64,000 bases of DNA from NCBI RefSeq assembly GCF_001936595.1, contig NZ_MLBG01000002.1:1-64000 (forward strand), in the 5' to 3' direction. The position numbers were made by a program, and so were the translations under genes. The notes below the pieces were generated by a model. The model made no database searches. It had not been told where the DNA came from and saw only the letters and a program-made list of their open reading frames with translations. Numbering within the stretch: the stretch's first letter is position 1; every line of letters starts with the position of its first letter. Positions 1 through 64,000 of the stretch are shown in pieces. This DNA is from Desulfovibrio sp. DV (lineage in GTDB: Bacteria > Desulfobacterota > Desulfovibrionia > Desulfovibrionales > Desulfovibrionaceae).

Positions 1-12
1 CTGGTTGCCCAT
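1..12 (-). CDS. start of a gene running off the window edge
   Basis: Only the first four codons (Met-Gly-Asn-Gln) are visible. A strong ribosome binding site, GGGGAGG, lies six bases before the ATG on the minus strand (about positions 19-25). The gene would follow the SGNH hydrolase gene in the same direction with an 18-base gap, so it is probably the next cistron. Nothing can be said about the product. Confidence 0.45.
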
Positions 13-29
13 GGGTGGCCTCCCCGGCG

Positions 30-566
30 TCACATCCGGCTGACGATGAGCTTTTTCCAGAGGGAATAGGCGTTTTTGGTCAGATGGATGCCGTCGTCGG
101 TAAAATTGGAGCCGAGCTTGCCGTCCTCGGCCAGAAACGGATCGTAGATGTCGAGATAGCGCACAAAGCCGTTTTTGCGGTCGCAAAGGGCCCGCAACCG
201 CGCATTGGTGGCCACGATGCCGGCGTTGTCGATGGACTGGCTGCGGGTGGGCAGAATGCTTTGCACGTAAATAAGCGTGTAGGGCGAGATGGTCTGGATG
301 GTGCTTATGATCTTGTCGTAATTGGCCAGGATGCGATCCGGGGCAGCAATTTCGTTGATGCCGATCATGAGAAAGAGTTTGTGCGGCTTTTGGCGGGCAA
401 TGGGCTCGATACGTTTGAGCAGGTCGGCGCTGGTGGAGGACTCCACGCCGCTGACGAAGATCTTTTGGGGCTGGTCGAAGAGATTATAGATTTCCCAACC
501 CTTGGTGATGCTGTCGCCGCAAAAGACGATCTGCATGGCGAGCAGGACGGGAAGGGCGGGGTTCAC
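30..566 (-). CDS. SGNH/GDSL-type hydrolase
   Basis: A small SGNH-fold esterase or lipase-like protein of about 178 residues. The nucleophile block FCGDSITKG is near the N-terminus, a GINE block matches the conserved Gly/Asn oxyanion region, and DDGIHLT near the C-terminus carries the catalytic Asp and His. I chose the GTG at 566 because GGAGG lies nine bases upstream; an ATG at 536, just before the GDS block, is the alternative and would make a minimal cytoplasmic protein. With the GTG start the first residues are hydrophobic but lack the positive charge of a signal peptide. It follows lysA after a perfect inverted repeat. The substrate is unknown. Confidence 0.8.
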   Translation of the reverse strand: MNPALPVLLAMQIVFCGDSITKGWEIYNLFDQPQKIFVSGVESSTSADLLKRIEPIARQKPHKLFLMIGINEIAAPDRILANYDKIISTIQTISPYTLIYVQSILPTRSQSIDNAGIVATNARLRALCDRKNGFVRYLDIYDPFLAEDGKLGSNFTDDGIHLTKNAYSLWKKLIVSRM

Positions 567-656
567 GCTCGGTACCCTCCAACCGATGGCGATGTCGGCC
601 AGTGTTGGTTGCGCAGCTGCGGCGGGCAGGCTGTCGGACACATCCGGTCAAGGCGT

Positions 657-685
657 GGCGGCGGCCCCAAAGAGAGGCCGCCGCC
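657..685 (-). terminator. GC-rich hairpin after lysA
   Basis: A perfect 10-base inverted repeat (GGCGGCGGCC / GGCCGCCGCC) with a nine-base loop begins about 20 bases after the lysA stop. There is no T-run after it on either strand, so it may be a weak or Rho-assisted terminator, or an mRNA-stabilising hairpin separating lysA from the downstream SGNH gene. Confidence 0.5.
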
Positions 686-704
686 GACTCATCAGGCCGT
701 GGGA

Positions 705-1943
705 TCAGCGTTCCAGGGCAATGAGGTCGTCGTAGCTCTCGCGGCGGCGGGCCACGATGACCTCATCGCCGTCAACCAGAATCTCAGCCGCCCGGGGGCG
801 GGAGTTGTAGTTCGAGGACATGGTGAAGCCGTAGGCGCCGGCCGAGTACACGGCCAGCAGTTCGCCCGGGGCCACGGCCGGCAGATTGCGGTCGCGGGCC
901 AGGAAGTCGCCGGATTCGCAGATGGGGCCGACCACATCCACGTTGAGTTCGGGACGGTGGGCCGGGCGCACCTCGCGGATGGCGTGGTAGGAATCATACA
1001 GCGAAGGCCGGATCAGGTCGTTCATACCCGCGTCGACAATGATGAAATCCTTGCTCGGCGTTTTTTTGGTGTAGACCGCCTCGGTGACCAGGATGCCGGC
1101 ATTGCCGACGATGACCCGGCCGGGTTCGAGGATGAGGGTGATGGGCAGATCGCCGAGCACCTTGGTCAGGGCCTGGCCGAACTCGCTTGGGTGCGGCGGC
1201 TCCTCCTCGTTGTACTGGATGCCAAGGCCGCCGCCGAGGTCGAGGTAGGTGGTCTCGATGCCCATGGCGGTCAGTTTGTCCCGGAAGGCCAGGATCTTGT
1301 CCAGGGCTTCGAGGAAGGGTGAAATGGAGGTGAGCTGGGAGCCGATGTGGCAGTCAATGCCGATCGGGGTCACACCCGGCAGCTCCATGGCCTTGGCGTA
1401 GGCGGCCAGGGAATGCTCGATATCCAGGCCGAATTTGTTCTTTTTAAGGCCCGTGGAGATGTAGGGATGGGTCTTGGGATCCACGTCGGGGTTGATGCGA
1501 ATGCTCACCTTGGCCGTCTTGCCCAGGCGGGTGGCAATGGCGCTTAACCGCTCCAGTTCGCCGGTGGACTCCACGTTGAACATGAGGATGCCGGCGGTGA
1601 GCGCCTCTTCGATCTCCTTGGCCCGCTTGCCCACGCCCGAATAGACGATCTTGGCCGGATCGACGCCGGCGGCCAGGGCGCGATACAGTTCGCCGCCGGA
1701 GACAATGTCCATGCCGGCACCCTGGGCGGCCAGGGTTTTGAGCACCGACAGGTTGGAATTGGCCTTGACCGAATAGCAGGTGAGATGCGGCAGACCGGCA
1801 AAGGCCGAATCAAAGGCCGTGAAATGGCGGCGCAGGGTGGCAGCGCTGTAGACGTAGAGCGGGGTGCCGTAGGCAGCGACCAGGGTCGAGACAGGCACGT
1901 CTTCGGCGTACAGTTCGTCGCCCCGGTACTCGAAATGATGCAT
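705..1943 (-). CDS. lysA: diaminopimelate decarboxylase
   Basis: PLP-dependent enzyme that converts meso-diaminopimelate to L-lysine, the last step of the diaminopimelate pathway. The 412-residue length is normal. Visible are the PLP lysine block CYSVKANSN near residue 57, the glycine-rich phosphate loop LDLGGGLGIQY, the EPGR motif, and CESGDFLA carrying the Cys and Glu that complete the partner active site. Start at ATG 1943: AAGGAG sits nine bases upstream and overlaps the mutS stop codon, so lysA is translationally coupled to mutS 13 bases away. An in-frame upstream extension would enter mutS and was not used. Confidence 0.97.
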   Translation of the reverse strand: MHHFEYRGDELYAEDVPVSTLVAAYGTPLYVYSAATLRRHFTAFDSAFAGLPHLTCYSVKANSNLSVLKTLAAQGAGMDIVSGGELYRALAAGVDPAKIVYSGVGKRAKEIEEALTAGILMFNVESTGELERLSAIATRLGKTAKVSIRINPDVDPKTHPYISTGLKKNKFGLDIEHSLAAYAKAMELPGVTPIGIDCHIGSQLTSISPFLEALDKILAFRDKLTAMGIETTYLDLGGGLGIQYNEEEPPHPSEFGQALTKVLGDLPITLILEPGRVIVGNAGILVTEAVYTKKTPSKDFIIVDAGMNDLIRPSLYDSYHAIREVRPAHRPELNVDVVGPICESGDFLARDRNLPAVAPGELLAVYSAGAYGFTMSSNYNSRPRAAEILVDGDEVIVARRRESYDDLIALER

Positions 1944-1956
1944 GGTGAAAATCTCC

Positions 1957-4599
1957 TTAGCAGGCATTGCCGCCATAGCGGCCTTTCCAGTCGCAAAGCA
2001 GGGTCAGAGCCTCAAGGGGCGTCATCCGGTCTAGTTCGAGGCGCGACAGTTCGTCAAGAAGCAGGCCGGCGGTTTGCGGCATGTCCGGGGTGTGCGGTCC
2101 GGCCTCGGCCGGCGGCACGGCAAAAAGTCCGGGCAGCGAGGGTTGGCCCCGTTCCCGCGAGGCCCGGCCATCGCGAGCCGGATCGCGGCTGCGCTCCAGT
2201 TCTTCCAGGAGTTCCCTGGCCCGTTTGACCACGTTGCGCGGCACCCCGGCCAGCCGGGCCACTTCCACGCCGTAGCTGCGGTCGGCCGGTCCGGGGAGCA
2301 GGCGGCGCAGGAAAATGATGTCGCCCTTCCATTCCTTGACCGCGATATTGAAGTTGCGAAGCCCGGGCAGCCGGCCTTCCAGGGCGGTCAGCTCATGGTA
2401 GTGGGTGGCAAAAAGGGTGCGTACGCCCTGGCCGTCGTCGCGGTTGCACAGTTCCTCGACAACGGCCCAGGCCAGGGCCAGTCCGTCGAAGGTGGCTGTG
2501 CCGCGTCCGATCTCATCTAAAATGACCAGACTGCGTTTGCCGGCTTGGCGCAGGATGCGGGCGGTTTCCATCATTTCCACCATGAAGGTGGACTGGCCCT
2601 GGGCCAGATTGTCCGAGGCCCCGACCCGGCAAAAGACCCGGTCCACCAGACCGATGGCGGCCTTGGCCGCCGGTACGAAGGAGCCGATCTGGGCCAGGAT
2701 GGCGATGATGGCGGTCTGGCGCAGCACCGTCGATTTTCCGGCCATGTTGGGACCGGTTATGAGGAGCACCTTGGTGGCTTCGTCAAGGCTGACGTCGTTT
2801 GGGATGTAGTTGCCAACGCCCTGGACAGCCTCGACCACGGGATGGCGGCCGGAACGGATGGTGATGGCCAGGCCGGTATGGAGTTCCGGCCGGGTCCAGT
2901 CGCCAATGACGGCGGCCTCGGCCAGCCCCTGCCAGACGTCGAAACGGGCCACCCGGGCGGCGGTGTCCATGACGCGCTCGCGAAGGGCGGCGATATGGTC
3001 GCGCAGTTCACGGAACAGATTGTATTCCAGGGTTTTGCGTTTTTCCCCGGAGGCCAGGATCTTTTCTTCGAGGGTTTTGAGCGTGGGCGTGACGTAGCGT
3101 TCGCAGTTGGCCAGGGTCTGGCGGCGCTCGAAATGGGCCGGGGGGTAGCCGGCGGATTTGGTCAGCTCGAAATAATAGCCAAAGACCCGGTTGTAGCCGA
3201 GCTTGAGCTTGGGCAGACTGCCGTCGGCCTGTTCCTGGGCCAGGAGCTCCTGGAGCTTTTGCTCTCCGTGCTCGGCCAGATCAAGCAACTCGTCGAGTTC
3301 GGGATGGTAGCCGGGCCGAAAAAGTCCACCCTCGGTGACGAGCACCGGCGGCGAATCGACCAGGGCGCGCGCAAGCAGCTGACAGACGTCTTCGAGGTCG
3401 TCCCAGCCCGAGAGGAGATCGGTCGTCGCCTTGGGCGCTTGGGCATTGGCCGCGGCCAGCAGCGTGCGCAACCGGGGCAGGGCGGCCAGGGACTGGCGCA
3501 GGGCCGTGAAGTCGCGCGGCACGGCCCGGCCGAGAAAGATGCGGGTAATAAGCCGCTCCAGGTCGTAGACCCCGGCCAGGGCTTCGCGGCTCTCCCGGCG
3601 AAGGCCCTCGTCCTCGACAAAAAGGGCCACTGCGGCCTGAGTGTCGTGGATGGGGGCCAGATCAAGCCAGGGCTGGCGCAGCATGGTTTCCAGGAGCCGC
3701 CCGCCCATGGGCGTCTGGGTCCGGTCCAGGACATGCCATAAGGTGCCCTGGCCCTTGCGGCCGTCCAGGCGGCGAAAGATTTCGAGATTGCGCTCGGTGA
3801 CCTCGTCAAGGAGCATATGCCGGCCGAGGTTTACGGGCTTAAATGGAGCCAAATGGCCCAGGTCGCGCATGTAGGTGGCGCTTAAAAAGGTCAAAAGCGC
3901 GCCCATGGCCCGCACGAGTTGGGGCTTGTCGCTGCAGTCAAGTGCGGCCAGATCGGCCACGGACTGGGCCGAGAGCACCTTGTCGCGGCCGGCGGCGAAA
4001 TCGAAATGGGGCCGCAGGGGAACGCGGGTGATCTGCACCCCGGAAAGGGGCGTTTCGCGCGGCGGCACAAGACCGTCCGGCAACAGCAGTTCCCGGGGGC
4101 CGATCTTGGCCGTCCACTGCCACAACCGGGCGGCGTCGCGGGAAAAGAGCCCGGACCATTCGCCGGTGGAGCAGTCCACCCAGGCCAGTCCGCCGGCCCG
4201 TTCGTCGTGGTCATAATACAAAGCGGCCAGGAAATTGTGTTCCTTGGCCTTGAGGTTGCCGTCTTCGACCGCCGTGCCCGGGGTAAGCACCCTGGTGACG
4301 GCCCGTTTGACCAGCCCCTTGGCCTGCTTGGGGTCTTCGATCTGGTCACACACGGCCACGGAAAAACCGCGCTCGAGCAGCACGGTCAGATACCCCTCGG
4401 CGGCGTGGTGGGGCACGCCGCACATGGGGATCGGGGATTCGGCCCCGGGGTTGCGCGTGGTCAGGGTGATTTGCAGTTCCCGGGCCGCCGTATGGGCGTC
4501 CTCGAAGAACAACTCGTAGAAATCCCCCATGCGGTAAAACAGCAGCGCATCCGGATGCTCGGACTTGGCGCGCAGATACTGCTCCAGCATGGGGGTCAT
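1957..4599 (-). CDS. mutS: DNA mismatch repair protein MutS
   Basis: Mismatch recognition ATPase of methyl-independent or MutL-dependent repair. As started here it has 880 residues, typical of the family. The N-terminal mismatch-binding block is FYRMGDFYELFFEDA, with the wedge Phe and Glu of the F-x-E motif. The C-terminal ABC-type ATPase has Walker A GPNMAGKST, Walker B LVILDEIGRGT, and the ATHYHEL signature. Near the end PSLPGLF resembles the linker before the tetramerisation tail. ATG 4599 is preceded by GGGGGA at a good distance; a TTG at 4623 would add eight residues. It is mid-operon, between a LapA-domain gene and lysA. Confidence 0.97.
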   Translation of the reverse strand: MTPMLEQYLRAKSEHPDALLFYRMGDFYELFFEDAHTAARELQITLTTRNPGAESPIPMCGVPHHAAEGYLTVLLERGFSVAVCDQIEDPKQAKGLVKRAVTRVLTPGTAVEDGNLKAKEHNFLAALYYDHDERAGGLAWVDCSTGEWSGLFSRDAARLWQWTAKIGPRELLLPDGLVPPRETPLSGVQITRVPLRPHFDFAAGRDKVLSAQSVADLAALDCSDKPQLVRAMGALLTFLSATYMRDLGHLAPFKPVNLGRHMLLDEVTERNLEIFRRLDGRKGQGTLWHVLDRTQTPMGGRLLETMLRQPWLDLAPIHDTQAAVALFVEDEGLRRESREALAGVYDLERLITRIFLGRAVPRDFTALRQSLAALPRLRTLLAAANAQAPKATTDLLSGWDDLEDVCQLLARALVDSPPVLVTEGGLFRPGYHPELDELLDLAEHGEQKLQELLAQEQADGSLPKLKLGYNRVFGYYFELTKSAGYPPAHFERRQTLANCERYVTPTLKTLEEKILASGEKRKTLEYNLFRELRDHIAALRERVMDTAARVARFDVWQGLAEAAVIGDWTRPELHTGLAITIRSGRHPVVEAVQGVGNYIPNDVSLDEATKVLLITGPNMAGKSTVLRQTAIIAILAQIGSFVPAAKAAIGLVDRVFCRVGASDNLAQGQSTFMVEMMETARILRQAGKRSLVILDEIGRGTATFDGLALAWAVVEELCNRDDGQGVRTLFATHYHELTALEGRLPGLRNFNIAVKEWKGDIIFLRRLLPGPADRSYGVEVARLAGVPRNVVKRARELLEELERSRDPARDGRASRERGQPSLPGLFAVPPAEAGPHTPDMPQTAGLLLDELSRLELDRMTPLEALTLLCDWKGRYGGNAC

Positions 4600-4635
4600 C
4601 TTGAAATCCCCCACGGCAGACAAGGTCGGGCCGGC

Positions 4636-5025
4636 CTAGGCTTCGGCCTTTTTGGCCGGCTCGGCCATGGCCGCGGCCGGGCTCACCGTGGGCGCGGCAG
4701 CGACGTAGCTCGGCGGCGTGGCAACGGTGGATTTTTTCTGCTGGGCCATCTGTTTTTCCAGGGCGTTGACCTTGTTTTGCAGGCTGCGCATTCCGGCGGC
4801 CAGGCGAACCTTCTCGGCCAGGAAGTAGAGGGTGCAAAACAGGCCGCCGGCCACAAAGCTGAGCAGCAGCACGACATAGAAGGGAACCCCGGGGGTCTGG
4901 ACCTGGTAGCCGAAGGCACCGAGTTTGAGCAGCAGCGGGGTTTCTAAAATGGCGGTGTTCTGCACGAAAAAGAGCATGCAGACGAAGAAGAAAGCCAGCA
5001 GGAAAAGCACTTTGATCACGCGCAT
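4636..5025 (-). CDS. LapA-domain inner-membrane protein
   Basis: A 129-residue protein with two membrane segments (about residues 3-25 and 45-70), then a short predicted coiled coil (MRSLQNKVNALEKQM) and an Ala/Pro-rich tail. The order matches LapA/DUF1049 proteins, which in E. coli act with LapB in control of lipopolysaccharide synthesis; whether it does so here is not shown. The start is well supported by AAGGAGG seven bases before ATG 5025. It lies between the HIT gene and mutS, 13 bases after the HIT stop, with no functional link to either. Confidence 0.82.
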   Translation of the reverse strand: MRVIKVLFLLAFFFVCMLFFVQNTAILETPLLLKLGAFGYQVQTPGVPFYVVLLLSFVAGGLFCTLYFLAEKVRLAAGMRSLQNKVNALEKQMAQQKKSTVATPPSYVAAAPTVSPAAAMAEPAKKAEA

Positions 5026-5038
5026 CGAGGCCTCCTTG

Positions 5039-5539
5039 TCACGACGTGACGGTTGCGAGGTAATCCGAAAAAAACGGTACGAGCCGGTCGTAAGTGGAAA
5101 CGAGCAACTGCGGCATGACCCGCGTTTCGCTAAAAACAGCCATGAACGAAGAGTCGCCGTTCCACCGGGGCACCATCTGGTAGTGCAGGTGGGCGGCGAT
5201 GCCGGAGCCGGCGGCTTCGCCCAGGTTAAGGCCGATATTGATGCCCTGGGGCTTCATGCACTCTTTGATCACCCGGGTGCAGTAGGCAAGGCCCCTGGTC
5301 AATTCCAGGTTTTCCTCCCCCGAAAGCTCCGTCAGACAGCGGGCATGACGCAAGGGGGTGACCATGAGGTGGCCGGAATTATAGGGAAATTTGTTCATGA
5401 TCACGAAGCTGTACCGCCCCCGGGCCAGCACCAGCCGCTCCCGATCCTCGTCCCGGGTCTGGGGCAGGCAGAACACGCAGGCATCGGGCTTGGGTCCGAG
5501 AATATAATCCATGCGCCACGGCGCCCACAACACATCCAT
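5039..5539 (-). CDS. HIT-family nucleotide hydrolase or phosphorylase-like protein
   Basis: A 166-residue histidine-triad protein. The active-site block is HLHYQMVPRWNGD, that is His-x-His-x-Gln followed by the PRWNGD tail seen in Ap4A-phosphorylase-like HIT proteins; the third position is Gln, not His. A CVFC pair at about residues 22-25 is the usual partial zinc site. The early block WAPWRMDYI is also typical of this branch. The expected role is cleavage of dinucleoside polyphosphates or nucleotide conjugates. ATG 5539 shares its A with the stop of the upstream gene (TGATG), which indicates coupling; a TTG one codon earlier is possible. Confidence 0.88.
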   Translation of the reverse strand: MDVLWAPWRMDYILGPKPDACVFCLPQTRDEDRERLVLARGRYSFVIMNKFPYNSGHLMVTPLRHARCLTELSGEENLELTRGLAYCTRVIKECMKPQGINIGLNLGEAAGSGIAAHLHYQMVPRWNGDSSFMAVFSETRVMPQLLVSTYDRLVPFFSDYLATVTS

Positions 5540-6036
5540 CAAGACGACCCCGCATGATCCTTGCCGGTCAGAAGGGACTTGACCAGGGAAACCGCCTGCT
5601 GCGGTGTTGCGGCCGGCACAACGCCGGCCAGCGTATCGAAATGTCCCAGGACCACGACCGGACGCCCGATCTTAAGCGCCAGCCCGATTTCCGAAAGCGT
5701 TCCGGCTCCGCCGGAAACAGCCACCGTTGCCTCGCCGTTTTTGACCACCAGCACGTTTCGGGCGATGCCAAGGCCGGTGACGACAGGCACATCCACAAAC
5801 GGGTTGGCGGCTGCCGCGTCGTCGCCGGGCAGGATGCCGATGGTGTCGCCGCCGGCCTCTTTGGCCCCCTGGCAAACAGCCGTCATCACGCCGCCAAGGC
5901 CTCCGCACACGACCGTAAAGCCGCTGTCGGCCAACAGGGCACCAAGCGTGCGGGCCGTCTCGTAAAGAGCCGGGTCGCAGGTGCCTGCGCCGATGACCGA
6001 AACCCGCCTGGGCCGTTGCTCGTTCATGTCCGCCAT
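5539..6036 (-). CDS. TIGR00725-type Rossmann protein, LOG-like
   Basis: A 165-residue Rossmann protein of the SLOG superfamily. It shows VVCGGLGGVMTAVCQGAKEA and VSGGAGTLSE, which correspond to the nucleotide-phosphate motifs of lysine-decarboxylase-like/LOG proteins, although the strict PGGxGT is here SGGAGT. Members are loosely annotated as nucleotide-binding or phosphoribohydrolase-like; no substrate is known. It is the first gene of the minus-strand operon and is divergent from uvrC, 107 bases away. ATG 6036 has no strong ribosome binding site; the ATG three codons later is an alternative. Confidence 0.82.
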   Translation of the reverse strand: MADMNEQRPRRVSVIGAGTCDPALYETARTLGALLADSGFTVVCGGLGGVMTAVCQGAKEAGGDTIGILPGDDAAAANPFVDVPVVTGLGIARNVLVVKNGEATVAVSGGAGTLSEIGLALKIGRPVVVLGHFDTLAGVVPAATPQQAVSLVKSLLTGKDHAGSS

Positions 6037-6143
6037 TGCTTACACGCGTCTTTGTCCAAGAGCAAGGGAGCCTTAGCAGTCAGGTGACAACTCCACGTCC
6101 CGGGGCTTGAGTCGACGGGGCCGTCAGGGTAGCATCCCCGCCT

Positions 6144-7982
6144 ATGTTCACCTTTGATCCAAAAAATTTCCCAACGTCCCCAGGCGTTTATTTGATGAAG
6201 GGGAGTCGCGGGAAAATCCTTTACGTTGGCAAAGCAAAAAATCTGCGAGCCCGTCTTTCCTCCTATTTTCGAAACGACGCTGGCCACACCGTCAAGACCA
6301 CGGCCCTGGTGGCGCGCATCGAGGGTGTGGACGTACTCATGACCGCCTCGGAGAAAGAGGCGCTGCTGCTTGAATCGAGCCTGATCAAAAAACACCGGCC
6401 CCGCTACAATGTGGTCCTCAAAGACGATAAGAACTACATTCTTTTCAAGCTCGACAAACGCTCGGCCTTCCCGCGCCTGGCCTTTACCCGCCGCGTCGAG
6501 CGCGACGGCGCAGCCTACTTCGGCCCGTTCACCTCGGCCTCGGCTGCCCGGGCCACCTGGAAGGAACTGGGCCGGGTCTTTCCCCTGCGCAAATGCGGCG
6601 ACCGGGCCCTGGCCAACCGGGTGCGGCCGTGCCTGTACCACTTCATCGGCCAGTGTCTGGCCCCGTGCGTGCTGGCTGTGGATGCCGGGGAATACGGGGC
6701 GCTGGTGCGCCGGGTGGAAGCGTTTTTAACCGGCCGTTCGGCCGAGGTGCTCAAGGCCGTACAGCGGGAGATGGAGCAGGCGGCCGAGGAACTGGCGTTT
6801 GAAAAAGCGGCCGGTTTGCGCGATCTGCTCAGAGCCATGCGCAAGACCGTGGAGGGGCAGGCCACCGTGCTCACCCGGTTGGTGGACATGGATGTGGTCA
6901 ATCTGGCCATTGCCGATTCCGGGGTCGGGCTTTGCGTGCTGTTTGTGCGCCAGGGGCGGCTCCTTGACCGCAAGACGTTTTTTTTCCCAGGCGTGGAAGC
7001 GGGCGAGGCGGTCTCGGCCGCGCTGACGGCCCTCCTGCAGTTCTACCGGCCGGAAAGCTTCATTCCGCCCCGGATCGTGGTTCCCGAAGGCCTGGCTCCG
7101 GGCGGCGGCGAAGGCGAGGCGGCCGGCGACGGGCAGGCCCTGGCTGAAATTCTCGAAGAGCGCCGGGGGATGGCCCTTCGTCTGGGACCGGCCCGGGGCC
7201 GCGAGGAACGCCAGCTTCTGGAGATGGCCGGGGTCAACGCGGCCCGGGCCGCCGAGGAAGCGGCCAAGGCCGCCGAGAACGATATTTTGCCGACCTTGGC
7301 CCGGACTTTCGGCCTGCCCGGTCTGTCGCGCCTGGAAGCCGTGGATGTGTCGCATCTGGGCGGCAAGGGCGTGCGGGTGGGGCTGGTGGTTTTTGAAGAC
7401 GGCGTGGCGAAAAAAAGCGACTACCGGACCTACGCCTTTGCCGAGGCCGAAGGGACGTCGGATGACTACCTGACTCTGGCCGCTTTTGCCGCGAAACGGG
7501 CTGCGGCCGGGCCGCCCTGGCCCGATCTGCTGCTGATCGACGGCGGCAAGGGGCAGCTTGCCGCCGTTGGCCGGGCTCTGGACGAGGCCGGCGTTGGCGG
7601 GGCCTTTGCCCTGGCCTCCATCGCCAAAGGCGACCGTCGTTCCCAAAATGAAATGGATGACGTGATATTTGTGCCGGGCCGCAAAAATCCCCTGGCCCTG
7701 CGCTCGGGATCGCCGGAGCTGCTGTTTTTGCAGCGGGTGCGCGACACGGTCCACGACTATTCCATCGGCCGCCAGCGTCTGGCCCGGAACAAGGCCGGGC
7801 TTGCCAGCGATCTGCTGGCCCTGCCGGGGGTGGGACCGAAGACGGCCAAGCTCCTGTGGGACGCCTTCGGATCGGTGCCGGCCATGCGGGCGGCCTCGCT
7901 CGACGACATTCGGGCCGGGACCGGGCTTGGCCCCGGACGGGCGGCTGTGGTCCTGGCTGCCCTGGCCAGTCTTGGCCATTGA
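6144..7982 (+). CDS. uvrC: excinuclease ABC subunit C
   Basis: Nuclease subunit of UvrABC nucleotide excision repair, making the 3' and 5' incisions around a lesion bound by UvrB. The 612 residues match the family. Domains in order: GIY-YIG endonuclease at the N-terminus (SPGVYLM and ILYVGKAKNLRARL), a Cys-rich linker (RKCGDRAL...CLYHFIGQCLAPC), a UVR motif near residue 200-235 (AEELAFEKAAGLRDLL), the RNase-H-like second nuclease domain (AVDVSHLGG, LLIDGGKGQL) and a C-terminal tandem helix-hairpin-helix (LPGVGPKTAKLL). The ribosome binding site before ATG 6144 is weak. Confidence 0.97.
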   Translation: MFTFDPKNFPTSPGVYLMKGSRGKILYVGKAKNLRARLSSYFRNDAGHTVKTTALVARIEGVDVLMTASEKEALLLESSLIKKHRPRYNVVLKDDKNYILFKLDKRSAFPRLAFTRRVERDGAAYFGPFTSASAARATWKELGRVFPLRKCGDRALANRVRPCLYHFIGQCLAPCVLAVDAGEYGALVRRVEAFLTGRSAEVLKAVQREMEQAAEELAFEKAAGLRDLLRAMRKTVEGQATVLTRLVDMDVVNLAIADSGVGLCVLFVRQGRLLDRKTFFFPGVEAGEAVSAALTALLQFYRPESFIPPRIVVPEGLAPGGGEGEAAGDGQALAEILEERRGMALRLGPARGREERQLLEMAGVNAARAAEEAAKAAENDILPTLARTFGLPGLSRLEAVDVSHLGGKGVRVGLVVFEDGVAKKSDYRTYAFAEAEGTSDDYLTLAAFAAKRAAAGPPWPDLLLIDGGKGQLAAVGRALDEAGVGGAFALASIAKGDRRSQNEMDDVIFVPGRKNPLALRSGSPELLFLQRVRDTVHDYSIGRQRLARNKAGLASDLLALPGVGPKTAKLLWDAFGSVPAMRAASLDDIRAGTGLGPGRAAVVLAALASLGH

Positions 7983-8034
7983 TTTTTTCAAGTTTGTCAG
8001 GAAGTATAGCCGATCTTTTTGGAGTGGAGACCCC

Positions 8035-8721
8035 ATGCCCCTGCAGCAATTCCTGGCCCTGGCCCATGGCATCGAACCCGAGCACCGCTACCGCACGGTC
8101 TACGATGCGGATTTCTCCGTGCTTGTCCCCGGCAAGGAAAGCATCGACCCGGATACGCTGGCCGCTTTTTCCCGCATCGACTTCGCCGGCCGCACGGTGG
8201 TGGACCTCGGCTGCAACTTCGGTTTCTTCACCTTCCAGGCCAGACGCCTGGGCGCGGCCGAGGTGGTGGGGGTGGACCGCGAGTCCCGGGTTCTTGATGG
8301 CTGCGAACTGCTCAAGAGCCATTTTGCCATCGACGGGGTGGCCTTTGCCTGCCACGACATCGACGACCCGGCCTGTTCCCTGCTTTCGCGCCGGTTCGAC
8401 ATTGCCATGCTCGTGGAATTTATCGGCAAAACATTTATTCTGGAAAATCGGGTGGGGCCGGCCCTGGCCTTTCTGGAGCGCCTGTCCGATCGGGAACTGA
8501 TCGTGTCGGTGCAAAAGATCTACTGGATCAGGAAGGAGCTCGGCACCACGCCCGAGAAGCTCAAAGAACTGTATCCGGCCAAGTACATCGTTGGCGGCGA
8601 TTTTTTGCTGCTTGACTACGTCTGCGACGCCCTGGGCCCGCGCTGGCGCATGGAGGCTTTGTCCCCCATGGTAGACGGCTACGAAAAACCGCGCAAATTC
8701 CTGCGCTTCGTACCGGCCTGA
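8035..8721 (+). CDS. class I SAM-dependent methyltransferase
   Basis: A 228-residue methyltransferase with motif I VVDLGCNFGFFTFQ near residue 60 and the acidic end of strand 2 at VVGVDRE. Length and motif resemble small-molecule or tRNA-wobble-type (CmoB-like, DUF1698) enzymes, but I see nothing that fixes the substrate. ATG 8035 is preceded by GGAGTGGAG; frames upstream run into uvrC and were discarded. It lies 52 bases after uvrC and four bases before the YwbE-like gene, so all three may be co-transcribed. Confidence 0.85.
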   Translation: MPLQQFLALAHGIEPEHRYRTVYDADFSVLVPGKESIDPDTLAAFSRIDFAGRTVVDLGCNFGFFTFQARRLGAAEVVGVDRESRVLDGCELLKSHFAIDGVAFACHDIDDPACSLLSRRFDIAMLVEFIGKTFILENRVGPALAFLERLSDRELIVSVQKIYWIRKELGTTPEKLKELYPAKYIVGGDFLLLDYVCDALGPRWRMEALSPMVDGYEKPRKFLRFVPA

Positions 8722-8725
8722 CGCC

Positions 8726-8932
8726 ATGGCCGATCCTACCAAACGGGCCGACATCCGGCCCGGGCTGGCCGTGGCCATCGTGCTTAAAAAAGACCAGCGC
8801 ACCGGAGTGCTCACCCGGGGCGTGGTCAAGGATCTGCTGACCAAGTCCCCGGTCCATACCCGGGGCATCAAGGTGCGCCTCACCGATGGCCAGGTCGGCC
8901 GGGTGCACCAGATTCTCGACCAGCCCGCCTGA
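8726..8932 (+). CDS. YwbE family protein (DUF2196)
   Basis: A 68-residue basic protein. Sequence such as IRPGLAVAIVLKKDQRTG and the later HTRGIKVRL matches the YwbE family, named for Bacillus YwbE and of unknown biochemical function. The family is usually 60-70 residues, so it is complete. It begins four bases after the methyltransferase stop. Its last 53 bases overlap the end of the convergent exporter gene on the minus strand. Confidence 0.88.
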   Translation: MADPTKRADIRPGLAVAIVLKKDQRTGVLTRGVVKDLLTKSPVHTRGIKVRLTDGQVGRVHQILDQPA

Positions 8933-9866
8933 CGGCCGTTTCCCAGCCGCGGTTGCCCATCCCGCCGTCCTGCCGGCGATTCGCGCGGACCGGCCGGGAT
9001 GGGCCTGTGCCGTCCCGGGCCAAGGCCATGCCGCCAAGGGCCAGGGCAAAGCCGACTGCCTGGAGCGCGTCCAGCCCCGCCTCGAAAAAGACCCAGGACC
9101 ACACCGCCGCCAGCGGCGGCACCAGAAAGAGCAAGGCCACGGCCCGGGCCGCCTCGCCCTGGCGCACCAGCCACACGAGCAGGGTCGTTGCCCCAAGGGA
9201 AAGCCCGGCAACGCTCCAGGCCAGGGCTGTAACAACGGTGGCCGACAGGACGAAACGCTCTTCTCCCCACACGACAGCCAGCACCAGCGTGACCAGGGCT
9301 GCGCCGCAATGCTGCAACGCACCGGCCGGACGCAGGTCCGTGGCCGCAAGCCCGGTCTTTTGCGCCAAGGCGCCAAGGGTGGCGGCCAGGACGCTGCCCC
9401 CGGCCAGAGCCAGGGCTGCCGGCGGCAGTGGCGTTTCCCCGCTCGCAGCCAGGGCCGGCCAGACCGCCAGCCCGACTCCGGCCAGGGCTGTGCCCATGCC
9501 GGCAGCCCGTCGAAACGAGAACGATTCTCCCAGGAACATCGCGGCCAAAAAAGCGGTCAGGGGCGGCTGCAGCGCGCCGGCCAGGGCCATGAGGCCCGGA
9601 GACAGCCCGAAGGCCACGGCCTGATAGCCGGCGGCCAGATACAGGCCGTTGGAGAGTCCTCCGGCCGCCAGATGCCCGAGCGTCAGACGCATTCCCGGCC
9701 AGGGCAGGCCGAAAGACCGGGCCAGGGCGGCCAGCACCAGGGCGGTTACGGCGAAGCGGGCTGTGAGAAACAGGCAGGGATCGGCCCAGGGGGCGATGGA
9801 CCGGGCCACGATAAACCCGGTGGACCAGAGGCAGACAAAGACAAGGGGGGCGCAGCGTTTTGGCAT
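8880..9866 (-). CDS. EamA/DMT-family transporter
   Basis: A 328-residue inner-membrane protein with about ten hydrophobic segments in two repeats, as in drug/metabolite exporters (EamA, RhaT-like). The N-terminus CAPLVFVCLWSTGFIVARS is the typical first helix with the W-S/G block, and a second repeat begins near the middle (LAGGSVLAATLGALAQKTG). The final 40 residues are polar and of low complexity. It is divergent from a LysR-type regulator gene 69 bases away, which suggests that the regulator controls export of a shared ligand; the ligand is unknown. Confidence 0.88.
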   Translation of the reverse strand: MPKRCAPLVFVCLWSTGFIVARSIAPWADPCLFLTARFAVTALVLAALARSFGLPWPGMRLTLGHLAAGGLSNGLYLAAGYQAVAFGLSPGLMALAGALQPPLTAFLAAMFLGESFSFRRAAGMGTALAGVGLAVWPALAASGETPLPPAALALAGGSVLAATLGALAQKTGLAATDLRPAGALQHCGAALVTLVLAVVWGEERFVLSATVVTALAWSVAGLSLGATTLLVWLVRQGEAARAVALLFLVPPLAAVWSWVFFEAGLDALQAVGFALALGGMALARDGTGPSRPVRANRRQDGGMGNRGWETAVRRAGRESGAPGRPGHR

Positions 9867-9922
9867 GGAGCGGCTTTACGCCAGCCGATCCATAAGGTAC
9901 AACGAAGACAATTTGTGTCAGG

Positions 9923-9937
9923 ATAAATTCAATTTAT
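9923..9937. promoter_or_regulatory. palindrome over the LysR gene start, likely operator
   Basis: ATAAATT-C-AATTTAT is a perfect 7-base inverted repeat with one central base. It fits the T-N11-A pattern of LysR-type binding sites and stands out as an AT-rich stretch in GC-rich DNA. It covers the start codon of the regulator gene and lies 57 bases before the divergent exporter gene, so one site could serve autorepression and control of the exporter. Confidence 0.55.
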
Positions 9938-10841
9938 GGATAAAAGCCCCTTTGACCTCCAGGCCCTGCGCACCCTGGTGGCTGTGGCCGATACCGGCGG
10001 ATTCACCAAGGCGGCTTGTGTGCTGCACCGAACCCAGGCTGCGGTGAGCGCTGCCGTGGCCCTGCTCGAACAGGGGGCCGGGTGCCGCCTCTTTGACCGT
10101 TCACGCCAGGGTTGCCGGCCAACGCCGGCCGGCGATGTGCTTCTGGGCCATGCCCGGGAGATTTTGCTGCGGGTGGAAGCGGCGGCATCGGCCCTGGCAT
10201 CGGCCCGGCCGGCCGGCCGGGTGCGCCTTGGCATCCCGGACGACGTGGTTTTGGGACTGGGCCTCCTGTTTGTCCGCCGGCTGGCCGAGGACAACCCGGA
10301 GGTCTTGGTCGATTTGCGTTGCGACCTGTCGGTCGCCCTGGAAGCGGCCTTGTGGGCCGGGGAGCTGGACCTGGCGGTGGTGGTGCGGGAGCCGGGGGGG
10401 CAGCAAGGGCACTTGCTTTTCCGCGATCCCCTGGTCTGGTGCGTCCCTCCGGGCTGCCGGCCGCACATGGAGCGGCCCTTGCCGGTGGCTCTTTTTGCCG
10501 AGGGCTGCCGTACCCGGCCCATGGCGCTTTCCGCCCTTACCAGCGCCGGCATCGCCTGGACTGAAGTCTGCCGCGCCTCCCAGGCGGCCGCATTGACGGC
10601 CATGGCTGCCGCGTGCCGGGCCGTGGTCGCCCTGGCTAGGCGGGCCGTGCCCCAGGACTGGCGCATTCTGGCCCCGGGGGAGGCCGGGTTGCCGTGGCTG
10701 CCCGATTATGCGGCTGCGCTGCTTTTGCCGCCGCAGCCGACGTCCCTGGCCAGCCTTGTGGCCGGGCTGCTCCTGGCCCTGGCCCGGGAGGGGGAAGACG
10801 CCGGGATTACAGCGCCTTCCACAACGTCTGCACCGGGGTGA
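9936..10841 (+). CDS. LysR-family transcriptional regulator
   Basis: A 301-residue regulator. The N-terminal winged helix-turn-helix is FDLQALRTLVAVADTGGFTK through LFDRSRQGCRPTPAG, with the recognition helix around RTQAAVSAAVALLEQ. The rest is a periplasmic-binding-like effector domain beginning near residue 90 (VRLGIPDDVVLGL). It is divergent from the exporter gene, a common arrangement for LysR regulators and their targets. No strong ribosome binding site precedes ATG 9936 (AGGA is 12 bases away), so translation may be weak. Its 3' end overlaps the convergent small gene by 35 bases. Confidence 0.93.
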   Translation: MDKSPFDLQALRTLVAVADTGGFTKAACVLHRTQAAVSAAVALLEQGAGCRLFDRSRQGCRPTPAGDVLLGHAREILLRVEAAASALASARPAGRVRLGIPDDVVLGLGLLFVRRLAEDNPEVLVDLRCDLSVALEAALWAGELDLAVVVREPGGQQGHLLFRDPLVWCVPPGCRPHMERPLPVALFAEGCRTRPMALSALTSAGIAWTEVCRASQAAALTAMAAACRAVVALARRAVPQDWRILAPGEAGLPWLPDYAAALLLPPQPTSLASLVAGLLLALAREGEDAGITAPSTTSAPG

Positions 10842-11043
10842 AGGCCGCGTCCAGGGCCGGGCTTATTTCCACCAGCACCTCGCCGCCAGCCCGCACCACC
10901 CGTACATGGGCTTCCCCGTCAACCCCGGCCTCCCGGGCGGCCTCATGCCAGCGGTCCACATCCGCCGCCACGATGGCCTCGAAATCCGCTTCGGTCTGCA
11001 GCGGAGCGATAAAGCTTGAAACTGTCACCCAGGCACTCGTCAC
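10807..11043 (-). CDS. small conserved-looking hypothetical protein
   Basis: A 78-residue soluble acidic protein with a folded-looking mix of residues, including DFEAIVAADVDRWHEAAREA and HVRVVRAGGEVLVEI, suggesting a helix followed by two strands. I do not recognise the family. GTG 11043 is preceded by AAGGAG at seven bases, much better than the in-frame upstream codons. It is convergent with the LysR gene, overlapping it by 35 bases, and stands 189 bases after the DUF488 gene; that gap shows nothing clear. Confidence 0.65.
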   Translation of the reverse strand: MTSAWVTVSSFIAPLQTEADFEAIVAADVDRWHEAAREAGVDGEAHVRVVRAGGEVLVEISPALDAAFTPVQTLWKAL

Positions 11044-11232
11044 GACAATTCTCCTTGCAGTTGCGGCCAGTCCGGGCTGCACCGCCATCTATGACCCAGC
11101 CAGGGCGTCATGCGCCCGGCAGCCACGGGACAAATTCGATTCGTCATTGGTTGCGCATCCGGTGCATTGCCGGCGTTGCCGGCGCAGGCCGTGTCGCCGG
11201 CTTGCCGCGCCAACAAAGGCAGCGTGTCGGCT

Positions 11233-11733
11233 TCATTGCGGGTCCCGGTCGGCCAGGACGCAGGCCAGGGCGAAATCGTTCCAGGCCGGGGTGTGGGGCT
11301 CCAGCCGGCCATCGCCCCGGATATGCACCACCTTGGCCCCCCGGGCCAGGAGTTCCGGCGCGATGCGCCCGGCCCGGTGGCACCGTCTGGGGTCTTCCTC
11401 GGCGCACAGCAGAACCAGCCGCCAGGCCTGACGCCAGCAGTCCATGACCCGGTCGACTCCCCGGGAAAATGAGACTGCCGCGGCAATGGGCTCCCCCTGT
11501 CCCCGGCCGCCAAGCTCCCGGCCCAGATACACATAGGAAACCCCCCACAGCCCAAGGGAGGCGGCCAGGGCGTCCTTGGAAAATTGCGGCATGTAGCGGG
11601 AGACCGGGTGGGAGCGCACGTCGATGACCATATTGACGCCCTGGCGGGCCAGCAGGCTTAAAAACGTGGCCCGTTCATGGCCGCTGTGCCCGATGGTGTA
11701 GATGGGCGGGCGGGAAAGCGGTCCCGCCTGCAT
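11233..11733 (-). CDS. DUF488 domain protein
   Basis: A 166-residue DUF488 protein. Family landmarks are IYTIGHSGH near the N-terminus, VIDVRSHPVSR, and LLCAEEDPRRCHRAGRIAPELL, which holds the conserved Cys, Glu and CHR triad. The function is unsettled; these proteins are often encoded beside DNA repair or nucleic-acid genes. Here the ATG shares its A with the stop of tag (TGATG) and GGGGAA lies upstream, so the two are translationally coupled. That is a hint, not proof, of a repair-related role. Confidence 0.88.
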   Translation of the reverse strand: MQAGPLSRPPIYTIGHSGHERATFLSLLARQGVNMVIDVRSHPVSRYMPQFSKDALAASLGLWGVSYVYLGRELGGRGQGEPIAAAVSFSRGVDRVMDCWRQAWRLVLLCAEEDPRRCHRAGRIAPELLARGAKVVHIRGDGRLEPHTPAWNDFALACVLADRDPQ

Positions 11734-12320
11734 CAGGCTTCCCCGGCCAGCTCCCGGAACCGGAAGCAGTCGCGCAGGTGGTCGTTGACGAGTCCGGCGG
11801 CCTGCAGGAAGGCGTAGACAATGGTGGGGCCGACAAACCCGAAGCCACGGGCCTTGAGGTCGCGGCTGACGGTTTCGGCCAGCGGCGTGACTGCCGGAAC
11901 CTGGCTGATGTGCTCCCAACCGCCGACCACGGGCCTCCCGTCCACAAAGCGCCATAGGTAGGCGTCAAAAGAACCAAACGCGTCGGCTGTCGCCAGAAAA
12001 GCCCGGGCGTTTTTCACCGAGGCCGCCACCTTGGCCCGGTTGCGGATGATGCCGGCGTCGGCGACCAGTTCGGCCATTTTGGCGTCGTCGTAGGCGGCCA
12101 CGCGGGCCGGATCAAAGCCGTCGTAGGCCAGCCGGTAGCCCTCGCGGCGCTTGAGCACCGTCAGCCACGACAACCCGGCCTGCGCCCCTTCGAGGAGCAG
12201 CAGTTCAAAAAGCGCCCGGTCGTCATGGAGGGGCACGCCCCATTCCTCGTCATGATAGCGGACGTAGAGCGGCAACTCGCCGCACCATGGACACCGAAGC
12301 GTATCGCGCATCACGCCCAT
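11733..12320 (-). CDS. tag: DNA-3-methyladenine glycosylase I
   Basis: Base-excision repair glycosylase that removes 3-methyladenine. About 195 residues, as usual. Landmarks: RCPWCGELPLYVRYHDEEWG at the N-terminus with the first zinc Cys and the conserved YHDEEWG, then FELLLLEGAQAGLSW with the catalytic-pocket Glu, IIRNRAKVAASVKNA, and FVGPTIVYAFLQAAGLVNDH with the C-terminal zinc His. Three ATG codons are clustered at 12326, 12320 and 12311; 12320 has AAGGGG nine bases before it and was chosen. That AAGGGG belongs to the neighbouring palindromic repeat, so its availability may depend on RNA folding. Confidence 0.93.
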   Translation of the reverse strand: MGVMRDTLRCPWCGELPLYVRYHDEEWGVPLHDDRALFELLLLEGAQAGLSWLTVLKRREGYRLAYDGFDPARVAAYDDAKMAELVADAGIIRNRAKVAASVKNARAFLATADAFGSFDAYLWRFVDGRPVVGGWEHISQVPAVTPLAETVSRDLKARGFGFVGPTIVYAFLQAAGLVNDHLRDCFRFRELAGEA

Positions 12321-12326
12321 CCCCAT

Positions 12327-12376
12327 CTTCCCCTTTGCAGGGGTCCGGGGGCTACCCTCCCCCGGCCGCCGGAGCA
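12327..12376 (-). repeat. palindromic intergenic repeat, copy A
   Basis: Read on the minus strand it has a conserved head (CTCCGGCGGCC), a stem CCGGGGG/CCCCCGG, then a small hairpin CCCC-TGCAAA-GGGG and a GAAGATG tail. It shares the same order of parts with copy C at 15163-15217 and, with changed stem sequence, copy B at 12452-12510. It ends right at the start of tag, whose ribosome binding site forms the GGGG arm of the small hairpin. Confidence 0.75.
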
Positions 12377-12451
12377 ACGGTGGTTCCCGCCAAACGCAAC
12401 AAGCAATATTCGCGTCTCGACTTGGCAACGCACCCGGTCAAATCAAATTTC

Positions 12452-12510
12452 CCCCAGGTGGGATTCCAAAGGGCTCAGCCCGTTGGCCGCCGGAGGCATT
12501 CTTCCCTCTT
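12452..12510 (-). repeat. palindromic intergenic repeat, copy B (variant stem)
   Basis: Read on the minus strand: GAAGAATGCCTCCGGCGGCC, then a stem CCAACGGGCT/AGCCCTTTGG, then a second small hairpin CCC-ACCT-GGG followed by GGAAA. The head matches copy C almost exactly, but the main stem has a different sequence that still pairs. It sits directly after the ubiD stop codon and overlaps it slightly, so it could also act as the 3' end of that transcript. Confidence 0.7.
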
Positions 12511-13954
12511 ACAACCCAAGTTCGCCCCACAGGGCGTCGATGCGGGCCTTGGTGGTCTCGTCCATGGTGAGCGAATCGGGCCAGCCGCGCATGTGGCCTT
12601 CCTCGGGACCCTTCTTGGTGGCGTCGATGCCCATCTTGCCGCCATAGCAGGGCATGGGCGCGGCATGGTCCAGGGCGTCGAGCGGCCCGTCCACGATGAT
12701 GACGTCGCGCCTGGGATCGACGTTGTTGCCCACGCGCCACAGCACCTCGGCCGTGTTTTGCACGTTGACCCCGGCATCCACCACCACGATGATTTTGGTG
12801 AACATCATCTGGCCCAGTCCCCAAATGGCGTACATGATCTTGCGCGTCTGGCCCGGGTAGCGTTTGTCGATGGAGACAAAGCAGAAGTTGTGGAACACGC
12901 CTTCGACCGGCAGGCTCAGGTCCACGATTTCCGGCAGCTGTTTTTTTATGAGCGGCAAGAACAGGCGTTCGGTGGCCTTGCCCATGTAGGTGTCTTCCAT
13001 GGGCGGCGGGCCGACCAGGGTGGCCGGATAGACGGCGTCCTTGCGGTGGGTGATGGCGGTCACGTGAAAGACCGGATAGTCGTCGGCCAGGGAATAATAG
13101 CCGGTGTGGTCGCCAAAGGGGCCTTCGCGGCGACGCTCGCCCGGCTCGACATAGCCTTCCAGGACAAACTGGCTGTTGGCCGGCACCTGCAGGTCCACGG
13201 TCTTGCACTGGACGAGTTCCACGGCTTTCTGGCGCAGGAACCCGGCGAACAGGAATTCGTCGATGTCGTCGGGCAGCGGGGCGGTGGCGGCATAGGTGCA
13301 GGCCGGGTCCGGGCCGATGGCCACGGCCACGGGCAGGCGTTCGCCGCGTTTTTCGGCCAGATAGTAGTGGGCGGCGCTGCCTTTGTGACGGTGCCAGTGC
13401 ATGCCGGTGGTGTTTTTGTCAAACACCTGCATCCGGTACATGCCGACGTTGCGCTTGCCGGACTCCGGGTCCCTGGTCACCACCACGGGGAAGGTGATAA
13501 ACGGGCCGGCGTCGCCGGGCCAGGTGGTCAGCACCGGCAGGATGGACAGGTCCACGTCGTCGCCGGTCAGCACCACATCCTGGCAGGGGGCGCTGTCCAC
13601 GGTTTTGGGAAAAATGCCGGCCATCTTGGCCAGCTTGGGCAACAGCTTGAGCTTTTCGATCAGCCCCTCGGGCTTTTCCATCTCCAAAATATCATCGATG
13701 CGCTGGCCCAGGCGTCCAGGTCGGTGCATTCCAGGGCCAGATGCATCCGGTCAAAGGAGCCGAAGGCGTTGGTCACCACCGGAAACCGCGATCCTTTGGG
13801 ATTTTCAAAGAAAAGGGCCGGTCCCACGGCCTTGGAGACGCGGTCGGTGACCTCGGCGATCTCCAGATACGGGTCAAGCGTGGGCTTGATGCGTTTGAGT
13901 TCGCCTTTTTTCTCCAGCAGCCGCAAAAATTTCCTGCAAATCCTTGTACGCCAT
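12509..13954 (-). pseudogene. UbiD-family decarboxylase, two frame breaks
   Basis: UbiD-family enzymes are prenylated-FMN decarboxylases, often used in menaquinone or ubiquinone synthesis. Joined across the two breaks the product is about 481 residues, normal for UbiD. The N-terminus MAYKDLQE starts at ATG 13954 with GGAG upstream; an extra base in the A/T run at 13925-13932 shifts the frame before FLRLLEKKGEL. A base missing near 13708-13714 restores the original frame before GQRIDDILEMEKPEG. Read as given, translation stops at 13874. The remaining open frame (from about 13729) keeps the bulk of the enzyme, including ERRREGPFGDHTGYYS. The two breaks cancel, which favours sequencing error over decay. 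Confidence 0.85.
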
Positions 13955-14006
13955 GAGGGAACGCTCCGGGTGTGGTCGATCCGGCAGAGCCTGCCGGTCC
14001 GCATAT

Positions 14007-14987
14007 TTATACCCGAAGCCGCAGCCCCGTAAAGGGCCGGGCCGCACCGGCCAAAATCCTGGCCCAGAATCCCGAGGCCGCCTCGGCCGGGAGCCCGCCG
14101 GCAAAGAGGCAGACCGGGGCCAGCTCGCGCCGGCCAAAGCGCACCCGGGCCAGGCTGGCGATGACGGTATCGGCCAGGGCCGGGTTTTCCAGCATGAGGC
14201 GATAGCCGGCATGGGAGGCGTCCAGGGTGAACACTGCGGCAAGGCGTCCGACTTCCGGCAACCGGCCAAAGAGGCGCAGGGACCAGGACGTGGCGGTGCG
14301 CAGGGCCAGGACTTCGGACTGGCCAAGGCCCGGATATATCCAGGGCACATAGAGCGGCCGGCCCTGGGCCTTGGGAATGACCAGCCCGGCCAGTCGGACC
14401 AGTTCCCGGACCCGGGCCAGGGCTTGGCCGGCCTCGGGGTCGGCGTGGCACAGAGCCTGAAAGTCCGCCCGGGCCCGGGTGAGGTCCAGAAGCGGGCCGG
14501 ACGCCGTCCCGGCCGGGCTTCCGGTGACCGCCGCATCAGGTTCGCCGGCAGACGCACCGGGAGCTTGTTCGGGAGAACTGCCGGGAAAAACGTCAGAGGG
14601 AAGGTCGGAAGGCGGCGCGTCGACCGGGGGCAACCGATGGAGCAGCGCCTCGAATTTCGACCGGGCGTCGGTCAGGGCCGCCAGCAGCAACACCGGGTCG
14701 TCGGCGGCCGACGGCGGCGGGGTGATGTCGCGCAGGAGAAGGTCAGGCTCCAGGCCTTCGATGCGAAAGACCAGTTCCCGGCCAGGGGCAGGCTCGTGGT
14801 CCAGGGCGGCCAGCAGCTTATGCCCGGCCACCACCACCCAGAACAGCCCGCCCGGTCCTGGCGAGACAAGCCGGCCGCGCACGATCTGCCCCACCCGCCG
14901 GCCGCGCCGGAAGGCCTGGGGATCGGAGCGGTCCTTGCCGCCGCTTGAAGGCTGGCCGCTGCCGCCGTATCCGCCTGTGACCCGCAT
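14007..14987 (-). CDS. hypothetical protein with FliK-like features
   Basis: A 326-residue protein that I cannot assign firmly. The N-terminal third (VVVAGHKLLAALDHEPAPG followed by VFRIEGLEPDLLLRDI) resembles a small beta domain seen in deltaproteobacterial hypothetical proteins and loosely in hook-length-control-like proteins. A Pro/Ala/Ser-rich linker follows (about residues 120-165), then a C-terminal domain with VPWIYPGL and LDASHAGYRLML. No signal peptide is apparent. ATG 14987 has AAGGGA upstream. It lies 52 bases before ubiD in the same direction, so the two may be co-transcribed. Confidence 0.7.
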   Translation of the reverse strand: MRVTGGYGGSGQPSSGGKDRSDPQAFRRGRRVGQIVRGRLVSPGPGGLFWVVVAGHKLLAALDHEPAPGRELVFRIEGLEPDLLLRDITPPPSAADDPVLLLAALTDARSKFEALLHRLPPVDAPPSDLPSDVFPGSSPEQAPGASAGEPDAAVTGSPAGTASGPLLDLTRARADFQALCHADPEAGQALARVRELVRLAGLVIPKAQGRPLYVPWIYPGLGQSEVLALRTATSWSLRLFGRLPEVGRLAAVFTLDASHAGYRLMLENPALADTVIASLARVRFGRRELAPVCLFAGGLPAEAASGFWARILAGAARPFTGLRLRV

Positions 14988-15162
14988 ACGGTCCCTTTAT
15001 CGTTGACGATGTGGATGTTGGGCTGCCAGCCATGGTACGCCATGCAGCAGTCAAAGGGAGCATTACGAGGAACGGGCTGTTTTACCAATTCAAACAACAG
15101 GACGTCCTGCCCCGCTCCATGACCGACCGGATCTCGCGAGAGCGCAAACCCCTGTTTCTCCA

Positions 15163-15217
15163 TTTTCCCCTTTGCAGGGGTCCGGGGGGATCATCCCCCC
15201 GGCCGCCGGAGGCATCT
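15163..15217 (-). repeat. palindromic intergenic repeat, copy C
   Basis: The cleanest copy. Read on the minus strand: GAAGATGCCTCCGGCGGCC, a near-perfect stem CCGGGGGGAT/ATCCCCCCGG, a small hairpin CCCC-TGCAAA-GGGG, and a GAAAATGG tail. It occupies the 253-base gap between the secreted hypothetical gene ending at 15241 and the gene starting at 14987, on the downstream side of the former. The rest of that gap shows nothing I can name. Confidence 0.78.
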
Positions 15218-15240
15218 TCTCTTTCTTCTCGCCCTCCCGT

Positions 15241-15699
15241 CTATCGGCCGGTCAGCTCGAAATAGTCGGTGAGGTCGATGCCGGGAAAGACGTGGACCAC
15301 GGGCGTGCAGGTTCCCTGGCGGATGATGTGGACTTGGCAGGGCACGGCCTTGCCGGGTGCAATGGCGTATTTGGCGATAAATTTCGGCCCGGGCGGCATA
15401 CTGTTGACCAGGGTCAGGGTGAAGAGCTTGTCGGGCGCGTAGAGTGGTTCGCCGACGATGGGGGTGTCGGGGGTGAACCGGTAGGTGACGGCCAGGGGCG
15501 GGTAGGGTGTGGGAATGCCTTCGGTTGGCGAGGACGGCTGCCAGGGAGCCACGGAGACAAAGACGGCGGTGCCGGGAAAGACGTCGTAGCGGCAGGGGCC
15601 GCCGCGAACCGGCGACTCGGCGGTGTTTCCCATGGCCGGCAGCAGAAACCCGGCGGCCAGGGCGCACAGGACAATGAGGCGGATGGCGTTGGAGAGCAT
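15241..15699 (-). CDS. secreted hypothetical protein
   Basis: A 152-residue exported protein. A signal peptide covers about residues 1-28 (MLSNAIRLIVLCALAAGFLL followed by a small-residue cleavage region). The mature part is rich in strands, with two Cys (GGPCRYDVFPG and GKAVPCQVHIIRQGTC has two more), so disulfides are possible. Repeated hydrophobic/Pro motifs such as FTPDTPIVGEPLY suggest a beta-sandwich, but I recognise no family. ATG 15699 is preceded by AAAGGAG at eight bases, which fixes the start. It follows the DnaJ-like gene by 31 bases in the same direction. Confidence 0.78.
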   Translation of the reverse strand: MLSNAIRLIVLCALAAGFLLPAMGNTAESPVRGGPCRYDVFPGTAVFVSVAPWQPSSPTEGIPTPYPPLAVTYRFTPDTPIVGEPLYAPDKLFTLTLVNSMPPGPKFIAKYAIAPGKAVPCQVHIIRQGTCTPVVHVFPGIDLTDYFELTGR

Positions 15700-15730
15700 G
15701 GGGAGTCTCCTTTGCTTGGTGTCGAGAGGG

Positions 15731-16591
15731 TTATTTGGCCAGGAGCCGGAGATAGAGATCGCCGCGCATGGGGCCGATGCGCCGGCCCATGCCTTTGAGG
15801 CGGATGGGACGTCCCACGATGAAATCCGGAGGCAGGGTGACTTCCACCATGGTGGGTTTGGCGTTGCCCAGGCCATGGCGGATGCCCACGCGGATTCGGG
15901 TTCCCGGGAGCAGGCTGGTGCTTGGCAGGCGCACGGTCTGTTCGTCGTCGAGCTGTTTCCTCAAGTAGTCCTTGAGAGATCCAAAAAATCCCTTGGACAT
16001 GTCGATAGATACTGCTCTATCCCCCCAGCTGAACGAGACCTCGCGCGCGCCTTTGGCGGCCACTTTCTGCTGCCGTTTCGGGCCATTCTTCACTTGCCGG
16101 TAAATGTCCTCGAAGACCTGCCGGGCAAAGGGGTCCTTGAGCAGATCCTGGAGCACTTCCTCGCGGCGGAAATAAAACCCGGCGTCGGCGTTGTCCTTGG
16201 AGGCCTTGGTATAGGCCTCTTTGGCTTTTTGCTGGTTGTGGGCCGCGCCGGGTTCGGGTCCCGGAGGCGGGCCGGGGCGGGTGGTGGTGCGGGCCTTGGC
16301 CTGCTCGTCCGGACCCTGGGGCCGGCCTGGGCCGGCGGTCCGGGATTCTTCCTTGGCCGAGGGGCCGGGGCCGCGGTCATCCCGGTCGGCCAGGTAGTGG
16401 CGCAGGAGGAGATAGGCTTCGTTTAACCGCTGGAACTTGCGTTTGGCGGCGGGATCATCGGGATGCAGGTCCGGGTGGAGCTTGAAGGCGAGCTTGCGAT
16501 AGGCGGATTTGACGGCCTCAATGCCGTCGCCGGGTGAAACCCCGAGCAGCGAACGCGCCTGGTCAAGACGCATCGAAGCCGGGCCGGCCAT
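15731..16591 (-). CDS. DnaJ-domain protein
   Basis: A 286-residue J-domain protein. The J domain is N-terminal (LDQARSLLGVSPG through KLHPDLHPDD) with the HPD signature that stimulates Hsp70. A Pro/Gly/Ala-rich linker spans about residues 70-125. The C-terminal 100 residues (VRLPSTSLLPGTRIRVGIRHG, then VEVTLPPDFIVGRPIRLKGMG and GDLYLRLL) resemble the last client-binding domain of DnaJ/CbpA. It lacks the zinc domain, so it is a type II-like co-chaperone. ATG 16591 overlaps the YkgJ gene by 29 bases; an ATG at 16573 is a possible alternative. Confidence 0.85.
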   Translation of the reverse strand: MAGPASMRLDQARSLLGVSPGDGIEAVKSAYRKLAFKLHPDLHPDDPAAKRKFQRLNEAYLLLRHYLADRDDRGPGPSAKEESRTAGPGRPQGPDEQAKARTTTRPGPPPGPEPGAAHNQQKAKEAYTKASKDNADAGFYFRREEVLQDLLKDPFARQVFEDIYRQVKNGPKRQQKVAAKGAREVSFSWGDRAVSIDMSKGFFGSLKDYLRKQLDDEQTVRLPSTSLLPGTRIRVGIRHGLGNAKPTMVEVTLPPDFIVGRPIRLKGMGRRIGPMRGDLYLRLLAK

Positions 16592-17057
16592 GCTCCGCTT
16601 CCTCTGGGGTGTCCGGGTTCGTGTCGCTCACCAGGGCTTCGGGAACGTCCTCGCCCCGGGGGCGGCACAGATCATTGGCTACGAGATAGTCCCTGCCCTG
16701 GCGGGCAAACTCGGAGTGGGGGGCCTGGCGGTTGATGCCGGGGCAGTCTTCGGCAGCCATGGCGTGGCTGTCGGCGTCGATGATGTTGCCCCGAAAATAG
16801 GGCCAGGCCCGACAGACATCCGGCCGGGCCGGATGCACCGCGCAGCCAGCGGCGTAAAAGATGCAGTAGTCATCCGTGCCGGTCACCAGTCGATGGCGGC
16901 CGCCGACATGTTCGGTAAAGCGTTCGAGCAGCGTGTTGCGGTCAAGTCCCAGGTGGTCGCCCAGGCGCTTGATATCGAAAGCGGACATGACAATGCCGCC
17001 CACTCCTTCACAGCAGTGGCCGCAGCGTTGACAGGCAAAAGCAATGACAGACGGCAT
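16563..17057 (-). CDS. YkgJ-family Cys-cluster protein
   Basis: A 164-residue protein with CQRCGHCCEGVGG at the N-terminus and later Cys in CIFYAAGCAVHPARPDVCRAWP, the pattern of the YkgJ (UPF0153) family, which probably binds zinc or an Fe-S cluster. The biochemical role is unknown. ATG 17057 is preferred to the GTG two codons upstream because AGGG is better spaced. The 3' end overlaps the DnaJ-like gene by 29 bases, and the CoA-binding gene ends 10 bases upstream, so the three are probably one transcript. Confidence 0.86.
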   Translation of the reverse strand: MPSVIAFACQRCGHCCEGVGGIVMSAFDIKRLGDHLGLDRNTLLERFTEHVGGRHRLVTGTDDYCIFYAAGCAVHPARPDVCRAWPYFRGNIIDADSHAMAAEDCPGINRQAPHSEFARQGRDYLVANDLCRPRGEDVPEALVSDTNPDTPEEAEHGRPGFDAS

Positions 17058-17066
17058 TTCCACACC

Positions 17067-17480
17067 CTATCCCCAAAGGCGACGGTATTCAACCATGATG
17101 CAACGATCTTCCACCACGCAGACTCCGGCCGGGGCCAGGGTCTTCCGGGCCTCGGGGCTGGCGATCCCGGACTGCATCCAGAAACAGGCCGGCCGCCGGG
17201 GCAGGGCCAGCACTTCATCGGCATGGGCCGGACAGCTGGCCGGGGCGCGGAACAGATTGACGATGTCGATGGGTTCGTCAATTTCCGCCAGGGTCTTGCA
17301 GGTGGCAAGGCCCCAGACCGTGGCCCGGGCCGGGTGGACGGGTATGACGCGGAAGCCGGCGTCGATCATGAAACGGCCAACCATGTCGACCTCGGTGCCG
17401 GGGCGGTCTTTGGCCCCGACCAGGGCAATGGTTTTGCCTGGGACAAGCAGCGCTTTGAGTGTGGTGTCGGCGTAGAGCAT
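17067..17480 (-). CDS. CoA-binding domain protein, YccU-like
   Basis: A 137-residue single-domain Rossmann protein like the N-terminal part of succinyl-CoA synthetase alpha subunits. Visible are KTIALVGAKDRPGTEVDMVG, VIPVHPARATVWGLATCKTL, and FWMQSGIASPEARKTL, all family blocks. It has no ligase domain, so a stand-alone CoA- or nucleotide-binding role is likely. It is divergent from mqnC 77 bases away and heads the YkgJ/DnaJ group. Confidence 0.88.
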   Translation of the reverse strand: MLYADTTLKALLVPGKTIALVGAKDRPGTEVDMVGRFMIDAGFRVIPVHPARATVWGLATCKTLAEIDEPIDIVNLFRAPASCPAHADEVLALPRRPACFWMQSGIASPEARKTLAPAGVCVVEDRCIMVEYRRLWG

Positions 17481-17557
17481 GGTTTCCGGGTGGTTTTCGT
17501 TTGCGGCAAAAAAGTGTATCGCCGTGGCGGCATCCCTGCCTGGAGGTCAATAGCACA

Positions 17558-18601
17558 ATGCCAGATCGCGCCATAAGCCGTTTGCGGGTGGATGAGGCCC
17601 GGGCCCTGTGGGAGGGCGAGGACGTTTTTTCCCTGGGAAAAAAGGCCCACGCCGCCCGGCTGGCCCTGCATCCCGAACCGGTGGTCACCTATATCGTTGA
17701 CCGTAATATCAATTATACCAATATTTGCGCCTGCGGCTGTCGGTTCTGCGCCTTTTTCAAGGCGCCGGGACAGCCCGGAGGCTACGTGCTTGGCCCGCAG
17801 GAGCTGGCGACCAAGGTGGCCGAGACCGTGGAACTCGGCGGCTACCAGATCCTGCTCCAGGGCGGGATGCATCCTGATCTGCACCTGGATTTCTACACCG
17901 GGATGCTGTCCTCGCTGCGGGACGGCTTTCCGGGCGTGGCCGTGCACGGGTTTTCCCCGCCGGAAATTGTCTTCCTGGCCAAAATGGAAGGGCTGTCCAT
18001 AGCCGAGGTCCTGGCCGAACTCAAGGCTTCCGGACTGGCCTCGCTGCCCGGCGGCGGCGCGGAAATCCTGTCCGATCCCATCCGCAGCCATGTTTCGCCC
18101 AACAAGTGCCCGGCCGACCAATGGATCGAGGTCATGGCCACGGCCCATGGCCTGGGGCTTCGCAGCACGGCCACCATGGTCATCGGCCTGGGCGAAACCA
18201 TCGAGCACCGGCTGGAACATCTCTCCCGGTTGCGCGACCTCCAGGATAAAACCGGCGGATTTACCGCCTTTATTCCCTGGACCTTTCAGCCCGGCAACAC
18301 GGCCCTGGCCGTGCCCGAGGCCTCGTCCTGGGAGTATTTGCGGATGTTGGCCCTGTCCCGGCTTTTCCTGGACAACATCCCCAACATCCAGGCCTCCTGG
18401 GTCACCCAGGGGCCGATGGTGGGGCAGATGGCCCTTTATTTCGGGGCCAACGACTTCGGCTCCACCATGATCGAGGAAAATGTGGTGGCCGCTGCCGGAG
18501 TGCGCTTTTCCATGGAAGAGGACGACCTGCGCCGGCTGGTGGTCAAGGCCGGGTTCGAGCCGGTGCGGCGCAACATGGACTATTCCCGGCGCGAGGGCTG
18601 A
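17558..18601 (+). CDS. mqnC: cyclic dehypoxanthinyl futalosine synthase
   Basis: Radical SAM enzyme of the futalosine menaquinone pathway that converts dehypoxanthinyl futalosine to the cyclic form. The 347-residue length is normal. The [4Fe-4S] motif is CACGCRFC (C-x3-C-x2-C) in NYTNICACGCRFCAFFK, and the family blocks LLQGGMHPDL, GFSPPEI, LPGGGAEIL and TFQPGNT are present. ATG 17558 has TGGAGG upstream, with a rather long 12-base spacing; upstream in-frame codons lack any better site. Its 3' end overlaps the convergent DMT exporter by 22 bases. Its presence argues for menaquinone via futalosine in this organism. Confidence 0.96.
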   Translation: MPDRAISRLRVDEARALWEGEDVFSLGKKAHAARLALHPEPVVTYIVDRNINYTNICACGCRFCAFFKAPGQPGGYVLGPQELATKVAETVELGGYQILLQGGMHPDLHLDFYTGMLSSLRDGFPGVAVHGFSPPEIVFLAKMEGLSIAEVLAELKASGLASLPGGGAEILSDPIRSHVSPNKCPADQWIEVMATAHGLGLRSTATMVIGLGETIEHRLEHLSRLRDLQDKTGGFTAFIPWTFQPGNTALAVPEASSWEYLRMLALSRLFLDNIPNIQASWVTQGPMVGQMALYFGANDFGSTMIEENVVAAAGVRFSMEEDDLRRLVVKAGFEPVRRNMDYSRREG

Positions 18602-19488
18602 ACCCGTTTGGCCGGCCGGGCGCTTACGGCCACGCCGACAAGGGTCGTCGCGCCGCCGAGCCACTGGCCCGGGGTCAGGGTTTCGTCAAGAAAAAAGCGC
18701 GACAAGAGGCAGGTCACCACCGGAATGAGATTGATAAAGGCCGCTGCCTTGGCTGCCGGGGCACGGCTTACGCCGTAGTTGTACAGGCCGTAGGCCACGA
18801 AGGTGACGCCAAGGCCGAGAAAGACAATGGCCAGGACCGGCCCGAGGGTCAGGCGTTCGGGAAAGGGCGCAAAGACCAGGGCCGGTGAGAAAAAGATCAT
18901 GCCGAGAAAGCTCTGGGCCGCGGTGAGATAGAGCGGCTTGTGGCGCACGGCCAGGCGCTTGCAGGTGATGATGTAGCCAACAGCACAGCACATGGCCACA
19001 AACTCCAGAAAATTCCCCAGGATGGGGCGCGGCGCGGCCGGGCTGTCCTCGCCCGTGACGCTCATGACGGCCACGCCGGCCACGGCCAGGAGCAGTCCGG
19101 CCATGGTTCGTTGTTCAAGTTTTTCTTTAAGAAAGAGGGCGGCGGCCACGGCCGTCATCACCGGCAACAGCGACGTGATCATCCCGGCCTGGGAGGCCTG
19201 CGTATAGGTCAGGGCCTGGGATTCGAAGATGAAATACAGGCACGGTTCGCAAAAGGCCATGAAGGCAATCCATTTCCAGTCGCCCCGGCCGGCGGCCAGC
19301 CCGCCCATGCGCCGCCACAGCAGTCCGAAGACCACCGAGGCCACGGCCATGCGGGAAAAAACGACCAACAGCGGCGAAACCTCGCGCATGGCGATCTTCA
19401 TGGCGATAAACGAACTGCCCCATAAAATGGTCGCCCCGATAAGGGCGAAAAAAGCGGCCCAGGACAGCTCGCGGCGACTGCTTGGCAT
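18580..19488 (-). CDS. EamA/DMT-family transporter
   Basis: A 302-residue inner-membrane protein with ten predicted helices in two EamA repeats, for example ALIGATILWGSSFIAMKIAM at the N-terminus and GYIITCKRLAVRHKP at the start of the second repeat. These exporters move amino acids, nucleosides or metabolites; the substrate is not evident. ATG 19488 has AAGGAA upstream. In-frame extension would overlap the M24 peptidase gene and was rejected. It is divergent from the M24 gene with a 129-base gap that should hold both promoters. Confidence 0.9.
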   Translation of the reverse strand: MPSSRRELSWAAFFALIGATILWGSSFIAMKIAMREVSPLLVVFSRMAVASVVFGLLWRRMGGLAAGRGDWKWIAFMAFCEPCLYFIFESQALTYTQASQAGMITSLLPVMTAVAAALFLKEKLEQRTMAGLLLAVAGVAVMSVTGEDSPAAPRPILGNFLEFVAMCCAVGYIITCKRLAVRHKPLYLTAAQSFLGMIFFSPALVFAPFPERLTLGPVLAIVFLGLGVTFVAYGLYNYGVSRAPAAKAAAFINLIPVVTCLLSRFFLDETLTPGQWLGGATTLVGVAVSARPAKRVQPSRRE

Positions 19489-19617
19489 GGTCGCAATTCC
19501 TTTCCGGAGGGCTGTTTGGCTCGGCTTCGGCGCTGGTTGCCAAAGCTGGCCTGACCGCCCTCGGATGGCCGCTATGCCCGCCCCGGCCGCAGAAAGCAAC
19601 CCCAACCGGAGTACCCC

Positions 19618-20841
19618 ATGTTTGAAGCGCTTGAACGCCTGCCGGAATCGGAAATGCACGCCCGCCACGAAACCGTGCGGGCCCTGCTGGCCAAAACTGC
19701 CCCCGAAGCCGGCGGACTGCTCGTTTTCTCGCGACTGGCGTTGTATTACCTGACCGGTTCCTGGGCCAATGGCCTCCTGTGGCTGCCACTTGCCGGCGAA
19801 CCGGTGCTGTTGTGCCGCAAGGGCCGGGAGCGGGCGGTCCTGGAATCGCCTTTGCCGACCATCCGCAGCTTTCGCTCCTTCGGCGACATCGCCCCCCTTT
19901 GCCGCGAGGCCGGCAGCCCGCTGACCGCGACCTGCGCCGCCGAGCAGGCCGGGCTGCCCTGGAATCTGGCTTCGCTGCTCACGTCCCGGCTGCCGGACAC
20001 GGTTTTTGTGGCCGGCGACGCCGCCCTGGCCATGGCCCAGGCCTATAAGTCCGAGTGGGAACTGGCCAAGATGCGGTTGTGCGGGGCGCGCCACGCCCGG
20101 GGGCTGGCCGAGCTTGTGCCGCAGCGTATCCGGCCGGGCATGACCGAGCGGGAGATCGCCGGGCAGTGCTGGGACGCCTTTTTCGAGCTTGGGCACCAGG
20201 GCCAGTTGCGCATGGGCAGTTATGGCGAGGAAATCTTCCTCGGCCATATCGCGGTCGGGGATTCGGCCAACTATCCGAGCGTGTTCAACGGCCCGGTCGG
20301 GCTTCGCGGCGAACACCCGGCCCTGCCCTTTTCCGGCTACGCCGGCACGGTCTGGAAAAAGGGGCAGGTGCTCACCATCGACAACGGCTTTTCCCTGGAA
20401 GGCTACAGCACCGACAAGACGCAGGTCTATTTTGCCGGCAAGGCGGCCGAGGTGCCGGATGCGGCCAGACGCGGCCATGACCTGTGTGTGGCCGTGCAAC
20501 AGGCCGTGGCCGAGCGGCTGGTGCCGGGAGCCATTCCCTCCGAACTCTATGCCCTGGCCCTGTCCATGGCCGAGACGGCCGGCCTGTCCGAAGGCTTCAT
20601 GGGGCTTGGGGAAAATCAGGTGCGCTTTCTCGGCCACGGCATCGGGCTGACCATCGACGGCTGGCCGGTGTTGGCCAAGGGCTTTGACGCACCGTTGGCC
20701 GCCGGCATGACCCTGGCCCTGGAGCCCAAGTTCGGCATCCGGGAGTTCGGGATGGTCGGCGTGGAAAATACCTTCGAAGTGACTCCGGCCGGCGGCGTGT
20801 GCCTGACCGGCCGGGACTACGACATCATTTGCATCGAGTAG
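19618..20841 (+). CDS. M24-family metallopeptidase, Xaa-Pro-like
   Basis: A 407-residue aminopeptidase P/Xaa-Pro peptidase-like enzyme. After a creatinase-type N-terminal domain, the C-terminal pita-bread fold has the five metal ligands: two Asp in TIDNGFSLEGYSTDKTQ, His in FLGHGIGL, Glu in ALEPKF and Glu in VGVENTFEV. This is complete, so activity is likely, probably on X-Pro dipeptides. GGAG seven bases before ATG 19618 supports the start. It is divergent from the exporter gene. Confidence 0.93.
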   Translation: MFEALERLPESEMHARHETVRALLAKTAPEAGGLLVFSRLALYYLTGSWANGLLWLPLAGEPVLLCRKGRERAVLESPLPTIRSFRSFGDIAPLCREAGSPLTATCAAEQAGLPWNLASLLTSRLPDTVFVAGDAALAMAQAYKSEWELAKMRLCGARHARGLAELVPQRIRPGMTEREIAGQCWDAFFELGHQGQLRMGSYGEEIFLGHIAVGDSANYPSVFNGPVGLRGEHPALPFSGYAGTVWKKGQVLTIDNGFSLEGYSTDKTQVYFAGKAAEVPDAARRGHDLCVAVQQAVAERLVPGAIPSELYALALSMAETAGLSEGFMGLGENQVRFLGHGIGLTIDGWPVLAKGFDAPLAAGMTLALEPKFGIREFGMVGVENTFEVTPAGGVCLTGRDYDIICIE

Positions 20842-20849
20842 GGCTTGCC

Positions 20850-21509
20850 TCAGCTGGTCTGGGCACCCGCATCGTCGAGTAAAACGGCCCGGACCGGTGA
20901 GGCTTCGGCGTCGGCCACGGCCAGGGGTAGGCAGACCAGTCGGTATCGCCCGGGCCGGACCTGGGCAAGGTCAAGCCCTTCCAGGATGAGAATATCGGCG
21001 GCCAGCAACAGATGGTGAACCGGGTAGGCTGGATCGTCGAGGGGTTCGATGCTCATGGCGTCGATGCCGACGAGTCGCAGGTCGCGGGCCGCCAGTTCCC
21101 GGGCCAGTTGTGGGGCAAGCGCGGCGAAGTCGGCTGGAAAATCCGGGCCGGCAAAGCGGCGGGTGCGGGAATTACTGGTTTTAAACAGCACGGCGTCGCC
21201 GGCAGCGAGGGCCGTGCCGGACAGGACGTCCGGACCAAGGCGCATGGCTTCGCCGCAGTCGATGACCACGGCCGCCAGAAAAAAGGCTGCGGCCGGGTAG
21301 TCCCCGGCCCGTTTGCCGCCGGCCAGGAAATGGGCCGGGAAATCAATGTGGGCGGCGCTGTGGGCGCTTAGGTTCAAGGCCGCCACCTCGCACCCGTCGG
21401 CCGCCTGGGACAGGACGAGGCGGCGGGTGAAGGGCGGGTCGCCGGGCACGGCCGGCGTTTGGGGAGACAGGGGCAGGGAGATGTCGATGACCGGGGAGGG
21501 CGTCTTCAT
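20850..21509 (-). CDS. cyclase-family protein, kynurenine formamidase-like
   Basis: A 219-residue metal-dependent hydrolase of the cyclase family (arylformamidase-like). The metal motif is SAHSAAHIDFPAHF, a variant of HxGTHxDxPxH, and the second block is VGIDAMSIEP followed by HHLLLAADILILEGLDL. In kynurenine formamidase these parts hold zinc. The substrate here is unknown. ATG 21509 has ACGGAG six bases upstream. It is convergent with the M24 peptidase gene, eight bases apart, and downstream of the cytochrome c3 terminator. Confidence 0.88.
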   Translation of the reverse strand: MKTPSPVIDISLPLSPQTPAVPGDPPFTRRLVLSQAADGCEVAALNLSAHSAAHIDFPAHFLAGGKRAGDYPAAAFFLAAVVIDCGEAMRLGPDVLSGTALAAGDAVLFKTSNSRTRRFAGPDFPADFAALAPQLARELAARDLRLVGIDAMSIEPLDDPAYPVHHLLLAADILILEGLDLAQVRPGRYRLVCLPLAVADAEASPVRAVLLDDAGAQTS

Positions 21510-21577
21510 GGGCGCTCCGTAGGGGCATGGCTGGGCCGCGGCCTGAGGATTATCAGGGCCAAGCTGACAAGCGTTGC

Positions 21578-21618
21578 CCATAAAAAAAACGCCCCCGCGC
21601 AGGGCGGGGCGTTTTCAA
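21578..21618 (-). terminator. Rho-independent terminator of cytochrome c3
   Basis: On the minus strand AAAACGCCCC, a short loop containing GCCCTGCGC, and GGGGCGTTTTTTTT form a strong hairpin with a long T-run, about 25 bases after the cytochrome c3 stop. It shields the downstream cyclase gene from high-level cytochrome transcription. Confidence 0.9.
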
Positions 21619-21642
21619 AGGCGGCGTCCTGCGTACCCGTGG

Positions 21643-22110
21643 TTACTTCGCGGCCACGTGGCAGCCATTGTTGGAGCAGGGAGCCACGGAAAGGGGCTTC
21701 TGGCCCTTTTCCTTGCGAACCACATTCATCTTCATGTGGCAGCCCAGGCAGCTGTTCTCGGAATTCTTGTCGTGGAAAGCGCGGAAGTAGGACGTCGCTT
21801 CCTGGCGATCCTTCAGATTGTCGTGGCAGCCGGCATCGGCGCAGCCCTGGATCTCGCCCTTGCCGTCCCACATGTGGTGGCAGGTGACGCAGGCGACGGA
21901 AGCGTGTTGCCCGTGGGAAAACTTGACCGGGGCAAAACTGGTTTTGAGCACCCCGGACGGGCGCTTGAACGTGAGTTCGAGGGGGTAGCACAGCGTGGAC
22001 TTGGCTTCCACGATACTGCTGAACTTGCCGCCCTCGCAAAAAGCCGCCGTGGCCATGGCCAAGCTGCACACCATAACGATCAACCCGGAAAGCATGACCT
22101 TGGAACGCAT
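21643..22110 (-). CDS. periplasmic tetraheme cytochrome c3
   Basis: Class III cytochrome c, an electron carrier between periplasmic hydrogenases and membrane complexes in sulfate reducers. 155 residues with a signal peptide (about residues 1-25). Four haem sites alternate as in classical c3: CVTCH (74-78), CADAGCH (90-96), CLGCH (121-125) and CSNNGCH (145-151), that is CX2CH, CX4CH, CX2CH, CX4CH. Distal His candidates are H66, H69, H79 and H113, giving bis-His ligation. A strong AAGGAGGG ribosome binding site, an upstream promoter-like sequence and a strong terminator suggest high expression as a single gene. The mature protein is somewhat longer than the classical ~107 residues because of its N-terminal extension. 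Confidence 0.96.
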   Translation of the reverse strand: MRSKVMLSGLIVMVCSLAMATAAFCEGGKFSSIVEAKSTLCYPLELTFKRPSGVLKTSFAPVKFSHGQHASVACVTCHHMWDGKGEIQGCADAGCHDNLKDRQEATSYFRAFHDKNSENSCLGCHMKMNVVRKEKGQKPLSVAPCSNNGCHVAAK

Positions 22111-22215
22111 CCAACTCCCTCCTTGAGCTCCAGAAAACGGTGAAAGTGACCTTGCCGCTGCGAATACACAGGCGGCTCCTCAGGCTACTGCCCCGCCGCC
22201 GTAATTCAGTAGAAA

Positions 22216-22244
22216 AGCGTAAAATTTCACAAGCCGGAAGTCAA
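22216..22244 (-). promoter_or_regulatory. possible sigma-70 promoter of cytochrome c3
   Basis: On the minus strand TTGACT (a 5/6 match to the -35 consensus) is followed after 17 bases by TACGCT, a weak -10. It lies in an AT-rich patch of the 212-base gap upstream of cytochrome c3, about 105 bases before its start codon. The rest of that gap shows nothing else I can name. Confidence 0.4.
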
Positions 22245-22322
22245 TAGTCTTTTGACAAAAAGCGTTGTCGTTCAAAAGACGGGCAGCCAGCATGTGCGCG
22301 CCTTCCCAAGCGAATCGGGCGG

Positions 22323-22781
22323 TTATTCGTCCTCTTCGGCGCACTCGAGGCGCTCGGAAGCTTCCAGGGCGTCCATGAGTTCAAGGCTCAGGCGAATGAA
22401 ATCGGAGGCGGTGAGGATGCCGACCAGCTTGCCGCACTCAACCACGGGCAGGCAGCCGTATTTCTGGGTCAGCAGCACTTCGGCGGCCTGGCGCAGGGGC
22501 AGCTCCGGAGTGGCCATGGCCACGTCGGAGCGCATGACCTCGGCCAGGGGGATGCCGGCATAGATGTCTTCCTGGGTCTGGGCGTCGATGTCGGCCAGGC
22601 GGGACACGGAGGCGGCCAGCAGGTCGCGGTGGGTCAGCAGGCCCACGAACGCCCCGGCTGCGTCCACAATGGGCAGATGGCGGATGCGGGCGTCTTCCAT
22701 GGTCTGCTTGGCGGCAAGCAGGGTGTCGTCAAGGTGCAGGGCGATAAGGTCTTCGGTCATGAGATCGCGGGTGGTCAGCAT
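22323..22781 (-). CDS. tandem CBS-domain protein
   Basis: A 152-residue protein made of two CBS domains (about residues 5-60 and 85-140), with landmarks TRDLMTEDLIALHLDDT, IRHLPIVDAAGAFVGLLTHRD and CLPVVECGKLVGILTASD. CBS pairs sense adenine nucleotides or S-adenosyl ligands. It carries no output domain, so it may act on a partner. AAAGGAGG before ATG 22781 fixes the start. It is monocistronic, convergent with nothing close and divergent from pcm. Confidence 0.9.
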   Translation of the reverse strand: MLTTRDLMTEDLIALHLDDTLLAAKQTMEDARIRHLPIVDAAGAFVGLLTHRDLLAASVSRLADIDAQTQEDIYAGIPLAEVMRSDVAMATPELPLRQAAEVLLTQKYGCLPVVECGKLVGILTASDFIRLSLELMDALEASERLECAEEDE

Positions 22782-22928
22782 GGGAGCCTCCTTTTGTCCC
22801 CCAAAGTTCACATTGGGCCGGTTGGCCTGTCAAGGCGCAAGGCGTTGACTTGAAGCGAAAATTCTGTTTTCCAGGTAGGATCGAGCAAGCGTGCAGGTCT
22901 TCTTGGGAAACTGGCGCGAAGGGTGCAG

Positions 22929-23588
22929 ATGAACGGATCGGGGCCAAAGACGGATTTGAGGCGCAGCCGCGAACGTATGGTCCGCGACCAGATCGAGGCC
23001 CGGGGCGTGAGCCAGCCCGAGGTGCTGCGGGCCATGCGCAAGGTTCCCCGGCACTTGTTCGTGGAAGAGGCCCTCATTCCCCAGGCCTACGAGGACCATC
23101 CGCTGCCCATCGGCCACGGCCAGACTATTTCCCAACCCTACGTCGTGGCCTGGATGACGGAGCTTTTGGCCGTGGCCCCGGGCCACAAGGTCCTGGAGAT
23201 CGGAACCGGTTCCGGCTACCAGGCCGCTGTGTTGGCCGAACTTGGGGCAGACGTGTTCACGGTCGAGCGGGTCAAACCCCTCTACGAACTGGCCCGCGCC
23301 CGGATGGACGCCTTGCGCTACCGCCGGGTGCGCCTTAAACTCGACGACGGGACCCTGGGTTGGCCTGAGGAGGCCCCCTTTGACCGCATTCTGGTTGCGG
23401 CCGGCGGTCCCAGGATTCCCGCCCCGCTCGTGGGCCAGTTGTCCGAAACCGGGCGTATGGTCATCCCCGTGGGTGCCTCCCGGCGCAGCCAGACGTTGTG
23501 TCTGGTCCGTCGGGAAAACGGCCGCGTCATCGTACGCGAACTTGGCGGGGTCATGTTTGTAGACCTCGTCGGCACCCACGGCTGGTAG
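22929..23588 (+). CDS. pcm: protein-L-isoaspartate O-methyltransferase
   Basis: Repairs isoaspartyl residues in aged proteins using SAM. The 219-residue length and motifs are typical: [20 protein letters not shown] before the SAM domain, [20 protein letters not shown], motif [19 protein letters not shown], and GGRM-like VIPVG near the end. ATG 22929 has AAGGG six bases upstream; a GTG two codons before is less likely. It precedes the Mrp ATPase gene by 23 bases. Confidence 0.95.
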
Positions 23589-23611
23589 GCTCAAAGGAAC
23601 AGGCGCATAGC

Positions 23612-24505
23612 ATGGCACAATCCGATTCCTGCCGCAGTTGCCCGGGCCGGGGCGCGGCTCCCGAAGCGGCCACCAAACCCGATGTCCGCGACGTGCGCAT
23701 CGGGGAGACGCTGGGGCGCATCCGCTACAAGCTTGTGGTCATGAGTGGCAAAGGCGGGGTGGGCAAAAGCTCGGTGGCCGTCAATGTGGCCTGCGCCCTG
23801 GCTGCCGACGGAGCCAGAGTCGGACTCCTCGACGTCGACCTGCATGGCCCGAGCGTCCCGCGCATGTTGGGACTGACCGGGGCCATGGGGGCCGGGGCCG
23901 AGGCGGCCATCGCGCCCAAACGGTTTGGCGACAACCTGCTTGTGGTCTCCATGCAGTCGCTGCTTTCCGACCCGGATTCGGCCGTGCTGTGGCGCGGCCC
24001 CATGAAAACCACCGCCATCCGCCAGTTCATTGCCGATGTGGACTGGGGCGAACTCGACTATCTGGTGATCGACTCGCCCCCGGGCACCGGCGACGAGCAC
24101 CTGACGGTCCTTAAAACCGTGCCCGACGCCCTGTGCCTGCTGGTCACCACGCCCCAGGAAATATCCTTGGCCGATGTGCGAAAGACCATCAATTTCCTGC
24201 AGTACGCCAATGCCAATATTCTCGGCGTGGTGGAAAACATGAGCGGGCTGGCCTGTCCCTACTGCCACAAAGAGATCGAGCTGTTTAAAAAGGGCGGCGG
24301 CGAAGCCATGGCCAGGGACTACGGCCTGGATTTTCTTGGCGCGGTGCCGCTTGATCCGGCCACGGTGGTGGCTGGCGATCTGGGCCGGCCGGTGGTGCTT
24401 TTGGAGGGGGAAAGCCCGGCCCGCCAGGCATTTTTGGCCTTGGCCCAGGCCGTGGCCCAGGCCTGCCGCACAAGCCTTGAAGCGGCGGCCTATCCTCGAC
24501 CCTGA
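23612..24505 (+). CDS. Mrp/NBP35-type P-loop ATPase (Fe-S carrier family)
   Basis: A 297-residue ParA/MinD-like ATPase of the Mrp (ApbC/NBP35) family, thought to bind and transfer Fe-S clusters. It has the deviant Walker A VVMSGKGGVGKSSVAVN, the DVDLHGPSVPRMLG block, YLVIDSPPGTGDEH, and a CPYC pair (ACPYCHKEIELF) that would hold the bridging cluster. An N-terminal CRSCPGRG adds two more Cys, as in Mrp proteins of strict anaerobes. ATG 23612 follows AAAGGAAC at a long spacing. Co-directional with pcm. Confidence 0.92.
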   Translation: MAQSDSCRSCPGRGAAPEAATKPDVRDVRIGETLGRIRYKLVVMSGKGGVGKSSVAVNVACALAADGARVGLLDVDLHGPSVPRMLGLTGAMGAGAEAAIAPKRFGDNLLVVSMQSLLSDPDSAVLWRGPMKTTAIRQFIADVDWGELDYLVIDSPPGTGDEHLTVLKTVPDALCLLVTTPQEISLADVRKTINFLQYANANILGVVENMSGLACPYCHKEIELFKKGGGEAMARDYGLDFLGAVPLDPATVVAGDLGRPVVLLEGESPARQAFLALAQAVAQACRTSLEAAAYPRP

Positions 24506-24611
24506 ACATGGCCTCTGGCCGCCCGGACCAGGGCATAAGGCTTTGACGCCGGCCGGGTATTGCTTTAATTGCCTGCCTGCGCCGGGAAATCTTCGAAAGG
24601 CTTAGTCACGC

Positions 24612-25169
24612 ATGTTTAATCTTGCCAATAATCTGACCCTTGCCCGTATCGGGGCTGTGCCGATCCTCGTGATCCTGCTCTATTTCCCGGGCCGGGGGGC
24701 CTGCTTCGCCGCCATGCTGGTTTTTATGGCCGCGGCGGTGACGGATATTGCAGACGGCGTGGTGGCCAGACGCCAGAACCTTGTCACCACCCTGGGCAAG
24801 TTTCTCGATCCCCTGGCCGACAAACTGCTCATCTGCGCAGCGCTTATCATGCTCACCCATCTGGGCTGGGTGGAAGCCTGGGTGGCGGTGATCATCATCT
24901 GCCGGGAAATCGCGGTTACCGGACTTCGGGCCGTGGCCATCGATTACGGCGTGGTGATTGCCGCCGACCGTTTCGGCAAGCTCAAGACCATTTTGCAGAT
25001 GATGGCCCTGTGCCCGCTCCTGCTGCATTATCCCATCCAGGGCTTTGACCCCGCGCCGCTTGGCAGCGGGCTTTTGTATCTGGCCCTGGTTTTGACCCTT
25101 GTATCCGGCGTCAATTACTTTTATGGATTCGGCAAGAAAGTCATGTGGTCGGACAAGGCGGCCCGGTAA
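24612..25169 (+). CDS. pgsA: CDP-diacylglycerol--glycerol-3-phosphate 3-phosphatidyltransferase
   Basis: Membrane enzyme that makes phosphatidylglycerol phosphate from CDP-diacylglycerol and glycerol-3-phosphate. The 185 residues contain the CDP-alcohol phosphotransferase signature DIADGVVARRQ followed by GKFLDPLADK, with the metal-binding Asp residues. Several membrane segments are present (for example PILVILLYF and LICAALIMLTHLGW). It is the first in a string of five co-directional genes. A clear ribosome binding site close to ATG 24612 is lacking (AAAGG about 13 bases upstream). Confidence 0.95.
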   Translation: MFNLANNLTLARIGAVPILVILLYFPGRGACFAAMLVFMAAAVTDIADGVVARRQNLVTTLGKFLDPLADKLLICAALIMLTHLGWVEAWVAVIIICREIAVTGLRAVAIDYGVVIAADRFGKLKTILQMMALCPLLLHYPIQGFDPAPLGSGLLYLALVLTLVSGVNYFYGFGKKVMWSDKAAR

Positions 25170-25221
25170 CCGGGGACGCGTTGCGGCCGACTATGGGTAA
25201 CCCCTTTTACGACAAGGCGAT

Positions 25222-25578
25222 ATGAAAGCCAAAAACATCTCCAAGCTGGCCAGACGCCGGGTGCGCCCCGCCCGTCCGGGGCTGGGCAAGGGAGCGTGGG
25301 CCGGCCAACGACTCGACGACAACCTCGCCGCCCGCATAGAAAACTGCCTGCACACCATTTTGGAACTTGAACCGGATCTGGAACGACTCCAGTTCGGACA
25401 CTATCTGCTGCGCGATTTCAAGGTCCTCAAGATGTTCCTGTCCCATGTCGAAGACATTGAAGTGGAGGAGCAAGACGTGCTGCGTATCGAGGCCGCCACT
25501 GAGAATTTTCTTCGGGAATTGCGGGAGCCCCTGGCCCAGTCCGATTCCAAACGTCCGAAGAAATACGTCGTGCAATGA
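25222..25578 (+). CDS. hypothetical protein
   Basis: A 118-residue soluble protein I do not recognise. The first 25 residues are very basic (KLARRRVRPARPGLGKGAW), the rest is acidic and probably helical (LEPDLERLQFGHYLLRDFKVLKMFLSHVE split across two helices), ending in a basic tail. A nucleic-acid or membrane-surface contact by the N-terminus is possible but is only inference. It lies one base before the FtsB-like gene and is probably co-transcribed with pgsA and the genes that follow. Confidence 0.75.
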   Translation: MKAKNISKLARRRVRPARPGLGKGAWAGQRLDDNLAARIENCLHTILELEPDLERLQFGHYLLRDFKVLKMFLSHVEDIEVEEQDVLRIEAATENFLRELREPLAQSDSKRPKKYVVQ

Positions 25579-25579
25579 C

Positions 25580-25924
25580 ATGATCTGGCGACGCTTCCTG
25601 CTGACGGCGCTGATTTTTTTCAATGTTTTCCTGCTCTACAACCTGATCTGGAGCGATAACGGCATTTTTGCCTATCTCGAACTCAAGTCCCGCCACGAGC
25701 AGCTCAAGCAGCGCCTGGAATCCGTCAACGACCGTTCCCTGGACCTCAGCCAGGAAATCCGCTGGCTCAAGACGGATCAGGCCTTTACCGAGAAAATGGC
25801 CCGGGCCCAGATGAACTATCTCAAGGAAAACGAGATTCTCTACCAGTTTCCAAAAGACCCTCCAGCCGCCAAGGAGCCGGACCGGGACAAGGAAGGGAAG
25901 CGGGCCGATGCTCAGCAAAATTGA
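25580..25924 (+). CDS. FtsB/DivIC-type septum formation initiator
   Basis: A 114-residue bitopic protein: a short cytoplasmic tip (MIWRR), one membrane helix (about residues 6-25), then a coiled coil (HEQLKQRLESVNDRSLDL) and YLKENEILYQFPK, the family's closing motif. FtsB/DivIC proteins bridge FtsL and FtsQ in the divisome. The length and layout agree. It starts one base after the previous stop and overlaps the TPR-like gene by 17 bases. Confidence 0.85.
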   Translation: MIWRRFLLTALIFFNVFLLYNLIWSDNGIFAYLELKSRHEQLKQRLESVNDRSLDLSQEIRWLKTDQAFTEKMARAQMNYLKENEILYQFPKDPPAAKEPDRDKEGKRADAQQN

Positions 25925-26939
25925 ACTCTACCGGGAAGTCCTGGAAATTGAGCCGAATTCCAAGGTCTTTTTTCCGCTTGCCCGCCAGTTGGCGACAGAG
26001 GAGCGGCGCGATGAGGCCGTTGCCGTCCTGACCCGGGGCATCGGTTTTCATCCCGACCACCTGGAAGCCAAGTTCCTGCTTATCGAACTCTTAAGCCGCC
26101 AGGGCCGGGAGGAGCAGGCCGAGGAGATTTTCGCCGATGTCGGGTCCATGCTCGCCCGCTATCCCTCGGTGTGGTTGTTGTGGTCCAAAACTGCGGCCGC
26201 CCGTTCCAAAGACCCTTCCCTGGCCATGCTCTTTCTGGCCCATTATTTCCAGGACCAGACCCTGACCTGGGCCGATGTCATGGAACGGGGCCTGAAAAGC
26301 CTCACCCAGGCCGGGCTCCCGCCCCAGGTCGAGGATGCGGCCGAGCCGCCCGCGAAGGAGATTCCGATCCCGGCCGTCCCGGAGGCGGGGCCCGTGGTCC
26401 GGGCCGAGCAACCGGCTCCGCCGGCGTTTGTCGTTTCCCCGGTTGCGGCGACATCCCCGGCACAAGCGCCGGAAGAACCCGAAACGCCGGCCACCGCCCG
26501 AAGCGATGCCAGGGAACCGGCCGACGGCCCGCAATTGCGTGGGGCCAGGGAAGTGCTGGCCCTGGCCGATATTCTCGACGCCCCGCAGGAGCCGGTCGAA
26601 CGCAGCCGCACCCGCCCGGCCAAGGCCCGGGACCAGGCTGTTCGCACCAAAACCATGGCCGCTGTGCTGGCCGGGCAGGGTGATACGGCCGGAGCCTTGG
26701 AAATCTATGAGGATCTTCTGGCCGTCGCCTCGGACGGCCCTGAACGCGAGGAACTGGCCGGACTGATGGCAGCCTTGTCGCCTGCCGCTGCCGGGCCGGG
26801 TCCGCAGGAAACCGCCGCCCCTGACCATGACGGGCCCTTGCCCCGGGAGGCCGACGCCACCGGCCCCAAGGGATCGGCCCGGTTGGCAAGCTTTCTGGAA
26901 GCCCTGGCCGGACGCCTGGAAGCCCGGGCCGGATCGTGA
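25908..26939 (+). CDS. TPR-like repeat protein
   Basis: A 343-residue protein with tetratricopeptide-like helices at the N-terminus (IELYREVLEIEPNSKVFFPL, RRDEAVAVLTRGIGFHPDHL), then a long Pro/Ala/Glu-rich disordered linker (about residues 140-215), and a short C-terminal TPR-like unit (QGDTAGALEIYEDLLA). No signal peptide, so it is probably cytosolic and a scaffold. It overlaps the FtsB-like gene by 17 bases, which points to coupling and perhaps a cell-envelope or division role. Function unknown. Confidence 0.8.
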   Translation: MLSKIELYREVLEIEPNSKVFFPLARQLATEERRDEAVAVLTRGIGFHPDHLEAKFLLIELLSRQGREEQAEEIFADVGSMLARYPSVWLLWSKTAAARSKDPSLAMLFLAHYFQDQTLTWADVMERGLKSLTQAGLPPQVEDAAEPPAKEIPIPAVPEAGPVVRAEQPAPPAFVVSPVAATSPAQAPEEPETPATARSDAREPADGPQLRGAREVLALADILDAPQEPVERSRTRPAKARDQAVRTKTMAAVLAGQGDTAGALEIYEDLLAVASDGPEREELAGLMAALSPAAAGPGPQETAAPDHDGPLPREADATGPKGSARLASFLEALAGRLEARAGS

Positions 26940-27003
26940 CCTCCCAGGCAACGATGCCTGGAAGATTTCTCCCACAAATCAGGAACAGCAAGAGGATACG
27001 GCC

Positions 27004-27879
27004 TTGAAACGTACTGCCCTCGCGGCCATGACCGCCTTATTGTGCCTTGTCACGCTCACCGGCTGCGGCTCCATGAAAACCAAGTGGCGCGAAACCCGCA
27101 AGCTCTACCGCGAATACATCAACACCGACCCCACCATTGATTTCAGCGATCAGGGCATAACCGACAAAGGACTGCAGCGTCTGGCTGCCCTTTTCATGCC
27201 CGTGGACGAGCGTCTGCTGGGCATGCTGCGTGTCCTTGGCAGCCAGGATACGCCTCCGGAACAGGAGTGGGCCCAGCAGTTGCTGACCACCCACAACTGG
27301 CTCTCCGGCGTGGTCGTGGTGGACACCTCCGGCGTCACCCTTGGGCAGGTCCCGTCGGTGCCCATGCGTCCCCTGGATTTCGCCCCTCTGCTGGAGCAGG
27401 CGGAACGCTACAAGGTGCGCAAGATGGGCGCCCGGGTCGTGACCGACGAAATGGGCACCGTGGTCCTGGTGGCCGCGCCCTTTTTCAAGGAAAACGAGTG
27501 GGCCGGCCTTGTGGTTGCCTACTTTGATCCGCGAAACCTCGTCCGCTTTTCCTCCGATCCCGGGGCGCTGGTCGTCGTCTCCACCGATGGTTTGGTGTGG
27601 CCCGGCGCAAACGGGCAGGGAGAGGCCCTGGCTGCCCTCAAGTGGACGGATATGCTCAAGGATTCCGTGCAGGGCGACATCAATGCCGCTGGCGGCCAGT
27701 ATGTCTGGCAGGCGCGCTACCTTGGCCAGCTCGAACTGGTCTACTTGACCGATGCCCGGGAAGTGCGCAACCAAAAGCCCGAACCCAAAAAGGAAGCCGC
27801 TCCCGAGGCCAAATCCGACGTCAGAATTCCGTCCACCGAGCCGCTCCCGGTTCCGGCTGACCCGACGGCCAATCCCTGA
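27004..27879 (+). CDS. lipoprotein of unknown function
   Basis: A 291-residue exported lipoprotein. The start is TTG 27004, with AGAGGA seven bases upstream. Residues 1-20 form a signal peptide ending in the lipobox LTGC; the Cys would be lipidated. The mature part contains a mixed alpha/beta region with VVVVDTSGVTLG and VLVAAPFFKENEWAGLVVAY, reminiscent of a PAS/Cache-like sensory fold, though I cannot confirm it. A Lys/Pro-rich tail follows. A strong terminator after the stop ends the operon. Confidence 0.82.
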   Translation: MKRTALAAMTALLCLVTLTGCGSMKTKWRETRKLYREYINTDPTIDFSDQGITDKGLQRLAALFMPVDERLLGMLRVLGSQDTPPEQEWAQQLLTTHNWLSGVVVVDTSGVTLGQVPSVPMRPLDFAPLLEQAERYKVRKMGARVVTDEMGTVVLVAAPFFKENEWAGLVVAYFDPRNLVRFSSDPGALVVVSTDGLVWPGANGQGEALAALKWTDMLKDSVQGDINAAGGQYVWQARYLGQLELVYLTDAREVRNQKPEPKKEAAPEAKSDVRIPSTEPLPVPADPTANP

Positions 27880-27898
27880 GCAAGCGACGAACCCATGG

Positions 27899-27927
27899 GC
27901 CGGCGGTTTGGGCCGCCGGCTTTTTTT
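27899..27927 (+). terminator. Rho-independent terminator after the lipoprotein gene
   Basis: GCCGGCGG, loop TTTGGG and CCGCCGGC form a perfect eight-base stem followed by seven Ts. It lies 19 bases after the lipoprotein stop and separates this operon from fbp. Confidence 0.93.
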
Positions 27928-28046
27928 GTTTCCAACCCCGGAAAATCTTGTGGGAATTTTTCACTGATTGTACGATAGTCAAAGGCCGTATGCCCACGAG
28001 CCGCACGCCCGGCGTACCCACGCCTTGACGGCGGGAGGAGAAACCT

Positions 28047-29060
28047 ATGCCGCAGATCACCGTCATCGAACACCTGCTGTTGCACCAAAAAGAATCCCCC
28101 ATGGCCACCGGTCGGTTCACCCGGCTGCTCAATGATCTCATTTTGGCCGCCAAGATCATCTCCCGGGAAGTCAGCAAGGCCGGTCTGGTCGATGTCCTGG
28201 GCTTTACCGGCGAGATCAACGTCCAGGGCGAAGAGGTCCAAAAGCTCGACGAGTACGCCAACAAGGTGCTCATTCACCGCATGGAGCGGGCCGGGGTGTT
28301 GTGCGCCATTGCTTCCGAAGAAAACGCCGACCTCGTAGCCATTCCGGACCAGTTTCCCAAGGGTGACTACTTCCTCATTTTCGATCCCCTGGACGGGTCC
28401 TCGAACATCGACGCCAACGTCAATGTCGGCACCATTTTTTCCATCTACCGCGTGCCTGACGGCTGTTCCGGCGACAACCTGTGCGACCTGCTCATGGCCG
28501 GGGCCAAACAGGTGGCGGCCGGCTACTTCCTCTATGGCCCCTCCACCATGATGGTGTATACCACCGGCAAGGGCGTGCACGGCTTCACGCTTGACCCCAG
28601 TGTCGGGGAATTCCTGCTGTCCCATCCCGACATCCGCACCCCGGAAACCGGCAAAGTCTATTCCGTCAATGAAGCCTATTGGTCCTACTGGGATGCGCCG
28701 ACCCGGGAAATCGTCAATGCCTTCAAGGGCACGGACAACCCCCGGGGCAAGCCCTACGGCGGCCGCTACATCGGTTCCCTGGTGGCCGATTTCCACCGCA
28801 ACCTGCTCTACGGCGGCATCTTCCTCTATCCGGCTGACCGGCGCGACCCGGCCAAGCCCACGGGCAAGCTGCGGCTTTTGTGCGAAGCCAATCCCCTGGC
28901 CTATGTCATCACCCAGGCCGGGGGCGCAGCCACCGACGGCGAGCGCGATATCCTGTCCATTGTGCCCGATGATCTGCATCAGCGTGTGCCGCTTTTTATC
29001 GGCAGCAAAAATGATGTGGCCAAGGTGATGGAAGTCTACGACCGCGCCCGCAAGTCCTGA
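28047..29060 (+). CDS. fbp: class I fructose-1,6-bisphosphatase
   Basis: Gluconeogenic enzyme that removes the 1-phosphate of fructose-1,6-bisphosphate. The 337 residues carry the signature [14 protein letters not shown] with metal-binding Asp, SEENADL upstream, and [20 protein letters not shown] for substrate binding. GGAGGAGAAACCT before ATG 28047 is a strong start. It is six bases from tsaD and starts the next transcript, after the terminator at 27899-27927. Confidence 0.97.
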
Positions 29061-29066
29061 TCCTGT

Positions 29067-30182
29067 ATGTTGTGTCTCGGCATTGAGACGTCGTGCGACG
29101 AGACGGCTGTCGCCCTTTGCGACGACGGCCGTCCGGTCCTGGAGAAGCTGGCTTCCCAGGCCGGGCTGCATGCGGTCTATGGCGGTGTTGTGCCGGAGCT
29201 GGCCTCACGCGAGCATTTGCGCCGCATGGGACCGCTGTTGCAAGCGCTGTGGGCCGAGTCCGGGCGTACCATGGCCGATGTGGACGCCGTGGCCGTGGCC
29301 CGGGGCCCGGGGCTGCTTGGCAGCTTGCTGGTGGGGCTGGCTGCGGCCAAGGGCCTGTGCCTGGGCGCGGGCAAGCCGCTTATTGGCGTGGACCATCTCC
29401 ATGCCCACCTGATGGCCGCCACCCTGGGCCATGCGGTCGCCTATCCGGCCCTGGGACTGCTGGTCTCCGGAGGCCACACCCAGATCGTTTCCCTGGCCTC
29501 TCCCCTGGAGATGACCGTCCTTGGCCGCACCATCGACGACGCGGCCGGCGAGGCCTTTGACAAGGCGGCCAAGTCGCTCAATCTGCCCTATCCGGGCGGC
29601 GTCTATATCGACGTGCTCGGCCGGGGCATCGCACCGGACCGCAGCCTGTTCCCGCGTCCCTATCTGGATAACGAGCACCTCGATTTCAGCTTCAGCGGCC
29701 TCAAAACCGCCGTGGCCACCTATGTGGCCGCCAACCCCGGACTGCGCGTGGCGGCCATGCCCGAGTCCGGCGGTCCCATCGACCCGGAGTCCTGGCCCAT
29801 GGACCTTCGCGTGGTGTGCGCTTCGATCAATTTCGCCATCGCCGACACGTTGCGGGTCAAGCTGGAACGGGCCCTGACCACCGCGTCCAGGCGTCCGGCC
29901 TCGCTTTTGGCTGCCGGCGGGGTGGCGGCCAACGGCCCTATCCGGGCCATGCTGGCCGAGCTGGCCGTCCGGCGTCGGTTGCCGCTTTTCCTGCCCGAGC
30001 CGGCCCTTTGCGCCGACAACGCCACCATGGTTGCGGCCACGGGCTGCCTGCTGGGCCGGGCCGGCCTGACCCACGACCTGACCCTGGCCCCCATTCCCCG
30101 GGGCCGCAAAGTGCCCTGGGATTACCAGGCCGGAGCGCCCCTTGGGCGGGGATCGGTTGACAGCCGGTCCTTGCCGCAATAG
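29067..30182 (+). CDS. tsaD: tRNA N6-threonylcarbamoyladenosine synthase subunit TsaD
   Basis: Kae1-family ATPase that transfers threonylcarbamoyl to A37 of ANN-decoding tRNAs with TsaB/TsaE. 371 residues. The family start LGIETSCDETAVAL, the metal ligands HLHAHLMA, VSGGHTQIV, DDAAGEAFDKAAK and GGVAANGPIRAML are all present. The short gap of six bases after fbp suggests a bicistronic message. The C-terminus is about 20-30 residues longer than the average and low in complexity. Confidence 0.97.
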   Translation: MLCLGIETSCDETAVALCDDGRPVLEKLASQAGLHAVYGGVVPELASREHLRRMGPLLQALWAESGRTMADVDAVAVARGPGLLGSLLVGLAAAKGLCLGAGKPLIGVDHLHAHLMAATLGHAVAYPALGLLVSGGHTQIVSLASPLEMTVLGRTIDDAAGEAFDKAAKSLNLPYPGGVYIDVLGRGIAPDRSLFPRPYLDNEHLDFSFSGLKTAVATYVAANPGLRVAAMPESGGPIDPESWPMDLRVVCASINFAIADTLRVKLERALTTASRRPASLLAAGGVAANGPIRAMLAELAVRRRLPLFLPEPALCADNATMVAATGCLLGRAGLTHDLTLAPIPRGRKVPWDYQAGAPLGRGSVDSRSLPQ

Positions 30183-30300
30183 GTTTAAACGATTACGGAC
30201 CCTGTCCACAGGGAACACGCGGTCGGCCATGACCGCCTGCCAAACGGATAAAAACCCGGCCGCTGCGGCGGTCGGCCAAGCCCACGAAAGGAGAGCATCC

Positions 30301-30621
30301 ATGGCCATCCAACTGAGCGACGCGAACTTCGAAGCCGAAGCCCTGCAGTGCGACCTGCCCGTCCTGGTGGATTTCTGGGCGCCCTGGTGCGGGCCGTGCC
30401 GCGCCATGGGCCCCGTCATCGATGAACTGGCCAACGAGTATACCGGCCAGGTCAAGGTGGCCAAGATGAACGTGGACGAGAACCCCAGCACGCCGAGCAA
30501 GTACGGCATCCGCGCCATCCCCACCCTGATCCTTTTCAAGGGCGGCGAAGTGGTGGAACAGATCACCGGTGCTGTGTCCAAAAGCAGCATCAAGGAAATG
30601 CTTACCCAGAAGGCGCTCTAA
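30301..30621 (+). CDS. trxA: thioredoxin
   Basis: A 106-residue thioredoxin with the active-site WCGPC in VDFWAPWCGPCRAMGP, the cis-Pro in RAIPTLILFKGGE and the usual fold length. A strong AAAGGAG site precedes ATG 30301. It is followed by trxB three bases later, so both redox partners are made from one message. The upstream 118-base gap (30183-30300) probably holds the promoter; I could not identify it. Confidence 0.97.
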   Translation: MAIQLSDANFEAEALQCDLPVLVDFWAPWCGPCRAMGPVIDELANEYTGQVKVAKMNVDENPSTPSKYGIRAIPTLILFKGGEVVEQITGAVSKSSIKEMLTQKAL

Positions 30622-30624
30622 TCC

Positions 30625-31554
30625 ATGAAATGTTTCGACGCTGTCGTGATCGGGGGCGGTCCGGCTGGCATAACGGCCGCCCTGTATCTGGCCCGGTCCG
30701 ACGTGTCCGTGGCTTTGGTGGAGAAGCTCTCGCCAGGCGGGCAGATGCTCATGACGCATCTGATCGAGAACTATCCCGGCTTTCCGGACGGGATCGAGGG
30801 CTGGAAATTGTCCGATGCCATGGCCGCCCATCTCGGGCATTATGCCATTGACCGGATCAATGACGAAGTCACGGCCATTGAGTCTGTCGGCGGCCTTCAC
30901 CGCGTCCATGTGGGCGGGGAGATCGTCGAGGCCAAGGCCGTGATTCTCTGCACCGGCGCGCGTTACAAACGCGTGGGCATCCCGGGCGAGAAGGAATTCG
31001 TCGGGCGGGGTGTGTCCTACTGTGCCCTGTGTGACGGAAACTTCTTCCGGGACCAGACCGTGGCTGTCATCGGCGGCGGCAACTCGGCCCTGGAGGAATC
31101 CCTCTATCTGGCCCGGCTGGTCAAAAAGCTCTACCTCATCCACCGCCGCGATGATTTTCGCGGCCAGAAATGTTATCAGAACCGCTGCGCGACCAATTCG
31201 GTTATCGAGATATTGCGCTCGACGGTTGTGTGTTCCATCTCCGGCAATGACGGTGTGACCGGCATCGAGGTGCGCGACGTCAAGTCCGGCGATTGCCATA
31301 CCATTCCCGTCGATGGTGTTTTCGTGTTTGTCGGCTTCGAGCCGCAGGGTGATTTCTATCCCAGGGGGCTTACGCGCGACGATCAGGGATTCATCCTGGC
31401 CGATGCGGAGATGCGCACGAGCATCGAGGGCATCTTCGCTGCCGGCGATATTCGTTCAAAGTCCTGCCGCCAAGTGGCCACTGCCGTCGGTGACGGTGCC
31501 GTGGCTGCACACGCTGCCTACACCTATATCAGTTCGCGGTTTCCGCAAGACTGA
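30625..31554 (+). CDS. trxB: thioredoxin-disulfide reductase
   Basis: FAD-dependent reductase that passes electrons from NAD(P)H to thioredoxin. 309 residues. The N-terminal FAD fold begins VVIGGGPAGITAALYLARS, the redox pair is in SYCALCDGNFF (C-x2-C), the NAD(P) fold is VAVIGGGNSALEESLYLA, and the C-terminal FAD block is GIFAAGDIRSKSCRQVATAVG. The nucleotide-binding helix contains HRRDDFRG, as in NADPH-type enzymes. It ends the trxAB operon, followed by a hairpin with a T-run. Confidence 0.97.
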   Translation: MKCFDAVVIGGGPAGITAALYLARSDVSVALVEKLSPGGQMLMTHLIENYPGFPDGIEGWKLSDAMAAHLGHYAIDRINDEVTAIESVGGLHRVHVGGEIVEAKAVILCTGARYKRVGIPGEKEFVGRGVSYCALCDGNFFRDQTVAVIGGGNSALEESLYLARLVKKLYLIHRRDDFRGQKCYQNRCATNSVIEILRSTVVCSISGNDGVTGIEVRDVKSGDCHTIPVDGVFVFVGFEPQGDFYPRGLTRDDQGFILADAEMRTSIEGIFAAGDIRSKSCRQVATAVGDGAVAAHAAYTYISSRFPQD

Positions 31555-31560
31555 CGGCCA

Positions 31561-31613
31561 AACCCGTTCGACCGGGCTGCCTGGGCAGTGGGTCGGACGG
31601 GTTCGGCTTTTTT
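31561..31613 (+). terminator. Rho-independent terminator after trxB
   Basis: AACCCGTTCGACC pairs with GGTCGGACGGGTT (one G-T wobble) around a GC-rich loop. The flanking gcc/ggc extends the stem towards a six-T run. It starts six bases after the trxB stop. Confidence 0.88.
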
Positions 31614-31744
31614 CCGTTGTGCCCGTCTGGGCCATTTGGTAAGAGGACGCGCATCGAGACGCCGGGAACTGTCGCTGCCAAAGGGCGGTATCCCGTTCGC
31701 CGCATGGCGCCCGGCCAGGACCGGGCCATATCCGGGAATATACC

Positions 31745-32482
31745 ATGAATGTGATGTTGCGCCGTTTCCTGCCCTTGGGCTGCCTGCTGCTGTTCCTTGG
31801 CGGTTGTGCCGGCTTGGTTGATTACTACTTCCTGCCGCCGCCCGAGGACACTGCCCAGGAGCTCTATGAGGCCGGTCGGCAGTCCATGTCGGAAAAAGAC
31901 TACTACGGGGCCATCAACTTCTTTATGAAGCTCAAGGACCGCTACCCGTTTAGTCCCTACACCCCAATGGGCACCGTGGCTTTGGCCGACGCCTACTTCC
32001 TCACCGAAGAATACGGGATGGCTGCTGAAACCTATAAAGAATTCGAGTCGGTGCATCCGAGAAGCGAAGAAATTCCCTACGTCCTCTATCAGGTCGGCGT
32101 CGCCAATTTCAAGCGTTCCGAGTCCATCGACATGCCGCAGAGCAATCTCCAGGAAGCCATCCAGTACTTCTATCTCCTGGAACAGACCTTCCCGGATACC
32201 GAATACGGAAAGGAAGCGGCCGACTATATCCGCCGATGCCGCAAGCGTCTGGCCGAGCATGAGCTGTTCGTGGCTGACTTCTACTGGCGCACCAGCCAAT
32301 ACGGGGCGGCCTGGAAACGCTACATGTACACCGTGGAAAACTACAAGGAACTTGAGGAAGTTTTCGAGTACGCCAAGCTGCGTTCCGAACTGTCCTACCT
32401 TGAATACCAGAAGACCCTGACCGAGAACGAACGCCAGGCCATCGAAGGCAGCTGGCGTCACTGGGCCAAACGCTGGTTGTAA
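31745..32482 (+). CDS. bamD: outer-membrane protein assembly factor BamD
   Basis: Lipoprotein of the BAM complex that inserts beta-barrel outer-membrane proteins. 245 residues with a lipobox LGGC at the end of the signal peptide and five TPR-type repeats, e.g. AQELYEAGRQSMSEKDYYGA and the FMKLKDRYPFSPY motif typical of BamD repeats. The C-terminal part is weaker in repeats. ATG 31745 has a weak ribosome binding site (GGGAA). It is flanked by hairpin terminators and so probably stands alone. Confidence 0.93.
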   Translation: MNVMLRRFLPLGCLLLFLGGCAGLVDYYFLPPPEDTAQELYEAGRQSMSEKDYYGAINFFMKLKDRYPFSPYTPMGTVALADAYFLTEEYGMAAETYKEFESVHPRSEEIPYVLYQVGVANFKRSESIDMPQSNLQEAIQYFYLLEQTFPDTEYGKEAADYIRRCRKRLAEHELFVADFYWRTSQYGAAWKRYMYTVENYKELEEVFEYAKLRSELSYLEYQKTLTENERQAIEGSWRHWAKRWL

Positions 32483-32527
32483 TGAGCCGTCCCGGGACAC
32501 TGCGGTGTTCCGGGACAATCCGGCAGC

Positions 32528-32560
32528 AAAACGGGGCGGCTGGCCGCCCCGTTTGCGTTT
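32528..32560 (+). terminator. hairpin after bamD
   Basis: AAAACGGGGCGGC and GCCGCCCCGTTT pair through the whole arm with a tiny loop, ending in GTTTGCGTTT. A second inverted repeat (GTCCCGGGACA/TGTTCCGGGAC) lies just upstream at about 32488-32515. The T-run is short, so strength is uncertain. Confidence 0.6.
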
Positions 32561-32576
32561 GCCACAAGGCGCAGCC

Positions 32577-33461
32577 ATGAACCCTCCCTTTGCCCTGTCT
32601 GCGGGACAGTGGCCCGAAGTCATGGAACAGGGCCGGGTCGCCGACGAAGCCTTTGCCGCTGCCTATGCCCGTACCGGCGATGGCCGGCGGGCCTGGATCA
32701 AAACCGGACTGGCCGCGGTCTATGCCGCCGTGGGCGGTCCCAGGCCGGCAGCCTGCCAACGCCGCGACAGCCTGGGCCATGATCTGCTCCTGACCACCGT
32801 GGACGTTCCCCTCGATTTCGTCGTCGTTGTCTGCGGCCGGGATTTCCTGTCGCCGGCGCGGCTGGTGGCTGCCGTTGTGCCGGCCCTGTGCGCCAGGGTG
32901 CCGGACGTTGCCGTCGTGCGTCTGGGCGCGTCCTGGCCAGGACCGTTGCTCACCGCCCTGGAACTGTGCGGCGTGGAAATGGCCTGCCGTCTTGGTGTCC
33001 GGGGCCTGCCCGGCCTTTTGGCCGGGCTGCCGGCCAAGGGCAGGGGAGCGGTGGTGGTCCTTGGTGAGCTTGCCCTGCCGCCAAGGCTTCCTTTCGACCT
33101 GACCGTCTTTTCGGCCCGTATCGCCGGCCGGGCCGGGGTCTTTGGCCCGCCAGAGGCCGGCTTCGACCTTGATGCCCTGGCCTTTGCCCACCCGGACATG
33201 GCCTTTGTCCGCCACGGCGGCCCCTGTCCCGACCTGCCGGCCTGGACGGCCGGGCCGGGCGGGCTGGCTGACGCGGCCGGCTGCGGCTACGATGCCGTCT
33301 ATGTCGCGCCGCAGCCCGGTTTGTCCGACCTTGCCGCTGCCCCGCTGGTCCTTGGCCCTGGCCGGGAAACCTTCTGGCTGTGGCCGCAGCTGCCCTGTGA
33401 AGCCTTTCGTGTCCGTCGCCTGGGCGCTGCTGTCGTCCCGTCGCGCCCGGACATCGCCTGA
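32577..33461 (+). CDS. hypothetical protein
   Basis: A 294-residue protein with no signal peptide that I cannot place. Central strands such as [20 protein letters not shown] and VAVVRLGAS alternate with helices (Rossmann-like spacing), and the C-terminal half holds [10 protein letters not shown] and [12 protein letters not shown]. Slightly reminiscent of an aldehyde/histidinol dehydrogenase-like Rossmann protein, but no catalytic residues are visible, so I do not assign it. AAGG precedes ATG 32577. It lies 43 bases before the EF-G paralogue. Confidence 0.7.
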
Positions 33462-33504
33462 TTTTTTATTGCCCGACGCACCCTGCCAACCCACCGGAGC
33501 GAGC

Positions 33505-35550
33505 ATGAGCGCCAAAAAGGGCACCAAGAAGAGCCGTCTGGCCAGCCTTCGCAACATCGGCATCATCGCCCACATAGACGCCGGCAAGACCACGCTGACC
33601 GAGCGTATTCTCTTTTTTTCCGGCCGCATCCACCGCATGGGCGAAGTCCATGACGGCACCGCCACCATGGATTTCATGCCCGAGGAACAGGAACGCGGCA
33701 TCACCATCACCTCGGCCTGCACCACCTGCTCCTGGAAAGACCATCAGATCAATATCATCGACACTCCGGGCCATGTGGACTTCACCATCGAGGTGGAGCG
33801 CTCGCTTCGGGTGCTTGACGGCGCGGTTGGGGTCTTTTGCGCCGTTTCCGGGGTGGAACCGCAATCCGAGACGGTCTGGCGGCAATCCGTGGACTACGGC
33901 GTGCCCAAGCTGGCGGTCATCAACAAGCTCGACCGCCCCGGGGCTGATTTCGAGGCCGTGCTGGCCGCCATGCGTGAAAAGTTGCGGGCCAATCCCGTGG
34001 CCGTGTCCATCCCGGTGGACCAGGGGCCGGAACTGGCCGGCATCATTGATCTCGTCAGCCTGGAACGGCTGGAGTTCGACCACGGCGGCGGGGACGTCAG
34101 CCGCTTGCCGCTTTCGCCGGCCGAAGCCGAACTGGCCGGCCCCTGGCGGGAGAAGCTGGTCGAGGCGGCCTGCGACTACGACGAGACTGTGCTTGAGGCC
34201 TATCTTTCCGGCCAACCCATCGACCCTGTCCGGCTCGTGGCCGCCCTTCGCACCGGCACCATCGCCCACGGGCTGGTGCCGGTCTTTGCCGCCTCGGCCC
34301 TAAAAAACGTCGGCATCCAGCCGATTCTCGACGGCGTGCTGGCCTATCTGCCCAGCCCGCTTGACCGCGAAGGCGCGGTTGGCGTTGACCCCGATACCAA
34401 GGCCGCGGTCGTCTTTCCCCCGGATGCCGACGCGCCGCTGGCGGCCCTGGTCTTCAAGGTCAGCATGGAAACCGGCCGGCGTCAGGTCTTTGCCCGGGTC
34501 TATTCCGGTCGCATCGAAGCCGGCAAGGATGTCTATAACGCCACCCGGGGCGAGATCGAACGGCCGGCCCGTCTTTTCCATCTCCACGCCGGCCACCGCG
34601 AAAAGGCCGAGATTGCCGGTCCGGGCGAGATCGTGGCCATTGCCGGGATGCGCCATGCCGCCACCGGCGACACCTTGTGCGTCCGGGAAACCCCGATTTT
34701 GCTGGAAACCATAGCCGGCTACAAACCGGTCATCAGTCTGGCCCTGGAGCCGCGAAACGCCGAAGAAACCGACAAGCTCGGTGAGGTCCTGGCCAAGCTG
34801 ACCGAAGAAGATCCCACCCTGACGCTGACCCACGACGCCGACACCGGCCAGATGATTCTGTCAGGCATGGGCGAACTCCATCTCGACGTGGTGCTGGAGC
34901 GGGCGCGCCGGGAATATGGCGTCTCGCCCCGGTCCGGCAAGCCGCAGGTCGTTTATCAGGAGACGGTGACCAGCGAAGCGGCGGGCGAGGGCGAATTCGA
35001 GCGGGAACTGGGCGAGCGCTTCCACCATGGCCGGGTGGCGCTTTCGGTCTCGCCGCTGCCCCGCGAGGCCGGGCGCGAGATCGTTTTTGCTATTGACCGG
35101 CTGGCCTATCCGCCGGCCTGGAGCGCGGCCATGGCCGAGGGGCTGGAAGACGGGCTGCAAAGCGGGCCGCTTTCCGGCCATCCGGTGCAGGACGTGCTGG
35201 TGCGGGTGACAGGCATTTTCCCGGTCGAGGGCAAGACCACGGACGTCGGTTGCCGCATGGCCGCAAGCCAGGCCCTCAAGGCCGCTCTCAGCGCCGCTCG
35301 TCCGGCCCTCCTGGAACCGATCATGGAGCTTGAGATCGGCGTGCCCGACGCCTTTATCGGCGATGCCATCGGGCTGCTCGGCTCCAAGGGGGCCAAGATC
35401 GAGAACATGGTGGACCGGGGCGGGCACAAGACGGTCACGGCCCTGGCTCCGCTGCGCCAGATGTTCGGCTTTTCCACCGAACTGCGTTCGGCCACCCAGG
35501 GACGGGCCGGGATGACCATGCGCTTTCTCAAATTCGACCTGCTGCAATAG
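33505..35550 (+). CDS. fusA: elongation factor G paralogue
   Basis: Translational GTPase of 681 residues. G1 is AHIDAGKT, the Thr of G2 sits in [10 protein letters not shown]3 is DTPGH, G4 NKLD. Domains II-V follow in the usual order, with [18 protein letters not shown] in domain III and [16 protein letters not shown] at the start of domain V. It is not beside rpsL, rpsG or tuf, so it is probably an EF-G-like second copy rather than the str-operon fusA, though I cannot rule out that it is the only one. GGAG before ATG 33505 is well placed. Confidence 0.9.
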
Positions 35551-35564
35551 CCACGCGAGAGTCC

Positions 35565-36617
35565 ATGTCCACACGTGCCCTGGTTCCTCCTGAAATTTCC
35601 AAGCGTTTCGATGTGTTGCGAACGCTCCTGGTGGTCTTTGTCATCGGCATCCATGCCGAGAAGGGGCTGCAGGCCTATTACACCGAGATTCCGGATCTTT
35701 TGCGGGCCTATCTGGACTTTTTCCCGCATAATATCTTCCGGCTGGCCGTGCCGCTCTTTTTTTCCATTTCCGGCTATCTGTTCTTCCTCACCTACAAGCC
35801 GGACGTCCAGGCCTATGGTCGGATGATCGTCAAAAAAACCAGAACGATTTTAGTGCCGTATCTGCTTTTCAATGCAATAAGCCTGCTGCTTATCCTGGTG
35901 TTTAACAAGGTGCCGTATATCGGCGACATCCATATGGTGGAAAAAGACGGCATCCTCCGGCTGTTGCTTGGCGTCTACCGCTATCCTGTGGTCTACACCC
36001 TGTGGTTTCTGCGCGACCTGTACGTCTATTTTCTCCTGGCCCCGGTCTTTTACGTGTTTTCCAAGGAGATTCCGCTTCTTGGGCTGGCGGCCTGCTGGGC
36101 TGTCTGGATGTTCATGCCCCAGGCCGGCATTCCGGTGGAGCTGAGCGGGCTGCTCTTTTTTTACGGCGGTTGCATGTTGGCCCAGGGCAAGGTCGATCTC
36201 GACGGGGCCAGACGCCTGACCCTGCCGGTGGCCGCCGTGTACCTGCTCTTTCTGTTTGCCACCGCCCACTATGAATTCCACTACGGGGCCGAGTCCTATT
36301 ACCATCTGCTCTATCGCCACAGCATGATTTTCGGGACCATCACCCTGTGGCTGCTTTCCGCCTATCGGCCCCTTCGGGACAACCCGTTGCTGCTCAAGCT
36401 CGCTGCAACCTCCTTTTTCGTGTATCTCACCCATGAACCGGTTCTTTCCTACCTGATCTACGGCACCCGGTTCCTATTTAAACCCTCCGGCAGTCTGGTC
36501 GGCATCGCCTACATGTTGCTTCTGGTGCTCGTCACCTACAGCCTGTGCCACGGTCTGGCCCGGCTGCTGGAACGCCGTCTGCCACGCCTGTATGCCCTGG
36601 CTGTCGGGGCCAGATAA
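35565..36617 (+). CDS. acyltransferase-3-family membrane protein
   Basis: A 350-residue protein with about ten membrane segments. It starts with KRFDVLRTLLVVFVIGIHAEKG, where Arg and His fit the conserved R-x10-H motif of acyltransferase 3 (NodX/OafA-like) proteins. The second helix region LFFSISGYLFFLTYKP is also typical. These enzymes O-acetylate or O-succinylate extracellular glycans, lipopolysaccharide or peptidoglycan. The acceptor is not indicated. It begins 14 bases after the EF-G gene and nine bases before rsmD. Confidence 0.88.
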   Translation: MSTRALVPPEISKRFDVLRTLLVVFVIGIHAEKGLQAYYTEIPDLLRAYLDFFPHNIFRLAVPLFFSISGYLFFLTYKPDVQAYGRMIVKKTRTILVPYLLFNAISLLLILVFNKVPYIGDIHMVEKDGILRLLLGVYRYPVVYTLWFLRDLYVYFLLAPVFYVFSKEIPLLGLAACWAVWMFMPQAGIPVELSGLLFFYGGCMLAQGKVDLDGARRLTLPVAAVYLLFLFATAHYEFHYGAESYYHLLYRHSMIFGTITLWLLSAYRPLRDNPLLLKLAATSFFVYLTHEPVLSYLIYGTRFLFKPSGSLVGIAYMLLLVLVTYSLCHGLARLLERRLPRLYALAVGAR

Positions 36618-36625
36618 GGAGCCTT

Positions 36626-37228
36626 ATGCGTATTATCGGCGGCCGGCTTGGCGGACGCAGTCTCAAGGTGATTGACGCTCCCGGCCTGCGCCCGGCCACG
36701 GGGCGAGTACGGGAAGCGCTTTTTTCCATGCTGACGGCCCGGGGTGTGGTGTTTCAGGGGGCGCAGGTGCTTGACTGCTTTGCCGGGGCCGGGAGCGTGG
36801 GCATCGAGGCCCTGTCCCGGGGAGCCGAAGCTGCCGTCTTTATTGAGCGCAGCCCGGCTGTCGCCAAGGTGCTCAAGGAAAACCTGCGCAGCCTGGGTCT
36901 TGATGCCCGTATCGGTCAGGTCATCGAGGCCGATGTGGCCAAGGCGCTGCCCCGTCTGGGCCGGCGACGCTTCGACCTTGTGGCCATTGATCCGCCCTAT
37001 GGCCAGGGGCTGCTGCCGCCGACCCTGGCCAAGCTCGCCTCCCTGGGGCTTGTGGCCGATGGCGGCGTTGTCGTGGCCGAAATCGAAGCCGGAGTGGAAC
37101 TGGACCCGCAGGCCCTCCCGCCGTCCTTCCTCTGCCTGATCGACCGGGTATACGGTCAAACAAGGATTATCGTATGGACACTGGCAAACCCTGCACAGCC
37201 ATCTATCCCGGAACCTTCGATCCCCTGA
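36626..37228 (+). CDS. rsmD: 16S rRNA (guanine(966)-N(2))-methyltransferase
   Basis: Methylates G966 of 16S rRNA. 200 residues with the family start MRIIGGRLGGRSL, the SAM motif LDCFAGAGSVGIEALSRGA and the catalytic (D/N)PPY as AIDPPYGQG. AAGGAG six bases before ATG 36626 fixes the start. Its last 55 bases overlap coaD, a frequent arrangement (rsmD-coaD) in bacteria. Followed without a break by coaD, miaA and an amidase. Confidence 0.95.
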   Translation: MRIIGGRLGGRSLKVIDAPGLRPATGRVREALFSMLTARGVVFQGAQVLDCFAGAGSVGIEALSRGAEAAVFIERSPAVAKVLKENLRSLGLDARIGQVIEADVAKALPRLGRRRFDLVAIDPPYGQGLLPPTLAKLASLGLVADGGVVVAEIEAGVELDPQALPPSFLCLIDRVYGQTRIIVWTLANPAQPSIPEPSIP

Positions 37229-37698
37229 CCAACGGCCATGTGTCCCTGGTGCGTCGGGCGGCCATGGTGTTTGGCACCGTGGTCGTGGCCGTGGCCGGAG
37301 ATTCCCACAAGACGCCGCTTTTTTCCCTGGAGGAACGCATCGCCATTGCCGAGGAGGTCTTTGCCAATGACCAGCGGGTGCTGGTCGAGGGCTTCAACGG
37401 CCTGCTCGTCAATTACGTCAAATCGCGCCAGGCCAATGTGATCCTGCGCGGGATGCGGGCGGTGTCTGATTTCGAATTCGAGTTTCAGATGGCGCTCATG
37501 AACCGCAAACTCGACCGCACCATCGAGACCGTATTCATCATGACCGACTATAAGTGGCTTTACATCAGCTCAACGATTGTCAAGGAAGTGGCCAAGCACG
37601 GCGGCGATATCCGGGGTATGGTGCCGGACCGGGTGCGCGAACGGATGCTGGCCCGCTACGGCCTTGGCGGCGCGCCGCAAAACGGCAAGGAAGGCTGA
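37174..37698 (+). CDS. coaD: phosphopantetheine adenylyltransferase
   Basis: Penultimate step of coenzyme A synthesis, forming dephospho-CoA from 4'-phosphopantetheine and ATP. 174 residues. The nucleotidyltransferase motif is PGTFDPLTNGHVSLV (T/HxGH-type), and the C-terminal ISSTIVKEVAKHGGD carries the conserved ISSTxVRE block. It overlaps rsmD by 55 bases in another frame and is followed by miaA two bases after its stop. Confidence 0.96.
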   Translation: MDTGKPCTAIYPGTFDPLTNGHVSLVRRAAMVFGTVVVAVAGDSHKTPLFSLEERIAIAEEVFANDQRVLVEGFNGLLVNYVKSRQANVILRGMRAVSDFEFEFQMALMNRKLDRTIETVFIMTDYKWLYISSTIVKEVAKHGGDIRGMVPDRVRERMLARYGLGGAPQNGKEG

Positions 37699-37700
37699 TC

Positions 37701-38627
37701 GTGTCCAAGATCCAGGTGGTGTGCCTGCTCGGGGCCACGGGCACGGGGAAAACCGCTGCCGCCATCGCCCTGGCCGCTGCCTTTGGCGGGGAAGTGGTCA
37801 ATGTGGATTCGCGCCAGGTCTATGCCGGCATCCCGGTGCTGACAGCCCAGCCGACACAGCAGGAACAGGCCGTCTGCCCGCATCATCTCTACGGCGACAC
37901 GCCGCTCGATGTGCCGGTGGCGGCCGGGGACTTTGCCGTGCGGGCCCGGGCCGCTGCCGCCGCCATTGCGGCCCGGGCCCGGCTGCCCGTTTTTGTCGGC
38001 GGCACAGGACTGTATTTCCGGGCCATCCTCGGCGGGCTGGCCCCCATCCCGGCCATCCCTCCCGAGGTTCGGGCCGGCATCCTGGCCGATTGGCAGCGCC
38101 TGGGGTCGGCGGCCATGCACGCCCGGCTGGTTGCCGCCGATCCGGACTACGCCGGCCGCATCGCCCCGGCCGATCGCCAGCGGGTCACCCGGGCCCTCGA
38201 AGTTCATGCGGCCACGGGCCGGGCCTTTTCCGACTGGCACCGGCAGGGCGATCCGGATGCCCCGGATTATGACGCCGTCATGCTCGGCCTGTCCCTGCCC
38301 ATGGAGGAACTGCTTCCCCGGTTGGCCCGGCGCATCGAGCAGATGGCCTGCGGCGGAGCGGTGGAGGAAGTGCGTGAGGCCTTGTCCCGCTACCCGGCCG
38401 ACGTCCCGGGGCTGACCGGCATCGGCGGCCCGGAAATCACCGCCCATCTGGCTGGCCGCAGCAATCTCAAGGAGACCAGGGAGGCTTGGTTGTCCAACAC
38501 CCGCAGCTACGCCAAGCGCCAGATGACCTGGTTTCGCAAGGAACCGGACGTGGCCTGGTTTGCCCCGGACGACTATGCCGGCTGCATCGCCGCCGTGGCC
38601 CGGCGTCTGGCGGAGTCCGGCCTGTGA
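37701..38627 (+). CDS. miaA: tRNA dimethylallyltransferase
   Basis: Adds a dimethylallyl group to A37 of tRNAs reading UNN codons. 308 residues with Walker A GATGTGKTAAA, DSRQVYAGIPVLTAQP, VGGTGLYFRA and the C-terminal NTRSYAKRQMTWFRK. The start is GTG 37701 with AAGGAAGG just upstream, two bases after coaD. Its stop overlaps the GTG of the amidase gene (GTGA), so the four genes rsmD-coaD-miaA-amidase are coupled. Confidence 0.96.
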   Translation: MSKIQVVCLLGATGTGKTAAAIALAAAFGGEVVNVDSRQVYAGIPVLTAQPTQQEQAVCPHHLYGDTPLDVPVAAGDFAVRARAAAAAIAARARLPVFVGGTGLYFRAILGGLAPIPAIPPEVRAGILADWQRLGSAAMHARLVAADPDYAGRIAPADRQRVTRALEVHAATGRAFSDWHRQGDPDAPDYDAVMLGLSLPMEELLPRLARRIEQMACGGAVEEVREALSRYPADVPGLTGIGGPEITAHLAGRSNLKETREAWLSNTRSYAKRQMTWFRKEPDVAWFAPDDYAGCIAAVARRLAESGL

Positions 38628-39769
38628 ATCGGCGTCAGGCGTTGGCCTTTCTGGCGGCAGCCGGGCTGGTCGCTTGCCGGCCGGGCCTTGCCCTTGCCGA
38701 CACTGCCGATGAGCTGGCCGGTGCGGCCCAGGCCGAACTGACCGGCGGCAATATTGCCAAGGCCCTGCCGCTGCTCCTGGAAGCCGAGGCCAAGGACCCG
38801 CGCAATGACCGGGTCCAGGCCCTGCTTGGCCGGGCTTATTTCCAACAGGGCGACGCCCGGGCCGCCTTGCCCCATTTTACCCTGGCCGTGCGCCTTAACC
38901 CCGAAGATACCGTGTCGCGAATGCTGGCCGAGACGATCAGCCAGTTTCCGTTGCCGGCCAAGGGCGGCCAGGGCCAGGGCGGGTCAGTCTCCCGCCCCAG
39001 GCCGTCTGCTCTGGCCCGGGAAGCCCAGGCTGAGCGTGAAGCCCTCATCGGCCGCCAGGTCCGGCCAACGCGCCAGGGGCCGGTCCGGGTGCTGCTTGAT
39101 CCCGGCCATGGCGGCACGGACAGCGGGGCCGGCGCCAGCGGCCTTCGCGAGGCCGATGTGGCCCTGGATCTATCCCTGCGTCTGGCCCGGCTGCTGGCTG
39201 CGGCCAAGGACGTGGTGGCCATCCAGCTCACCCGCACCGCCGATGTCTACCTGCCGGGTTGGGCCAGGGCCGGGCTGGTCGGATTCTACGACGCAGACTT
39301 GCTCGTATCCCTGCACGCCACCCGCGTAGTCGAGCCGACGGCTGCCGGCATTCACGTCTATGCCTACGCCCGCCAGCCGTCCGATGCTCTGGCCGCCCTG
39401 GTTGTCCGGGCTGAAAACGCTGCCCAGGGAATGGGTGCCACCTGGATGGCGCGGGGAGGGGAAGGGCTGTTCGTGTCGGCGGTGCGCGAGGCGGCCGGCC
39501 AGGACAGGCACGGACGAAGCCGGGAGCTGGCTACGGCCCTGGTCCGGGCCCTGCCGGCCAACGCCCCCTTGCCGGTGCGGGGAGCGGCGGCCGGACCGCT
39601 TGGGTTGCTTGGCGAGGTGGACGCTGCAGCCGTGCTGGTCGAAACCGGTTTTTTGTCCCATCCCGACGATGCTGCGACCCTGGCCATTCCGGACAAGCGG
39701 CAGGCCCTGGCCGGCTGTCTGGCCGACGCCATACTGGCCGTTGCCCGGACGCTGGCGCCCGGCCCATAA
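38624..39769 (+). CDS. N-acetylmuramoyl-L-alanine amidase with a Tat-like signal
   Basis: Cleaves the bond between muramic acid and the stem peptide. 381 residues. The N-terminus NRRQALAFLAAAG is a twin-arginine-type signal. A TPR-like stretch (about residues 40-100) precedes an Amidase_3 catalytic domain starting VLLDPGHGGTDSGA with zinc His, the SLHAT block and the catalytic Glu in ETGFLSHPDDA. AmiA and AmiC of E. coli also use Tat, and tatA is encoded next door in the opposite direction. GTG 38624 overlaps the miaA stop. Divisome or daughter-cell separation is the likely role. Confidence 0.92.
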   Translation: MNRRQALAFLAAAGLVACRPGLALADTADELAGAAQAELTGGNIAKALPLLLEAEAKDPRNDRVQALLGRAYFQQGDARAALPHFTLAVRLNPEDTVSRMLAETISQFPLPAKGGQGQGGSVSRPRPSALAREAQAEREALIGRQVRPTRQGPVRVLLDPGHGGTDSGAGASGLREADVALDLSLRLARLLAAAKDVVAIQLTRTADVYLPGWARAGLVGFYDADLLVSLHATRVVEPTAAGIHVYAYARQPSDALAALVVRAENAAQGMGATWMARGGEGLFVSAVREAAGQDRHGRSRELATALVRALPANAPLPVRGAAAGPLGLLGEVDAAAVLVETGFLSHPDDAATLAIPDKRQALAGCLADAILAVARTLAPGP

Positions 39770-39798
39770 AAAAAGCCCCGGGGATGCGTCCCCGGGGC
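39768..39798. terminator. bidirectional terminator between amidase and tatA
   Basis: GCCCCGGGGA and TCCCCGGGGC form a perfect 10-base stem around a TGCG loop. A seven-A run precedes it on the plus strand, so read on the minus strand it gives a T-run after the stem, fit for tatA. On the plus strand the T-run is missing, so for the amidase it would act as a simpler hairpin. Confidence 0.8.
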
Positions 39799-39821
39799 CG
39801 AAACAGGCAGCGTCCGATCGG

Positions 39822-40016
39822 CTAGTTTTTGTCCGTCGTGTCGTCTTTGGCCTTGCCCGGAGTCACGTCGATTTCGTCGGGCTCATTGGTGGCCTTCTTG
39901 AAGTTCTTGATGGCTTTCCCCATGCCGGCACCGATCTCGGGCAGCTTGTTGGCTCCGAAAATGATGAGCACAATGACCAGGATAATGAGAAGCTCCGGAA
40001 ATCCTATTCCAAACAT
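39822..40016 (-). CDS. tatA: twin-arginine translocase subunit TatA/TatE
   Basis: Pore-forming subunit of the Tat pathway for folded proteins. 64 residues: a membrane helix ([16 protein letters not shown]), the hinge GANKLPEIG, then an amphipathic helix ([15 protein letters not shown]) and a charged tail. ATG 40016 has GGAGG upstream. It is a single-gene unit with a shared terminator, convergent with the Tat-dependent-looking amidase. TatB and TatC are not in this window. Confidence 0.95.
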
Positions 40017-40103
40017 GCTGCGCCTCCGCAAGTGGGTTGGCCAAGGCTTTACACGCGGCTTGCCAGCAGGTCAAGAAAGGCAGGCTTTCATGGAAAATCC
40101 GTC

Positions 40104-40478
40104 ATGCCCGCCGGTTTGACCCGTCTGCCCGGAGAGGGCTGTCCCCATTGCCGGGCCGGGCGGTGCCTGTATGAAGAACACCTCAACCCCGGTCTTTGCC
40201 AGGCCAATCGCTGCGTTGTGCTGCGCCGCCTGTGCCGGGCTTTTGACGACTTCGTGCTGCGGGCCGACAACATGGGCCTCAGTGATGCCACGGCCCAGGC
40301 GCTGTGGCAGGCCCGGTTCCCGGCCACCCTGGCCAAAGAAGGGAATTGTCAGGATTACCTGCCCGGTGGTACGACGTCCTTCCCGGACTGCGTCCACGCC
40401 GCAGGCGACCTGTGCCTGCAGGCCTTTCCCCGATGTCCGGGCCGATGCCCGCGGTATCTGACGCGCCAGGGCAGGTAA
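40104..40478 (+). CDS. Cys-rich hypothetical protein
   Basis: A 124-residue soluble protein with 11 Cys, arranged GCPHCRAGRC, then GLCQANRCVVLRRLC, then single Cys in GNCQDY and PDCVHAAGDLC, and finally CPGRCPRYL. Cys pairs of this density suggest zinc or Fe-S binding. There is no signal peptide, so it is probably cytosolic. I do not recognise the family. The ribosome binding site is weak. It lies between tatA and a hypothetical gene, both in other transcripts. Confidence 0.65.
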   Translation: MPAGLTRLPGEGCPHCRAGRCLYEEHLNPGLCQANRCVVLRRLCRAFDDFVLRADNMGLSDATAQALWQARFPATLAKEGNCQDYLPGGTTSFPDCVHAAGDLCLQAFPRCPGRCPRYLTRQGR

Positions 40479-40504
40479 ACGGTTTACGCCAAAGGACGGT
40501 TTCC

Positions 40505-41368
40505 ATGAACGCGTTATCAGGCGACGCTTCGGTGTTGCTCTATTTTCCCTGCCTCACGCCGGCTGTGGCCGCGACTGCCGTGCCCGGGGTTTTGTTTCTT
40601 GATCCCGGGCTGGCCGATGCGTCCGAACCCGGCCGGCTGCGTCCGGCCGGGCTGCCGCTTGCGGATGCGGAGTTGGCGGGATTTTTGCGCGAATTCGAAC
40701 GGCTGCGTCGCGAGACAAAAAATCCCAAGGATCTGGCCATGCTGGCCGGAGCCTCCAAGGGACATTTTTTCGCCGACACCACCTTTGCCGTGCGCGAGGA
40801 ACTGGAAGACCAGCTCCATCCCGAGCGCGTGGCCGTCCGGCAGGCCAAGGCTGCCCAACTGGCGCTGTGCCTGGCAGCCATGATCGAACAAAGCGTGGCC
40901 GAACTGGCCGAGGCCGGCGGCCTGGACGACCGCTTCCGCCTGGGACTGGCCGAGAGCCTGGGCATCGAACACGGCCTCGATGACGACGATGACGCCCTGG
41001 CCCTGACCGCAGCCCTGTCGGCCGCCGGCGGGATACCATCGGCCGCCGCCTTTGCCGACGAATTTCGCCCGCCCTGGCAACAACTCCTGTCGCCATTTTG
41101 GGCCTTGGCCCCGAAAGATGCCGGCCTTTTTATCGAAGACCCCGCGCTGGCGGCCACACTGCTGGACGCCGGCCTGGGTCTGGAACCGGCCTCAGGGCAG
41201 CAGTTGGCCGCGGCGTTCCCGGACGGCCCCCCGGACATGGCGCTGCTCGTTGCCACGGTGACGGGCTGGCGGCTTCTCGGCAAGACCCGGCCCGATGCCC
41301 AATCCCCCTGGCTGGATACGCCCCGACCGGTTTTTGTCGTCAACCCGAGCAGCCCTGAGCAGGTCTAA
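40505..41368 (+). CDS. hypothetical protein
   Basis: A 287-residue soluble protein of unknown family. It is helical, acidic and rich in Ala/Leu, e.g. AQLALCLAAMIEQSVAELA and DDDDDALALTAALSAAGG, with a possible fold like a helical bundle. AAGGA before ATG 40505 supports the start. Its only neighbour in phase is the HAD gene that begins 14 bases after the stop, so the two may form an operon. Confidence 0.72.
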   Translation: MNALSGDASVLLYFPCLTPAVAATAVPGVLFLDPGLADASEPGRLRPAGLPLADAELAGFLREFERLRRETKNPKDLAMLAGASKGHFFADTTFAVREELEDQLHPERVAVRQAKAAQLALCLAAMIEQSVAELAEAGGLDDRFRLGLAESLGIEHGLDDDDDALALTAALSAAGGIPSAAAFADEFRPPWQQLLSPFWALAPKDAGLFIEDPALAATLLDAGLGLEPASGQQLAAAFPDGPPDMALLVATVTGWRLLGKTRPDAQSPWLDTPRPVFVVNPSSPEQV

Positions 41369-41382
41369 GGAGGCGCTTCCCG

Positions 41383-42048
41383 GTGTATGTGTGCAACCCG
41401 ACTTCTCCGCCGCAGTTTCTTTCCCGGCTGACCGGCGTTATTTTCGACTGCGACGGTGTCCTGGTGGATTCCAGGGACGCCAACCGCATGTATTACAACC
41501 TCATCCGCGAGGGCCTGGGGATGCTCCCCATCACCCCGGATGAGGAGGACTACGTGCATATGCATTCGGTCACCGAATGCCTGGTCCGCATCATCCCGGC
41601 CAACCGCCTGGAAGAGGCTGAGGTTGTGCGGAAAAATCTCAATTACGAGGCCATTTTCCCGTACATCTTCCTGGAAGACGGACTCGTCGAACTGCTCGAC
41701 GCCCTGGCCGGACAGGGCATCCGCATGGCCGTGCACACCAACCGCACCAATACCGTGGAGCGATTGCTGGCCCATTTTGAGATCGACCGGTATTTTTCAC
41801 CGGTCATAAGCGCCGGCAGCCTCAAACGACCAAAACCCGACCCCGAGGGTGTCTATCGCATCCTGGACGCCTGGAATCTGCCCAAAGATACGGTCGCGTA
41901 TATCGGCGATTCGGCCCTGGATGAACGCTCGGCCGCCGCAGCCGGAATTCCCTTCTGGTCGTATAAAAATCCGGCCTTGGCGGCGGCGATGTTCGTGCCG
42001 GACTTCGGGTCGCTGCGCGCCTGTCTGGCCGGGGAGAACGCCGGCTGA
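41383..42048 (+). CDS. HAD-superfamily phosphatase, phosphoglycolate phosphatase-like
   Basis: A 221-residue HAD hydrolase. Motif I is IFDCDGVLVDS (catalytic Asp), motif II VHTNRTNT, motif III KRPKPDP and motif IV YIGDSALDERSAAAAG, so the active site is complete. The cap domain between motifs I and II is helical, as in phosphoglycolate or beta-phosphoglucomutase-like members. Substrate not fixed. GTG 41383 has AAGGAGG nine bases before it, chosen over a possible later GTG. Confidence 0.9.
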   Translation: MYVCNPTSPPQFLSRLTGVIFDCDGVLVDSRDANRMYYNLIREGLGMLPITPDEEDYVHMHSVTECLVRIIPANRLEEAEVVRKNLNYEAIFPYIFLEDGLVELLDALAGQGIRMAVHTNRTNTVERLLAHFEIDRYFSPVISAGSLKRPKPDPEGVYRILDAWNLPKDTVAYIGDSALDERSAAAAGIPFWSYKNPALAAAMFVPDFGSLRACLAGENAG

Positions 42049-42156
42049 GCCGGAGCTGGCGGCCAGGAACCGGATTTGTCTTGATTTATGGCCTGCTCTG
42101 TGCCATTTTTCAGGTAAAGCGCGTCGGTTTTTGATTACTGATTGCAAGGAATACGC

Positions 42157-42468
42157 ATGGATATCATTGGCTATTTTTTTGTTGCTCTGGCCAGGGTGCT
42201 CGACATTGTCTTTAGCCTCTATTTCTGGGTCATTCTCATTTCCGCCCTTTTGTCCTGGGTGCGTCCCGACCCGTACAACCCGGTGGTCCGCTTTCTGCGC
42301 GCCGTCACTGATCCGGTCTTTTACCGGGTGCGGCGCTGGTTTCCATTTCTCACTATCGGCGGCATCGACCTGTCGCCCATTGTGGTGATCCTGGCTTTGC
42401 AGTTCCTCCAGTGGTTTCTGGTGCCCACCCTCATGCGCCTTGGCGGCGTGGGCATGGGGCGCATGTAG
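42157..42468 (+). CDS. YggT-family membrane protein
   Basis: A 103-residue protein with two hydrophobic helices in a repeat (ALARVLDIVFSLYFWVILIS and VVILALQFLQWFLVP) and YggT landmarks LLSWVRPDPYNPVVRFLRAVTDPV. The YlmG/YggT family is linked to cell division and chloroplast nucleoid partition. AAGGAAT before ATG 42157 fixes the start. It is followed by the DivIVA-domain gene at 42560 and DUF167; this trio is common in Gram-positives and some proteobacteria. Confidence 0.92.
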   Translation: MDIIGYFFVALARVLDIVFSLYFWVILISALLSWVRPDPYNPVVRFLRAVTDPVFYRVRRWFPFLTIGGIDLSPIVVILALQFLQWFLVPTLMRLGGVGMGRM

Positions 42469-42559
42469 GGTGGCGGCTGTGGCGGCCGATGCCCGGACAT
42501 TCGCCGGCAACTGCAGCGGGACGGCAGGCTTTGCCGTCTCCTGTCCGGATGCGTAAGCT

Positions 42560-43186
42560 GTGACCCTGGACAAGATTGATCTGCTCGACCGGAAATTCTC
42601 GCACAGCCTCGTCGGCTATCGCCGCGACGAAGTGGATCGCCTTGTGGCCGAGGCGGCGGATTCCATCGGCCGTCTGGCCGAAGAAAAAATGGCCCTGGCC
42701 AGGGCCAACGACGGCCTGACCCGGGAAATTGCCGAATACCGGAGCAGGGAGGCCACCCTTCGCGACACGCTTTTGACCACGCAGCAGATTGTCGAAGATT
42801 TGAAAATAAAGGCCCGCCAGGAAGCCGAACGCATCCTTGACGAGGCCCGCGATCAGGCGGCGGCCATGCTGGCCGAAGCCAAGGGACAGGCGGCCGCTTT
42901 GGCCCGGGAGATCGATGCCCTGGCTGCCCGCAAGGCCGCCCTGTCCGCCCGGTTCCGGGACATGCTGCTGGCAGCCCTGGACATCCTCGACGCCCAGGAG
43001 CAGCCAGCCTCGGGCTCGGATGCCGCTGCGGCCGGCCCGGAGGCGGCAACGGCGACCGGCGAGGAGTTCATCTTTGCCGATGCGTCCGGGGCGCTGCAGG
43101 CATCCCCTGCGCCGGAGGCCTCCGAGAGCCCGGATGACCCTGACGCCCCAGGCACGCTGGACCCGTTTGCCCTGGTGAAGCGGTAG
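42560..43186 (+). CDS. DivIVA-domain protein
   Basis: A 208-residue protein with an N-terminal DivIVA-like crossing domain (DKIDLLDRKFSHSLVGYRRDEVDRLVAEA split around GYRRDEVD) and a long coiled coil to about residue 140 with EEKMALARANDGLTREIAEY. The C-terminal part is Ala/Pro/Glu-rich and disordered. DivIVA proteins recognise membrane curvature and organise poles or septa. GTG 42560 is the start; a strong ribosome binding site is not seen. It lies between YggT and DUF167. Confidence 0.85.
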   Translation: MTLDKIDLLDRKFSHSLVGYRRDEVDRLVAEAADSIGRLAEEKMALARANDGLTREIAEYRSREATLRDTLLTTQQIVEDLKIKARQEAERILDEARDQAAAMLAEAKGQAAALAREIDALAARKAALSARFRDMLLAALDILDAQEQPASGSDAAAAGPEAATATGEEFIFADASGALQASPAPEASESPDDPDAPGTLDPFALVKR

Positions 43187-43192
43187 GCGGCA

Positions 43193-43594
43193 ATGGCAGC
43201 CGGAAAAAGGGCAGGGCGGGCCGGAAGCCGGGCAGGCGAGACAGAACAGGACGAGCGGGGGGGGCAAAGAGGGCAGGGGGCGCAGGCAGAGGAAACGCTG
43301 CCGATTTTCGCTGCTGCCGCCGGTCCCGGGGCCTGGACCCTGCGGGTGGCGGTGACCCCGGGCGGGGCCAAGGACGCCCTGGCCGGCTTGGCCGAAGACC
43401 GGCTGCGGGTGCGGCTTCGGGCCAAAGCCGTGGAAGGCCGGGCCAATGCCGCCCTGACGGATTTTCTGGCGGTCTGCCTGGGACTCAAGTCCCGGCAGGT
43501 GCGCATAGTGTCCGGGGAAAAGTCCCGGAAGAAAACGATTCGTATAGAAGCAGAGTCCGAACCCGACTGGTCTTCAGTGGCCGGGACGGGTTGA
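43193..43594 (+). CDS. DUF167 (YggU) family protein
   Basis: A 133-residue protein. The C-terminal 85 residues hold the DUF167 domain: AVTPGGAKDALAG, LRVRLRAKAVEGRANAAL and VRIVSGEKSRKKTIRI. The first 40 residues are Gly/Arg/Glu-rich and probably disordered, an extension beyond usual YggU. Function unknown. Six bases after the DivIVA gene. Confidence 0.87.
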   Translation: MAAGKRAGRAGSRAGETEQDERGGQRGQGAQAEETLPIFAAAAGPGAWTLRVAVTPGGAKDALAGLAEDRLRVRLRAKAVEGRANAALTDFLAVCLGLKSRQVRIVSGEKSRKKTIRIEAESEPDWSSVAGTG

Positions 43595-43624
43595 GACTAG
43601 AACCGTCAACAAGGAGTCTGTGCC

Positions 43625-43858
43625 ATGGATCAACGCGATCTGGATCTCGTCGCCAAGTACGGTGAAGCGGACCCGGAACTCAAAAGTCTCTATGAAGAGC
43701 ACGTCGCGTTTGAGAAGATTTTGGAAAAGATGGAGTCCAAGCCTTTTCTGACTCCCGCTGAAGACACGGAGCTTAAGGAGATCAAGAAGAAGAAGCTGTC
43801 CGGCAAGACTCGCATCGAGAATCTTCTGATGAAATATCGCAAGGCGGAGGACCAATAA
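43625..43858 (+). CDS. DUF465 (YdcH-like) small protein
   Basis: A 77-residue helical protein with family features: [19 protein letters not shown] followed by [20 protein letters not shown]465 proteins are highly helical; function unknown. AAGGAG precedes ATG 43625. Its stop lies one base before ilvB, so it is probably transcribed with ilvBNC and might be the first gene of that transcript. Confidence 0.88.
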
Positions 43859-43859
43859 C

Positions 43860-45548
43860 ATGGAACTCACCGGGGCCCAAATCCTCCTGGAATCCCTGCG
43901 CCGCGAAGGCGTGGAAGTCGTCTTCGGCTTTCCGGGCGGTGCGGTCATAGACATTTACGACCAGTTGCCGAACTACCCCCTGCGCCATGTGCTGGTACGC
44001 CATGAACAGGGTGCCATCCACGCTGCGGATGGCTATGCCCGGGCCACGGGCAAGGTAGGCGTATGTCTGGTGACTTCGGGTCCCGGAGCGACCAATACCG
44101 TAACCGGCATTGCCACGGCCTACATGGACTCCGTGCCGGTCGTCATCATCACCGGACAGGTGCCGACGCCGCTTATCGGCAACGACGCCTTTCAGGAAGT
44201 GGACATCGTCGGCATCACGCGTTCGTGTACCAAGCATAATTACCTGGTCAAAGACGTGCGTGATCTGGCTCGTGTCATTAAAGAGGCCTTCTACCTCGCT
44301 TCCACGGGTCGGCCCGGTCCGGTGCTGATTGACCTGCCCAAAGATGTGCAGACCCGGCTTACGGAGTACAAGTACCCGAAAACCATCAAGATGCGCAGCT
44401 ACAACCCCACCTACGCCCCCAACTCCAAGCAGGTGGGCAAGGTGGCGGACGTGGTGCGTCGGGCCAAAAAGCCGATTATTTACGCCGGCGGCGGCGTCAT
44501 TGCCTCCGAGGCCAGTGCCGATCTGGCCTGGCTGGCCCGGTCCTTCAACATCCCGGTCACCGCCACCCTCATGGCCCTTGGCTGCTTCCCGGCCGAAGAC
44601 CCGGGCTGGCTCGGAATGCTCGGGATGCACGGGACCTATGCCGCCAACATGGCCATCAGCAATGCCGATCTGATCCTGGCCATCGGCAGCCGCTTCGATG
44701 ACCGGGTGACCGGCAAGATCAGCGAGTTCGCCAAAAACGCCAAGATCGTGCACATCGACATCGACCCCACCTCGATCCAGAAAAACGTGCCTGTGGACAT
44801 TCCGGTGGTGGCCGACTGCAAGAGCTTTTTAACTGCCCTGCGCCAGACCCTGGAGCCGACCCTGGCCGAGGAGCCGGCTGCCGGGCTCGAGGCCTGGAAC
44901 ACCAAGGTGGCCACCTGGAAAGCGGAAAAGCCGTTGTCCTACACCCAGGAAGGCACGGTCATAAAGCCCCAGTTCGTGGTGGAAACCATTTCCCGGCTGA
45001 CCAAGGGCGAGGCCATCATCACCACCGAGGTTGGCCAGAACCAGATGTGGACGGCCCAGTTCTATGCCTTCAACCGGCCCCGGTCGTTTATCAGTTCCGG
45101 GGGCCTTGGCACCATGGGCTTTGGTTTCCCGGCGGCCATCGGGGCCCAGATGGCTTGTCCCGACCGGCTGGTCATTGACGTGGCCGGCGACGGCTCCATC
45201 CAAATGTGCATTCAGGAGCTGGCCACGGCCGTGTGTTACAATCTGCCGGTCAAGATCGTCATCTTAAACAACGGCTATCTTGGTATGGTCCGGCAGTGGC
45301 AGGAGCTTTTCTACAAGAAAAACTACTGCGCCACCTGCCTGGATGTGGCCCCGGATTTCGTCAAACTGGCCGAGGCCTACGGTGCAGCCGGCTTCCGGGT
45401 GACCGATCCGGCCAAGGTGGAATCGGTGCTGGCCGAGGCGTTTGCCCTGCCGCGCCCGGTTATTGTTGACGTTGTGGTGGACCGCGAGGAAAATGTCGCG
45501 CCCATGGTCCCGGCCGGCAAGTCCATAACCGAGATGATCCTCGTCTAG
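43860..45548 (+). CDS. ilvB: acetolactate synthase large subunit
   Basis: Catalytic ThDP-dependent subunit that condenses two pyruvate (or pyruvate and 2-ketobutyrate). 562 residues. The N-terminal block [17 protein letters not shown] includes the catalytic Glu region reached by [17 protein letters not shown]. The C-terminal ThDP block starts [17 protein letters not shown] (GDG...N motif ending [13 protein letters not shown]). It is the biosynthetic type, being paired with a regulatory subunit, ilvN, nine bases later. It starts one base after the DUF465 gene. Confidence 0.97.
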
Positions 45549-45557
45549 GAGCACCCC

Positions 45558-46040
45558 ATGCGCCACATTCTTTCCATCCTCGTCGAGAACGAACCCGGGG
45601 TGCTTGCCAGGGTGGCCGGCCTTTTCAGCGGCCGCGGCTACAACATCGAAACCCTCAATGTCGCCCCGACCCTGACCGAAGGCCTGTCCATGATGACCAT
45701 CACCACCACCGGGGATGAGGCCATCATCGAACAGATTGTCAAGCAGTTGCGAAAGCTCGTCACCACGCTCAAGGTCGTGGACCTCACCGACGTCAAGTCC
45801 GTCGAGCGCGAGATGATGCTCCTGCGCGTGGACGCCGAAGGCAGCAAACGGGCCGAGGTGCTGCGCATCGTCGATATTTTCCGCTGTAAGGTGGTGGATG
45901 TGAGCCCGGATGAACTGGTGCTCGAAGTCACCGGCACCCAGGACAAGCTGACCGCCCTGGTGAGCCTCTTGCAGCGCTACGGCATCAAGGAAGCTGCCCG
46001 CACCGGCGCTGTGGCCATGCGGCGTGGAATGCAGGAATAG
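45558..46040 (+). CDS. ilvN: acetolactate synthase small (regulatory) subunit
   Basis: Confers valine feedback control and full activity on the large subunit. 160 residues with an N-terminal ACT domain (HILSILVENEPGVLARVAGL and FSGRGYNIETLNV) and a C-terminal ACT-like domain (VDIFRCKVVDVSPDELVLEV). It follows ilvB by nine bases. ilvC lies 69 bases downstream, after a short hairpin. Confidence 0.96.
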   Translation: MRHILSILVENEPGVLARVAGLFSGRGYNIETLNVAPTLTEGLSMMTITTTGDEAIIEQIVKQLRKLVTTLKVVDLTDVKSVEREMMLLRVDAEGSKRAEVLRIVDIFRCKVVDVSPDELVLEVTGTQDKLTALVSLLQRYGIKEAARTGAVAMRRGMQE

Positions 46041-46076
46041 CGGCGGTTTTTTTCACCGTCGCCGCCCGACATCGAG

Positions 46077-46095
46077 CGTGCCACTTACCGGCACG
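46077..46095 (+). other. small hairpin before ilvC
   Basis: CGTGCC and GGCACG form a six-base stem around an ACTTACC loop, a short way before the AAAGGAG ribosome binding site of ilvC. It could affect mRNA stability between ilvN and ilvC. There is no leader peptide or run of branched-chain codons, so classical attenuation is unlikely. Confidence 0.35.
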
Positions 46096-46109
46096 ATAAA
46101 GGAGCTAGG

Positions 46110-47099
46110 ATGAAAATCTATTACGACCAGGACGCCGACCTCTCCCTTTTGGCTGACAAGACCGTGGCTATCCTCGGTTACGGCAGCCAGGGCCATGCCC
46201 ACGCCCAGAACCTGCGGGATTCCGGCGTCAAGGTAGTCATCGGCCAGCGTCCCGGCGGCCCCAACTGGGATCTTGCCAAGGAAAACGGCTTCACGCCCAT
46301 GAGCGCGGCCGAAGCTGCCGCCGCGGCCGACGTCATCATGATCCTGGTCCCGGACCAGCACCAGAAGGCGGTCTACGAAAAAGACGTGCTGCCGAGCCTG
46401 ACCGCCGGCAAGATGCTCCTTTTCGCCCACGGTTTTAACATCCACTATCAGCAGATCGTGCCGCCGGCCAATGTCGACGTGGCCATGATCGCCCCCAAGG
46501 GTCCGGGCCATCTGGTGCGCCGGGTCTACACCGAGGGCGCGGGCGTGCCGTGCCTGATCGCCGTGCACCAAAATGCCACGGGCAAGGCCATGGAAATGGG
46601 CCTGGCCTACGCCAAGGGCGTTGGCGGCACCCGGGGCGGCGTGTTGACCACCACCTTCAAGGAAGAGACCGAGACCGACCTTTTCGGCGAGCAGGCAGTC
46701 TTGTGCGGCGGCGCGGCGGAACTGGTCAAGGCCGGTTTCGAGACCCTGTGCGAGGCCGGGTATCAGCCGGAGATCGCCTATTTCGAGTGTCTCCACGAGC
46801 TTAAGCTCATCGTGGACCTCATGTACGAGGGCGGGCTGTCGCGGATGCGCTATTCCATCAGCGACACCGCCGAGTACGGCGATTACGTGAGCGGTCCCCG
46901 GGTCGTCACCGACGAAACCCGGGCCGAAATGCGCAAGATTCTGAAAGAGATCCAGGACGGCACCTTTGCCCGGGATTTCATTGTGGAAAACATGTCCGGC
47001 CGGGCGCACTTCCTGTCCATGCGCCGCATCAACGCTGAACATCCCATTGAAAAAGTCGGCGCCAAGCTGCGCGAGATGATGAGCTGGCTCAAAAAATAG
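46110..47099 (+). CDS. ilvC: ketol-acid reductoisomerase
   Basis: Converts acetolactate or acetohydroxybutyrate to the dihydroxy acids with NAD(P)H. 329 residues, class I. The dinucleotide fold starts [17 protein letters not shown], with a beta2-alphaB loop of [17 protein letters not shown]. The metal site includes E and D in [15 protein letters not shown] and later [21 protein letters not shown] precedes ATG 46110. End of the ilvBNC group; ilvD and leuA are not in this window. Confidence 0.97.
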
Positions 47100-47109
47100 C
47101 TGCCGCCAC

Positions 47110-47137
47110 GCGGCCGGTCCCAGCCGGGGCCGGCCGC
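47110..47137 (+). terminator. GC-rich hairpin after ilvC
   Basis: GCGGCCGG and CCGGCCGC form an eight-base stem with a 12-base loop immediately after the ilvC stop. No T-run follows, so termination may be partial, with some read-through into the Sel1-like gene. Confidence 0.5.
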
Positions 47138-47155
47138 TTCTGCAAGGAGACGCCC

Positions 47156-47692
47156 ATGCCCTTACGTATTTCCGGGACAGGGTGGCGACGCCCCGGCGCT
47201 GTCGCGTTCCTGGCAATTGTGCTGGCGCTGGCGGCGCTGGCCGGGCCGGGGGCGGCCATTGCGGGCCAACCCCAGGAGTTCCCGCTTGAGCAGGCGGCTG
47301 ATCCCGTCCCGGGCCAGATGGCTCTGGCGGAAAACGGCGATCCCAAGGCCCAGTGCGACGTCGGCATCGCCTACTTGAATGGACGCCATGTGGCCCAGGA
47401 CTATCGCCTCGGCCTCCACTGGCTGACCAAATCCTCAGATTCCGGCTTTGCCTATGCCCGGTTCGTCCTGGCCGATGTCTACAACCGGGGGTTTGCCGGC
47501 GTGCCGGTCAACGTTGAACTGGCCTATTATTACGCGTCCCTGGCCGCTGCTTCTTCCACCTTGCCCGACAAGATCCGGGATCGGGCCGCCAAGCTGCGCG
47601 ATGCCGGCGCCAAACGCCTGAGCACGGCCCAGATAACGGGACTGCAGGCCAAGGCCGCCATGGCCCCCCTGGACGCGGCGGTGGGGAATTAA
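47156..47692 (+). CDS. secreted Sel1-repeat-like protein
   Basis: A 178-residue exported protein. A signal peptide covers about residues 1-36 (RRPGAVAFLAIVLALAALAG and AAIAG cleavage). Sel1/TPR-like repeats follow: ENGDPKAQCDVGIAYLNGRH, DYRLGLHWLTKSSDSGFAYA and VNVELAYYYASLAAAS. Such proteins mediate protein contacts at the envelope. CAAGGAGA before ATG 47156 is strong. The C-terminal part is helical and lacks repeats. Confidence 0.82.
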   Translation: MPLRISGTGWRRPGAVAFLAIVLALAALAGPGAAIAGQPQEFPLEQAADPVPGQMALAENGDPKAQCDVGIAYLNGRHVAQDYRLGLHWLTKSSDSGFAYARFVLADVYNRGFAGVPVNVELAYYYASLAAASSTLPDKIRDRAAKLRDAGAKRLSTAQITGLQAKAAMAPLDAAVGN

Positions 47693-47824
47693 CCGGACTG
47701 ACCGGGGCTGGCCGGGAACGCCCCGTCGCTGCTGCGACGGCTGCACCGGGAGCGCCTTTGCGGATCCTTACCCCCGTCTTCGGGACGCCCAGCCAGAGCC
47801 GTCTGCGGCCACGGAGGCTTGCCG

Positions 47825-48454
47825 ATGAGCCTTGGACGCGAAAGAAACAGAGAAACTGGGGCCATGCGGGCCGGGCAGGCAACGGCGCGCCCTCTGCTGT
47901 GCCCGGGTCGAGCGGCAGGCAGGCTGGCCGCCCTGGTCCTGGCCATGGGCCTCTGTCTTGTCGCCGCAGCGCCGGGTCTGGCCGCCAAGGCCGACACCAA
48001 GACCTTCAACGCCTACTACGCCAGCCAAAGCGCCAGGGTTTATGACCATCTTCTCAAGGTCACGGACTATTACACCTCCCTGACCAAAGAGGGGAATACC
48101 GACCGGGTCAAGGATGTGCTGGCCCTTCGGGCTTCGCTTGCCGCTTGCTGGGAACTGGTGCTCAACGCCGGCGATATGGTCTATATCTATGACACCCTTG
48201 ACCCTGGCTGCACCGGTGCCCTGACCCAGCTCGCGGGAATGATCAAAACGGGCCTTGGCACGGTGGCCGGCAAGCTTGACAAGGAGCTGCAGTGGATGCG
48301 GCTGGTGGAAAAAAATGTCGCCGATCTGCCAATCTCCGTGGAACTTTCCCAGTCCTTTCGCGACATAGAGGCCATGGCAGCCTATTTTCGCACCGCCGCC
48401 CAGACCTTTGAACCGTCCGCTGCCGGCGAAACCCGGCAGCCGGTCAAAAAATAG
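47825..48454 (+). CDS. secreted helical hypothetical protein
   Basis: A 209-residue protein with a long N-terminal region: a basic stretch of about 35 residues, then a hydrophobic segment (LAALVLAMGLCLVAAAPG) that ends in ALA-like LAA, so it is a delayed signal peptide. The mature part is helical with three regular helices (DHLLKVTDYYTSLT; KTGLGTVAGKLDKELQWM; LSQSFRDIEAMAAYFR). GGAGG before ATG 47825 fixes the start; an alternative ATG at 47864 would give a standard-length signal. Family unknown. Confidence 0.72.
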   Translation: MSLGRERNRETGAMRAGQATARPLLCPGRAAGRLAALVLAMGLCLVAAAPGLAAKADTKTFNAYYASQSARVYDHLLKVTDYYTSLTKEGNTDRVKDVLALRASLAACWELVLNAGDMVYIYDTLDPGCTGALTQLAGMIKTGLGTVAGKLDKELQWMRLVEKNVADLPISVELSQSFRDIEAMAAYFRTAAQTFEPSAAGETRQPVKK

Positions 48455-48461
48455 CGGCTCT

Positions 48462-48719
48462 ATGACCGGGTGGTCCGATTGGGTCGGGTTTGCCGCCGGC
48501 CTGTGCACCACGGCAGCCTTTGCCCCCCAGGTATTCAAGACCCTGCGCAGCCGGTCTGTTGGGGATATTTCGCTTGGCATGTACGCTCTCATGGTGGTGG
48601 GCATAGCACTGTGGCTCATCCACGGCCTTGCGGTCGGTTCGGCTCCGGTTGTAGCGGCCAATGCCGTGTCTCTGGTTCTGGTCGGGCTTATGCTCGCCAT
48701 GAAGCTCCGGTATAAATAG
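48462..48719 (+). CDS. SemiSWEET/PQ-loop family transporter
   Basis: An 85-residue membrane protein with three hydrophobic segments and the PQ-loop FAPQVFKTLRSRSVGDIS, which is the signature of SemiSWEET sugar transporters (three-helix, acting as dimers). The sugar is unknown. It starts seven bases after the previous stop; the ribosome binding site is weak. It lies in a group of small secreted or membrane genes (47156-50033). Confidence 0.92.
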   Translation: MTGWSDWVGFAAGLCTTAAFAPQVFKTLRSRSVGDISLGMYALMVVGIALWLIHGLAVGSAPVVAANAVSLVLVGLMLAMKLRYK

Positions 48720-48749
48720 ACCGCGCCAGTGTGGCGTTGGGAGGTTGCC

Positions 48750-49031
48750 ATGCGTGTCCTGATCTTCTGCCTGCTGCTTGCCTTGACGAGCCTGCAATTC
48801 GGTTGTGGCCGCCATACCTATTATGTCGAGACCATGGATCAAAAGTCCTTTTACGCACAACCGCCACTGGTGCTGGATGCCGACAAGGGCGTCTACTACA
48901 TGTGGGTCAATGGCCAGCGCCGCACCGTACCCATGGACCAGATCTACCGCATCGATGACAGCGCCCAGATTTGTTACCAGAACGGCCTGACCGACACCTT
49001 CACCTGCTACGACAATCTCTACTACTTCTAG
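48750..49031 (+). CDS. small secreted protein, possible lipoprotein
   Basis: A 93-residue protein. The signal segment MRVLIFCLLLALTSLQFGC ends in QFGC, a poor but possible lipobox. The mature part has an alternating Tyr/Asp pattern (GVYYMWVNGQRRTVPMDQIY) and paired Cys in QICYQNGLTDTFTCYD, so a disulfide-containing beta fold is likely. Family unknown. GGGAGG precedes ATG 48750 and an upstream in-frame TTG was rejected. Confidence 0.7.
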   Translation: MRVLIFCLLLALTSLQFGCGRHTYYVETMDQKSFYAQPPLVLDADKGVYYMWVNGQRRTVPMDQIYRIDDSAQICYQNGLTDTFTCYDNLYYF

Positions 49032-49043
49032 TCGCGAAAACCC

Positions 49044-50033
49044 ATGGCAAGCGACGACCTGCGGACCCTGGCCTTGCAGTTGCTGGAGCGCCGGCCGCCC
49101 CCGGGACCGGTGGTCCCGGCCCGGATGGTCCTGCCGGGATCGCTGCCGGCCCTCATCGAGACCCTGGCCCGGCCGGGAGCGGCGATCGATCCGCCGGTGC
49201 TGGCCGGCCTTTGTCTCAAGTATTTTCACGCCTATGTGCATCCCGAACACCTGGCCGCCGACGTCTCCCTGGACGCGCTCACCGAACTGGCCGGGCAGTT
49301 TGTCCGGCGGCGGGGCGGCTGCGCCCAGTTGGCCGGCCAGGGCGGGCTGCGCCGCTTCCTGCTCCACCATGGGTTTGCCCTGCAGATGCTCGTCGATCTG
49401 CCCAAAACGGTCCATCTCCTGGCCGCCCTGCTGACGGCCGAGGTGCCTGCCGGCCAGGGGTTTCTCGGCCTGGATATCGGGGCAGGCACAGGCATTTTGC
49501 TCCTGGGACAGTATCTTGCGGCCCGCCGGGCCGGCTTTGAGGCCCCGACCCTGATCGGTTTCGAGTGCCAACCCCATGTGGCCGAGCGGGCCCACAGCCT
49601 TGTGTCTGCCCTGGGCATCGGCCGGGTGCACCGGGCCGACGCCACCAAGGCCGGGGTGTACGCCGAGTTGCCGGACGGTCCGGTGGCCTGCGTCACCAAC
49701 GAAACCCTCCCCTCGGCCGGCCGCCGGCTCTACAAGGAGCCGTTTGCGGCCATAAACGAAGCGCTTTTTGCCGCCTTGGGGCCACGGCTGGCCAATACGG
49801 TCTTTTTGCCCGAAGCGGTCTGGGCCTGTGACCGCCCGGGGCGGTCCTGGCTGCGTCTGGCTCCGCAAAACGCCTTTGCCGGGGACGGGGGCGGGCAGGG
49901 CAAGCCGCTGCGGCTGGCTTTTATGCGCGATGTGGAACTGGCCGGGCAGCGTATCCCGGTCGACCGGGTGGGCGAGGGGCTGGCGGGGCTTGTTTCCCCG
50001 CCCTGGCAGGAGAGTCTTTGCCGGCGCTGGTAG
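49044..50033 (+). CDS. SAM-dependent methyltransferase-like protein
   Basis: A 329-residue protein with a helical N-terminal third and a Rossmann domain in the middle (about residues 140-230) with motif I FLGLDIGAGTGILLLGQYLA and the strand-2 end LIGFECQPHVAERA. The later CVTNETLPSAGRRLYKEP resembles motif IV (NxxP-like). Class I methyltransferase is likely; acceptor unknown. Starts 12 bases after the small secreted gene and ends three bases before the convergent GNAT gene. Confidence 0.8.
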   Translation: MASDDLRTLALQLLERRPPPGPVVPARMVLPGSLPALIETLARPGAAIDPPVLAGLCLKYFHAYVHPEHLAADVSLDALTELAGQFVRRRGGCAQLAGQGGLRRFLLHHGFALQMLVDLPKTVHLLAALLTAEVPAGQGFLGLDIGAGTGILLLGQYLAARRAGFEAPTLIGFECQPHVAERAHSLVSALGIGRVHRADATKAGVYAELPDGPVACVTNETLPSAGRRLYKEPFAAINEALFAALGPRLANTVFLPEAVWACDRPGRSWLRLAPQNAFAGDGGGQGKPLRLAFMRDVELAGQRIPVDRVGEGLAGLVSPPWQESLCRRW

Positions 50034-50036
50034 AAT

Positions 50037-50528
50037 TTACAAGGCCAGCTCGTAATGGAGTGCGCCGTCAAGGGGCGTGAGGCAGTAGGGGTCGATGCGG
50101 CCAAACCCGAGTTTTTGATACAGGGCGTTGGCAGCGGTCATGCTCTCCAGGGTGTCCAGGCGGATGGCGGCAAAGCCGCGTTCCCTGGCTCCGGCCACGG
50201 CGGTCTCGGCCAAGGCCCGGCCCAGGCCGTGGCCGGCATGGGCCGGGCGTACATAGAGCCGCTTCATCTCGCAAAGACCGTTCTCCAGGGGGCGCAAGGC
50301 CACGCACCCGGCGGCCATTTCGCCGACCCAGGCCAGCCACAGCCCGCCCATGGGCGGCGCGTAGCGGCCGGGCAGTTCGGCCAGTTCCTGGTCAAAATTC
50401 TGAAAGCACAGGGAAAATCCCAGGCCCTTGGAATATTCCTCAAACAGGATGCGCACCACAGCCATGTCCGTGGCCGGGACGATGCCCGGAATCTGCCGCG
50501 AAAGTCCGTGTGCCGATGTCTGGTTCAT
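50037..50528 (-). CDS. GNAT-family N-acetyltransferase
   Basis: A 163-residue acetyltransferase with the GNAT acetyl-CoA motif A MKRLYVRPAHAGHGLGRALA (R/Q-x-x-G-x-G/A as AGHGLG) and a C-terminal NALYQKLGFGRIDPY block. Substrate unknown. ATG 50528 is preceded by GGAG at a long distance (12 bases). Convergent with the methyltransferase-like gene and divergent from the gene at 50662 across 133 bases. Confidence 0.9.
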   Translation of the reverse strand: MNQTSAHGLSRQIPGIVPATDMAVVRILFEEYSKGLGFSLCFQNFDQELAELPGRYAPPMGGLWLAWVGEMAAGCVALRPLENGLCEMKRLYVRPAHAGHGLGRALAETAVAGARERGFAAIRLDTLESMTAANALYQKLGFGRIDPYCLTPLDGALHYELAL

Positions 50529-50637
50529 GATGCTTGGCGCTCCGTAAACAATACAGGCCCGGGCGAGTCCTGCCGCCGTGTCCGGGACGTGCGGCCGCTC
50601 ATCCATTTTGGCTGTGACTCCTAACAGCCTTTTGATC

Positions 50638-50661
50638 GTTCCCCAAGAGAAAAGGGGGAAC
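50638..50661 (+). promoter_or_regulatory. hairpin enclosing the ribosome binding site of the next gene
   Basis: GTTCCCC (50638-50644) pairs with GGGGAAC (50655-50661) around AAGAGAAAAG. The GGGGG arm is the probable ribosome binding site and the last base touches the GTG at 50662. Folding would block ribosome entry, so this is a candidate translational switch, thermosensor or merely a chance fold. Confidence 0.4.
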
Positions 50662-51359
50662 GTGACTGGGATTTTCGTCGTTGTTACCGAATTTTCGACT
50701 GGGCCTATCCGGCCGGATGCGTTAGCACGTCCCATGTACTGGACAACCGCTCCCTGTGTGCCCTCGACATTGGACGTGCCCCCGGCCATCCGGGCCTTTC
50801 TTGTCCCCGGCGACCGCATGATCGATCTGGGCTGTGGTCCGGGCCGGACGCTGGCCGCCCTGCGCCAGGCCGGGCTTGGCCGTTTCCATGTCGGTGCCGA
50901 TGCCAATCCGCCGAGCCTGGCCCTGGCCGCCGGAGCCGGATTTCCCGTGGTGCGCGCCGAGTTGGCCGCCCTGCCCGTGGCCGACGCTGCCTTTGACGTG
51001 GGTATCCTGCAGGCCGTGCTGACGACCATACCCGGTCCCGAGGCCCGTCTGGCCGTCTTGCGCGAGGCCCGGCGCGTCGTGACCCGAGTACTGTGCCTCG
51101 GCGATTTCCTGCAGAATTGGGACCAGCCCTATTATAAGGCCCGCTACGAGGCCGGCTTGGCCGAGACCGGGCAAGCCGGCAGTTTTCTGGTCCGGGAGGT
51201 GGGGCGGTGCTCTATGAGGCCCATCATTTCACTCCGGACGAACTGGTTGGCCTGCTTGGCCGGGCCGGCTTCGCCGTGGCCGAGGCGGTCTATCCGACCG
51301 TGCGCACCCGCTCGGGCAATCTGGTCCGGGGGGTGTTCCTGGCTGCCCTGACGCTTTGA
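50662..51359 (+). CDS. SAM methyltransferase, frame break near the C-terminus
   Basis: Class I methyltransferase with motif I MIDLGCGPGRTLAALRQAGLG and strand-2 end GADANPPS. The frame read from GTG 50662 (an ATG at 50734 is the alternative) breaks after SFLVREV: a G is missing in the G-run at 51201-51204. In the other frame the expected end continues AVLYEAHHFTPDELVGLLG and reaches a stop at 51357-51359. As given, translation ends at 51351 with an unrelated tail. The restored product is about 232 residues. The feature spans the restored gene. Confidence 0.8.
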
Positions 51360-51420
51360 CTTTTCGGGCCGCAAGGTCTACCAGCCATCTTTTACGTTGC
51401 GCATACGTCTGGAGGTTTCG

Positions 51421-52681
51421 ATGAGCGTTGCTGCCGAGATGGAGGGCATGGCCACACGGGCCATGGGAAGCCTCCCGGGCTATGGCTGCCGCCTCTGGTG
51501 CGGCCAAGGACGTTTTTTTGGCGGCCCTGGCCGGGCTGCTGGAAACCCGGCGGGACGAGGTGCTGGCCGCCAATGCCGCGGATATCGCCAAAGCGCAGGC
51601 CGCCGGCCTGGACGCGCCGCGTCTGGACCGCCTCACCCTGACCCCGGCCGTCATGGACGCCATGGCCAAGGCCTGCCGGGAAGTCATCGGCCTGCCCGAT
51701 CCGGTCGGGGCCATCGAAGCCATGCGCGCCCGGCCCAATGGCCTGCTTGTCGGCCGGATGCGCGTGCCGCTCGGCGTTATCTGCATGATTTACGAGTCCC
51801 GGCCAAACGTCACCATTGATGCCTCCATCCTGTGCCTCAAGGCAGGCAATGCCGTCATTTTAAAGGGCGGCTCCGAAGCCCTGGCTTCCAATCTGGCTTT
51901 GGCCGGGTTGCTGCGTTGCGCCCTGGCCGAGGCCGGCCTGCCCGAGGACGCGGCCCAACTCGTGCCCACAACCGACCGGGCTGCCGTGGCCGCCTTGTGC
52001 AAGCTTGACGAACTGATCGACGTCATGATCCCGCGCGGCGGCGAAGGGCTTATCCGGGCCGTCGTGTCCCAGGCCACCATGCCGGTGCTCAAGCATTACA
52101 AAGGCGTATGCCACGCCTATGTGGACGCCGGAGCCAACGAGGGCCAAGCCGAAACCGTTGTCGTCAATGCCAAAGCCCAACGTCCGGGTGTGTGCAACGC
52201 CCTGGAATGCCTCCTTGTCCATGCCACCGCTGCCCCGACCTTCCTGCCGCGGCTGGGCGAGGCCCTGCGCCGGGCCGGGGTGGCCATGCGGGCCTGTCCG
52301 CGCTCCCTGCCGCTTCTGGGTGAGGGGGGGGCGGCTGCAGCGCCGGAAGATTTCGGCCATGAATTCCACGACCTCATTTTGGCCGTCAAAGTGGTGGATT
52401 CCATGGAAGAAGCCCTGGACCACATCCACCGCTACGGTTCGGGCCACACCGAGGTCATTTTGACCGAGGACCATGGCCGGGCCATGGATTTCCTGCGCCG
52501 GGCCGACGCCTCCATGGTCGGCATCAACTGCTCCACGCGCTTTAACGATGGCGGCGAACTGGGCCTTGGGGCCGAGATCGGCATTTCCACATCCAAACTT
52601 CATGCCTACGGTCCCATGGGACTGGTGGAACTGACCAGCGCCAAGTTCGTGGTGCTCGGCCAGGGACAAGTGCGCGGCTAA
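51421..52681 (+). CDS. proA: gamma-glutamyl phosphate reductase, frame break near the N-terminus
   Basis: NADPH-dependent enzyme making glutamate-5-semialdehyde for proline. The restored product is 419 residues, normal for ProA. The start at ATG 51421 has GGAGG close upstream and reads [15 protein letters not shown]; an extra G at 51465-51467 then breaks the frame, and removing it gives [15 protein letters not shown], as in other ProA. The remaining reading frame is intact to 52681: the catalytic Cys lies in [14 protein letters not shown], and [12 protein letters not shown] is present. Without correction only a start near 51482 could give a ProA lacking its first 20 residues. Confidence 0.9.
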
Positions 52682-52697
52682 CCGAGTTGTGTGCCAC

Positions 52698-53381
52698 ATG
52701 CCCGGGCCTTTGATCGGTATTTTCGGCGGGACGTTTAATCCCGTCCACATAGCCCACGTGCGCGCCGCTATCGAGGTGGCCGAGGCGCTCGGGCTGGCCG
52801 GCGTGGAATTTGTGCCGTCCGCCCGGCCGCCGCACAAGACGGGTGCGGAGTTGCTCGATTTTTCCCTGCGCCTGGCCCTGTGCCGGGCCGCCGTGAGCGG
52901 GTTGACGGGGTTTTCCGTCAATGCCCTTGAAGCCGAGCGCCCGGGGCCGTCGTATACCTGCGACACCCTGGCCGAGCTCATTGCCAGTCGCCCGGGACAG
53001 CGATTCTGTTTCATCATGGGCATGGGCGACCTGCTTTGTCTGCCTTCCTGGAAAAACGGCCTTGGTCTTGGCCGGTTGGCCCATCTGGCCATCCACTCCC
53101 GGGAAGGGCAGGGGATCGAGGCTTTTCGCGCCTTTCTCACTGCCAACGCCCAGGCCATGGGCGCTTCGCCCACGTCCGATCCGGCCGTCTGGGCCTTGCC
53201 TGCCGGCCACCTGATCCAGTATGTGCCCATACCCCGGCTCGACATCAGCGCTTCGGACATCCGGGAACGCTGGCGCGGCGGCAGACGTATCGACGGACTG
53301 GTGGGCCAGTCCGTATTGGCCGAACTCCTAACCCATGCGGACGCGCTTTTGGCCGGCTGGGGCCGGCCCAAGTCAGCGTGA
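52698..53381 (+). CDS. nadD: nicotinate-nucleotide adenylyltransferase
   Basis: Converts nicotinate mononucleotide and ATP to deamido-NAD. 227 residues. Motifs: FGGTFNPVHIAHVRAA (GGxFxPxHxGH-type with HIAH), PPHKTG, and the C-terminal DISASDIRERWRGG (ISSTxIR-type). The stop overlaps the GTG of the AlgX-like gene. A GTG at 52689 three codons earlier is an alternative start. Follows proA by 16 bases. Confidence 0.94.
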   Translation: MPGPLIGIFGGTFNPVHIAHVRAAIEVAEALGLAGVEFVPSARPPHKTGAELLDFSLRLALCRAAVSGLTGFSVNALEAERPGPSYTCDTLAELIASRPGQRFCFIMGMGDLLCLPSWKNGLGLGRLAHLAIHSREGQGIEAFRAFLTANAQAMGASPTSDPAVWALPAGHLIQYVPIPRLDISASDIRERWRGGRRIDGLVGQSVLAELLTHADALLAGWGRPKSA

Positions 53382-54607
53382 TCCCCGGACGACATCCCTT
53401 GCAAAGCCGACTCACCTTCTTTCGTCGTACGATCTCCTGTCTGGCCGCCATCCTGTTTCTGACCATGCTGGCCCTGCCGACCCTTGATCGCGTCTTTCAA
53501 TTCTCGTCCAAGGGCACGCTGGCCGAGTCTGATACCGCTGCTTTGCCGACATTGACCGCCGAACCGGCCTCCTGGGGCCGCTGGTTTAACACCCTGCGGC
53601 GCGGCTACCTCGACCGCCGCTATAATCTGCGCAGCCTGCTTATTACCTGGAACAGCTATATGGACACCTTTGTCCTGGCCTCCACCATGCCCTCGTCCAA
53701 GGTTTTGGCCGGCAAGGAGCATTGGCTGTTTTTGTCCCAGGACGGGGCCTTTCGCAGTGTCATCGAAGACGCCCGCTCACCGGATGATTTGCCGGCAGCC
53801 TCGCTCAATATCCTGGTTGATGAGCTTGATCGCCGCCAGCGATGGCTCGAGGCCAGGGGCATTCGGTATCTGGTCATCCTGACCCCGAACAAAAATTCCG
53901 TCTATGCTGATATGTTGCCCGAATCGTTCCGTCCCCAGCGTACGGAAAGCCACCGGGATCAGTTCGTCAAGGCCGTGCAGGCCAGGACAAAAGTTGATAT
54001 CGTTGATGTTACTTCTGCCCTTATTGAGGAAAAAAAGAACAACAAAGTCTTTTATATGACGGATAGCCACTGGAATGCCCACGGTGCTTTTGCCGCCTAC
54101 CGGCGTGTCATGGACAATCTCGTGCGCGATTTCCCGGCCATTACGCCTCTTAATCGCGAGCAGTTCCGGGTGGAGCAATACACCTGGCTGCCGGGTGATC
54201 TCGCCTTCATGATGGGACTTTCCGATTATCTCAAAGAAGATCGTGTCATCTTCTTTAATAAAGAATGGTACAAAGCCAGAGGCGTTTCCTACAACGGGCC
54301 AGTTGACCCACAATATTTTGAAATTCCCCAGTACTCTGTCACCGGCAACGCCAAGCTGCCCAATGCCGTGATCTTTCACGACTCGTTTTGGTGGGAACTG
54401 TTGCCCTTCATGGCCGAGTCCTTTGACAAGGCCCTCTACGTCTGGCTCAAACCCCAGACGGAAACCCAACTGCGTCTGTTTGATTACGCCCTGGTCGAGC
54501 GGGAAAAGCCCGACGTGGTCATCGAGGAATTTACCGAACGCTACATCATCCCGCCCTTGCGCGGGGGATTCAAACTCAAAAATGACACGGCGGCGGGACA
54601 GAACTAG
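53378..54607 (+). CDS. AlgX/AlgJ-like SGNH acetyltransferase domain protein
   Basis: A 409-residue protein with an N-terminal membrane anchor (residues 18-35, ISCLAAILFLTMLALP) and a periplasmic SGNH-like domain typical of alginate acetylation proteins AlgX/AlgJ. Key blocks are KEHWLFLSQDGAF, YMTDSHWNAHGAFAAYRRV (catalytic DxxH: DSHWN), and VIFHDSFWWELLPFM with the Ser. These enzymes O-acetylate exopolysaccharides, normally with an MBOAT partner; none is seen in this window. GTG 53378 overlaps the nadD stop (GTGA). Confidence 0.85.
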   Translation: MIPGRHPLQSRLTFFRRTISCLAAILFLTMLALPTLDRVFQFSSKGTLAESDTAALPTLTAEPASWGRWFNTLRRGYLDRRYNLRSLLITWNSYMDTFVLASTMPSSKVLAGKEHWLFLSQDGAFRSVIEDARSPDDLPAASLNILVDELDRRQRWLEARGIRYLVILTPNKNSVYADMLPESFRPQRTESHRDQFVKAVQARTKVDIVDVTSALIEEKKNNKVFYMTDSHWNAHGAFAAYRRVMDNLVRDFPAITPLNREQFRVEQYTWLPGDLAFMMGLSDYLKEDRVIFFNKEWYKARGVSYNGPVDPQYFEIPQYSVTGNAKLPNAVIFHDSFWWELLPFMAESFDKALYVWLKPQTETQLRLFDYALVEREKPDVVIEEFTERYIIPPLRGGFKLKNDTAAGQN

Positions 54608-54705
54608 CGCCCCTGGCCGCTTTACAAGCGCCAGGAAATCCGTATAGAGAAAAAACCACTGTAGTATGTCGCGGCCCAAGGCCACGAGGAGTCTTGCCCT
54701 TTCCC

Positions 54706-54807
54706 ATGGAACACGATTCAGCCCCTTCATCCCCGGACGCCGATTTTCCCGCTCCTGCCAGCCCGGCTCCGTCCATTTTGTCTTCAGGGGCCGATAGCCA
54801 ATGCTGA
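54706..54807 (+). CDS. possible 33-residue leader ORF
   Basis: An ATG at 54706 opens a short frame (MEHDSAPSSPDADF, Pro/Ala/Ser-rich) that stops at 54805-54807 and overlaps the start of the CNNM-type gene by seven bases. GAGGAG is 14 bases upstream. Its sequence is low in complexity and I recognise no family, so this may be a chance frame or a leader that couples translation to the next gene. Confidence 0.3.
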   Translation: MEHDSAPSSPDADFPAPASPAPSILSSGADSQC

Positions 54808-55862
54808 CCTTGATCGTTGCCGTGGCTCTGGCTGTCGTCCTGTCGGCATTTTGTTCGATGAGCGAGGCGGCGCTGTACTCCGTGCCCTGGAGCTGGATCG
54901 AACGGCTGCGCAAGGATGGCCGGGCCTCCGGGGAGCTGCTCTATAGCCTGCGCTCCAATATCGAAAAGCCCATCACCGCCATCCTGACCCTCAACACCAT
55001 CGCCAATACCGCCGGAGCAGCCGTGGCCGGGGCTGCCGCCTCCACGGTCTTCGGTTCCGATGATGTCTGGCTTTTTACGGCCGCCTTTACCGTGGTTATC
55101 CTGGCTGTTGGCGAGATATTGCCCAAAACCGTGGGGGTCGCCTATTGCCGCCCGGTGTCTGTGCTGATCGCCGCGCCGATGAAATACATGATCCTGGCTC
55201 TGCTTCCCATCATCTGGGCCGGCGGCCTGCTGGCCAGACTGGTGGCCGGCAAACGCCGCGACCCTATGTCGTCGGAAGAGGATTTGCGGGCCGTGGTCAG
55301 CCTGACCCGGCGTGAGGGCATCATAAAGCCCCTGGAAGAACTTTCCATCAAGAACATCCTCTCCCTGGACTGCAAGGCCGCCAGCGACGCCATGACCCCG
55401 CGCACCGTGGTTTTTTCCCTGCCGGCCCAGATGACCGTGGCCGAGACCCACGCCGAGGGCAAGGGCATGTGGCCCCACAGCCGCATTCCGGTCTATGACG
55501 CCGACGACCCGGAAAACATCGTCGGCATCGTCTACCGCCGCGAGGTCCTCGAAGCCCTGGCCAACGACCACGACGACGTCCGCCTGTCCGATCTCATGAA
55601 GCCGGTCCGCTTCGTTTTGGATACCATGACCCTGGACCGGGTCTTGGTTAAATTCCTGGAATCGCGTATGCATCTCTTCGTGGTGCTTGACGAGTACGGG
55701 GGCGTCTCCGGCGTCATCACCCTGGAAGATGTCCTGGAAGAGATTTTAGGCAAAGAAATCATTGACGAAACCGACCAGGTAGCCGACATGCGCGAACTGG
55801 CCCGGACCCGGCGCGAGGACCTTTTGCGCCAGCGTGCCCGGGACGACGCGCCCACGACGTAA
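54801..55862 (+). CDS. CNNM/DUF21 transporter with a CBS pair, lacking CorC domain
   Basis: A 353-residue membrane protein. The DUF21 domain (about residues 1-140) has three to four helices with LSAFCSMSEAALYSV and EILPKTVGVAYCRP, typical of CNNM/CorB magnesium-efflux-type proteins. A CBS pair follows (about residues 185-320), with HSRIPVYDADDPENIVGIVY and LDEYGGVSGVITLEDVLEEI. It ends soon after the CBS pair, so the C-terminal CorC_HlyC domain of longer homologues is missing. AGGGG lies upstream. Divalent-cation transport is the likely role. Confidence 0.88.
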   Translation: MLTLIVAVALAVVLSAFCSMSEAALYSVPWSWIERLRKDGRASGELLYSLRSNIEKPITAILTLNTIANTAGAAVAGAAASTVFGSDDVWLFTAAFTVVILAVGEILPKTVGVAYCRPVSVLIAAPMKYMILALLPIIWAGGLLARLVAGKRRDPMSSEEDLRAVVSLTRREGIIKPLEELSIKNILSLDCKAASDAMTPRTVVFSLPAQMTVAETHAEGKGMWPHSRIPVYDADDPENIVGIVYRREVLEALANDHDDVRLSDLMKPVRFVLDTMTLDRVLVKFLESRMHLFVVLDEYGGVSGVITLEDVLEEILGKEIIDETDQVADMRELARTRREDLLRQRARDDAPTT

Positions 55863-55886
55863 TCTTCAACCGAATCGGGTTTTGCC

Positions 55887-56300
55887 ATGGCGAAAAAAAA
55901 GAATACCCCCATGTATCTTGTGGCTTTGGCCCTGTTTCTCGGTGGCCTCGGCTATTTGCTCTATTCGGGACTGGGCGAAAATACCTCCTATTTCCTCAAT
56001 GTGTCCGAGGCTTTGGCCATGCAGCCCAAGGAGCTTTCCAAGGCTCGCTTGTTTGGCACCGTGGCTGAGGCCGGTGTGGCCCGTCCTGAAGACGACCTTG
56101 GAGTCAGTTTCAATCTCATCGACAAGGATCAGGCCGCCAAGACCATCCGCGTCGATTTCCGAGGCGTGGTTCCCGATACGTTCAAGCCGGGCGTCGAGGT
56201 CATTGTGGAAGGGGGGATCAATCCCGCCTCCGGCGTTTTCGCCGCCAGCACCCTCATGACCAAATGCCCGTCCAAGTATCAGAAGGAAAACCGCGGATAA
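55887..56300 (+). CDS. ccmE: haem chaperone CcmE, Cys-type
   Basis: Periplasmic haem chaperone of cytochrome c maturation. 137 residues: one N-terminal membrane helix (about residues 9-27), then a beta-barrel (VSFNLIDKDQAAKTIRVDFRG split by turns; VIVEGGINPASGVFAASTLM). The haem-attachment site near the C-terminus is TKCPSKY, that is Cys127-x3-Tyr131, in place of the His-x3-Tyr of E. coli. This Cys form belongs to the System I* variant known from sulfate-reducing bacteria and some archaea. It heads the ccm cluster. Confidence 0.95.
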   Translation: MAKKKNTPMYLVALALFLGGLGYLLYSGLGENTSYFLNVSEALAMQPKELSKARLFGTVAEAGVARPEDDLGVSFNLIDKDQAAKTIRVDFRGVVPDTFKPGVEVIVEGGINPASGVFAASTLMTKCPSKYQKENRG

Positions 56301-56507
56301 TCCATCGGCTCCTTGCCGGGCGCTTGGTGCCGGTCGGAAAGCCTAGCCGACCTGCATCGCCTGTCGCATACCTGCGGCAGGGAAACGGCGGTCCCACCCT
56401 GAATCAACTGCTACGAAACTGTCTGGAAGCCCCTTTGCTCGCTGTGGCCTATTGCTGACCGACAAGCAATTGCAGCGTGGAGGGAGGGCTGCACCATAGG
56501 AGTCCTG

Positions 56508-58400
56508 ATGCACGTTACGGCATATTTCTCCCTGCTTGCCGCCATGATGCTGTGCCTTGCCGGTTCTGTTACGGCAATGTTCGGTTTGTGGCGACGGGAA
56601 TACGGACGACTGGCCCTCATTGAAAAGGGACATCTGCTGGCCACGGCCGCTGTGGTCCTGTCCTCGGCCATCCTGGCCGTGGCCCTGTGGCGCCGGGATT
56701 TTTCCTTTGTCTATGTGGCGGAATATACCGATACCTTGCTGCCGCTTTTTTACACGCTGACGGCCTTTTGGGCCGGACAGGCCGGGTCGCTGCTCTTTTG
56801 GATGCTGGTTTTGGCCCTGTGCGGCGTCTGTTTTGCCTTGTCGCCGGCCTACAAAAGCTTAAGCGTCCCGACCCGCCATGCCTACTGGATGTTTTTTCTG
56901 GCTGTTGAAGCCTTTTTCCTGCTGCTCCTGACCGGTCCCACCAATCCGTTCCTGGAAGCCGTGCCGCCGGTGCCCCAGGGCCGCGGCCTCAACCCGCTGC
57001 TGCGAAATCCGGGCATGATCTTCCATCCGCCGCTGCTGTTTCTCGGCTATGCCGGATTCGCCATCCCGGCCTGTCTGGCCCTGGCCGCCTGGCTGGTCGG
57101 CGAGCAGGCGTCCTTTGCCGTTGCTGCCCGCAACACCACCATCCTGTCCTGGATCTTTCTGTCCGCCGGCATCATTCTTGGTGGCTGGTGGTCGTACATG
57201 GAACTGGGCTGGGGCGGCTACTGGGCTTGGGACCCGGTAGAAAACGCTTCGCTTATTCCTTGGCTGGTGAGCACGGCCTTCCTGCACACCTCCATTGTCG
57301 AGCGCCGCACCAAGGCCCTGGCCAAGACCAACGTCGCCCTGGCAGTCGTCACCTTTGTCTCCTGCATCCTGGGCACCTATCTCGTGCGCAGCGGGGTGGT
57401 CGAATCGCTGCACGCCTTTGGCGAGGGCGGGGTCGGCGGGCCGCTGCTCCTTTTCATGCTTTTCACCCTGGTCATCCTGGCTGCCGTGCTGGTGGCCGGT
57501 GCGCCTTTCTTTGCTGATCGCGTCAAGCCCCTGGCCGGGCTTATGAGTGTGCCGGGCTTTCTGGTTGTTTTGGCCTGGCTCATGCTGGCCTTGTCCGCTG
57601 TTGTTTTCCTCGGCACCCTGTGGCCGGTCATCAGCAAACTGTGGAGCGCCAACCCGGTCGGCCTGGATGCCGGGTTCTACAACCGGGTATGCCTGCCGCT
57701 GTTTGCCCTGGTCACGGCGTTGGTTGCCTTCTGTCCGCTGTTGTCTTGGAGCGAGGGCGTGCGCGACAAGGCAGGCCTTGGCGTGGCCGTAGGCGCTTTT
57801 GTCGGTGGCGGCGTCATCCTCTACAGCCTGGGCATCCGTCTGCCGGTGCCGCTTTTTGCCTCGAGTGCCTCCATCGCCGCCATGGCCACGGTAGGGTATG
57901 TCTTTCTCCGACAGCGCCATGCCAGAAGCCGGGCCGGAGCCCTTGGCGCCTACAGTGTCCATCTGGGCCTGGCCCTGGTCACCTTGGGCATCGCCTTTTC
58001 CGGCCCCTACCAGGTAAGCCAGGAAGCCGTGCTGACTCCCGGGCGCACCATGGAAGTCGGCGGCTTCACGCTCACCTTCAAGGACCTCGAACAGGAACAA
58101 AACGAAGCCATGGCCATCAGCCGGGCCATTATCGACGTCAGCCGCGACGGCAAGCCTGTCGGCGTCCTGGCTCCTGAACGGCGCATTTACACCGGTTTTG
58201 AACAGCCCTTTGCCGAAGTCTCCACCATCCCGAGCCTTGGCGACGAACTGTATGCCACGCTTATAAGCTCCACCGACAAGAAGGCAGCCAGCCTCAAGGT
58301 CAGCGTCAACCCGCTGGTCAACTGGGTCTGGATCGGCGGCACGCTTATGTGTCTGGCCCCGTTCCTGAGCCTTCGCCGCCTGCGGGCCAGGGCCGAGTAG
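56508..58400 (+). CDS. ccmF: haem lyase CcmF
   Basis: Membrane subunit that receives haem from CcmE and attaches it to apocytochromes. 630 residues with many helices. The tryptophan-rich WWD motif is ELGWGGYWAWDPVENASLIP, preceded by periplasmic haem-binding His and followed by further helices with conserved His. Usual length. AGGAG before ATG 56508 supports the start. The 207-base gap after ccmE (56301-56507) holds nothing I can name. Confidence 0.96.
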   Translation: MHVTAYFSLLAAMMLCLAGSVTAMFGLWRREYGRLALIEKGHLLATAAVVLSSAILAVALWRRDFSFVYVAEYTDTLLPLFYTLTAFWAGQAGSLLFWMLVLALCGVCFALSPAYKSLSVPTRHAYWMFFLAVEAFFLLLLTGPTNPFLEAVPPVPQGRGLNPLLRNPGMIFHPPLLFLGYAGFAIPACLALAAWLVGEQASFAVAARNTTILSWIFLSAGIILGGWWSYMELGWGGYWAWDPVENASLIPWLVSTAFLHTSIVERRTKALAKTNVALAVVTFVSCILGTYLVRSGVVESLHAFGEGGVGGPLLLFMLFTLVILAAVLVAGAPFFADRVKPLAGLMSVPGFLVVLAWLMLALSAVVFLGTLWPVISKLWSANPVGLDAGFYNRVCLPLFALVTALVAFCPLLSWSEGVRDKAGLGVAVGAFVGGGVILYSLGIRLPVPLFASSASIAAMATVGYVFLRQRHARSRAGALGAYSVHLGLALVTLGIAFSGPYQVSQEAVLTPGRTMEVGGFTLTFKDLEQEQNEAMAISRAIIDVSRDGKPVGVLAPERRIYTGFEQPFAEVSTIPSLGDELYATLISSTDKKAASLKVSVNPLVNWVWIGGTLMCLAPFLSLRRLRARAE

Positions 58401-58409
58401 GGCGGGGGT

Positions 58410-59081
58410 ATGGCCGAGGCAGTCCTGACGCTTCGCCGGGTGAGCCGTTTTTACGGCGAGCGGGCGGTGCTCAAAAACATCGATGTGGCTGTGTTGCCCG
58501 GGCAGGCCCTGTTGGTGGTCGGTCCCAACGGCGCCGGCAAATCGACCCTGCTGCGCCTGGTGGCCGGACTCCTGCCGCCAAGCGAAGGCGACATCGAATC
58601 CGGGCTGGCCCCGGGGGAGATCGGCTACCTCGGCCACAAGACGCTCATTTATCCCAGGCTGACGGCCCGGGCCAATCTGGCCTTCTGGCAGACCATGTTC
58701 GGCCTGCCCCGCGACGACGCCCCCATCGAGGCGGTTTTGGCCCGGGTGGGACTGTCCCGGTTTGCCGACGAGGAAGCCGGGGTCTTCTCCCGGGGCATGT
58801 CCCAACGCCTGAGTCTGGCCCGGGTGTTTCTGACTGCCCCGCGCCTGCTGCTCCTGGACGAACCGGCCTCGGGGCTTGATCCGGCCTCGGCTGCAATGCT
58901 GCGCCGGGAGATCCGGGCGGCGGCCGATGCCGGGGCCTCGGTGGTTTGGGTCAGCCACAATGTGGTTGCCGATCTGCCGGTGTGCGACCGGGTGCTGCTC
59001 CTTCGCGGCCATCGGGTGGCCTACGACGGTGCGGCCCGGGACTTCGACGTTTCGGGTCTGGCCGGGGAGGCCACATGCTAG
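58410..59081 (+). CDS. ccmA: haem ABC exporter ATP-binding subunit CcmA
   Basis: ATPase of the CcmABC(D) complex that loads haem onto CcmE. 223 residues with Walker A VGPNGAGKSTLLRLVAGLL, signature FSRGMSQRLSLARVF, Walker B LLLLDEPASGLDP and switch His VSHNV. It starts nine bases after ccmF and overlaps ccmB by seven bases. Confidence 0.96.
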   Translation: MAEAVLTLRRVSRFYGERAVLKNIDVAVLPGQALLVVGPNGAGKSTLLRLVAGLLPPSEGDIESGLAPGEIGYLGHKTLIYPRLTARANLAFWQTMFGLPRDDAPIEAVLARVGLSRFADEEAGVFSRGMSQRLSLARVFLTAPRLLLLDEPASGLDPASAAMLRREIRAAADAGASVVWVSHNVVADLPVCDRVLLLRGHRVAYDGAARDFDVSGLAGEATC

Positions 59082-59752
59082 GCGCGTCCGTTGCCATCGC
59101 CCGAAAGGACCTGCGTCTGGCCCTGTCCGGGGCGCAGGGTCTGGTCCAGACCGTGCTGCTTGGGCTTTTGCTCATTTTCATCATGAGCCTGTCGCGCGAG
59201 CCCGGGGAAATGTCGCCGCCGCTGGCCGCCGCCGCCATCTTCTGGCTGGCCACGGCCTTTGGCCAGGTGCTGGTGTTCAATTTCCTCTATGGCCTGGAAG
59301 AGGCCGAGGGGGCGCGGCTCGGCCTGCTTTTGTCGCCGGCCCCGGCCCAGGCCGTGTGGCTCGGCAAGGCGGTTGCCGGCTGGGTGTTGCTTTTTTGCTG
59401 CCAGATGGTATTCGCCCCGGCAGCGGTGGCCTTCCTTGGCCAGTCCGTGGCCGGTTCCTTCGGCATGGGCTTGGTCGTCGTGGCGGCTGTCGACTGGGGG
59501 CTTTGCGCCCTGGGCTCGCTGCTGGGGGCTCTTTCCGTTGGCCGCTCGTCGCGGGAATCGCTGTTGACCGTGATCCTTTTTCCGCTGCTCATCCCGGCCC
59601 TTCTGGCCGGCATCCGGCTGCTGGAAACGGTCATTTCGGGTCGGGGCATGGAAACCGTCGGGGCCTGGACCGGAACCGTGGTGGCTTTTGATGCGGTGTT
59701 CACCGCCGCCGCCCTGGTCCTTTTTCCCTTTCTTTATACCGGCGAGGAATAG
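59075..59752 (+). CDS. ccmB: haem exporter subunit CcmB
   Basis: Membrane subunit of the CcmABC complex. 225 residues with six helices and an early cytoplasmic loop ASVAIARKDLRLALSGAQ, then LLSREPGE-like SLSREPGEM. The start ATG 59075 overlaps the ccmA stop and has GGGGAGG upstream. Its C-terminus TAAALVLFPFLYTGEE matches the family. Followed by ccmC eight bases later. Confidence 0.94.
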   Translation: MLGASVAIARKDLRLALSGAQGLVQTVLLGLLLIFIMSLSREPGEMSPPLAAAAIFWLATAFGQVLVFNFLYGLEEAEGARLGLLLSPAPAQAVWLGKAVAGWVLLFCCQMVFAPAAVAFLGQSVAGSFGMGLVVVAAVDWGLCALGSLLGALSVGRSSRESLLTVILFPLLIPALLAGIRLLETVISGRGMETVGAWTGTVVAFDAVFTAAALVLFPFLYTGEE

Positions 59753-59759
59753 GCATCCC

Positions 59760-60428
59760 ATGATCCGCATATGCGCCCTGGCCGCTGCAGTCCTGTCGAT
59801 CCTGGCCCAGTACGCCATCTGGTTTTACGCCCCGGTGGAAGAGACCATGGGCGTGGTCCAGAAGATTTTTTATACCCACATGCCCATGGCCTGGTGGTCA
59901 CTCGTAAGTTTTTTCGTCGTGTTTGTTGCTTCCATCCTCTATCTGGCCAGACGCCGGGACGCCTATGCCCGGCTGGCCGGGGCAGCCGCCGAACTGGGCG
60001 TTTTGATGTCCGGTCTGGCCCTGGCCACGGGCATGTGCTGGGCCAAGCCCATCTGGGGCGTCTGGTGGACCTGGGACCCCCGGCTGACCACCACCCTGGT
60101 CATGTGGTTCGTGTACGCAGCCTATCTGCTTCTGCGATCCTCTGACGTCGGCGGGCAGCGCAAGGACACGGTCCTGGCCGTCCTTGGCGTGGTGGCCTTT
60201 CTCGATGTGCCCCTGGTCTTTATCTCGGCCCGCTACTGGCGCAGCATCCACCCGGCCGTCCTTGGCTCCCAGGGCGGCGGCATGGAACCGGAAATGTGGC
60301 TGGCCATGGCGGCCAACCTCGTGGCCATGGGCCTTTTGTGGCTGGCCCTGCTTGTTGCCCGCACCAAACAACTCGCCGCCGGCGCGGCTGTCACGGCCCT
60401 CCTGCGCCACGGCTCCACAAGGAATTAA
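59760..60428 (+). CDS. ccmC: haem exporter subunit CcmC
   Basis: Membrane protein that brings haem to CcmE. 222 residues with six helices. The WWD motif is WGVWWTWDPRLTTTLVMWFV; His ligands are in YTHMPMAWWSLVSFF and SIHPAVLGSQ. The core complex CcmCDE is thus present. AATAGGCATCCC upstream gives a weak site. Starts eight bases after ccmB, ends before ccmD. Confidence 0.95.
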   Translation: MIRICALAAAVLSILAQYAIWFYAPVEETMGVVQKIFYTHMPMAWWSLVSFFVVFVASILYLARRRDAYARLAGAAAELGVLMSGLALATGMCWAKPIWGVWWTWDPRLTTTLVMWFVYAAYLLLRSSDVGGQRKDTVLAVLGVVAFLDVPLVFISARYWRSIHPAVLGSQGGGMEPEMWLAMAANLVAMGLLWLALLVARTKQLAAGAAVTALLRHGSTRN

Positions 60429-60431
60429 GTC

Positions 60432-60572
60432 ATGGGGAAGGAAGTCTATCTGTTTGCGGCCAACGTCCTGGTCTGGGTCGGCCTCGGCTGCTACGTGGCT
60501 TTTTTGGCAACCTCCCAAAAGCGTCTTGAACGGCGTCTCAAACGCCTGGAGATTTTAAATGACGACAACTGA
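60432..60572 (+). CDS. ccmD: CcmD-type small membrane protein
   Basis: A 46-residue protein easily overlooked by length cut-offs. One membrane helix (YLFAANVLVWVGLGCYVAFL) followed by a basic/Leu-rich tail (SQKRLERRLKRLEIL), the standard layout of CcmD, which releases holo-CcmE from CcmABC. It starts three bases after ccmC and overlaps the TPR gene by 14 bases. Confidence 0.9.
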   Translation: MGKEVYLFAANVLVWVGLGCYVAFLATSQKRLERRLKRLEILNDDN

Positions 60573-61164
60573 ACAGAGCCAGGGACCCAACGCCTCGGGG
60601 CGCATGGTCCTGGCCTTTGTGGCCTTTTCCCTGGTCATCATCTTTGCCGCCTCCTTCATCTACCGCATGGAGCGTCCGTCGCTTGAAGTGCACCAGAAAA
60701 AAGGGCAGGGCGGGATGCCCCAGGGCATGGATTCGGCCATGAACGGTCCCATGCGCGAAGTCATGGAACTGATGCAGAAGTTGCAGGAAAACCCGGATGA
60801 TCCGGGCCTGCAGATGGCCATGGCCGAGCGCTTCATGGCCATGGGATCGTTTGACCGGGCCAAGGCCTTTTTGGACAAATTGGTCAAGGTCCGCCCGGAC
60901 GACCCAGATGTCTTAAACGCCCTGGGCGTGGTCCGCTACAACGTCAACGACCTGGAAGGGGCCAAGGCCGCCTTCGAGGCCATCCTGGCCAAGGACGCCG
61001 AAGACTACCGGGCGCGCTTCAATCTGGGCCTTTTGTACAAATATGCCCTGGGACAGCCGGACAAGGCCAAAGAGGCCCTTTCCGCCGTCATTGCTTCGCC
61101 CAAAACCGATCCCGAGACCCGAAAGACCGCCCAAACCGAACTTGAAACGAAACCGGGTTCGTAA
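60559..61164 (+). CDS. TPR protein of the ccm cluster, CcmH/NrfG-like
   Basis: A 201-residue protein with an N-terminal membrane anchor (about residues 15-35, MVLAFVAFSLVIIFAASFIY) and a periplasmic TPR domain: ENPDDPGLQMAMAERFMAMG, FLDKLVKVRPDDPDVLNALG and DLEGAKAAFEAILAKDAEDY. It corresponds to the C-terminal TPR part of E. coli CcmH (CcmI of others), which presents apocytochrome. No thioredoxin-like CcmH or CcmG domain is present. Overlaps ccmD by 14 bases. Confidence 0.88.
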   Translation: MTTTEQSQGPNASGRMVLAFVAFSLVIIFAASFIYRMERPSLEVHQKKGQGGMPQGMDSAMNGPMREVMELMQKLQENPDDPGLQMAMAERFMAMGSFDRAKAFLDKLVKVRPDDPDVLNALGVVRYNVNDLEGAKAAFEAILAKDAEDYRARFNLGLLYKYALGQPDKAKEALSAVIASPKTDPETRKTAQTELETKPGS

Positions 61165-61297
61165 GCGAGATTGCTTTTCATGACGTTTTAGTGAATGTTG
61201 CCGCGTAACGCGACCGTACCCAATCCGGGCCGGCGAGGCCGTCGCCCGGAAACCGTGCTCCGATAGCCCCTTACAACCATAACGGGAGGAAGACTCG

Positions 61298-62462
61298 ATG
61301 TTTGGCAGGAAATTGACCCGGTCAACCCTGTTCGCCGCCGCCCTGGCCCTTGGCCTCTCGGCCGGCCCGGCTGCCGCTGCCGACACCATCAAGATCGCCG
61401 TGCCGTCACCCTTTACCGGCAGCGCTGCCGGGTATGGGGAAAACGTCAAGGCCGGCGTCATGCTCAAGCTCGAAGAGATCAATGCCGCCGGCGGCATCGG
61501 CGGCAAGAAGCTCGAAGCCGTCTACCTCGATGAGCAGTGCGAACCCCGTGAGGCCGCCACAGTTTCCTCCTCCATCGTCAATGATCCCGAGATCGTCGGC
61601 ATCGTCGGCCACCTGTGCTCCTCGGCCCACCTGGCCGGCCTGCCCGCCTACGTGCGCGAGGGCATCGCCGCCATCACGCCCACGGCCACCAACACCACCA
61701 TCTCTTCCAAGAGCAAGGACGAGGCCGGCAAGGCTTGGTCGTTTAGAAACGTCTACCGCGACGATTTCCAGGGCAAGTTCCTGGCTGATTACACCGACAA
61801 GGTGCTGGGGCTTAAAAAAGGTCGCCGTGTTCTACGAGAACAACGACTACGGCATCGGCCTGAAAGACGCCTTTATCAAGGAAGCCAAGACCCTGGGCCT
61901 GACCATTGTCGGCGAGGAAGCCTACAAGAAGGGTGACCAGGACTACACGCCCCAGTTGACCAAGATCAAGGGCGCGGCTCCCGAGGCCATGTTCATCGCC
62001 GGCTACTATCCCGAAGGCGCGCTCATTGCCGACCAGTCCAAAAAGATTGGCCTCAACATCCCCAAAATGGGTGCTGACGGTTTTGACAACGCCGACTACG
62101 TCAAGCTTGGCGGCGCGGCCGTGGAAAACACCTACCTGACCGCTCCCTTCCTGGTCGAGACTGCCGGCGCCGACGCCAAGAAGTTCATCGACGCCTTCAA
62201 GGCCAAGTACAACCGCGATGTTGACTGGATGAGCGCCAACGCCTATGACGCCGCCGGCATCATGGCCGAAGCCATTGCCAAGGTCGGGGCCGATCGGACC
62301 AAGATCCGCGATTATCTGGCCAGCCTTAGCAGCCCCGAAAAAGGCTACAAGGGCGTCACCGGCGTCAACTACTTTGACGCCAACGGCGATTGCTTGAAGC
62401 CCGCCTATGTCAAGGTGGTCAAGGACGGCAAGTTCGTCCCCGCCCCCAAACAGATGAACTAG
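61298..62462 (+). pseudogene. livK: branched-chain amino-acid ABC binding protein, frame break
   Basis: Periplasmic ligand-binding protein of the LIV-type transporter. Joined it is 387 residues. A signal peptide (about residues 1-28, ending GPAAAA) is followed by ADTIKIAVPSPFTGSAAG and GIVGHLCSSAHLAGLP, then EAMFIAGYYPEGALIADQ in lobe 2. Six A at 61814-61819, one more than needed, shift the frame after VLGLKK: expected VAVFYENNDYGIGL continues only in the other frame. As given the first frame ends at 61936 without lobe 2. GGGAGG precedes ATG 61298. Confidence 0.88.
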
Positions 62463-62485
62463 GCGGCCGCTACCGGAAAACCGAA

Positions 62486-62520
62486 CGCGAACAGGCTGGA
62501 CACCCTCCAGCCTGTTCGCG
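62486..62520 (+). other. strong hairpin between livK and livH
   Basis: CGCGAACAGGCTGGA and TCCAGCCTGTTCGCG form a perfect 15-base stem with a CACCC loop, 24 bases after the livK stop. No T-run follows. Such hairpins after binding-protein genes stabilise the upstream mRNA and lower downstream expression, giving excess binding protein over permease. Confidence 0.8.
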
Positions 62521-62565
62521 CTTGAAGGCCCAACCACTTCACGTCAAACCGCCTCGGAGCAGACG

Positions 62566-63450
62566 TTGCTCGAACAACAGCTCGTTAATGGGTTCACCCT
62601 GGGCCTCATATACGCACTCATAGCCGTGGGTTACACCATGGTTTACGGCGTCATTGAGCTTATCAATTTCGCCCACGGCGAAATCTATATGCTCGGGGCT
62701 TTTCTGACCCTGTCGTTTATTTCCCTGGGACTGCCGCTGCCTGTCGCCGTCTTGCTGGCCATGTTGGCTGCCGCCGCCATCGGCGTGCTGCTCGACATCG
62801 TCGCCTACCGGCCTCTGCGCGAGGCCCCGCGGCTGGCTGCACTCATTACCGCCATCGGCATGTCCATTTTTCTGCAAAACCTGGCCATGATCATCTGGGG
62901 CAGCCGGCCGCTGCCGTTTCCCAAACAGGCCATCCCCGCCTTTTTCAATGATCCGGCCCTAACCTTTTCCGACGTGACCATCTCCTGGATGCAGGTGATC
63001 ATCTACGCCGTGGCCGTGGCCCTCATGGTGGGCCTTAACCTGATCATCACCAAAACCCGCGTGGGCACGGCCATGCGCGCCCTGGCCCAGAACCAGACGG
63101 CAGCCGCGCTCATGGGCATCAACGTCAACCGGGTCATCACCTTCACCTTTGCCCTCGGCTCGGCCATGGGAGCCATGGCCGGCATCATGGTGTCCATGTA
63201 TTACAACACCATGTATCCCACCATGGGCTATCTGGCCGGGGTCAAGGCCTTTGCCGCCGCAGTGCTCGGCGGCATCGGCTCGGTGCCCGGGGCCATGCTC
63301 GGCGGCGTGGTGCTCGGCATCGCCGAGACCCTCGGCGCAGGCTATATCTCCTCGCCCTATCGCGACGGCGTGGCCTATGCGGTCATGATCCTGGTCATCA
63401 TCTTCCGTCCCTCGGGCCTGCTCGGCCGGGCCGTGACGGACAAGGCGTAG
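62566..63450 (+). CDS. livH: branched-chain amino-acid ABC transporter permease LivH
   Basis: Membrane permease of the LIV system. 294 residues with about eight helices. Family landmarks: LINFAHGEIYMLGAFLT near the N-terminus, AYRPLREAPRLAALI-like block and the cytoplasmic ALAQNQTAAALMGINVNRV (EAA-like loop). The start is TTG 62566 with TCGGAG six bases upstream; no better ATG exists. Downstream livM begins 47 bases later. Confidence 0.96.
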   Translation: MLEQQLVNGFTLGLIYALIAVGYTMVYGVIELINFAHGEIYMLGAFLTLSFISLGLPLPVAVLLAMLAAAAIGVLLDIVAYRPLREAPRLAALITAIGMSIFLQNLAMIIWGSRPLPFPKQAIPAFFNDPALTFSDVTISWMQVIIYAVAVALMVGLNLIITKTRVGTAMRALAQNQTAAALMGINVNRVITFTFALGSAMGAMAGIMVSMYYNTMYPTMGYLAGVKAFAAAVLGGIGSVPGAMLGGVVLGIAETLGAGYISSPYRDGVAYAVMILVIIFRPSGLLGRAVTDKA

Positions 63451-63497
63451 CAACCGGCGGCCGGTGCGACCGGCTCCCAGAACAGATCGGAATACAC

Positions 63498-64000
63498 ATG
63501 CGCGGCGCGGCAAATACACTGAAATACCTGCTTCTGGCGGCGATCCTGACCTACCCGTTGATGCCTTTTCGGGACACCTACGTCCTGCACGTCCTGGTCC
63601 TGATCATGGTCTACATGGTCCTGGCCATGGGCCTTAACATCCTGCCTGGATTTTGCGGCCTGCTCGACCTCGGGTTCGTCGGCTTCTACGGCATCGGGGC
63701 ATACACGGCCGGGCTGCTCACCATCCACTACAACATGTCGTTTTGGCTCATTGTCCCTCTGGCGGTCATCAACGGGGCGCTGTTCGGGATGCTCCTTGGC
63801 GCGCCCACCTTGCGGCTGGTGGGGGACTATTTTGCCATCGTCACCTTTGGCTTCTCCGAACTGGTGGTCCTTTTTCTCACCAACGAAATCTGGCTCACCC
63901 GGGGGCCGCTTGGCATCCCCGGCATCGCCCCCATTGCCTTCGACGTCACCTGGCTGGCCACGCTGCTTGGCATCAACGAACGCTGGCGCTACGCCTTCCG
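63498..64000 (+). CDS. livM: branched-chain amino-acid ABC transporter permease LivM, 5' part
   Basis: The N-terminal 167 residues are visible; the gene runs past the window end. Helix-rich, with NILPGFCGLLDLGFVGFYGI and TLRLVGDYFAIVTFGFSELV, the LivM landmarks. ATG 63498 has a weak upstream site (GGAAT). With livK and livH it forms the LIV-type operon, whose ATPases livG and livF are probably just beyond the end. Confidence 0.95.
   Translation, partial: MRGAANTLKYLLLAAILTYPLMPFRDTYVLHVLVLIMVYMVLAMGLNILPGFCGLLDLGFVGFYGIGAYTAGLLTIHYNMSFWLIVPLAVINGALFGMLLGAPTLRLVGDYFAIVTFGFSELVVLFLTNEIWLTRGPLGIPGIAPIAFDVTWLATLLGINERWRYAF

Follow-up and report, generated by a model that had tools for sequence, protein, structure and literature searches.

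A high-copy family of mosaic palindromic repeats, mostly outside genes, in Desulfovibrio sp. DV and its relatives

REP or PU elements, of the GTAG and CGTC classes, are short palindromes with hundreds of extragenic copies, mostly near gene 3' ends, and each is a hairpin with a fixed 5' tag and a variable stem (PMC3733652). BIMEs are composite repeat units with linker modules (PMC2817692). REPINs are paired REPs, arranged as symmetric doublets and tied to a RAYT, that form a mobile-like unit and rely on an enzyme in trans (PMC3116915). MITEs are non-coding, reach a high copy number and have no gene of their own. Intrinsic (Rho-independent) terminators are G+C-rich hairpins that lie shortly after stop codons.

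The repeats described here resemble all of these systems in part. Like REP elements, they have many extragenic copies at gene 3' ends, with variable stems behind a fixed tag, but the tag is an 11-nt GCCTCCGGCGG instead of GTAG or CGTC, a purine tract precedes it in Solidesulfovibrio, and no RAYT is linked to it. Facing pairs with mixed halves in Desulfoluna recall BIMEs, whereas full units in Solidesulfovibrio join their heads in direct orientation via TTGACGGGAACCACCGTTG and the head is common to several phyla. In contrast to REPINs, the two halves are usually different modules and are not tied to a RAYT. Like MITEs, the repeats are non-coding, numerous and without a gene of their own, and Desulfoluna units have heads as their inverted ends, but the internal part is mosaic and a constant target duplication was not seen. 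Like intrinsic terminators, the elements have a G+C-rich hairpin a short way behind stop codons, and ordinary terminators are rarer where an element is present, but they share a head sequence, follow a purine tract and carry no T-run after the stem.

The window, the whole 64,000-nt stretch of DNA that was analysed, contains three of these elements on its minus strand, at 12327-12376 (copy A), 12452-12510 (copy B) and 15163-15217 (copy C), exactly where the initial annotation had placed them. Their parts are listed in Table 1. A model built here, R1, scored copy B at 52.9 bits, copy C at 51.8 bits and copy A at 23.3 bits, and the best further independent match in the window reached 14.2 bits. 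The common head proposed in the initial annotation was exact in copies B and C, while copy A has one mismatch. The stem proposed for copy B was in the right position, but its pairing needed correction because CCAACGGGC/GCCCTTTGG contains one C/T mismatch; the intact sister form is CCAAAGGGC/GCCCTTTGG. The three sites had also been taken as separate elements. Copies A and B are instead a single composite whose two heads, 121 nt apart, are joined by the recurrent motif TTGRCGGGAACCACCGTTG, and they are not independent. Reading along the minus strand, copy B follows the stop codon of ubiD; 121 nt beyond it comes copy A and then tag, whose product looks like a DNA-3-methyladenine glycosylase by sequence. 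Copy C follows the stop codon of a 211-aa ORF. Folded alone and compared with dinucleotide shuffles, copies A and B were no more stable than the shuffles (z = -0.43 and -0.85), and copy C was more stable (z = -2.77). Since single copies A and B fold no better than shuffles, the claim rests on the family.

Table 1. Parts of the three palindromic elements in the window, in the order in which each element is read on the minus strand
Feature	Position	Strand	Basis
Copy B purine tract GAGGGAAGAA, after the ubiD stop (TAA, 12509-12511) and before the head	12499..12508	-	sequence; purine enrichment before heads
Copy B head CCTCCGGCGGCC, with TG before it	12485..12496	-	exact match
Copy B 9-bp stem and triloop, CCAACGGGC-TGA-GCCCTTTGG, one mismatch	12466..12486	-	model R1, 52.9 bits
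Copy B class tail AATCCCACCTGGGGG with C-run/G-run	12451..12465	-	tail common to AAAGGG-type copies
Copy B body of AAAGGG-type unit (AAATTTGATTTGACCGGGTGCGTTGCCAAGTCGAGACGCG...)	12394..12450	-	alignment of AAAGGG-class copies
Recurrent right-end motif TTGGCGGGAACCACCGTTG	12375..12393	-	57 copies vs 2 in reversed control, own genome
Copy A, second head GCTCCGGCGGCC of the same composite as copy B	12364..12375	-	one mismatch to head; tandem-head list
Copy A stem CCGGGGG...CCCCCGG	12345..12365	-	model R1, 23.3 bits
Copy A C-run/G-run hairpin CCCCTGCAAAGGGG	12330..12343	-	sequence; fold
Copy C purine tract ACGGGAGGGCGAGAAGAAAGAGAAGA, after the stop (TAG, 15241-15243) of the 211-aa ORF	15215..15240	-	sequence; purine enrichment before heads
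Copy C head CCTCCGGCGGCC	15201..15212	-	exact match
Copy C 9-bp stem and triloop, CCGGGGGGA-TGA-TCCCCCCGG	15182..15202	-	model R1, 51.8 bits; fold z -2.77
Copy C C-run/G-run hairpin CCCCTGCAAAGGGG	15167..15180	-	sequence and fold

The ubiD gene itself seems to be split over different frames at 12509-13960 of the window, where an ORF at 12509-13729 and an overlapping one at 13660-14451 encode consecutive parts of the protein. Its open frame is 413 aa here and about 480-570 aa in several congeners. The split is either a sequencing error or a real frameshift. Because it raises doubt about homopolymers in draft assemblies, one-base differences in the G and C runs of the stems may also be sequencing errors.

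The family is high in copy number, palindromic, mosaic and mostly extragenic. Its head is fixed, and orthologous sites can carry different modules. We counted 313 copies (144 + 169) of the head CCTCCGGCGGCC in the 4.85-Mb genome and 6 (1 + 5) of the reversed control, far beyond a handful of copies, and the large intergenic family that the initial annotation had expected is therefore present. A stem of at least 8 pairs, counted from the final CC of the head, was opened by 84.7% of the 59 heads outside confident genes in an 841-kb sample, and by 2.4% when the bases that follow were shuffled. The usual core is 32 nt long and consists of GCCTCCGGCGG, the 11-nt head, followed by nine pairs around a triloop, most often TGA. 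We aligned 22 distinct cores, picked by hand from the genus and from other phyla, among which related copies count repeatedly; cores of other genera came from a search with GGG and CCC as a requirement at three pairs. With these limits, both sides changed at six of the nine pairs and no pair had a one-sided change, 99% of the cells paired, and the covariation score was 0.455, compared with 0.159 ± 0.022 in shuffles.

These data bear out the proposal that the stems differ and still pair. Most of the covariation lies between discrete modules, each with its own tail. Mismatches in the stems are rare (4 G-T vs 8 A-C on the gene strand) and the pairs are almost all Watson-Crick. Since the mismatches show no G-T bias, RNA is not favoured over DNA as the level of constraint. 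The initial annotation had spoken of a selected RNA or DNA structure, and a conserved palindrome is indeed what we found; with discrete modules and Watson-Crick pairs, the data do not favour selection on RNA over selection on DNA, or selection over the copying of perfect palindromes. We also observed that the stem foot seems to have as many weak bases as there are bases between the GG of the stem and the next C-run. Examples across phyla are an AAA stem followed by AATCCC, AA followed by AACCC, and A followed by ACCC.

In gene orientation, the stop codon is followed by about 10-100 nt of purine tract, then by TG (sometimes AG, GG or CG), head, stem, class tail, class body, right end and second head. 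The class tail is GGAATCCCACCTGGGGG in AAAGGG-type units and GGACCCCTGCAAAGGGG in GGGGGG-type units, and the consensus unit of the GGGGGG class folds strongly. Full units in Solidesulfovibrio share the right end TTGACGGGAACCACCGTTG, and then another head follows. With up to three mismatches allowed, this motif has 57 copies in the genome and 2 in the reversed control. Among 42 right ends inspected in this genome and in the congener G122, 34 had a head 99-146 nt upstream, and CTCCGGC (at most one mismatch) came after 31. Many copies are cut short on the right side. The variety of stems comes down to a few discrete modules with class-specific tails, not gradual drift. The purine tract, the fixed place after stop codons, the composite unit and the exchange of modules in place are all features that the initial annotation did not include. 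Elsewhere in the genome, a chain of hairpins follows a stop codon at G000:C15:9016-9523 and is conserved in G122. Each hairpin is followed by ACC(C), and the chain reads GGGGCGCTGCCCC AAACCCC, CCAGGACGCTGTCCTGG ACC, CCAGGGCGTTGCCCTGG ACC, CCGGGGGGGATCATCCCCCCGG ACC. One convergent intergenic region on the same contig, at G000:C15:13863-14398, holds long near-perfect palindromes with unique arms, such as CAATTGGGGCCGCC...GGCGGCCCCAATTG.

The placement of the heads was determined in the 841-kb sample with a home-made codon-usage gene finder (735 genes) and not with a curated annotation. On these gene positions, 50 of 58 intergenic heads were downstream of a same-strand gene, all but one of them 12-109 nt from the stop codon, and only 2 of the 58 were in divergent gaps. 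Purines made up 87% of the 22 nt before the head, compared with 48% in element-free 3' ends, and 82-88% before the heads of other Solidesulfovibrio. Intrinsic terminators were rarer at element-bearing 3' ends (4/50) than at the others (44/183; Fisher p = 0.011), a modest result from one test among several. The hairpins are not followed by a U-tract such as an intrinsic terminator needs, and the tails are rich in C, G and A.

The junction between ubiD and tag was compared in 14 congeners. In seven (G080, G058, G119, G123, G124, G125 and G126) the two genes abut without an element; G125 and G119 have two such loci each. The other seven (G000, G122, G097, G025, G120, G121 and G109, the last cut by a contig end) have an element, with the stems AACGGGC, AAAGGGCAG, GGGGGCC, AGGAGAG (two genomes) and TGGGGGCC (two genomes). 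Against G122, which is 88.5% identical, 198 junctions could be aligned: 183 lacked heads, 11 had heads in both genomes, and 2 + 2 had a head in one genome only, some of which are gene-finder or pattern noise. The stem class differed in about 5 of 12 paired heads, as counted by eye from the sequences. At the C2:142116 junction, our genome has the G122 element with an AAAGGG unit set into its head and CTCCGGC on both sides. This is the one filled/unfilled pair that was found; the target duplication is ambiguous there, and an insertion and a deletion between direct head repeats both fit. Copy number swings widely between congeners, with 0 vs 81 heads in genus g36, 0-50 in g20 and 1-44 in g8.

Of the 297 genomes scanned in the phylum, almost all that clearly exceeded the control belonged to the family Desulfovibrionaceae, with one further genome, G174 (24 vs 2). 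A scan of title-bearing records also found the head with its hairpin in Desulfoluna, Selenomonadaceae, Clostridia and Ruminococcaceae MAGs, SAR324 and the alphaproteobacterium Arboricoccus. Whole-genome counts of heads, in genomes that were chosen for having a match, were 768 vs 0 control in Desulfoluna, 38 vs 1 in Selenomonadaceae, 51 vs 0 and 15 vs 1 in the Clostridia and Ruminococcaceae MAGs, 68 vs 3 in SAR324 and 25 vs 1 in Arboricoccus. Several of these carriers are metagenome bins with possible contamination; the genome of Desulfoluna limicola is complete. The Selenomonadaceae genome was the only one in its phylum with a clear excess.

Pairs of heads less than 600 nt apart in Desulfoluna comprised 19 facing, 1 facing away and 2 direct; their heads form inverted ends, and the halves are mixed from a handful of modules. 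Our own genome has 8 facing, 0 away and 2 direct pairs of exact heads, in addition to the direct composites. Around some facing pairs of Desulfoluna limicola (L400-L411), a further inverted repeat, GTAACTATTCAGCT ... AGCTGAATAGTTAC, forms a second, outer layer. The heads of Desulfoluna have no strand bias to the upstream gene (37 vs 33), and in Selenomonadaceae a T-rich tract precedes the head and most of the eight heads placed are reversed relative to the gene. Since the heads of Desulfoluna lack the orientation bias and this small sample shows it reversed, a 3'-end role does not hold for the family as a whole. A partial match consisting of a copy-like head and hairpin (TGCCTCCGGCGGCCGGGGGGAAGCTCCCCCCGAACCCC) lies near a rep gene of the Brevibacillus brevis plasmid pBbsII (L445:1501-1544), the only plasmid match. 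A phage origin was rejected, since phage records gave no match and a hairpin followed the 14-mer in only 3 of 80 viral-contig loci inspected.

The comparison to REP-type elements made in the initial annotation is right as an analogy. The 32-nt core and 313 heads in 4.85 Mb agree with a palindrome of roughly 20-40 nt in more than 100 extragenic copies, and the 3' location is shared. The layout is that of BIMEs, with mosaic palindromic units in alternating orientation and linker motifs (19 facing pairs in Desulfoluna, 8 in our genome). These could be REP elements proper, mobilised by a RAYT that was lost from this draft genome, and a degenerate Y1_Tnp fragment at G000:C9:20040, the only one in the genome, would suit such a loss. 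But all cores begin with GCCTCCGGCGG and none has a GTAG or CGTC tag at its 5' foot, so they are not BIMEs in the sense of being built from REP units either. A search of 16 genomes for Y1_Tnp found no gene in G080 (367 heads), G124, Selenomonadaceae, Arboricoccus and other carriers. None of 17 Y1_Tnp loci inspected was flanked at the gene by heads in the fashion of a REPtron, and a head lay within the fetched flank in only 2. The RAYT link was rejected on these grounds, and because tag and RAYT link were both tested with negative results, we do not file the family as REP. The REP reading is already weakened, and we regard it as highly unlikely. An autonomous element with its gene between facing heads was likewise rejected, since the 0.5-2.8 kb intervals contain ordinary host genes or no long ORF. 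Rfam gave no match at the gathering threshold in the window and none at E up to 1 in 12250-15300. The head sequence appears in no paper of the open-licence literature searched, where nothing relevant on Desulfovibrio with REP or stem-loop repeats was found. With no known-family name, Rfam model or open-licence paper to attach, we provisionally consider the family undescribed.

The elements could instead be a 3'-end signal maintained by the host, either a lineage-specific terminator or an RNA 3'-end protector under selection, with copies kept similar by gene conversion and not by mobility. The tight same-strand placement after stop codons, the retention of position across many orthologous junctions whose hairpins differ yet still pair, the depletion of ordinary terminators, and the strong folding of copy C and of the GGGGGG-class consensus would all agree with this. 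However, an intrinsic terminator needs the U-tract that these hairpins do not have, and the gene strand shows no excess of G-T over A-C mismatches. Congeners with near-zero copies, the seven in which ubiD and tag abut without an element, and the opposite or missing orientation bias in other phyla also speak against a host signal, which we find rather unlikely. Gyrase and IHF have been proposed as binders at REP/BIME elements, and the head and palindrome might similarly form a double-stranded or cruciform site for a nucleoid protein or topoisomerase. The strictly kept head, the near-perfect Watson-Crick palindromes without wobble bias and the facing pairs between convergent genes are in line with such a site, but the patchy distribution between congeners would be odd for an essential chromosome function, and we judge this improbable. 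We give almost no credence to small translated peptides, in which the purine tract would be a ribosome-binding site followed by ATG or GTG and CCT CCG GCG GCC (PPAA). Many copies do read (A/G)TG directly before the head and after a purine-rich tract. Some have AG, GG or CG in place of the start codon, and the reading was rejected on early stops in the AAAGGG and GGGAGGGGG classes and on head-to-head spacings that are not multiples of three.

The explanation that we prefer, and think probable, is that the three elements belong to a high-copy mosaic family of palindromic non-coding repeats that works like REP/BIME elements, is mobilised by an enzyme and leaves strong hairpins after genes. As non-autonomous DNA, the units would be spread by this enzyme, through mobility or recombination. 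They may often land within or next to copies that are already there, and this would account for the tandem heads and for the exchange of one module for another at a fixed place. When transcribed, the hairpins would lie in the 3' untranslated region and could act as 3'-end barriers or weak terminators, and would then be tolerated or useful behind genes. The 313 vs 6 copies, the paired stems, the 50 of 58 heads after same-strand stops and the discrete modules support mobile repeats, as do the module differences at orthologous junctions, nested units, copy-number swings, patchy distribution, facing pairs in Desulfoluna and scarcer terminators. Against mobile repeats, no mobilising enzyme was found (Y1 transposases are absent in several carriers and none is flanked by heads), there was no clean empty site with a proven target duplication, and the sole filled/unfilled pair also fits a deletion. 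It is possible, although we hold this only tentatively, that a dedicated and undescribed mobility system uses the fixed head as its site of recombination or insertion. Such a system would exchange the hairpins behind the head at gene ends like cassettes, would have passed between phyla and would use an enzyme other than a Y1 transposase.

If mobile repeats are the correct explanation, hundreds of copies per genome in several phyla belong to a repeat family without a name, without an Rfam or literature entry in the sources searched and without a known enzyme. The congeners provide a natural experiment, in which one gene junction has no hairpin or one of several interchangeable hairpins in sister species. 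Because these junctions differ in their hairpin, both the effect of the element on transcript ends and its way of moving are directly testable. The family would also affect how 3' ends and spurious small ORFs are annotated in Desulfovibrionaceae.
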